A stretch of 28,538 bases of DNA from a virus: positions 1 through 28,538 of the IMG/VR virus record IMGVR_UViG_3300048549_000187. One strand, 5' to 3'. This document shows positions 1-28,538 of this stretch, one piece after another. Within the stretch, counting starts at the first letter, position 1; every line of letters begins with the position of its first letter. The position numbers and the translations under genes are program-made. The notes beneath the pieces are model-generated. The model made no database searches. It saw only the letters and a list, made by a program, of their open reading frames with translations, and was not told the origin of the DNA.

Positions 1-177
1 ACAGCGTTAGGTATTGAGACTGAAGGACTAATTAAATCAGACGAAGAAATTCAACAAGCTATGCAGCAAGCCCAACAACAAGAGATGATGATGAAGTTGG
101 GTAGTCCTGCTGTAGCACCTGCTATCAATGCTGCACAAGAGCAGTACATGGCATCACAACAACCACAAGAAGAATAG
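1..177 (+). CDS. Portal (head-tail connector) protein, C-terminal end only (T7 gp8-like)
   Basis: An open frame enters from the left edge and stops at TAG 175-177, leaving 58 residues. The peptide contains GLIKSDEEIQQAM followed by a Gln/Met-rich tail ending in QQPQEE. A short stretch of the form GLIxxxEE followed by a Gln-rich tail is what I expect at the end of T7-like portal proteins. The scaffold gene follows six bases later, as in T7 (gene 8 then gene 9). The portal would form the dodecameric ring at the capsid vertex through which DNA passes. The identification rests on this tail and on gene order, because the body of the protein lies outside the window. Confidence 0.8.
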   Translation, partial: TALGIETEGLIKSDEEIQQAMQQAQQQEMMMKLGSPAVAPAINAAQEQYMASQQPQEE

Positions 178-183
178 AGAGAT

Positions 184-948
184 ATGGCAGAATTACACCG
201 AGTAGAGATAAATGAGAAAGCACCACAGGAGATTGACCCAGAGTCAGAAGAAGCTATTGAGTCAGTACCTGAAGAACAGACGGAAGGTAATAGACCTGAG
301 TGGTTACCTGAAAAGTTTAAGAGTGCTGAAGATATGGCAAACGCTTACAGTGAACTTGAGAAGAAGATGGGAGCAGGGGCTAATGAAGAACAGCAAGAAG
401 AAGAAGAATCTGAAGTACAAGAAGAAACCAATGACACTCAGGAGGAAGACCTGGATAGCAACGATATTGTTGTGGAAGCTTCTAAAGAGTTTTTTCAGAA
501 TGATGGTAAGCTATCTGAGGAGACCTATGAGAATCTTGCTAAAGCTGGGATATCGAAGGAGATAGTAGATAGCTATGCAGCTGGTCAACAAGCACTTATG
601 CAAAGTGAAGAAGGTAGTATTAAGTCTGCTGCTGACGGTAACTGGGATCAAATGGCAGAGTGGGCTTCTAATAACTTATCTCCTGAAGAGGTAAATACTT
701 TTGATGAGATTGTACAGAATGGTACAGTTGAACAAGCTAAGTTAGCCACTAAAGGATTGTACGCTCAATACAAAGCAGAGAATGGTGTTAGTCCTCGATT
801 AGTACAAGGATCAGTTAACAAGTCCTCTACTATGCCTTTTCGTTCTATGCAGGAATTAGCTCGTGCTCAATCTGATCCTAGATATAGGAGTGGAGATAAA
901 GCATATCACGAAGAGATTGACAGACGTATATCTGTCAGTAGTATATAG
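184..948 (+). CDS. Capsid assembly scaffolding protein (T7 gp9-like)
   Basis: The product has 254 residues, somewhat shorter than T7 gp9 (about 300). It is very acidic in its first 100 residues, with Glu/Gln runs, and ends in a more basic segment, PFRSMQELARAQSDPRYRSG then a short helix. This is the usual layout of T7-like scaffolds, in which the C-terminal part contacts the shell protein. Its role is to guide procapsid assembly together with the portal, after which it leaves the head. The ATG at 184 is preceded by AGAGAG at 176-181, a weak purine-rich ribosome site. It sits between portal and capsid genes, the canonical place. The long acidic Glu tracts make an overlapping frame open (212-565), but that frame is a shadow. 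Confidence 0.9.
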   Translation: MAELHRVEINEKAPQEIDPESEEAIESVPEEQTEGNRPEWLPEKFKSAEDMANAYSELEKKMGAGANEEQQEEEESEVQEETNDTQEEDLDSNDIVVEASKEFFQNDGKLSEETYENLAKAGISKEIVDSYAAGQQALMQSEEGSIKSAADGNWDQMAEWASNNLSPEEVNTFDEIVQNGTVEQAKLATKGLYAQYKAENGVSPRLVQGSVNKSSTMPFRSMQELARAQSDPRYRSGDKAYHEEIDRRISVSSI

Positions 949-963
949 ACTTTTATTGTAGGT

Positions 964-1413
964 TTGAAGCCTTGGACTCCATCTTTTTTCTTGCCAGTGT
1001 TGGTTCTGGTTCTTTTTGGTGGATGTTCCAAGGCTTCTTTTTATCCGTTAATAGGCAGTGTAGGTGGAGCAACTGTTGGTAGCCTTGGTGGTCCTGGTCC
1101 TGCTGCTGGTGGTGCTGCCCTTGGATGGGGAATAGGAGAGGGAGCTAAGTTAATGGAGGAGAACAAGGGATTAGCTAACAAAGTCAAAGCTATATCCGAA
1201 GGAGATGTACAGAAACTTGTACAACAACAATTAGACGAGAAGATGGATGATGGATTCTTTGATTCAATGTTAGATGAAGTATATGGATTCTTGAAACTAT
1301 GTCTTGTTGGTGTTATCCTTTGGAACATAGTACCTATCTTTTATACCCGATATGTACAGAAGAAATCTAACAATAATGATAAATCAATTAAAAAGACTAA
1401 GAAGAATTTATAA
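964..1413 (+). CDS. Small lipobox plus transmembrane protein; candidate unimolecular spanin
   Basis: I chose the TTG start at 964 because it gives a complete signal sequence; AGG lies just upstream. The 149-residue product has a hydrophobic N-terminus (about residues 8-18) ending in LFGGC, a lipobox-like site with Cys21 as the lipidated residue. Phe at -3 is not the usual Leu. Next comes a Gly/Ala-rich stretch (about 30-58), a polar helix (about 60-103), one clear transmembrane segment (about 108-128) and a Lys-rich tail. An outer-membrane lipid anchor at one end and an inner-membrane helix with a basic cytoplasmic tail at the other is the architecture of unimolecular spanins such as T1 gp11. 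Alternatives are a glycine-zipper membrane protein or a superinfection-exclusion lipoprotein. Its place between scaffold and capsid is not where T7 keeps its spanins (within gene 18.5). The function is inferred from topology only. Confidence 0.5.
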   Translation: MKPWTPSFFLPVLVLVLFGGCSKASFYPLIGSVGGATVGSLGGPGPAAGGAALGWGIGEGAKLMEENKGLANKVKAISEGDVQKLVQQQLDEKMDDGFFDSMLDEVYGFLKLCLVGVILWNIVPIFYTRYVQKKSNNNDKSIKKTKKNL

Positions 1414-1417
1414 TAAC

Positions 1418-1492
1418 TTGAACAAGAAGGAGAAGGCTATTGTCTTGACTGTTCTATGTTTAAGTGGAATTATAATACTTAATTTACTTTAA
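1418..1492 (+). CDS. Possible 24-residue membrane micropeptide
   Basis: A TTG codon at 1418, four bases after the previous stop, opens a 24-codon frame ending at TAA 1490-1492. The peptide begins with a basic NKKEK segment and continues as one hydrophobic helix (about residues 8-24), the shape of a single-pass inner-membrane micropeptide. There is no clear ribosome site, only GAAGAA about 9 bases before the start, and the start codon is weak. It could be translated by coupling to the upstream gene. Such short hydrophobic frames can arise by chance in AT-rich DNA, so this is a tentative call. If real, its position next to the spanin-like gene would suit a role in membrane disruption. Confidence 0.3.
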   Translation: MNKKEKAIVLTVLCLSGIIILNLL

Positions 1493-1607
1493 CAGACAAT
1501 TAGTAGTACTAATGTTAAGACCCACTGCGGTGGACAATCTCGATCAAAGGTTCAAACGAAAGTCGAAAAACAAATACTAATAATAACAATTACAACACAC
1601 ATATATT
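1493..1607 (+). promoter_or_regulatory. Leader of the capsid gene with a candidate phage promoter
   Basis: This non-coding leader holds the 16-mer CACTGCGGTGGACAAT at 1523-1538, including a small CCAC-TGCG-GTGG dyad. The same 16-mer with two changes occurs at 15747-15762. In T7 the strongest phage promoter (phi10) lies immediately before the capsid gene, so this is the best candidate for a promoter read by the phage polymerase. The following 60 bases are rich in A and C, look unstructured and lack a Shine-Dalgarno sequence before the capsid ATG. The promoter call is inferred from position and partial repetition, not from a known consensus. Confidence 0.35.
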
Positions 1608-2666
1608 ATGGCTAATGGAAATACATCCCCCTCACGTGTAGGACAGGTTAATAGTGCTAATGATGTAGATGCTTTGTTTCTTAAAAAGTTTAGCGGAGAA
1701 ATCTTGCAAACCTTTGAGGAGTCTAACGTCTTCAAACCACTACATACTGTTCGCACAATCGAAAACGGTAAATCAGCTCAGTTCCCAGTTACTGGAATTG
1801 CATCTGCTTCTTACCACACACCAGGCGAAAACATCGCTGACGCAGGTAACTCTTACCTAAGCGACATCAAGAAAGCAGAGAAAGTAATTACAATCGATAA
1901 GATGTTACTTGCTTCTACTTTCTTGGCTAACATTGACGATGTAAAGAATCACTACGACATCCGTTCCGTTTACGCGAACGAGTTAGGTAAGGCTCTTGCA
2001 GTTCGTTTCGATACTGCTCTATCTAAAACCTTTATAGCTGCTGCTCGTGGAGCTTCTGATATAGGTGGTAAAGTTGGAGGAATCCTCGATGTTTCTGCTA
2101 ACGCAATGGGAGACGGAGCTGATTCAACTGATGACGCTGACAACTCTGATCCAACAGGTGCTGAGTTAACTGCTGCTCTTTTCACAGCTGCTCAGAAGCT
2201 TGACGAAAACGATGTTCCTAGTGACGGTCGTTTCTGCGTACTTCGTCCACAAGAGTATTACAAGTTAATTACTGGTGGTGCTGGACAGCTTGCTATCTCT
2301 ACTTCCGCTGTTAATAAAGATGTCGGAGGTTTAGGAAGCATCGCTACTGGATCAATCCCTCAGATTGCAGGTATCACTATCTACAAAAGTAATCACATTC
2401 CTTCAACTGATTTATCAGCTGTTACTTCTGGCGATGGTGCTTCTAGCAATGATGTTTTCGGTGCAGGTGGAGCAGGTTATAATGGTAACTTCACCAATAC
2501 TCTTGGTATCGTTGCTCACTCTGCTGCTGTAGGAACTGTAAAGCTTCTTGATCTTGCTACTGAGTCTGAATATCAGATTGAGCGTCAAGGTACATTGTTC
2601 GTTGCTAAGTATGCTATGGGTCACGGAATCCTCCGTCCTGAGTGTGCTATCGAATTACAGAAATAG
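1608..2666 (+). CDS. Major capsid protein (T7 gp10-like)
   Basis: The product has 352 residues, close to T7 gp10A (345). It begins with a Gly/Asn-rich N-terminus, then a DALFLKKFSGEIL segment and an N-terminal arm, and continues as a typical HK97-fold T7-type shell protein with FRSG-like elements replaced by NGKSAQFPVTG at about 52-62. It forms the icosahedral head. It lies downstream of the scaffold, as in T7. Codon choice is visibly different from its neighbours, with more C-ending codons (GAC, AAC, ATC, TTC), as expected for the most highly expressed gene. There is no Shine-Dalgarno; the leader is an unstructured A/C-rich stretch ending ATATATTATG. A strong hairpin follows the stop. There is no sign of a programmed frameshift extension like T7 gp10B, but I could not rule one out. 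Confidence 0.95.
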   Translation: MANGNTSPSRVGQVNSANDVDALFLKKFSGEILQTFEESNVFKPLHTVRTIENGKSAQFPVTGIASASYHTPGENIADAGNSYLSDIKKAEKVITIDKMLLASTFLANIDDVKNHYDIRSVYANELGKALAVRFDTALSKTFIAAARGASDIGGKVGGILDVSANAMGDGADSTDDADNSDPTGAELTAALFTAAQKLDENDVPSDGRFCVLRPQEYYKLITGGAGQLAISTSAVNKDVGGLGSIATGSIPQIAGITIYKSNHIPSTDLSAVTSGDGASSNDVFGAGGAGYNGNFTNTLGIVAHSAAVGTVKLLDLATESEYQIERQGTLFVAKYAMGHGILRPECAIELQK

Positions 2667-2682
2667 TTCTCTCTTCGGTGTT

Positions 2683-2731
2683 GGGGAGGGGGACTGCGTA
2701 GCGGAATCCCTTCCCTTCACTGATATTTTTA
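2683..2731 (+). terminator. Hairpin terminator after the capsid gene (T7 T-phi position)
   Basis: GGGGAGGGG at 2683-2691 pairs with TCCCTTCCC at 2707-2715 (9 pairs, two of them G-U). Inside it CTGC (2694-2697) pairs with GCGG (2701-2704) around a 3-base loop. A TTTTT run follows at 2726-2730, ten bases after the stem. This matches the location of T7's main late terminator, directly after gene 10, which lets capsid mRNA accumulate above the tail genes. The gap between stem and T-run makes it imperfect as an intrinsic bacterial terminator, so it may act mainly on the phage polymerase or as an mRNA-stabilising end. Confidence 0.7.
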
Positions 2732-2747
2732 TTTACTAAACAATGCT

Positions 2748-3329
2748 ATGGCTTTAACGACTAAACTTGACGCAGTAAACATAATGATCTCTGTAATAGG
2801 AGAATCACCTGTTAATACATTAGGAGGCACAAGTGCTGTTCCTGTGACTGTCGTTCAAGCTGAGTCTGTTTTAAACGAGACAAGCAAAGCAATCCAATCG
2901 GAAGGCTGGCATTACAACACTGAGTATGATTATCCTTTAGTTCCTGATTCAGGTACTAGTAAGATTACTCTTCCTGTTAACACTTTAAAAGTAGATTTAG
3001 ACCCTGAGTTAAACACGGACACTGATCCTGTACAACGAGGTCTTAAATTATACGACAGGAAAAACCACAGGGATACTTGGACTAAGAGCTTAAAAGCTAT
3101 TATAACTTTTGAGTTAGCTTACGAAGAATTACCTGAACAATTTAGACATTACATATCTGTTAAAGCAGCTCGTATTTTTGCTGCCCGATTCTTAGGGAGT
3201 AGAGAGATAGAAGGGTTTGCTTTAAGAGATGAGATTGAAGCGAAAGCAAGAGCTATTGAGAGTGACTCTGAGAATGCAGATAGAACCATCTTCGATAACT
3301 ACAGCGTATTACGAGTACTTGATCGATAG
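2748..3329 (+). CDS. Tail tubular protein A (T7 gp11-like)
   Basis: The product has 193 residues (T7 gp11 is 196). It begins LDAVNIMISVIGESPVNTL and continues with EGWHYNTEYDYPL and a C-terminal ARIFAARFLGSREIEG segment, all characteristic of the gp11 gatekeeper/adaptor family. It forms the ring between portal and tail nozzle. It lies after the capsid hairpin and two bases before the tail tubular protein B gene, the fixed T7 order 10-11-12. No Shine-Dalgarno is visible before the ATG at 2748. Confidence 0.93.
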   Translation: MALTTKLDAVNIMISVIGESPVNTLGGTSAVPVTVVQAESVLNETSKAIQSEGWHYNTEYDYPLVPDSGTSKITLPVNTLKVDLDPELNTDTDPVQRGLKLYDRKNHRDTWTKSLKAIITFELAYEELPEQFRHYISVKAARIFAARFLGSREIEGFALRDEIEAKARAIESDSENADRTIFDNYSVLRVLDR

Positions 3330-3331
3330 AG

Positions 3332-6300
3332 ATGCCTTTGCTAGTAAACAGTGTTCCTAACTTAGCACAAGGGGTTTCACAACAACCTGACAACTTACGG
3401 TTTCCAGGGCAATGTGACGAACAGATTAATGCTTGGGCTACTGTTGTAGAAGGACTTGTTAAGCGTCCTAATACAAGGCACATCAATAAATTATTCACTA
3501 GTCCGATCAGTGATGACTCCTTTGTTCAATACATAGACAGAGATGATGACAATAGGTTTGCTTGTGTATTAGAGAATAAAGTATCTCTTTGTGCAGTCTC
3601 TCTTTTCAATTTAAACACAGGTAATCCTGTGACACAAGTAAGCATAAGTACATCAGCACAAGCGTATTTAAATAATATATCTAATCCTAGAGAAGATGTT
3701 AAAGCACTTACTGTTGCTGATTATACTTTCATAGCAAATAAAGAACAGACTGTATCTATTTTTTCTACTGATCTCTCAACCCCTTTAGAAAGGGAAGCTT
3801 TACTCTTTGTTAAACTAGGAGACTATAAGAAGAACTATAATGTATATATCGATGATTTATTAGTACCTTTTAACAGTGCAGCATTTTCTCAAGGACATAC
3901 AAACGATCACGCACCTGACGCTGAGTATCCTGCTACATATCGAAGTGGACCAGGAGGTGATGGCTTTGATGCAGACACAGGACACATTGCAAAAGACCTC
4001 AGTGATTTAATAGCTTATAACTACACTCAATCAACTGATGTTATATCTGACATTACAATTACAAGTGGAGGAGCAGATTATGTATTCTATCCACAAGTTG
4101 AACCTCGATTTAAGGATTATGGTTATCGAGTGACTGCTGTTGTAGAACAGTATGATAGTAATGGAGTTTTAAAAGGACAAGGAGCAAAGGGTATCTGTGA
4201 TGTCCAAGGAGGTGTAGTACAAAGTGTTACTATGCTGTACGGAGGGACTGGATACGATAGTTCTTACCCTGACCCTATAATTACATTTTGGCCAGAGATG
4301 AGGTCACCTGATAGTGAGTGGGATCGGGTAGTTTGGCAAGCAATTGCTTTTCTCTACCCAAGTGTTACTCCTTTTCCTGTAAACTTGGCGACAGGAACTG
4401 CTACAATAGAAGCATCAGCTGCGATTAGAACAGAAAGTAAAGATGCTGTTATTAGAATCTCTAGGGTTTCTTATGTCTCTCATAACAATCAATTTTACAA
4501 GTGCATACAAGACCACACAGCATCCAGTACAGATGAACCTGGAGTAGGTGCAAATTACTCTACATATTGGATAGGAACGACACGTACAAATTTAGCTACG
4601 CCTTGGGCTTTAACTACTAGTTATGTAATAGGCAGTGACTTTTCTATAAGAGCTGCGGATGGACTAGCGGATCAAGGACTAGGTGTTATTTACAAAGAAG
4701 TTTCCAGCATAACAGATTTACCTGCTAAATGTTATCATAATTTTAGAGTGAAAGTAATAGGTGATCCTGAACTAGACCAAGATGACTACTACGTAAGATT
4801 CAAGACAAAAGATAACAACGAATTTGGAGAAGGTACTTGGGTAGAAACTATAGGATGGAAAAATGAAGATGATACTGAAGGAGTATCAGAAGGTATTCAA
4901 TCACGTTTAAACTTTAATACTCTGCCTTTACAGTTAAAACCTACAGATACTTCCTTTAATTACTGGACACTAGATGTCGCTTCTTGGGAAGCAAGGAAAG
5001 TAGGAGATGATAGAAGTAATCCTGCTCCTAGTTTAGTGGGAAGTAAAATTAAAGATATGTTCTTTTTTAAGAATAGACTAGGTTTCCTGACTAAGAATAA
5101 TGTAGTGTTCAGTGAAGCGGATGAGTACTTTAATTTGTGGAGGACAAGTGTTTTAAGTTTATTAGACTCCGCTCCAATTGATGTGGGTATTAGTCACACA
5201 AAAGTAGTGGAGTTACAACACGCTGTTCCTTTTCAAGAGAAACTTGTAATCTTTTCCAATAGGACTCAGTTTGTGTTAAGAGGGAATGAATTGCTTACTC
5301 CTAAAACAGTCAGCATCACACCGACAACAGAGTATGATTCTTCGGAGACAATTACACCTTTAGTAATTAATAACTATTTATACTTTAATTTTAAAAGGAA
5401 TAATAGTGAAGGATTAATGGAGTACTATGTGGATGCTGATAATAATATATTTGATGCTTCTGAAATAACTGCACAAGTACCTACTTATATTCCTTCGACT
5501 TTAGAGTTAATGGTAGGTTCTTCTGTTCAAGACTTAATCGTAGCTTTGAACGGTGATAGAACTACAATGTTTGTCTATAAATTCTTTTGGCAAAATAAAG
5601 AAAAGGTTCAATCCGCTTGGCAGAAGTTTACTTTCTCCAGGGAAATAATAAGTGCTCATTTTATCGAAGCTGATCTTTATGTTATCACTAAAGACTCCGA
5701 CTCTACTTACTTAGAGAAGATACCTATGGAGAACAACTTAAAGGATGGTAACGAGAACTATGCTTTATTGTTAGACAGTAGGTTGGATAAGTCTGAGTTG
5801 TCTTTTAGTTATAGTGCATCGACTAAGTTAACTACTATAAGTGGATTTCCTTATGATCCTAATGGAGTTGAGATATACTCAAAGAAAGGACATAAGTACC
5901 CTTTCACAAGGACATCCACCACAGAAGGAACAGTCACAGATAATTTAACAAGTGTTGATTTCGTAGCAGGTTTTCCTTACGATATGTTATATAAGTTCTC
6001 TGACCAAACATTGAAGCAACCTACAGAAAGAGGAGGACGATCAGCTTCTGATTACGCCTATCAAACAATAAGAAGCGGTAGCTTGAACTATACTGAAACT
6101 GGACACTTCACTGTAGAGATAACTCCTAAATTTAGAGATACATATAGCTATGCTTTTAACCCTGAGATACTAGGCTCTAACTTAACACTCAATAATTTTG
6201 TACCTCAAGACGGACATTTCAGATTCCCTGTTCAATCACAACCTAATGACGCTACTATTGAAATTAAATCTTCTAGTGCTTTACCAGTGAAAATACTTGC

Positions 6301-6352
6301 AGCTGAATTTGAATCGATGTTGATACCAAGAAGTAGAAGATATGGAAGTTAG
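3332..6352 (+). CDS. Tail tubular protein B / tail nozzle (T7 gp12-like), enlarged
   Basis: The start PLLVNSVPNLAQGVSQQPDNL followed by PGQCDEQINAWATVVEGLVKRP is the hallmark N-terminus of gp12-family nozzle proteins. The C-terminal end (ESMLIPRSRRYGS) is also typical. Six copies would form the conical tail nozzle. At 1006 residues it is about 210 longer than T7 gp12 (794). The extra length seems to lie near residues 240-470. This contains a segment with TSGGADY and YGGTGYD, like the Gly-Gly-x-Gly-Tyr beta repeats of phage structural proteins, and a segment at 374-413 (YVSHNNQFYKC, then EPG and STYW) that looks like a small carbohydrate-binding module of the CBM5/12 type. The gene overlaps the next one by 11 bases. 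Confidence 0.93.
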   Translation: MPLLVNSVPNLAQGVSQQPDNLRFPGQCDEQINAWATVVEGLVKRPNTRHINKLFTSPISDDSFVQYIDRDDDNRFACVLENKVSLCAVSLFNLNTGNPVTQVSISTSAQAYLNNISNPREDVKALTVADYTFIANKEQTVSIFSTDLSTPLEREALLFVKLGDYKKNYNVYIDDLLVPFNSAAFSQGHTNDHAPDAEYPATYRSGPGGDGFDADTGHIAKDLSDLIAYNYTQSTDVISDITITSGGADYVFYPQVEPRFKDYGYRVTAVVEQYDSNGVLKGQGAKGICDVQGGVVQSVTMLYGGTGYDSSYPDPIITFWPEMRSPDSEWDRVVWQAIAFLYPSVTPFPVNLATGTATIEASAAIRTESKDAVIRISRVSYVSHNNQFYKCIQDHTASSTDEPGVGANYSTYWIGTTRTNLATPWALTTSYVIGSDFSIRAADGLADQGLGVIYKEVSSITDLPAKCYHNFRVKVIGDPELDQDDYYVRFKTKDNNEFGEGTWVETIGWKNEDDTEGVSEGIQSRLNFNTLPLQLKPTDTSFNYWTLDVASWEARKVGDDRSNPAPSLVGSKIKDMFFFKNRLGFLTKNNVVFSEADEYFNLWRTSVLSLLDSAPIDVGISHTKVVELQHAVPFQEKLVIFSNRTQFVLRGNELLTPKTVSITPTTEYDSSETITPLVINNYLYFNFKRNNSEGLMEYYVDADNNIFDASEITAQVPTYIPSTLELMVGSSVQDLIVALNGDRTTMFVYKFFWQNKEKVQSAWQKFTFSREIISAHFIEADLYVITKDSDSTYLEKIPMENNLKDGNENYALLLDSRLDKSELSFSYSASTKLTTISGFPYDPNGVEIYSKKGHKYPFTRTSTTEGTVTDNLTSVDFVAGFPYDMLYKFSDQTLKQPTERGGRSASDYAYQTIRSGSLNYTETGHFTVEITPKFRDTYSYAFNPEILGSNLTLNNFVPQDGHFRFPVQSQPNDATIEIKSSSALPVKILAAEFESMLIPRSRRYGS

Positions 6353-6782
6353 AATAGAACCTAGTATGCCTACCCTTGATGCTCCTTTGTTATACGATGA
6401 CTTACGAGAAGAAGATATGATGGAATGTATTGGTCTAATGTTTCACCCTAGAGATGCTGTGTACGGATCATTTGAATCAAGTAGTAAGTGCTATAGCATC
6501 AAGACAGATCAAGATGGTTTATTAGCAAGCTTTGGAGTAGCTCCTAGAAAGAATGTAGGCATCGCTTGGTTATTAGGGACAAGGAATTTTTGTAAGATAA
6601 AGAAGAAGTTTGTTAAGGATTCACAAGTGTGGATAGATGATTTGATGGAAGGTTTTGACTACTTAACAAACTATGTCATGGAAGCTAATACACTCAGTGT
6701 CAGGTGGTTAACTTGGTTGGGTGCTAGTTTTGAGGATTGCAATATCTCAGGTTATAAGTCATTTAAGATAGAGAGGAAGTAA
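6342..6782 (+). CDS. Internal virion protein A-like (T7 gp13 position; GNAT-like fold possible)
   Basis: The product has 146 residues, similar to T7 gp13 (138). It overlaps the nozzle gene by 11 bases and lies directly before the gp14-like gene, exactly the T7 gene 13 slot. The pattern DLREEDMMECIGL, then GLLASFGVAPRKNVGIAWLLGT, then FDYLTNYVMEAN and LGASFEDCNISGYKSFKI resembles the acyltransferase-like (DUF2833-type) proteins often found in this slot. The order of a strand with GIAWLLGT and a C-terminal LxxLGAxFE element fits a GNAT-like fold. In T7 gp13 is needed for correct virion internal protein assembly. An enzymatic role is not shown here. Confidence 0.75.
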   Translation: MEVRIEPSMPTLDAPLLYDDLREEDMMECIGLMFHPRDAVYGSFESSSKCYSIKTDQDGLLASFGVAPRKNVGIAWLLGTRNFCKIKKKFVKDSQVWIDDLMEGFDYLTNYVMEANTLSVRWLTWLGASFEDCNISGYKSFKIERK

Positions 6783-6788
6783 TTTATT

Positions 6789-7421
6789 ATGTGTAACCCA
6801 GCAGTAGCAATGGCAGTAGTAGGTGGTCTCCAATCAGGAGTTCAATTTGCAGGTGCTAGACAACAAGCTAAACAACAAGCAGCCGCTCAAGCTCAACAAG
6901 CAGCGTTTCAAGCACAATCGGCAGCTGCTGAAAGAAGTCGATTCATGCAAGAGCAATCAAGCATTAGAATGCAGCAAGCACAGAAACAGGAGGCTACCGC
7001 GAGGGAACTAGAACAAGTCAGCAGGAAATCCCAAGAAGCATTAGCTAGGGCGAGAGTTTCAGCAGGTGAATCAGGTGTTGCAGGGGCGAGTGTACAAGCT
7101 TTAATGGACGACTACTCAAGACAGGAAGCAGGGTACAGAGCAGCTTCTTTAAGACAACAAGAATTAACAGGAGTAGGTACAGGGTTAGCACTTGAACAAG
7201 CTCAGTTTGCTACGGCTCAACGTCAGATTGGTATTAATCAACCTATAGGACCACCTGTCAGTCAACCTAGTATTCTAGGTGCTGTGTTGCAAGGTACTTC
7301 TCAAGCGTTGAGTGGATATGCAGCAGGGCAAGGTATTAGCAGTAGGATGGGATCAGCATCATCAACAGGAACTACAGCATCTCAGCGTTATACACAAGCA
7401 ATGACAGGCAGGAGAAGATAA
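6789..7421 (+). CDS. Internal virion protein B (T7 gp14-like)
   Basis: The product has 210 residues (T7 gp14: 196). It begins MCNPAVAMAVVGGLQSGVQF, typical of gp14 homologues, and has a long Ala/Gln-rich helical region (about 25-110) followed by a Gly/Ser-rich C-terminus. In T7, gp14 is ejected first and forms a pore in the outer membrane for DNA entry. The stop codon shares a base with the start of the next gene (TAATG). The GGCGACC-type GC content is not unusual here; the gene simply uses more GCA/CAA codons because of its Ala/Gln composition. Confidence 0.9.
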   Translation: MCNPAVAMAVVGGLQSGVQFAGARQQAKQQAAAQAQQAAFQAQSAAAERSRFMQEQSSIRMQQAQKQEATARELEQVSRKSQEALARARVSAGESGVAGASVQALMDDYSRQEAGYRAASLRQQELTGVGTGLALEQAQFATAQRQIGINQPIGPPVSQPSILGAVLQGTSQALSGYAAGQGISSRMGSASSTGTTASQRYTQAMTGRRR

Positions 7422-9712
7422 TGGCAGAACGAGTACAAGTACAAGGGTTAGGTGACGCAGTTCCAGGTATTCAACCTACTATTCAACGAGCAGGTCAATA
7501 CAGTGTAGGTCAGCGTAGAGCTGGTGCAGTTGGTAGGAATAAGTTGATGGACCTTGCTGATGCTTTGTCACAGGTTAATCCTATCTTACAACAGTATGGT
7601 CAGCTACAAGTACAGCAAGAAAAAATAGGTGCGGAACAAGCTGAAGTTATAGAAGAACAGAATGTCATTGCTGAGTTAAAGAAGACCAAAGATATAGGAG
7701 GTTTCCACCCATTAGCTAGGTACAACAGGGACAGGGCTTATAGAGACGCTTTGTTAAAAAGACACATCACTAATAAGATGCTACCCAGTCTTCAAACTAA
7801 AGCACAAGACTTAGTAAACGCTGAAACTTACAAGACAGAAGAAGAATTTTTTAAAGCTTTAGACGGAACTTTAGATCAAGAATGGAAAGGCTTAGTAGAA
7901 GAGGTAGGCGAATCAGCTTCTAAAAGTACAGCTGCTAAAGCTCTTTGGAGCACTATTACTACTCCCTATAAAAACGATCTTAGAGTTAAGTATGAAAAAT
8001 CGAGAGATGAAGTTATACTCAACAACAGCATACAAGAGTTAGGATTAAATCTATCTACATCTACCAAACCTATTTTTGATCCAGCTTCTGGGCGGGTCGT
8101 ACCTTTAGATACCTCCAATCTACAAACGATAGCAACAGTTTCAGATGAAAGGTTAGCAGAAGATTTGCCTCAATTAAGCAAAGCAGACCGCAGTAAGGCT
8201 TTAGTGGCTTCTTACGCTACTGAATTAGATAACTTATACGCTTCTCAAAGATATACAGATGCTAGTCGAATGTTAGCTGTAATGAAAGCTACTAAGGTTA
8301 ACGGTGTTCCTGTGTTTAATACTACACAAGCTAAGTCTATTCTTAATCCTATAGAAGCTAAATTAAACAATAAGTTGTTAAGCTTAGATGAGAAAAGAGA
8401 CACTAAAGTAGGAAAGAGATTCTCTAATAAAGTAGTTACTGTACTAGGTAATATTAAGAATATAGACGAACAAGAACAACTATCCAACGTAACAGCAGAA
8501 GAGATAAAAGACACTTTCATTTCGTTGAATCCTAATTTAACTATGGAACAATTAGAGGGGGAAGTTGATGCTTTGTTTAACGGTACTGCCTCTCCTATTC
8601 AATTATATAACCAACGTCTACGTGAACTAGCGAACGACAGTGGTGACGAAGGAGAACATTTATATTATGAAAACGTAGATGATATGCAGGCTGGTTATGA
8701 AACAGCATTGAAATTTCCTTTTGATCCTATTCCTTTAACTAAAGACAATAGAGATAAAATAATAGAAGAATACGAGCAGCATTACGAAAAAACTGGGGAG
8801 GACGCTACAGAGTTTCTGCGGGTAAAATATAACAATCAAATTAAGATGTTTCCTGACTTAAGAGGTAAATCGGAAGAACTTACAGCAGGCGATTACGTTA
8901 AAGACCAACCTGTCTATACTAGAATAAAAGATCGTTTAACTAGCGAATTAAAATTGGTGGACGCTGAATATGAAGATGATGATTTTGAATTAGACTACGG
9001 TAATTTTTTAAACGTAGCTTACCCTTCTATACAAAATAAATTAGAACAAAAAGCAAAAGAACTGGCAGGAGATGAATATAGTGATTCAAGAGATAGGACA
9101 CTACAGGATTTAGCTTCTGAATGGTTGCAGATAGAGAAAGAGCGTTACGAAGGTATTGTCCAAGCTAAAGGAATTTCATTAAATATAGAAGCTATAACGG
9201 AAGAAAAAAAGGCTGAACTAGAACCTAGCAGAGAAAGAGGAGGTTTAAGGATAGCAAAAGGAGATATAAAATACTCTTCACTTGATGAAACAAAAACAAG
9301 AAAGAAGCAATCTAGATATAAAGCGGGAAGACTTTCATCTACTTCTTATACATCAGGTAAAATAGATAGAAACCTGATAAACGAAGAGCGTAAATTAATG
9401 ATTAAAAATAGGGATAGAACCGATTTAAAATTATCTTTAGTTCGACATCACTTTGAAGAATATAAACCTGAATCTGCTGAGATACTAAACAAAGCGGCAC
9501 TAGATTTTATGGATGTACGTTTATTCGGTAACGATCAAGAATTTAGAAATGTAATAGGGTTATGGCGTCCTGTATTAGATAAAGACTTAAAGAACGAAAA
9601 ACTTACTGAAGACGAGAAAAAGATCAGAGATGAATTTCAACAGTTTGGTGTGTTTGATGCTAATACTATGTCTCAATTTATGGGTTCTCAGGAGACAATG
9701 TTAAATGACTGA
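7421..9712 (+). CDS. Internal virion protein C (T7 gp15-like)
   Basis: The product has 763 residues (T7 gp15: 747), mostly helical and highly charged with no membrane segment. It opens with AERVQVQGLGDAVPGIQPT and a QRRAGAVGRNKLMDLADALSQVNP segment, the recognisable start of this family. In T7, gp15 and gp16 form the periplasmic tunnel of the ejection apparatus and move DNA into the cell. A GGAGA ribosome site lies before the ATG, and the 3' end overlaps the gp16-like gene by 8 bases, suggesting coupled translation of the two partners. Confidence 0.88.
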   Translation: MAERVQVQGLGDAVPGIQPTIQRAGQYSVGQRRAGAVGRNKLMDLADALSQVNPILQQYGQLQVQQEKIGAEQAEVIEEQNVIAELKKTKDIGGFHPLARYNRDRAYRDALLKRHITNKMLPSLQTKAQDLVNAETYKTEEEFFKALDGTLDQEWKGLVEEVGESASKSTAAKALWSTITTPYKNDLRVKYEKSRDEVILNNSIQELGLNLSTSTKPIFDPASGRVVPLDTSNLQTIATVSDERLAEDLPQLSKADRSKALVASYATELDNLYASQRYTDASRMLAVMKATKVNGVPVFNTTQAKSILNPIEAKLNNKLLSLDEKRDTKVGKRFSNKVVTVLGNIKNIDEQEQLSNVTAEEIKDTFISLNPNLTMEQLEGEVDALFNGTASPIQLYNQRLRELANDSGDEGEHLYYENVDDMQAGYETALKFPFDPIPLTKDNRDKIIEEYEQHYEKTGEDATEFLRVKYNNQIKMFPDLRGKSEELTAGDYVKDQPVYTRIKDRLTSELKLVDAEYEDDDFELDYGNFLNVAYPSIQNKLEQKAKELAGDEYSDSRDRTLQDLASEWLQIEKERYEGIVQAKGISLNIEAITEEKKAELEPSRERGGLRIAKGDIKYSSLDETKTRKKQSRYKAGRLSSTSYTSGKIDRNLINEERKLMIKNRDRTDLKLSLVRHHFEEYKPESAEILNKAALDFMDVRLFGNDQEFRNVIGLWRPVLDKDLKNEKLTEDEKKIRDEFQQFGVFDANTMSQFMGSQETMLND

Positions 9713-12700
9713 AGAGGAATATAAAAGATACAAAGAGCAGTTGAAAGGTAGGTTAAACACCGAACAGAAAACTCAACTTGAATCTGATATAGAAAAGATT
9801 TCAAGACCAAAACCTACAGAAGAACCTGGAATTACAACTACAACAACCTCCGTTGCACCTGAAGTATTAGAAGCTCGGCAAATAGCTGAACAAGAGTTAA
9901 GTACAGGTAGGTATATAACAGGGACAGCGTTAGGTGTCAGTGCTGAGTTAGGTGTAGGTTTAGCTCTGACACATAAATTACATAGGTCACAGAAGTATTT
10001 GCAGTGGCTAAACAATGCTAAAAGAGTTTCAACTGTAGGTATATTAGCACCAGAACCTACGACAACTGCAGGAGGTATTATAGGTCTCGCTGCTTCAGAG
10101 GCTGCTATATGGGCTACTTCTAATTTCATAGGGCAAAAGATAAGACAATCTTACGGCCTACAAGACAAAATCTCAGGCGGTGAAATGATTGCTGCTTCTG
10201 TGTTTGGTGTTGGTCTTGTTACTAAAGCCGCTGATAAGTTTTTCAGGTTAAGCCCAGGTGTCGGAGCTGCTAACGCTTGGAAAGGTCGTGAGATGTTAGT
10301 AAATGGTGTTAAGACTTTTGTCAGTGGAGCTGCTCTAGGTGTAGCTGAATCGGCTATGAGGCAAGAGATAGAAGCACAATTAAACGGTAAGGATCGTGAT
10401 ACCTATGATTATTTATTCTCAGGTATAGCAGGTGGAACTTTTAACAGTTTATTTTCTATTTGGTCTAGGACTGGTAAGTGGGGAAGAACTCAAGCAGCTG
10501 ACGCAGCTGAGAACGCAAAGGGCAGAATAGATAAAGATATAGTTGATTTAAAAGAACGTTTAAAGAAACTGGGGAGTGGAAGAGTAGGTCGTGGAAGTAA
10601 GTTTAAAATTAAGAAAGAGATAGAGAAGCTAGAACAAGGTAAAGAACTTATCGATGACTCTCTTAATGAAATAAAAACAGCAGACGAAGCTTTATCTAAA
10701 CAGGAAACAAAGCCTAAAGAATTAAAAGATATAGAAGAACCTTTAATTAAGAAAGAGGAAGAAGCTGTTGAAGAACCTGAAGTTAGTGCTAAAGAAAAAC
10801 CTGAAGACAAAGAACTTGAGATTGAAGAACCTGAGATTGAAGAACCTGAGTTACCTCGTTTTGTGGATGATGAGAGAGAGGAAGCCTTCGAGGTGTTGCG
10901 TTCTAGGCTTTCTAAGATGAGTAAAGATAATATGTCACAAGAATCCGCACTTATTGAACGAGAAGCTAAGAAAATATACAACAGAACATACAGTAATTTA
11001 AATAATCAATTAAGAAAATTATCTAAGAACGCTGATGATACAGAAGCTCTCGAAACTATGTTATCAGAAGTGCAGTTCTTCCGTAAACTTAATACCGAAG
11101 TAAAAGACATAGTTGAAACTACAGGGGGTCGTATATTACAAGCTGCTCGAAGAGATGCAGATAAGTACAGGTGGTTGGCTAAGTATAGTTACCGTTCTCG
11201 ATTAGAAGATGCTGCTTTAGGTAAGTTAGAGATAAGTCTCGAAGCTAAATTAGGACGAACAACAATATCCGAAGATGCTAATATAAAAGATTTGTTTAAC
11301 GATTTTGTTAAAGTAAAACCACGACTAAAGGAAGCTGGTAAAGACATTGATAAAAAAGTAACAAGAAGGGCAGCAGCTCGTAAAAAGAAAAAAGTAACTG
11401 AACAACAGAAAGCAGAGAAATTAAAGAAGGCTTTTCAAACTAAGATAGGTAGATTACAAAAAGAATTAGATAAGCTTCAAAAGCGTTTTGGTGATGACAT
11501 TGCATTAGAGGAAGCACAAGCTAAAGTTAAAAAGAAAAAACCAAAAGACTCACGAATTGTAGACTTAGAAGATCAAATTCGTTTTTTCAAAGAAGCAGAA
11601 GCTGAGGTAGGAAAGATTGAACAACTAGAAGCAAACTTAGCTAGATTAGCTGCCATTGAAGGGCGTGGTGTTATATCTGAATTAAGAAAAGAAGCAGCAC
11701 CTAAACCTACAGGACCAACTAAACCTAGCAAAGTAAAAGAATTACAAAAGAAAATAACTGAATCCAAGAAAAGAATGAAGCAGAAGCTTGCTGATTTGGA
11801 TAGAGTTATAGTTAAAGAAACAAAGGAAAAACAAAATAGAATGTTATATGATGATATGAATCAAGCATTCTTTGCTGCTCTTGAATCTGATGTAGCTACA
11901 AAAGGAACTAAATTTATACGAGGAGTCAAGCAAGCTAGGCAAATGGCTTTAATTGACCAACTACCCTCTGTTTTTGCTGGTGTTCCTACAGGTATAGGTG
12001 CAGGTTTCAAACAGTTCTTTAGAATACCTACAACTTGGATTTCTAATCTCCCTAAAGGTTTACCCCTCGCTAATAAGATGGCACAAATAGAAATGGCTAG
12101 TTCCTTTAAAATGCTTACTGATTTGAATGGTTTAGGTGAAGCGTTGCGTAGAACATTTGCTGAAAACATAAGTGCCACGGACAGAAGAGCAGGGAGATTA
12201 TCCGATGAAATAAGCACTATAGGATTACCAAGAGGAGAACACGGTTTAATAGCTAAAGCAGCTAGAGATGCTAAAAGACAGGCAGAAGCTGCTGACAATG
12301 TTGCTAGGTCTTTAGGAGACTTCGCTCTTAATGGTAAATTTAATCATATATTATCTTTAGGAGTAAGAGGAATACAGTCAGTTGATGAATTATTTAAAAG
12401 ACAAATTGTTAAAGCTAGGATATATTCTGAATCAAATAAAAAAGCTTTACTAGAATTTCCTGATGACCTTGCAAAACAAAAACAAAAAGCGGAACAATTA
12501 TACAACTCAGCTTGGGTGGACAGCGATGGACTTGAAGTTCTTAATGATGCACACGAGTTTATAGATGAAGTAAACCAGGTTCGGGAAGAATTACTTTTTG
12601 CTAGTAACACAGATAATTTAGAAGATGTTTATATTAACAGTTCAGAGAAACTAATAAATAGTTTAAAAGATTTAAGCAATGATGACGGAATATTAGGTTT

Positions 12701-14144
12701 TACTGTAAATGCTTTTCTTCCTTATATTGGTGTTCCTATACGTGCTGTTTATAGAGGTGCTAGACTTGTAGCTGCTCCAGCTAAATCTGCTTTAGGTGTT
12801 CTAGAAGTATCTCCTTTTGAATTGCCGAAGCGTATAGGAGAACAAGCCAACCCATACAATAAGATAATAAGAAACATAGAATTAGAACTAGAAGTAGTAA
12901 ACAAACAGTTAGTTAAACCTGATTTAGATTCCACTGTTAAAGATAGCTTCACAGAAGAATTTAATTCTTTAAGTGATCGTTTAAATACAGCTTATGTAAG
13001 AAGAGCTAAATATAATAACGAACTTCTTACCGATGGTTTAATAGGTACAACTTTAGGTTTGATGGGAGGCTACCTAGCTTTAAGTGGTAGTGTTACTGGC
13101 TCTTTAGCTTGGATGACTGTTGACCAAAGAAAAAAATCAGGAATGGAATCTTTTAAAGCTTTTGGAAGTGATTACTCAGCTGCTTTACCTTGGTCCTTTC
13201 CTCTAGCTCTATACGCAGATGTGATGGCTTTTGAGAGAATAAAAGAAATAGAAGAACGGAAAGGAATTAAAATTTTAACTAAAGATCAAAATAGATGGTC
13301 AGTTATAAAACAGTCTTTCATACAACTTTCAAAAGCGATGCCTTTAGCTGAAGGTGTTAAGAATTTTGAAGAAATAGTAGGTGGTGAAGGTGAGGTTCTT
13401 ACAGGAGCTTTTTCAAGGTTAGTAGCTAGTTATGTACCTGTCCCTGCTCAAGTTAGAAAAATGGTACAAGCGTATGAGGTTAAGGGAGATGCATCAATAG
13501 CTGATTTAAGAGGAGCAACTTACTACGATAGAGTTATGTATTCTGTCCTAGGTCGCACTCCTGTTAACAAAAAGACGGATTTATTAGGAAATGATTTAAT
13601 ATCAAATAAAACAGTGTTTACTGAAGCTGTTATTAGACAAGCTCCTAGAGCATTAAAGGAGCAAAAGGAGTTTGAGAAAATAATAGCGACAGACACCCAC
13701 GGAAACATCAGACCTAAACCCTCTACTTTATATTCTGGAATAAGAATGACTGAGTTTAGAAATTCGGATGGAACTACACTTTCTTATGCTTTTGATAAAA
13801 AATTAAGAAACACTTTAGTAAGAATTAAAGGTAAAAAACAAGAAGTAAAAGATGCTGTGTCTGATTTAATTAACAGTAGTCGTTGGCAGAAAAAGTTTGA
13901 TAAAGGTTTTGTAGCTAGTGAAACGAATCCTGATGTACTTATCAACGAAGGTTTAAAAAGTTTAGATTCGTTAATACAGAAATTTTATAAACAAACTCAA
14001 AAAGACATTTTAAAAGACCCTGAGTTTTTGAATGATTTTATAAATAAGGAGGATGTTAAATTATCTACCATAATAGATAACTTAGAATTAAAATCAGATG
14101 AGTCAGATCGTCCTATATCAATCTTAGAGGCACTCACTGACTAA
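9705..14144 (+). CDS. Internal virion protein D (T7 gp16-like), no visible transglycosylase domain
   Basis: The product has 1479 residues (T7 gp16: 1318). It is placed by size, order and partner gene. T7 gp16 starts with a soluble lytic transglycosylase domain (Glu in an ES motif). I see no such motif here: the N-terminus is a charged helix, then hydrophobic Gly/Ala-rich segments at about 65-85, 105-145, 155-185 and 205-220. Next comes an E/P-rich linker (about 340-395) with a tandem repeat, a Lys/Glu coiled-coil region (about 400-700), and a C-terminal half with further hydrophobic segments, notably about 1107-1133. This suits a membrane-inserting tunnel protein. The start overlaps the gp15-like gene; AGGAGA lies about ten bases upstream. 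Wall penetration would need another enzyme or a divergent domain. Confidence 0.82.
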   Translation: MTEEEYKRYKEQLKGRLNTEQKTQLESDIEKISRPKPTEEPGITTTTTSVAPEVLEARQIAEQELSTGRYITGTALGVSAELGVGLALTHKLHRSQKYLQWLNNAKRVSTVGILAPEPTTTAGGIIGLAASEAAIWATSNFIGQKIRQSYGLQDKISGGEMIAASVFGVGLVTKAADKFFRLSPGVGAANAWKGREMLVNGVKTFVSGAALGVAESAMRQEIEAQLNGKDRDTYDYLFSGIAGGTFNSLFSIWSRTGKWGRTQAADAAENAKGRIDKDIVDLKERLKKLGSGRVGRGSKFKIKKEIEKLEQGKELIDDSLNEIKTADEALSKQETKPKELKDIEEPLIKKEEEAVEEPEVSAKEKPEDKELEIEEPEIEEPELPRFVDDEREEAFEVLRSRLSKMSKDNMSQESALIEREAKKIYNRTYSNLNNQLRKLSKNADDTEALETMLSEVQFFRKLNTEVKDIVETTGGRILQAARRDADKYRWLAKYSYRSRLEDAALGKLEISLEAKLGRTTISEDANIKDLFNDFVKVKPRLKEAGKDIDKKVTRRAAARKKKKVTEQQKAEKLKKAFQTKIGRLQKELDKLQKRFGDDIALEEAQAKVKKKKPKDSRIVDLEDQIRFFKEAEAEVGKIEQLEANLARLAAIEGRGVISELRKEAAPKPTGPTKPSKVKELQKKITESKKRMKQKLADLDRVIVKETKEKQNRMLYDDMNQAFFAALESDVATKGTKFIRGVKQARQMALIDQLPSVFAGVPTGIGAGFKQFFRIPTTWISNLPKGLPLANKMAQIEMASSFKMLTDLNGLGEALRRTFAENISATDRRAGRLSDEISTIGLPRGEHGLIAKAARDAKRQAEAADNVARSLGDFALNGKFNHILSLGVRGIQSVDELFKRQIVKARIYSESNKKALLEFPDDLAKQKQKAEQLYNSAWVDSDGLEVLNDAHEFIDEVNQVREELLFASNTDNLEDVYINSSEKLINSLKDLSNDDGILGFTVNAFLPYIGVPIRAVYRGARLVAAPAKSALGVLEVSPFELPKRIGEQANPYNKIIRNIELELEVVNKQLVKPDLDSTVKDSFTEEFNSLSDRLNTAYVRRAKYNNELLTDGLIGTTLGLMGGYLALSGSVTGSLAWMTVDQRKKSGMESFKAFGSDYSAALPWSFPLALYADVMAFERIKEIEERKGIKILTKDQNRWSVIKQSFIQLSKAMPLAEGVKNFEEIVGGEGEVLTGAFSRLVASYVPVPAQVRKMVQAYEVKGDASIADLRGATYYDRVMYSVLGRTPVNKKTDLLGNDLISNKTVFTEAVIRQAPRALKEQKEFEKIIATDTHGNIRPKPSTLYSGIRMTEFRNSDGTTLSYAFDKKLRNTLVRIKGKKQEVKDAVSDLINSSRWQKKFDKGFVASETNPDVLINEGLKSLDSLIQKFYKQTQKDILKDPEFLNDFINKEDVKLSTIIDNLELKSDESDRPISILEALTD
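10818..10850 (+). repeat. 15-base tandem repeat in the acidic linker of the gp16-like gene
   Basis: The unit GAGATTGAAGAACCT occurs at 10818-10832 and 10833-10847, followed by GAG. It encodes EIEEP EIEEP E within a Glu/Pro-rich linker. Such in-frame repeats usually vary in copy number between related phages and act as flexible spacers. Confidence 0.85.
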
Positions 14145-14158
14145 GTGCTTGAACTTTT
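14128..14158 (+). terminator. Weak hairpin at the gp16/tail fibre boundary
   Basis: AGGCACT at 14128-14134 pairs with AGTGCTT at 14144-14150 (7 pairs, one G-U) around a 9-base loop, followed by TTTT at 14155-14158. The left arm lies in the last codons of the gp16-like gene. It may be a weak terminator or an RNA processing or stability element that separates the very long internal protein mRNA from tail fibre mRNA. Confidence 0.4.
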
Positions 14159-14186
14159 ATCACAAACAAACTAATAATATATTACT

Positions 14187-15587
14187 ATGGCTAATACATA
14201 TGTAGACTCCACTGCAACAGCGTCTCAGACAGATTTTGCGTTTTCCTTTTCTTATCTTAAAGCTGAACACGTTAAAGTTGAAATCAACGGAGTAGATACA
14301 GCTGCCTTCACATTGGTTACATCTCCTGCTAACAAAGTAGTTTTAAATAGCGGAGCTACAGCAGGTCAGGTAGTTCGTGTAAGGAGGAACAGTCAACCTG
14401 ATACTAACCTAGTAGATTTTGTAAATGGTTCAGTACTGACAGAAACAGAGTTAGACTTTGCTTATCAACACAATAGATTTTTAAATGAGGAACTCGCTGA
14501 GTTAAATGAAGCTTCTCTTCAAATAGGACCAGGAGGAACAGATTGGGATGCTAAGTCAAATAAGATATTAAATGTAAGTACACCTACCTTAACAGGTGAC
14601 GCAGCTACTAAGAACTATGTAGATCAAAAAGTAGAACAGATTGCTGCTGGTGCTTCTACTCCTCCTTCTAAATGGCAGTTCACAGGTACAGCAGGAGCGA
14701 ACACAACTTATACTGTTACTGATGCCGATGTACTAGGAGACAGTGCATATGATGTTAGTGTTAACGGATTAGTAAAAGAACCTACAGTTGATTACACAGT
14801 AGACCCTGACACAGATACCTTAACAATTATTCCTTCTTTAGCTGGAGGGGAAGACATTGTAATTATTCAACGAGGGTTAGGCATTCCTCTTACACAAGGT
14901 ACAATAGGAACAACTCAGATTGATGATGGTGCTGTTACTACCGATAAGTTAGCTAACACTGCTGTTACAGCTGCTAAAATATTAGACGGTGCTGTTACTA
15001 ACGCTAAATTAGCTACTCCTTACTCTCACCCTAATCATACAGGAGATGTAACCAGTACAGGAGACGGTGCTACCGTTATAGCTGATGATGCTGTTACAGC
15101 TGATAAAATAAGTTCTACTGATGTAAACTTTAATGTGTCAGGAACAGGAAAAGTAGGTATAGGTACTTCAGCTTCCAATGCTCATTCTTTAAACGTAGAT
15201 GGAGATATATTAGTCACCAACGCAGGAAATGTAAGCATGGAACTAGGAGGGGGTACTGGTTTCACAGCTTTTATTGATTTAAAAAACCCTAGCACTGATG
15301 ATTATGATGTAAGAGTTATAAGTGATGATTCTACTGCAATAGATGTAGTTCATAATTCTAGAGCTAGAGTTGAAGGTCATAATTCCTTGGGTTTATGTGC
15401 TGGTGATACATCAGGTGGCACTCCTATTCCTGAAGTTGTTACAGTCAGACCTGATTACATTCTTATAAAAGATACAACAGGAGCACCTAGTGGTGATCCG
15501 ACTGGAGGAGGTTATCTTTATGTTGAAAGTGGTGCTTTAAAGTTTAAAGGTTCTAGCGGTACAGTCACAACTATAGCGGTCGCATAA
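14187..15587 (+). CDS. Tail fibre protein (T7 gp17-type N-terminus)
   Basis: The first ~150 residues are the conserved T7 tail-fibre attachment domain: ANTYVDSTATASQTDFAFSF, EINGVDTAAFTL, RVRRNSQPD, LTETELDFAYQHNRFLNEE, and TGDAATKNYVDQKV. A short trimeric coiled coil follows. The central part has repeats of the form DGAVTTDKL / DGAVTNAKL / DDAVTADKI (about 245-305). The end (GGGYLYVESGALKFKG then SSGTVTTIA) is a C-terminal cap often seen in marine phage fibres. At 466 residues it is shorter than T7 gp17 (553). The N-terminus binds the tail; the rest recognises the host surface. The leader lacks a Shine-Dalgarno and shows the same ATATATTA-type sequence before the ATG as the capsid and TerS genes. 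Confidence 0.93.
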   Translation: MANTYVDSTATASQTDFAFSFSYLKAEHVKVEINGVDTAAFTLVTSPANKVVLNSGATAGQVVRVRRNSQPDTNLVDFVNGSVLTETELDFAYQHNRFLNEELAELNEASLQIGPGGTDWDAKSNKILNVSTPTLTGDAATKNYVDQKVEQIAAGASTPPSKWQFTGTAGANTTYTVTDADVLGDSAYDVSVNGLVKEPTVDYTVDPDTDTLTIIPSLAGGEDIVIIQRGLGIPLTQGTIGTTQIDDGAVTTDKLANTAVTAAKILDGAVTNAKLATPYSHPNHTGDVTSTGDGATVIADDAVTADKISSTDVNFNVSGTGKVGIGTSASNAHSLNVDGDILVTNAGNVSMELGGGTGFTAFIDLKNPSTDDYDVRVISDDSTAIDVVHNSRARVEGHNSLGLCAGDTSGGTPIPEVVTVRPDYILIKDTTGAPSGDPTGGGYLYVESGALKFKGSSGTVTTIAVA

Positions 15588-15591
15588 GCCA

Positions 15592-15843
15592 ATGACAGAA
15601 TCACTTTCCCACTTCTTAGACACCGCTCTTGGCGTTATACTTGCCGTGATCGGATGGGTCATAAAGAAACTATCAGATCGACTGGATACAGACGAGAAAC
15701 GATTAACAAAGATTGAAGTAGAACTTGCTACTCAAAGAGAACGAGACACTGCGGTAGAGAATAGAATGAGTGGACTTGAAACCACTGTTAAAGAGATTAA
15801 CGGTAAACTAGATAGAATGATGGAGATATTAATTAAACGATGA
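15592..15843 (+). CDS. Holin-like small membrane protein (T7 17.5 position)
   Basis: The product has 83 residues: one transmembrane helix (about 8-26, DTALGVILAVIGWVIKK) followed by a charged coiled coil (about 28-80) ending in LIKR. T7's holin gene 17.5 lies in this same slot between tail fibre and small terminase. The topology is also that of XhlA-type lysis proteins and other small phage membrane proteins. Permeabilising the inner membrane for lysis is the best guess. A sequence resembling the capsid leader 16-mer lies inside it (15747-15762). The gene overlaps the next by ATGA. No catalytic motif is expected or seen. Confidence 0.6.
   Translation: MTESLSHFLDTALGVILAVIGWVIKKLSDRLDTDEKRLTKIEVELATQRERDTAVENRMSGLETTVKEINGKLDRMMEILIKR
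15747..15762 (+). promoter_or_regulatory. Second copy of the capsid-leader 16-mer (candidate phage promoter)
   Basis: CACTGCGGTAGAGAAT differs at two of 16 positions from the sequence at 1523-1538 upstream of the capsid gene. It lies within the holin-like gene, upstream of the packaging genes. T7 promoters also occur inside genes. The match may be chance, since flanking bases do not agree. Confidence 0.25.
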
Positions 15844-15962
15844 AAAAAGGATTGTACGCAAATATTAACAGAAGAAGAAAGCTAGGCATTAGTCGTAGCA
15901 AGAAGAAGTCTACAATATCACCTAAGTCCTACGCTAATATGAAGCGTGGTTTTAAAAAGTGA
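15840..15962 (+). CDS. Small highly basic protein with GLYANI N-terminus
   Basis: A 40-residue frame starts at ATG 15840, overlapping the previous stop by ATGA, and ends at TGA 15960-15962. It begins KKGLYANINRRRKLG and has Lys/Arg at more than a third of its positions. Short proteins starting with GLYANIxxKRKR are common beside structural and packaging genes of marine phages; their function is unknown. The basic composition suggests nucleic-acid binding, perhaps DNA condensation or packaging. It overlaps the next gene by GTGA, so the four genes from the holin-like gene to TerS look translationally linked. Confidence 0.7.
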   Translation: MKKGLYANINRRRKLGISRSKKKSTISPKSYANMKRGFKK

Positions 15963-16198
15963 GAAGTGTATCGTTATCTTTAGGTAGAGGTGAGAAGAGC
16001 AAGAAGGGTGGTCTCACGGCTAAAGGCAGGGCTAAGTATAACAAGGCTACAGGGTCTAACTTAAAAGCTCCTCAACCTGGTGGTGGTCCTAGGAAGCGTA
16101 GCTTCTGTGCTAGGATGTCAGGTAACAAAGGACCAATGAAAGACTCTAAAGGTAGACCCACTAGAAAAGCGTTAGCTCTTAGACGTTGGAAGTGTTAA
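15959..16198 (+). CDS. Small basic protein of the KGGLTAKGRAKYN family (DUF6321-like)
   Basis: The GTG start at 15959 overlaps the previous stop by four bases. The 79-residue product contains KKGGLTAKGRAKYNKATGS, then LKAPQPGGGPRKRSFCARM, then KGPMKDSKGRPTRKALALR and WKC at the very end. This is a recognisable conserved phage family of unknown function (I recall it as DUF6321; that name could not be checked). It is strongly basic and has two conserved cysteines (in SFCARM and the final Cys), compatible with a nucleic-acid-binding or disulfide/metal-linked structure. It lies directly before the terminase genes. Confidence 0.78.
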   Translation: MRSVSLSLGRGEKSKKGGLTAKGRAKYNKATGSNLKAPQPGGGPRKRSFCARMSGNKGPMKDSKGRPTRKALALRRWKC

Positions 16199-16207
16199 CA
16201 ATATATT

Positions 16208-16453
16208 ATGAAGACTTTTGAAGAACTAGGTAAATTACAAGGTTATGTAGCAGATACCTACAAATCAGCTATCGATCAGATGCACGAGACTGGTGAGTAC
16301 AATCCATCACTACTGAACGGTGCTAGACAATTACTTAAAGATAACGAGATAGTATTAACAAGTGGGAAAGATACTCCCCTTAATGACCTACTCAATGAAG
16401 TACTCCCCTTTGAAGACGATATACAACTAAAGCAAAAAGTAGCTACAAAGTAA
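16208..16453 (+). CDS. terS: Terminase small subunit (T7 gp18-like)
   Basis: The product has 81 residues (T7 gp18: 89). It lies 34 bases before the large subunit and after the holin-like region, as in T7. It is helical, with LLNGARQLLKDNEIVLT in the middle and an acidic C-terminal half (NEVLPFEDDIQLKQK). Small subunits bind the concatemer near the packaging site and regulate the large subunit. The leader ACAATATATTATG has no Shine-Dalgarno. The call depends more on position and size than on motifs. Confidence 0.75.
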   Translation: MKTFEELGKLQGYVADTYKSAIDQMHETGEYNPSLLNGARQLLKDNEIVLTSGKDTPLNDLLNEVLPFEDDIQLKQKVATK

Positions 16454-16487
16454 TTACAACACCGAAAGAGAGAGAGTTGAAGCAGCA

Positions 16488-18167
16488 ATGAGTATTGAAA
16501 AGCTTAAACAACTCAAGGACTTCCGTAACTTCTTATATGTAGTTTGGAAACACTTGAACCTACCTGATCCTACTGGATTACAATATGACATTGCAGACTT
16601 CATGCAACACGGTCCTAAACGATCTGTTATCATGGCTTTCCGTGGTGTAGGTAAGTCTTGGATATGTTCTGCCTATGCTGTACATCAACTCCTCCTAGAC
16701 CCCACTAAGAACATCCTTGTTGTATCTGCTTCTAAGAACCGTGCTGATGACTTCTCCACCTTCACCTTGAAAATCATACACGACATTCCTGTTCTTCAAG
16801 GACTAATCCCTAAAAAGGATCAAAGGTTCTCTAAGATTGCCTTCGATGTTGGTCCTGCTCCAGCTGCTCACGCTCCTTCCGTTAAGTCACTAGGTATATC
16901 CTCTCAGTTAACAGGTAGCCGTGCGGACATCATCATTGCAGACGATATTGAAGTACCTAACAATTCTGCTACTCAAGGGATGCGTGATAAGCTAGATGAA
17001 CAAGTAAAAGAGTTTGAAGCTATCTTAAAGCCCTTAGACACCTCTAGGATTCTCTTTCTAGGGACACCCCAATGCGAGGACTCTATTTATAACAAACTGC
17101 GTGAGAGGGGCTATGAGGCTCGTATATGGACCTCTGAGTATCCCAGTGAAGACTTAGTACTGAAGAACTACGATAACGATATTGCTCCGTATCTTACTGA
17201 AAAGATAACAGATGAGTCGGTAGGACGATCTACAGAACCTTCTAGGTTTACTGATCTGGACCTTGAAGAAAGAAAGTTATCGTATGGTAGGACTGGGTAT
17301 GCTTTACAGTTCATGCTTAACCCTCGTCTGTCGGATGCGGATAGGTATCCTTTAAAGGTTAACGATTTAATTATAACAGATGTTGATGTAGACCTAGCTC
17401 CTGAAAAGATTATGTGGTCTTCTGATCCGTCCTTTGAAAATAAAGATATTCCTAATGTAGGTCTAGGTGGTGATAGATTTCATAAGCCCTTTAAGATTCT
17501 TGGTGATATGATTGAATATACTGGGTCTGTGTTGTCTATTGACCCTAGTGGTAGAGGTAAGGATGAAACTGGGTATGCTGTGGTTAAGATGCTTAACGGT
17601 CAACTCTTTGTTCCTGAAGCTGGTGGTCTTAAAGGTGGATACGATGAACAAACTCTTAAACAACTAGTCTACATTGCCAAGACTAATAAGGTTAACAAAA
17701 TCATTATAGAGTCTAACTTTGGTGATGGTATGTTCATGGAACTTCTTAAACCTTTGTTTATGACCTCCTATCCTTGTTCCATTGAAGAAGTAAGACATAA
17801 CAAACAAAAGGAACTTAGAATCATTGATGTCCTTGAACCTGTACTTAATCAACATAAACTGATTATTGATCCTTCTGTTGTTCAACAAGACTATAAGAGT
17901 GCTCAGTCCTATCCTATTGAACATCAAGCTAAGTATATGCTTATCTATCAACTATCAAGGATAACAAAGGATAAAGGTAGCCTTATTAACGATGATAGAT
18001 TAGATGCTCTCTCTATTGCTGTTAACTATTGGGTAGAACAAATGAATCAAGATGTTAACAATAATATTAACTATCGTAAACAGGAACTCCTGGACAAAGA
18101 ACTAACGTCCTTTGTAGATTCATTTAACAAATCTAAAGGCTCTTATAACAGTAACCTTTGGATGTGA
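16488..18167 (+). CDS. terL: Terminase large subunit (T7 gp19-like): packaging ATPase and nuclease
   Basis: The product has 559 residues (T7 gp19: 586). The ATPase domain shows Walker A FRGVGKSW (about 51-58) and Walker B ADIIIADDIE (146-155). The C-terminal RNase H-type nuclease shows SIDPSGRGKDETGYA with Asp352, IIIESNFGDG with Glu408, and NDDRLDALSIAVNYW with Asp502/503/506. It drives DNA into the procapsid and cuts concatemers. A purine-rich AGAGAGAG precedes the start. It is the last recognisable late gene, and the presumed genome end follows. Confidence 0.97.
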   Translation: MSIEKLKQLKDFRNFLYVVWKHLNLPDPTGLQYDIADFMQHGPKRSVIMAFRGVGKSWICSAYAVHQLLLDPTKNILVVSASKNRADDFSTFTLKIIHDIPVLQGLIPKKDQRFSKIAFDVGPAPAAHAPSVKSLGISSQLTGSRADIIIADDIEVPNNSATQGMRDKLDEQVKEFEAILKPLDTSRILFLGTPQCEDSIYNKLRERGYEARIWTSEYPSEDLVLKNYDNDIAPYLTEKITDESVGRSTEPSRFTDLDLEERKLSYGRTGYALQFMLNPRLSDADRYPLKVNDLIITDVDVDLAPEKIMWSSDPSFENKDIPNVGLGGDRFHKPFKILGDMIEYTGSVLSIDPSGRGKDETGYAVVKMLNGQLFVPEAGGLKGGYDEQTLKQLVYIAKTNKVNKIIIESNFGDGMFMELLKPLFMTSYPCSIEEVRHNKQKELRIIDVLEPVLNQHKLIIDPSVVQQDYKSAQSYPIEHQAKYMLIYQLSRITKDKGSLINDDRLDALSIAVNYWVEQMNQDVNNNINYRKQELLDKELTSFVDSFNKSKGSYNSNLWM

Positions 18168-18228
18168 TTAATATAGGTGCTTCGGTAGTTAGTTTAAATA
18201 CATATCTTTACAGATACTACTTTTAAAA

Positions 18229-18254
18229 GAGGGTCGACCCTGACGAAGACCCTC
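18229..18254 (+). terminator. Hairpin downstream of the terminase gene
   Basis: GAGGGTC at 18229-18235 pairs perfectly with GACCCTC at 18248-18254 around a 12-base loop. The left part also contains the self-complementary GGGTCGACCC (18231-18240). There is no T-run, only CCTCCTTTAAG after it, so it is either a late terminator for the phage polymerase or a structure used in end processing. Confidence 0.5.
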
Positions 18255-18441
18255 CCTCCTTTAAGAACTTCTTAATTAAATATATGTTAAAAGAAAGATA
18301 CTATTGGTCTTTAGACACACCTAGCCTTAAAAAGTTTTTAATATAAGGGTAAGTTAAAGAAGGTCTTTGTCTTGGTCTTTACTTTAAAAGGTAAGAAGGA
18401 GAAGAACGAAGTATCGACTTCTTGTTAAGGTTACTTTAAAG

Positions 18442-18474
18442 TAGTCTTTAAAAGATAGTCTTTAAAGAAAGACT
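18442..18474 (+). repeat. Tandem TAGTCTTTAAA repeat ending in a hairpin
   Basis: TAGTCTTTAAAAGA (18442-18455) is followed directly by TAGTCTTTAAAGA (18456-18468). The second copy continues into AAAGACT (18468-18474), which pairs with AGTCTTT (18457-18463) around a 4-base AAAG loop, giving a 7-pair stem. A related ACTTTAAAGTAG precedes the pair. Confidence 0.75.
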
Positions 18475-18538
18475 CCTTATAAGTTATAGATAACATTATA
18501 AACGATTTTCAGATTTGTAAAGCCTTAAATTTTAAGAT

Positions 18539-18739
18539 ATGGACATAGATACTCAGACAGACTTGCTAACCAACGACTTATGTAATTTAATAAATCGTTA
18601 TAAAGGGGAGTTCGATTTGAACGACCAAACAATCTTAGGTGTCCTGGAGTTCGTTAAATACGACATATTAGCTACCAGTGTCATCCTACTAGAGCTAGAA
18701 GAAGATGAGGAGGAGGACGATGAAGACAGTACCTGCTAA
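18539..18739 (+). CDS. Small acidic protein of unknown function
   Basis: The product has 66 residues. It starts MDIDTQTDLLTNDLCNLINR, has a helical middle, and ends in an acidic run (ELEEDEEEDDEDSTC). It stands alone between the repeat region after the terminase and the next hairpin, like T7 gene 19.5 after gene 19, although I see no sequence likeness. Its acidic tail suggests a DNA-mimic or protein-binding role, which is a guess. The ribosome site is poor (TTTTAAG just before the ATG). Confidence 0.55.
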   Translation: MDIDTQTDLLTNDLCNLINRYKGEFDLNDQTILGVLEFVKYDILATSVILLELEEDEEEDDEDSTC

Positions 18740-18781
18740 CTCTTTAGACAAAACTATATTGGATTTTTGGTAGAAAAATTT

Positions 18782-18822
18782 GAGGGGCTTACGCTATATA
18801 CGCGAACGGAAAAAACCCCCTC
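18782..18822 (+). terminator. Long-loop hairpin after the 66-residue ORF
   Basis: GAGGGG at 18782-18787 pairs with CCCCTC at 18817-18822. The stem extends by two outer pairs (TT with GA, one of them G-U). The loop is 29 bases. No T-run follows. It could end late transcription at the right end of the genome. Alternative pairing with CACCCTC at 18826-18832 is also possible. Confidence 0.4.
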
Positions 18823-18879
18823 GACACCCTCTAAAATTACACTGTGGGGTGGGGTACTGTTAAAATTCTTTTCATAACT

Positions 18880-18894
18880 TGTTGATTATCAACA
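18880..18894 (+). promoter_or_regulatory. Perfect 15-base dyad TGTTGAT-T-ATCAACA
   Basis: Seven bases on each side of a single T are perfectly complementary, an operator-like symmetric site. ATCAAC recurs at 18932 and 18980, about 44 and 48 bases apart. It may bind a phage or host regulator, or an initiator. Confidence 0.5.
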
Positions 18895-19070
18895 CCGTTC
18901 GTACAATACACATTATGTCTAATTGCTGGTAATCAACGACTTAGGGAATATTGGAGCTATGTTATAGTACTTAACGCAAATCAACAAATTGACAGGGTTA
19001 TTTGCGATTACTTGCTATTGATAATCTGTTATCATTTGTAAATTTGTATTTTTTACTTTGTTTATTTCCA

Positions 19071-19094
19071 TGATGTCATGACATCTTGACGTCA
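19071..19094 (+). promoter_or_regulatory. Three contiguous TGAYGTCA-like octamers overlapping the early promoter
   Basis: TGATGTCA, TGACATCT and TGACGTCA follow each other without gaps. The first two form the perfect 14-base palindrome GATGTCATGACATC (19072-19085) and the third is itself a palindrome. They overlap the -35 box of the candidate promoter at 19086. This geometry suggests an operator array for a dimeric regulator that controls early transcription. Confidence 0.55.
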
Positions 19095-19115
19095 CATTTA
19101 TTCAGATCAAATAAT
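19086..19115 (+). promoter_or_regulatory. Candidate host sigma70-type early promoter
   Basis: TTGACG (5 of 6 to consensus) at 19086-19091 and AATAAT (5 of 6) at 19110-19115 are separated by 18 bases. They read towards the first early gene at 19297. Host-type promoters at the left end are expected because the phage polymerase must first be made by host transcription. In this AT-rich region other weak matches exist, e.g. TTGAAA-17-TTTGAT near 19210, and TAAATTTG at 19039 resembling a Bacteroidota -7 box. Confidence 0.45.
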
Positions 19116-19296
19116 TTCAATAATTTCTTTTAATCTCATTTCATCAATAATTCTATAAAACTTTTTTTAATTTTTTTCTATTAAGTAAAATCAATGACTT
19201 ACAAAAAACTTGAAAATAAAATCTTTACAGTTTTTGATATTTTTGATTTAAAGATCATCATATTTATTTTAACCAATAACCAATAATAAAAACATT

Positions 19297-19599
19297 ATGA
19301 AAATTATAACAAATAATCACTTCAAAGAAATACTATCCTTCTTTGATCTTACTGAAAAAGAGCAAAACGAAATCAAAGATAATTACGACACAATCGAGGA
19401 GAGTTCATTCTTTCGATATCGTGGACAAGTTTATGATTTGAATGAATTCATGCGTGTCAATGATTCTTTAAATGGACAAGGTCAAAACCATGAGATGTAC
19501 GGTTGGGATGGGTATCATAATGAGTCCTTCTTTTCTTCTGTACTGGTCAAATACTCATCTTGTAATGAGGGCGTGAAGGTTGGGTTGGCACTTTCTTAA
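19297..19599 (+). CDS. Early protein of unknown function (WDGY/SFFSSVLVKY motif)
   Basis: The product has 100 residues. Visible features are a helical N-terminus, FFRYRGQVYDLNEFMRV in the middle, and WDGYHNESFFSSVLVKYSS with EGVKVGLAL at the end. The pattern YDLNEFM ... W-G-[YI]-x-S-x-FS-VLV resembles small hypothetical proteins I associate with plasmids and phages, but I cannot name a family. It is the first gene after the early promoter region, a place where phages put host-takeover or anti-defence proteins. The leader is AATAATAAAAACATT with no Shine-Dalgarno. Confidence 0.75.
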   Translation: MKIITNNHFKEILSFFDLTEKEQNEIKDNYDTIEESSFFRYRGQVYDLNEFMRVNDSLNGQGQNHEMYGWDGYHNESFFSSVLVKYSSCNEGVKVGLALS

Positions 19600-19629
19600 T
19601 CAATTAAATCAAATAGAAAAAACAATATC

Positions 19630-19863
19630 ATGAACACAGAAAATAACTACAATGGATGGACTAACAGATCAACTTGGCTTATCAACTTATGGATCGAGCC
19701 ACACACACAATCAGATATCGACTGGATAAAAGACGAGCTTGAGGAAAAAGTTGATAACTTATCTAATAGCGAATGTGTAACCGATAAGATACTGGCTGAC
19801 ATGATTGACTTACAGGACGTTAATTGGGATGAACTAAAAGAGCACATTGAGACCGAAGATTAA
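19630..19863 (+). CDS. Small early protein of the YNGWTNxxTWLxNLW family (DUF7249-like)
   Basis: The product has 77 residues and begins with YNGWTNRSTWLINLWIEP, then an acidic helical tail ending VNWDELKEHIETED. Proteins with the motif YNG[YW]TNxxTWLxxLW and a final (I/V)(D/N)WxEL are widespread small proteins of phages. I recall DUF7249 as the family name, and their role is unknown. The motif is clear even though the function is not. The upstream sequence AGAAAAAACAATATC is A-rich and lacks a Shine-Dalgarno. Confidence 0.8.
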   Translation: MNTENNYNGWTNRSTWLINLWIEPHTQSDIDWIKDELEEKVDNLSNSECVTDKILADMIDLQDVNWDELKEHIETED

Positions 19864-19882
19864 TAAATAACTTTTAAACACC

Positions 19883-20032
19883 ATGAAAAAACCAAACCAC
19901 CAAACATCGGACATAAAAGATATGTTCGACTCACTTAAACCGTCACGCAAAGAACAAGCGATAGTATGGCTTGTCAGTCCAGTAATTGTTCTTGCAACAT
20001 GGGCAACTCTTATCTTTATCTGTTCATTATGA
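19883..20032 (+). CDS. Small single-pass membrane protein
   Basis: ATG 19883 opens a 49-residue frame ending TGA 20030-20032. A polar, Lys-containing N-terminus (about 1-24) precedes one strong hydrophobic helix (about 25-48, AIVWLVSPVIVLATWATLIF) that runs to the C-terminus. It overlaps the next gene by ATGA, which supports both starts. It has no recognised homologue. Early phage membrane peptides often act in superinfection exclusion or host takeover, but nothing here shows it. Confidence 0.65.
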   Translation: MKKPNHQTSDIKDMFDSLKPSRKEQAIVWLVSPVIVLATWATLIFICSL

Positions 20033-20226
20033 GCGTCACAGAATACATCGAAGAACAAGCTTTTGTTTACAGAATTGTAAGTGATTACAAGGAAGTCTAC
20101 ATAGAGTGGCATCTTAAGGACTTGCCTCACCTGTTTACAGGGCGAGCGAATAGTCACGAAGAAAAGATCGAACAGTACAAATCGGTCTTAAAGGAACTAA
20201 AGAAACTAAATAAACCAAACCAATAA
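20029..20226 (+). CDS. Small early protein of unknown function
   Basis: I place the start at ATG 20029, overlapping the previous TGA by four bases. The open frame extends upstream to 19966, but that part would run over the membrane gene in another frame. The 65-residue product begins SVTEYIEEQAFVYRIVSDYK, contains VYIEWHLKDLPHLFTGRANS, and ends with a Lys-rich helix. It is not recognised. Confidence 0.7.
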   Translation: MSVTEYIEEQAFVYRIVSDYKEVYIEWHLKDLPHLFTGRANSHEEKIEQYKSVLKELKKLNKPNQ

Positions 20227-20232
20227 AACCAA

Positions 20233-20442
20233 ATGACTATAAAAGAAATAAAAGAATATGAAAAGTTAGAACAAAGAAACTTACAGCTATTTAACTGGCT
20301 CAACGAATCTCAAATTGAAAACGCTAATATGCGTGACCGACTGGAGGAATTAGGAGAATTAGATGATTTGATTGAGGATGGATCGATAAAAGATTTATTC
20401 ACTTCATTTCAAGAACAAACAAAAAGAAACCAAACCAAATGA
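20233..20442 (+). CDS. Small coiled-coil early protein
   Basis: The product has 69 residues, almost entirely charged helix with heptad-like Leu spacing (KLEQRNLQLFNWLNESQIEN), then an acidic LEELGELDDLIEDGS. It is followed by an ATGA overlap with the next gene. No family is recognised. The composition suggests a dimeric partner-binding protein. Confidence 0.68.
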   Translation: MTIKEIKEYEKLEQRNLQLFNWLNESQIENANMRDRLEELGELDDLIEDGSIKDLFTSFQEQTKRNQTK

Positions 20443-20645
20443 AAAAATTAAGAAAGAAAAGAACTACAATTAAAAAGTACGGCTTGTACGCTGAGAGTAA
20501 GAGCTTAAAAGGTGTTACTGAAAAGCGACAGATAAGCACCATAGAAACCAGAGAAGGTATTGAGGAAGCTAACAGGACAGGTAGAGACTTGTCTAAAATG
20601 CTAGGGATGAAATTCTTACACGCCAGGGAACTAATAAAACAATGA
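20439..20645 (+). CDS. Small basic early protein, unknown
   Basis: The product has 68 residues. The N-terminus is very basic (KKLRKKRTTIKKYG) and the C-terminal half is helical, ending KMLGMKFLHARELIKQ. It could bind nucleic acid. Start and stop both overlap neighbours by ATGA, indicating a tightly coupled operon. Confidence 0.68.
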   Translation: MKKLRKKRTTIKKYGLYAESKSLKGVTEKRQISTIETREGIEEANRTGRDLSKMLGMKFLHARELIKQ

Positions 20646-20824
20646 GAGATACCCTAAAAGAAGAATTAACTAGATTAGTTAAGAATGAATCATTCAATAT
20701 TCAATATGCTAATGAGATATTAGAATTGTATGATGATGAAATTAATGATACGAGCGAGTTCACTGCATACGATAAAGCCATGCAAGATATTGATAACGTA
20801 AAAAATGGAGAGTGGGATTTATGA
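20642..20824 (+). CDS. Small acidic early protein, unknown
   Basis: The product has 60 residues, is acidic and helical (ANEILELYDDEINDTSEF), and ends NGEWDL. Its last codons contain the GGAG ribosome site of the methyltransferase gene, with which it overlaps by ATGA. No family is recognised. Confidence 0.65.
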   Translation: MRDTLKEELTRLVKNESFNIQYANEILELYDDEINDTSEFTAYDKAMQDIDNVKNGEWDL

Positions 20825-21714
20825 AAATAGATATAAAACTAGATAATGTACTCTCGTTATTTGATGGAATGTCATGTGGTCAATTAGCTTTAGATACTTT
20901 AGGTGTAAAGGTAGGTAATTACTTTGCCAGTGAGATTGATTCACACGCTATGCAGATAGCTAAAAAGAATTACCCAAACACTAAACATATTGGTTCTGTC
21001 TTGGATGTAAAAGGCAGTGACTTGCCCAGGATAGACTTATTAATTGGAGGTAGTCCTTGTCAATCTTTCTCAAACGCTGGTGATGGCAGTGGCATGGATG
21101 GAAAGAGTAAATTGTTTTGGGAGTTTGTACGTGTACTGAAAGAGACCAAACCTACCTACTTCTTACTTGAAAATGTTAAGATGAAGAAGGAATGGGAGAA
21201 AATAATAACCGACACTTTAGGAGTTGAACCAATTGCTATTAATTCTCGCTTACTTACTGCACAGAATAGACCGAGACTTTACTGGACTAATATACCTAAT
21301 GTTGTACAACCTATTGACCGAGGTATTGTGTTGAAAGATATACTAGAAGATCAAGTGGATGAAAAGTTTTACCTTTCCGATAAAGCTATTGATTATATGT
21401 CACGATTACGTAACGGAAAACCTCGTTGGGAATACCACACTAATCCGTTAGATGGTAAGAGTGCTTGTTTAACTGCTAATATGTTTAAAGGTGTACCTTA
21501 TGGAGTCATAAAGGAAAAGATGAGAAGACTCACACCTATTGAATGCGAACGCTTACAAAGTGTACCCGATAACTATACTGAAGGAGTAAGTAATACCCAA
21601 CGATATAAAATGCTAGGTAATGGATGGACTATAGATGTTATCACTCACATTTTAAAAGAGATGAGACACGCACCAGTGAAAACAACAACAAACAAACAAC
21701 TAATATTATTATGA
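20821..21714 (+). CDS. C5-cytosine DNA methyltransferase (Dcm/DNMT-like), solitary
   Basis: I prefer ATG 20821 (297 residues) over the upstream GTG at 20812, because GGAGAG at 20807 is well spaced and ATGA overlap is the local habit. Motif I is LSLFDGMSCG (11-20), motif IV is GGSPCQSFS with catalytic Cys80, motif VI is LLENVKM (Glu117), motif VIII is AQNRPRLYW (147-155), and motif X is RYKMLGNGW (261-269). The target-recognition part is short. The INSRLLTAQNRPRLYWTNIP segment resembles DNMT3-like and other phage enzymes. It would methylate cytosine C5 in a sequence I cannot predict. No cognate endonuclease is encoded nearby, so protection of phage DNA from host restriction is the likely role. 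It lies in the early operon just before the RNA polymerase. Confidence 0.93.
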   Translation: MKIDIKLDNVLSLFDGMSCGQLALDTLGVKVGNYFASEIDSHAMQIAKKNYPNTKHIGSVLDVKGSDLPRIDLLIGGSPCQSFSNAGDGSGMDGKSKLFWEFVRVLKETKPTYFLLENVKMKKEWEKIITDTLGVEPIAINSRLLTAQNRPRLYWTNIPNVVQPIDRGIVLKDILEDQVDEKFYLSDKAIDYMSRLRNGKPRWEYHTNPLDGKSACLTANMFKGVPYGVIKEKMRRLTPIECERLQSVPDNYTEGVSNTQRYKMLGNGWTIDVITHILKEMRHAPVKTTTNKQLILL

Positions 21715-21782
21715 GCTTAGAAATGTTACTAATGTTCATGCTTATATTCTTGCTGAGTCTTGGATTCTTATATACAGACTGA
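21711..21782 (+). CDS. 23-residue membrane micropeptide
   Basis: ATG 21711 overlaps the methyltransferase stop by ATGA and the frame ends at TGA 21780-21782. The peptide is almost wholly hydrophobic (EMLLMFMLIFLLSLGFLY), one transmembrane helix with a short acidic end (TD). The overlap on its left and the immediate start of the next gene on its right (GTG 21784) support translation. Its function is unknown. It is too short for a routine gene finder. Confidence 0.5.
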   Translation: MSLEMLLMFMLIFLLSLGFLYTD

Positions 21783-21783
21783 A

Positions 21784-22008
21784 GTGAATTACAGTATAAT
21801 AGAAGGATGCATTAGACAAACCATGAGAACAGAGATAACACCTAAAGATTTTAAATATATAAACCAACCTAGAAACATGATAGAAGAAACCATGCACTTT
21901 ATTATGACCGAGCACTTTAAAGGAGTGCTTGACCCCGAACATAAATACTTTGAACTGTACCTGTCCTTACAAAAACTACTGGAGGAATATAACAATGATG
22001 GAAAATAA
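21784..22008 (+). CDS. Small early protein of unknown function
   Basis: The frame could start at TTG 21760, GTG 21784 or ATG 21823. I list GTG 21784 because it follows the micropeptide stop by one base; the ATG at 21823 has GAAGG about 15 bases upstream and is also possible. The product (74 residues from GTG) has TPKDFKYINQPRNMIEETMH and FELYLSLQKLLEEYNNDGK. It is helical, with no recognised family. Confidence 0.6.
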   Translation: MNYSIIEGCIRQTMRTEITPKDFKYINQPRNMIEETMHFIMTEHFKGVLDPEHKYFELYLSLQKLLEEYNNDGK

Positions 22009-22108
22009 ATACTGGCACGAATTTGAACCCGAAGAAGAGGAAGGAGAAGAACTTGATGCAATGACATTAGCGAAAGCCAAGAAAGAGGAGGAGGAAATAG
22101 ATGAGTAG
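21995..22108 (+). CDS. Small very acidic protein
   Basis: GGAGGA at 21981-21986 is correctly spaced for ATG 21995; a second in-frame ATG follows at 21998. The frame of 37 residues ends TAG 22106-22108. It reads MENKYWHEFEPEEEEGEELD then a Lys/Glu helix. Nearly half of the residues are Asp or Glu. Small acidic early phage proteins often mimic DNA to block host nucleases or polymerase, which is only a suggestion here. It overlaps both neighbours. Confidence 0.6.
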   Translation: MMENKYWHEFEPEEEEGEELDAMTLAKAKKEEEEIDE

Positions 22109-22316
22109 TGATGAAGATTTTGATGAAGTGTATTACACTACCAGAGAGTTTGAATTGGAAGTAAAGAAAAAGTTTGAACTGTTTTGGATGAATAACCAAC
22201 TAGGATATGATGAGGTTGGACGATTGATACGAACAGATATACCAAGAAGAAAACCAAAGGAATGGAGAGAGTTCGTGTGGGGTTCTATCAAAAATAGAAA
22301 GATTAAAAGTGAGTAA
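22101..22316 (+). CDS. Small protein preceding the RNA polymerase, unknown
   Basis: The product has 71 residues: an acidic start (SSDEDFDEVYYTTREFELE) followed by a basic second half rich in Arg/Trp (RRKPKEWREFVWGSIKNRK). GGAGGAGG lies eight bases before the ATG, the strongest Shine-Dalgarno in the window, although it also encodes Glu codons of the previous gene. The stop overlaps the RNA polymerase start by eight bases, so it may couple polymerase translation. Confidence 0.7.
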   Translation: MSSDEDFDEVYYTTREFELEVKKKFELFWMNNQLGYDEVGRLIRTDIPRRKPKEWREFVWGSIKNRKIKSE

Positions 22317-24708
22317 AAAACGAGTAAGTGGACACCCGAAAGACGAGTATACTTGGGAGCAGTCAATGGTAGAGTGGGGAAAGCACAGGTACAGGAAGAT
22401 GAAGGAGGTATATAAAGATAACAATTACCTGTCCGAACAACCAAGCTATAAGAGACTAGGACGAGCGATACACGAGGACGTAGAGAATGCAATAGCAAGG
22501 TACTTTGAAGACTGTTCAAAACCTGATGCACCTGTACCTTTGTGGCTTCCTTTTGTATGGGATTTAGAACCCAGTGTGATTGCATATCTTGGCATTAAGA
22601 AATTATTTGATTTGTTAATTGACGAACCAAACATAACTGCCGCGAGTTTTGAAATGGCAAAGGCAATCGAAGATGAAGTACGTGTCCGTTACTTTAAAAA
22701 GCACATGAACAAAAGCGATTGGATGCTACTGGAAAGGGATAGAAAGGACGCGAAGAGTAGGTATCGTTTTATGTCCCACTTCTGGACAAAGGAAAGGAAG
22801 TTCCACAAACAAGGAAGGTATAAACGCTTCGATCTTTTTAAACAACACCATAAAGCAGTGATTGGGTGTTGGTTATTAGAAGTGATACGCTTACAAACCA
22901 ATTTATTTTCTGTCCGTGATCGATTCTGCCAAGGTAGAAAGACAAAGAAGATACTAGTTCCGAACCCTAAAATGTACGAGTGGATCAAGAAGTATGATGA
23001 ACACTGTGAAGTATTGTCTCCCTTTTGGTTAGCTACTCTTGAAAAACCTATCGAATGGAATGATAACTGGGGTGGTGGATACAGTTCTATTGAACTCCCA
23101 CAACTTCCTATTATGAAGAGGAGTGATATGTCTAGGGATTTATCCAAAGCATACGAACCGTTGAACAAGTTGCAAAATGTACCGTATCGATTGAACAAGA
23201 AGCTTTATGAAGTCATGCAATGGGCGTGGGATAATGACCTGTCCATCGGAGCTATGCAAAAGAGTCAGTTACTTGAACCACTTGAACCAATCGAAGGACT
23301 GGTACAGAAAGACCCTGAAGCTTTTATCGAGTGGAAGAAGAAGGCAAAGTATATCTACGAATTTAATCAACGGACGAACGGACAACGGATGAGGTGTTTA
23401 AAAATCTTACACGTCTGCAAGTTATACTCCGACAAGGAAAAGATATTCTTTCCAGTTCAAATGGATTACAGAGGACGAGTGTATTATGTACCTAGCTATG
23501 TTAACCCACAAAGTTGTGACCTTGGAAGGAGTTGCTTGGAGTTCTTTAACAGCGTACCAATTACTAACGAGAAGGAGAGTAGGTGGTTGTTGATTCACGG
23601 GGCAAATGTATGGGGTACAAAGGGGACTTATGAAGAACGCATTGCTTGGATAAAGAGCCGTGAAAATGAGATAAAAGAATGTGCATCTGATCCTTTTAAC
23701 AATAACTATTGGCAAGGAGCTTCTAATCCTTGGGCATTCCTGGCGTTTTGTTTTGAATATCAAGGGTTTAAGGAAGAAGGTTATGGTTTTGAAACGAGAT
23801 TACCTTGTCACATGGACGCTACTTGTAATGGTGTACAGATTCTATCTTTACTTTTAAAAGATGAGGAGATAGGAGGGTGGACAAACTTAGTACCACAAGA
23901 TAAACCAAAAGATTTATACCAAGAGATATGTGACCGTGTGAACGCTAGATTGCACAGGAATAAAAACCAACACTCTCTCGCTGGTGACTGGTTAAAGTGG
24001 GGTATATCAAGGAAGTATGTTAAGAAGATCGTGATGTGTAAACCTTTTGGAATGAATAGCTACTCTAGTGTGGATGAAGTAGAAGATGTATTCAAAAAGG
24101 AGGTGCGTAACGGACGAGTTAATCCTTTTAGTAACAATGAATATGTGGAAGCTATGCTCTACCTTGCTACCTTGATTAATGACGTAGCAAATTGGATGCT
24201 TGATAAACACATTACATACATGAGGAACTTGAAAAGGCAGATACGGAAATGTGATAAAAAATTTACGTGGACTTCTCCCTTTGGATTACCTATTGAACAG
24301 GAGCTTGTTAAGAAAGATAACCTTTATGTCAAGTCCGTCCTTAATATGCAAAGCATTCAAGTAAAGTACCGTAGAGATAATGATTTAATTTGTCCTTCGC
24401 AAATGGCTAAAGCTATTGTACCCAACGTGATACATAGTATTGATGCTAGTGTGGTACATTTTTTAGCTTGCAAATTCAAAGGTGATGTCTCATCTATACA
24501 TGACAGCTTTGCAACTCAAAGCCCTAACGCACCGAAGATGCACCAACAATTGAGAGAGATATACCAAGAGATTTTTAGTAACGACATCGGGAATAAGTTC
24601 AACAACGAAGTCGCTACACAAACTGGAACAAACGAACTGGAAGACAGCATAGAACTAGGCACACTTGATGTGTCTGCATTAAACGACTGCCAGTACCTGT
24701 TCTCATAA
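22309..24708 (+). CDS. Phage single-subunit DNA-directed RNA polymerase (T7 gp1-like)
   Basis: GTG start, 799 residues (T7: 883). Family landmarks: MDYRGRVYYVPS (385-396; T7 DWRGRVY), motif A PCHMDATCNGVQ with catalytic Asp503 (T7 Asp537), motif B KKIVMCKPFGM with Lys572 (T7 Lys631), motif C IHDSFA with His731-Asp732 (T7 His811-Asp812), and an aromatic C-terminus (YLFS). The residue matching T7 Tyr639, which selects ribose over deoxyribose, is Phe580. The region between motifs A and B is shorter than in T7 by about 25 residues. This enzyme would transcribe the replication and virion genes from its own promoters. The first-made copy depends on host polymerase. It starts within the previous gene and is followed directly by SSB. 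Confidence 0.97.
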   Translation: MSKKRVSGHPKDEYTWEQSMVEWGKHRYRKMKEVYKDNNYLSEQPSYKRLGRAIHEDVENAIARYFEDCSKPDAPVPLWLPFVWDLEPSVIAYLGIKKLFDLLIDEPNITAASFEMAKAIEDEVRVRYFKKHMNKSDWMLLERDRKDAKSRYRFMSHFWTKERKFHKQGRYKRFDLFKQHHKAVIGCWLLEVIRLQTNLFSVRDRFCQGRKTKKILVPNPKMYEWIKKYDEHCEVLSPFWLATLEKPIEWNDNWGGGYSSIELPQLPIMKRSDMSRDLSKAYEPLNKLQNVPYRLNKKLYEVMQWAWDNDLSIGAMQKSQLLEPLEPIEGLVQKDPEAFIEWKKKAKYIYEFNQRTNGQRMRCLKILHVCKLYSDKEKIFFPVQMDYRGRVYYVPSYVNPQSCDLGRSCLEFFNSVPITNEKESRWLLIHGANVWGTKGTYEERIAWIKSRENEIKECASDPFNNNYWQGASNPWAFLAFCFEYQGFKEEGYGFETRLPCHMDATCNGVQILSLLLKDEEIGGWTNLVPQDKPKDLYQEICDRVNARLHRNKNQHSLAGDWLKWGISRKYVKKIVMCKPFGMNSYSSVDEVEDVFKKEVRNGRVNPFSNNEYVEAMLYLATLINDVANWMLDKHITYMRNLKRQIRKCDKKFTWTSPFGLPIEQELVKKDNLYVKSVLNMQSIQVKYRRDNDLICPSQMAKAIVPNVIHSIDASVVHFLACKFKGDVSSIHDSFATQSPNAPKMHQQLREIYQEIFSNDIGNKFNNEVATQTGTNELEDSIELGTLDVSALNDCQYLFS

Positions 24709-24733
24709 AACAACAAATAGAAAGAAGAAAGAG

Positions 24734-25366
24734 ATGGCTATAAAAAGTAGATCAAAATTAGACAGTATAACTACACCTGTAGGAATTGCTAAGTACCCTT
24801 GGGTGAACACACCTAGTACAAAGTTTGTAGAGGGTGGTGAGTATAGCTGTAGCATAGTGTTAACAAAAGAAGAAGGTGATGTTATTGTAAAGCAATTGAA
24901 ACCTATCTTTGAAGAGGCAATACTGGAGAAGAGTGAGGAGCTGGGTAAGAAGGCTAAGTCCTATGAGTTACCTATTCAACTTGAAGGAGACTCTTACATC
25001 CTCAAAGCAAAGTTGAAACCTGTTAACGGAATAAGTAAAATGACTGGTAGTCCGTACACACGTTCGCTTGGATTGTTTGATTCAAAGGGTAATCCTTGGG
25101 ACAAAGAAACAATAGTACGAGGTGGTTCAAAGGTACGCCTTAACGTACGCCCTAAGACTTGGTTCACTTCCTTATTAGGAGTAGGATTATCGTTAGAGTT
25201 ATTAGCTGTTCAAGTAATTGAATTGTCAGAGGGTGAGTTCACAGAACAAGCAGCTGATTCATTTGGTTTTACTGCTGTTGAAGGTGGATATGTTAACGGA
25301 GGTGAAACCCTTGACCAAGCACTTGATGCCGAAGAGGAAGAAGACACCCTCACTGCCGACTTTTAG
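24734..25366 (+). CDS. Single-stranded DNA-binding protein (T7 gp2.5-like)
   Basis: The product has 210 residues (T7 gp2.5: 232). It starts with TTPVGIAKYPWVNTPSTKF, then an OB-fold-like body with FVEGGEYSCSIVLT and VNGISKMTGSPYTRSLGLFDSKG, and ends with an acidic tail closing in an aromatic residue (AEEEEDTLTADF). The acidic tail with final Phe is the signature by which gp2.5 contacts DNA polymerase and primase-helicase. A purine-rich AGAAAGAAGAAAGAG precedes the start. Its last codons overlap the endonuclease start by 41 bases. Confidence 0.9.
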   Translation: MAIKSRSKLDSITTPVGIAKYPWVNTPSTKFVEGGEYSCSIVLTKEEGDVIVKQLKPIFEEAILEKSEELGKKAKSYELPIQLEGDSYILKAKLKPVNGISKMTGSPYTRSLGLFDSKGNPWDKETIVRGGSKVRLNVRPKTWFTSLLGVGLSLELLAVQVIELSEGEFTEQAADSFGFTAVEGGYVNGGETLDQALDAEEEEDTLTADF

Positions 25367-25823
25367 GAGTGGGTTTGAAGAGAGAATAGCTGCTCAATTA
25401 AAACGTCACGGAATAGATTACAAGTACGAGACATTAGTCATTGAGTATAAGAGACTTAGCACCTACACTCCTGACTTCATCCTTCCCAACGGAATCATAG
25501 TAGAGACCAAGGGAAGATGGGTCACGGAGGATAGGTCTAAGCATTTACTAATCAAACAACAGCATCCTGATTTAGACATTAGGTTGTTGTTTCAAAACGC
25601 CTACAATAAAATACGCAAAGGTAGTAAGACTACTTATGCAATGTGGTGTGAAAAGAAAGGAATATTATATGCACATAAACAAGTACCAAAGTCATGGCTT
25701 TCACTAACACACATCAGCAATGTGCAGAGTGTGGGTCGAGTGACGCTGTCGGAGTCAACGCAGACGGAAGCACAATGTGTTTCAGTTGTGACACATACAG
25801 TAGACCTAAAGGGGGAACTGTAA
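25326..25823 (+). CDS. Endonuclease I, Holliday-junction resolvase (T7 gp3-like)
   Basis: I start it at ATG 25326, because everything upstream in this frame only mirrors SSB. The 165-residue product matches T7 gp3 closely: FRSGFEERIAAQL with Glu18 (T7 Glu20), YTPDFILPNGIIVETKG with Asp50, Glu60 and Lys62 (T7 Asp55, Glu65, Lys67), KHLLIKQQHPDLDIRLLF, and YAMWCEKKGI. It cuts branched DNA and, in T7, also host DNA for nucleotide supply. It overlaps SSB by 41 bases and the primase by 130. Homology to T7 ends near SWLSLTHIS; the last ~40 residues are read from the DNA of the primase zinc finger in another frame. T7 gp3 has 149 residues. Confidence 0.93.
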   Translation: MPKRKKTPSLPTFRSGFEERIAAQLKRHGIDYKYETLVIEYKRLSTYTPDFILPNGIIVETKGRWVTEDRSKHLLIKQQHPDLDIRLLFQNAYNKIRKGSKTTYAMWCEKKGILYAHKQVPKSWLSLTHISNVQSVGRVTLSESTQTEAQCVSVVTHTVDLKGEL

Positions 25824-27298
25824 AGGTGAGTAGTAACAGTAGTAGTGAAACATCATTTCTTACTGGTGAGTACACAGACATAACAAGAAGAAACTTAACA
25901 AGTGAAACCTGTCAGAAGTGGGGTTATCAATTAGGATTCTTTAATAAAGAACCAGTCCAGATAGCTAACTATAGAAGTAGGGATGGCACATTAGTAGGAC
26001 AAAAGATACGCACTGCGAATAAACAATTCCACATCCGAGGAGAGTTGCTTGGTCTATACGGTCAGCACCTTTGGAAGGATGGAGGAAGAAGAGTAGTGGT
26101 GTGTGAGGGTGAAGTGGATGCGTTAAGTATTTCACAAGCGTTCGGGAATAAGTGGGCAGTAGTATCTGTACCTAACGGAGCAGGGGCAGCAAAGAAGTAC
26201 GTTAGTCAATCAATCGATTGGTTAGAGTCCTTTCAAAAAGTAATCTTCTGCTTTGATAACGATGATCCAGGAAGAAAAGGAGCAACAGAATGTGCTGCTC
26301 TTTTAACTCCAGGTAAAGCATCAATTGCAGAGCTACCGTTAAAGGATGCCAGTGACATGATCGTGGCAAAGCGTAGCGAGGAGTTGGTGAATTGCTTATG
26401 GCAAGCGAGGGAGTACAGACCTGATGGGATAGTGGGAGGAGAAGAGATATGGGAAGCTGTGATAAAGGAGGATACTTCTGAGTCACAACCCTATCCGTAT
26501 GCTTCTTTGAATGACATGACACACGGTATTAGACGAGGAGAGTTGGTGACACTTTGTGCTGGGTCAGGGATTGGTAAGTCTCTGTTCTGTCGCGAAGTCT
26601 GTCACCACCTCTTAGGACTAGGAGAAACTGTAGGTTACATCGCACTTGAAGAATCAGTCAGACGAACTGCACTTGGAATCATGGGCATACATCTCAACAA
26701 ACCGTTGCACCTTGAGAATGATCTTGACGAGAAGGAGTTACGCAAAGCATTCGATGAGACTATGGGTAACAAGAACTTCTATACCTATGACCACTTCGGA
26801 AGTACGGAGAGTGATAACTTGTTAAGTAAGATACGCTACCTGTGCAAAGGACTAGGATGTAAGTGGATATTCCTTGACCATCTATCTATTGTGGTTAGTG
26901 GTATCCAAGGAGATGATGAACGAAGGTTAATTGATAACACGATGACACAACTACGAAGCTTAGTAGAGGAGACTGGATGTGGAATGGTGTTAGTATCACA
27001 CCTTAGAAGACCACCGAATGGTGGAGGACATGAAGAGGGTGGAGTCACTAGGTTATCGGACCTGAGAGGTAGTCATTCGATACCACAACTAAGTGACATG
27101 GTGATAGGACTAGAGAGAAACCAACAAAAAGAAGATAGCAACGAAACAAAAGTAAGAGTACTAAAGAATAGATTCTCAGGTGAGACTGGGCTTGCGTCTA
27201 CATTATTTTACAATGCAGATAGTGGCAGGTACACAGAGAGTGAGGATGTATTCAAAGACAAAACAACAACAACCAACAACGGAGCGAGTCCGTTTTAA
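25694..27298 (+). CDS. DNA primase-helicase (T7 gp4-like)
   Basis: The product has 534 residues (T7 gp4A: 566). Order of domains: a Cys4 zinc-binding domain (Cys10, 13, 29, 32), a TOPRIM primase core (CEGEVDALS with Glu138; FDNDDPGRKGA, 187-197), a linker, then a DnaB/RecA-like helicase with Walker A AGSGIGKS (289-296), ALEES (318-321) and IFLDHLSIVV and LVSHLRRP. The C-terminus ends in Phe, the contact point for polymerase in T7. It unwinds the fork and lays primers. T7 makes a short form lacking the zinc finger from an internal start; Met codons follow the finger here too, but no ribosome site stands out. The primase start lies inside the endonuclease gene. Confidence 0.96.
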   Translation: MAFTNTHQQCAECGSSDAVGVNADGSTMCFSCDTYSRPKGGTVKVSSNSSSETSFLTGEYTDITRRNLTSETCQKWGYQLGFFNKEPVQIANYRSRDGTLVGQKIRTANKQFHIRGELLGLYGQHLWKDGGRRVVVCEGEVDALSISQAFGNKWAVVSVPNGAGAAKKYVSQSIDWLESFQKVIFCFDNDDPGRKGATECAALLTPGKASIAELPLKDASDMIVAKRSEELVNCLWQAREYRPDGIVGGEEIWEAVIKEDTSESQPYPYASLNDMTHGIRRGELVTLCAGSGIGKSLFCREVCHHLLGLGETVGYIALEESVRRTALGIMGIHLNKPLHLENDLDEKELRKAFDETMGNKNFYTYDHFGSTESDNLLSKIRYLCKGLGCKWIFLDHLSIVVSGIQGDDERRLIDNTMTQLRSLVEETGCGMVLVSHLRRPPNGGGHEEGGVTRLSDLRGSHSIPQLSDMVIGLERNQQKEDSNETKVRVLKNRFSGETGLASTLFYNADSGRYTESEDVFKDKTTTTNNGASPF

Positions 27299-27302
27299 AA
27301 AT

Positions 27303-27599
27303 ATGAAAATAAAATTAGGAAATGAAATATTCCCAACCAAAGTAAGTATCATAGGTTATCTTTCTAAACACTTACAAAACGCTGAGTTAGGAGATACTAT
27401 TAAAGAGGGAGAAGAATTATATTGGGTTCTAAAAGATTTATTATATAAGCACCCTAACAGCGATAAGAAAATAGGAGTAGGACTAAGGAACTTTTTTGTA
27501 GGCGAACCTCCAGTTTATCCTGGTCGTTGTTTTTATATCAGACGCACTGACGGAAGCGTTGAAGATTTCTCTACTAAAAAACCTATAAACCAATTATGA
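27303..27599 (+). CDS. DUF3223/DeCL-type small protein
   Basis: The start is ATG 27303, five bases after the primase stop; the frame is open farther upstream only inside primase. The product has 98 residues. Lines KIKLGNEIFPTKVSIIGYL, then ELGDTIKEGEELYWVLKDLL, then KKIGVGLRNFFVGEP and PGRCFYIRRTDGSVEDFSTKK fit the DUF3223 family. This is the domain called DeCL in plants, found in the DCL protein of chloroplasts and in the largest subunit of RNA polymerase V. The phage role is unknown; the plant link is to rRNA processing and RNA-directed DNA methylation, so nucleic-acid binding is plausible. It lies between primase and polymerase genes and overlaps the next start by ATGA. Confidence 0.85.
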   Translation: MKIKLGNEIFPTKVSIIGYLSKHLQNAELGDTIKEGEELYWVLKDLLYKHPNSDKKIGVGLRNFFVGEPPVYPGRCFYIRRTDGSVEDFSTKKPINQL

Positions 27600-27988
27600 A
27601 AAAAGAAAATAAAACAGTAACAACATGGTGGTTAATAGAGGACATAGACTATCATGTACATGATATACCTAGAGAAGATGAATATACATGGTGTCATATG
27701 ATTGACGAATATAATTACACAGAAGAAAAGTGTAGATTTACAGAACCTATGTACGATGAGATAAGTGGCAAGCTTTGTAGTTTTTGGTTGAAAGTAGAAA
27801 TGCCTAAATATCTATGGCACTTGGATAAAGCGTCAATGTATTGTTGTGATAGCAAAGATAAACGGTCTGAAGATGCTTATGATTTCTGCATGAATACTAC
27901 AGATGAGTGGGTGGAAACAAAAAGATTAGAACATAAAAAGAAAAACGAAAGCTTTTACAATATGAAAAAGAAGGAAGCACTTATATGA
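27596..27988 (+). CDS. Unknown protein upstream of DNA polymerase
   Basis: The product has 130 residues, rich in Trp, Tyr, Cys and acidic residues (TWWLIEDIDYHVHDIPRED; EYTWCHMID; CSFWLKVEMPKYLWHLD; YCCDSKDKRSEDAYDF). It ends with a Lys-rich tail. No family is recognised. Several Cys and His could bind metal, but no regular spacing is visible. It overlaps both the DUF3223 gene and the polymerase by ATGA, so it is part of the replication operon. Confidence 0.75.
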   Translation: MKKENKTVTTWWLIEDIDYHVHDIPREDEYTWCHMIDEYNYTEEKCRFTEPMYDEISGKLCSFWLKVEMPKYLWHLDKASMYCCDSKDKRSEDAYDFCMNTTDEWVETKRLEHKKKNESFYNMKKKEALI

Positions 27989-28538
27989 AAATACTATTCT
28001 TTGATATAGAAACCAACGGCATTGAGGACTTCACTAATCTGAGTGACCTCAAGGTCTGTCATTGCATGAGTGTGTATGATCCAATAGGAGGTAAGATGAT
28101 TACCTTTGAGGGTGATGGCATGAGGGCTGGACTAGATATGTTAAGTAAAGCAGACAAGATCATCGGTCATAACATCATAGGCTTTGACCTGCCTGTCTTA
28201 TCTAAACTATATAACTTCTATCCTCCTTTAGTTAAAGTCCAAGACACCCTCGTTATGAGTAGGTGTTTGAATCCAGACTTAAAGGAAGATGATTTTAGTA
28301 GGAAAAAATTTGATACTAAATTGATTGGTAGTCACAGCTTGAAGGCATGGGGTCTCAGGATGGGTGAGATATTAAAGCTATCTTACGGAGAAGAGGAAGG
28401 TGCTTGGGATAGTTACAACGAAGAGATGAAGAAGTACTGCGAACGAGATGTCATAGTAACGAAGACATTGTATGAGTACCTACTAAAGTTAGAACCCAGT
28501 AAGAAGATGTTAGCAGTAGAACATTGGTTCGCTTATAT
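27985..28538 (+). CDS. DNA polymerase, N-terminal exonuclease part (T7 gp5-like), cut by window end
   Basis: ATG 27985 opens a frame that runs off the window at 28538, giving 184 residues. Motifs of the 3'-5' proofreading domain are present: ExoI LFFDIETNG (Asp7, Glu9), ExoII IIGHNIIGFDLP, DTLVMSRCLNPDLKEDD, FDTKLIGSHSLKAWGLRMGEIL, and ExoIII YCERDVIVT. All match T7 gp5 in order and spacing. The polymerase domain lies beyond the window. Confidence 0.96.
   Translation, partial: MKILFFDIETNGIEDFTNLSDLKVCHCMSVYDPIGGKMITFEGDGMRAGLDMLSKADKIIGHNIIGFDLPVLSKLYNFYPPLVKVQDTLVMSRCLNPDLKEDDFSRKKFDTKLIGSHSLKAWGLRMGEILKLSYGEEEGAWDSYNEEMKKYCERDVIVTKTLYEYLLKLEPSKKMLAVEHWFAY

Follow-up and report, generated by a model that had tools for sequence, protein, structure and literature searches.

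The RNA polymerase encoded in the window, by which we mean the whole 28.5-kb stretch of viral DNA analyzed here, carries a Phe at the position of Tyr639 of T7 RNA polymerase, and this residue is fixed and derived in an entire clade of phage enzymes. At the level of sequence, the clade is the natural counterpart of the engineered T7 mutant Y639F, a change that is itself already known. The material for all claims is sequence and predicted structure.

By its gene content the phage is T7-like and of the Autographiviridae type. Profile matches identified the window as a fragment of a T7-like phage with terminase, nozzle, capsid and tail proteins, a gp2.5-like single-stranded DNA-binding protein (SSB) and a T7-type primase-helicase, and a 38-kb relative encodes DNA polymerase, exonuclease and endonuclease. 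The RNA polymerase matched PF00940 above the cut-off (235.4 bits for a cut-off of 22, E 1.5e-69) and phrog_414 over residues 13-799 (577.7 bits, E 7.9e-173). Its AlphaFold2 model reached a mean pLDDT of 90.2, and in a structure search with this model T7 elongation complexes headed the PDB list (Z 42-46, maximum 45.8; TM 0.82-0.84), while identity to T7 RNA polymerase is 23-25%. Just upstream of the polymerase gene lies a gene for a C-5 cytosine DNA methyltransferase (window positions 20812-21714; PF00145, E 1.9e-45). A simple repeat search for a promoter family gave no clear candidate.

The original prediction had read motif B as KKIVMCKPFG and matched Lys572 to T7 Lys631 and Phe580 to Tyr639. 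Both DNA and translation confirm the reading, and the correspondence is gap-free in a phmmer alignment to T7 structures as well as in an L-INS-i alignment of 109 representative RNA polymerases. A misalignment hiding a Tyr elsewhere could be ruled out, as no gap separates the equivalents of Lys631 and Gly640 and both Met635 and Gly640 are conserved. A sequencing or assembly error at Phe580 could be ruled out as well, considering that about 70 contigs agree and that their Phe codons vary synonymously. PMC5014404 quotes the PROSITE pattern PS00489 as [LIVMF]-x-R-x3-K-x2-[LIVMF]-M-[PT]-x2-Y, with an obligatory Tyr. The window enzyme (I-S-R-KYV-K-KI-V-M-C-KP-F) departs from it by Cys for Pro/Thr and by Phe for Tyr. 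Many of the sampled Tyr enzymes also fail the [PT] step, and PS00489 is therefore too narrow as a definition of the family.

Table 1. Positions of the RNA polymerase gene and of its motif B and active-site residues in the window.
Feature	Position	Strand	Basis or detail
T7-type single-subunit RNA polymerase gene	22309..24708	+	799 aa, GTG start; PF00940, phrog_414, AlphaFold2
Asp503 = T7 catalytic Asp537, conserved	23815..23817	+	alignment
Gly508 = T7 Gly542, gate position; Ala in one subclade	23830..23832	+	alignment
Arg568 = T7 Arg627, conserved	24010..24012	+	alignment
Motif B / O-helix KKIVMCKPFG	24022..24051	+	aag aag atc gtg atg tgt aaa cct ttt gga
Lys572 = T7 Lys631, conserved	24022..24024	+	alignment
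Phe580 = T7 Tyr639, codon TTT	24046..24048	+	phmmer and L-INS-i alignment
Met582 = T7 Ser641, clade-specific	24052..24054	+	Met in 6/6 clade Phe lineages, 0/100 Tyr representatives
His709 = T7 His784, second 2'-OH contact, conserved	24433..24435	+	alignment
Asp732 = T7 catalytic Asp812, conserved	24502..24504	+	alignment

An IQ-TREE phylogeny of the 109 representatives, computed with the motif-B columns removed, placed the window enzyme in one group of 6 representatives (SH-aLRT 99). The original prediction had suggested looking for a clade in which Phe is fixed, and this group is one: all 6 lineages have Phe, and every sampled member retains it although identity within the clade falls to about 55%. 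The sister clades read ARPYG, NRPYG or NKPYG, all with Tyr (joint clade SH-aLRT 97), and Tyr occupies the site in 100 of 100 other representatives. Judging from this distribution on the tree, Tyr is ancestral and Phe derived, and the phylogeny shows Tyr639 changing to Phe once in the ancestor of the window clade and being kept since then. Both TTT and TTC are in use within the clade (13 TTT and 8 TTC in its TKPFG group), meaning that the codon drifts under a constant amino acid. Over the whole tree there are at least 4 changes of state to Phe; the 2 singleton Phe enzymes (L082 and L113) sit on long branches, and a separate HTPFG group (L127) groups with the Tyr relatives L217, L231 and L240.

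We also looked at how common Phe is at this position. A query with the window protein retrieved 54 IMG/VR loci, and Phe was present in every locus reaching the site. As this first query contained the Phe motif, a control query was built from aligned motif-A regions alone, leaving motif B out. It returned 57 Phe and 20 Tyr sequences and no third residue; the Tyr sequences all belonged to sister clades or to more distant ones. In the motif-A query region the Phe sequences were 54-100% identical to the window and the Tyr sequences about 49-51%. A motif-B pattern requiring Phe matched 83 IMG/VR stretches, comprising 71 of the window clade, 10 of the HTPFG group and the 2 singletons (TRPFG in L082, LLSFG in L113), and its Tyr version matched at least 120. 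With the residue left free, 74 of the 80 matches listed had Tyr and 3 had Phe, the other 3 being chance matches; among the matches listed, Phe thus accounts for a few per cent. Sampling bias from the motif-B queries was controlled by the motif-A-only query together with this free pattern, and no residue other than Tyr or Phe was seen in the motif-A-only sample or among the residue-free matches listed. None of the 22 named phages examined, T7, K1-5, VSW-3, LUZ19 and Pelagibacter phages included, has Phe; all have Tyr. A scan of genome contigs found a single relative, which was distant and had Tyr. A contig of a Phycisphaera MAG assigned to Planctomycetes (L353), possibly a prophage or a plasmid, encodes a T7-type RNA polymerase with Tyr at the site that is 28% identical.

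Apart from Phe580, the window enzyme resembles T7 RNA polymerase in fold, in motifs A, B and C, in the catalytic Asp pair and in the residues matching Lys631, Arg627 and His784, and the alignment shows the equivalents of Met635, Tyr571 and Arg425 to be kept as well. Position 542 holds Gly and not Glu, as expected of a ribose-accepting type rather than of a DNA polymerase. With these active-site residues kept and the fold of a T7 elongation complex predicted, the enzyme is expected to be a working RNA polymerase, competent in catalysis and accepting ribose.

The original prediction had also pointed to Cys-Lys-Pro just before Phe580 as noteworthy, which did not hold up, because each of these residues is present in Tyr enzymes. 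At 638, Pro is the commonest residue, with 65/100 Tyr enzymes carrying it; Lys or Arg at 637 is also seen in the sister clades with Tyr, and 9/100 Tyr enzymes have Cys at 636. Cys-Lys-Pro as a compensating set is ruled out by the same occurrence. The unusual neighbor is instead Met582, which was absent from that list, and together with N583 and I574 it forms the residues beside the site that are private to the window clade. Two thirds of the Tyr enzymes have a residue other than Ser at position 641, so that loss of Ser alone is no sign of relaxed selection. One subclade (L028, L034, L035, L038 and further members, motif A DASCNAIQ) has Ala at the Gly542 gate, adding a second sugar-pocket change to Phe639, while Gly is found in 100/100 Tyr representatives. 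Apparent cases of Ala542 outside the clade (L134, L148, L183) proved to be false matches of a loose text pattern, the full alignment giving Gly in all 100 Tyr representatives. Among the other Phe enzymes, the L113 protein (1097-3262, minus strand) has Val at T7 Arg423, an Arg in 100/100 Tyr representatives, and may be divergent or decaying. The HTPFG group (L127, L098, L118, L074, L087) is a separate group of RNA polymerases with Phe639, and its motifs A (DQTCSGAGIIA) and C (NHDCFATDP) are odd; no match to a family-A DNA polymerase was found in 3 of its contigs tested, two of them 42-43 kb long.

The best matches among named phages are the Pelagibacter and MedDCM phages (Ayaqvirus and Pelagivirus, Autographiviridae), at about 28-31% full-length identity. 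As in the window phage, their RNA polymerase gene is followed by an SSB gene, but they have Tyr at the site. Nearest on the tree are the uncultured sisters NKPYG, NRPYG and ARPYG (L344, L336, L195, L244, L348), in which Lys/Arg-Pro likewise precedes the aromatic residue; they differ from the window clade by Tyr at the site and by Ala or Gln at 641. The T7-type DNA polymerase that this phage group encodes (L354-L362) has a motif-B spacing, R-x3-K-x7-[YF]-G, like that of the window enzyme, but its motif A carries a Glu gate (DASGLELR) and a Tyr matches Phe580 (R-x3-K-x3-Y-x3-Y-G). Phe580 therefore does not represent a move in the direction of the phage's DNA polymerase. A drift of the enzyme towards a DNA polymerase can be ruled out, considering that Gly508 is kept and that a separate DNA polymerase with the Glu gate and Tyr exists in the group.

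In T7 RNA polymerase, Tyr639 senses the 2'-OH, with contributions from His784 and Gly542, and it also pushes the RNA:DNA hybrid during translocation (PMC11617373). The same review names Y639 and G542 among the sugar-discriminating residues, and both positions are altered within the window clade. That Phe580 is the change of T7 Y639F, known to relax rNTP/dNTP selection, stands as originally predicted (PMC6511863, PMC8155940, PMC4538805): engineered Y639F uses both rNTPs and dNTPs (PMC6511863, PMC8155940), Y639F/S641A uses dNTPs better still (PMC8155940, PMC6141538), and dNMP misincorporation by T7 is about 1e-2 (PMC6511863). In cyanophage Syn5, the matching change Y564F lowers discrimination against 2'-F-dNTPs (PMC4538805), so that the effect of Phe is not peculiar to T7. 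The window enzyme shares its Phe with Y639F and, like the double mutant, is changed at 641; it differs in being natural, 23-25% identical to T7, with Met at 641, where the double mutant has Ala and T7 has Ser, and with Pro at 638, and the likeness is one of site sequence only. The literature covered, drawn largely from outside subscription journals, contained no description of a naturally occurring Phe at 639.

Cells contain far more rNTPs than dNTPs. The explanation we favor, and judge to be probably correct, is that this is a phage RNA polymerase transcribing phage genes and that the Phe clade discriminates rNTPs from dNTPs weakly, which the rNTP excess makes tolerable. Phe would retain the aromatic ring that NTP insertion and translocation require at the O-helix end; lacking the hydroxyl that senses the 2'-OH, it would distinguish rNTPs from dNTPs much more poorly than T7, as Y639F and Y639F/S641A do. 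Relaxed selection would be tolerated as rNTPs are in excess and as His709 and Gly508 would still favor ribose. The T7 triple mutant P266L/Y639F/H784A gave no translatable mRNA, for which its authors blame deoxynucleotides in the message (PMC8155940), and strong dNMP incorporation should therefore be costly. The triple mutant has H784A, whereas the window enzyme keeps its His784 equivalent. Considering this cost and the retained His784, we favor a moderate relaxation tolerated by rNTP excess over a full loss of selection.

Given an identity of 23-25% to T7, discrimination could be restored by differences elsewhere in the pocket. Selectivity may then be compensated by other residues of the clade, for example Met582/Asn583 after the O-helix together with His709 and Gly508, making Phe580 free of cost; we regard this as a serious but rather unlikely alternative. 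It would fit with M582, N583 and I574 being private to the clade and next to the site, with the presence of the His784 and Gly542 equivalents, and with a divergence to about 55% identity under constant Phe, which suggests that the enzyme works well enough. However, Met and Asn are no obvious stand-in for a hydroxyl facing the 2'-OH, and in T7 a change of Ser641 beside Phe639 worsened discrimination (PMC8155940). The original prediction had proposed that another residue may select the sugar. This gained no support: the remaining three Phe lineages share no substitution with the window clade, His784 is kept, and no replacement residue is evident from the comparison.

The phage might also exploit low selectivity, with dNMP-containing transcripts or replication primers being useful, for instance through nuclease resistance or a hand-over to DNA synthesis. 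The repeated origin of Phe on the tree, the position of the polymerase gene beside SSB, endonuclease and primase-helicase genes, and the ability of engineered Y639F to extend with dNTPs (PMC8155940, PMC6141538) are consistent with such a role. The gene order is nevertheless ordinary, as Tyr-bearing relatives too have the RNA polymerase beside SSB; the DNA polymerase of the phage's relatives is of the standard T7 type, with its Glu gate and Tyr; and among the annotated proteins of one 38-kb relative no nucleotide-pool genes were recognized and the replication genes were ordinary. We consider exploitation very improbable. A fuller form, in which the Phe family makes mixed ribo/deoxyribo transcripts or primers in infected cells with a pocket remodeled stepwise (Tyr639Phe and Met641, then Gly542Ala in one subclade) and a product useful to the phage, seems to us a long shot as well. 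Finally, Phe may be kept for translocation or speed and not for sugar choice, in line with the described role of Tyr639 in moving the hybrid (PMC11617373) and with a site that is always aromatic, Tyr or Phe, in the motif-A-only sample and among the residue-free matches listed. The ring is however common to both residues, which leaves the loss of the hydroxyl unexplained, and an effect on sugar selection would still be expected; we find this the hardest of the readings to credit.

The usual teaching is that T7-type polymerases discriminate for ribose through Tyr639. A clade that has kept Phe through deep divergence shows that the engineered change is tolerated, or made use of, in nature, and wild Phe enzymes may be sloppier about the sugar than textbook ones. 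The Phe enzymes are natural scaffolds for the production of 2'-modified RNA, and they make directly testable the question of how much sugar discrimination a phage polymerase needs.
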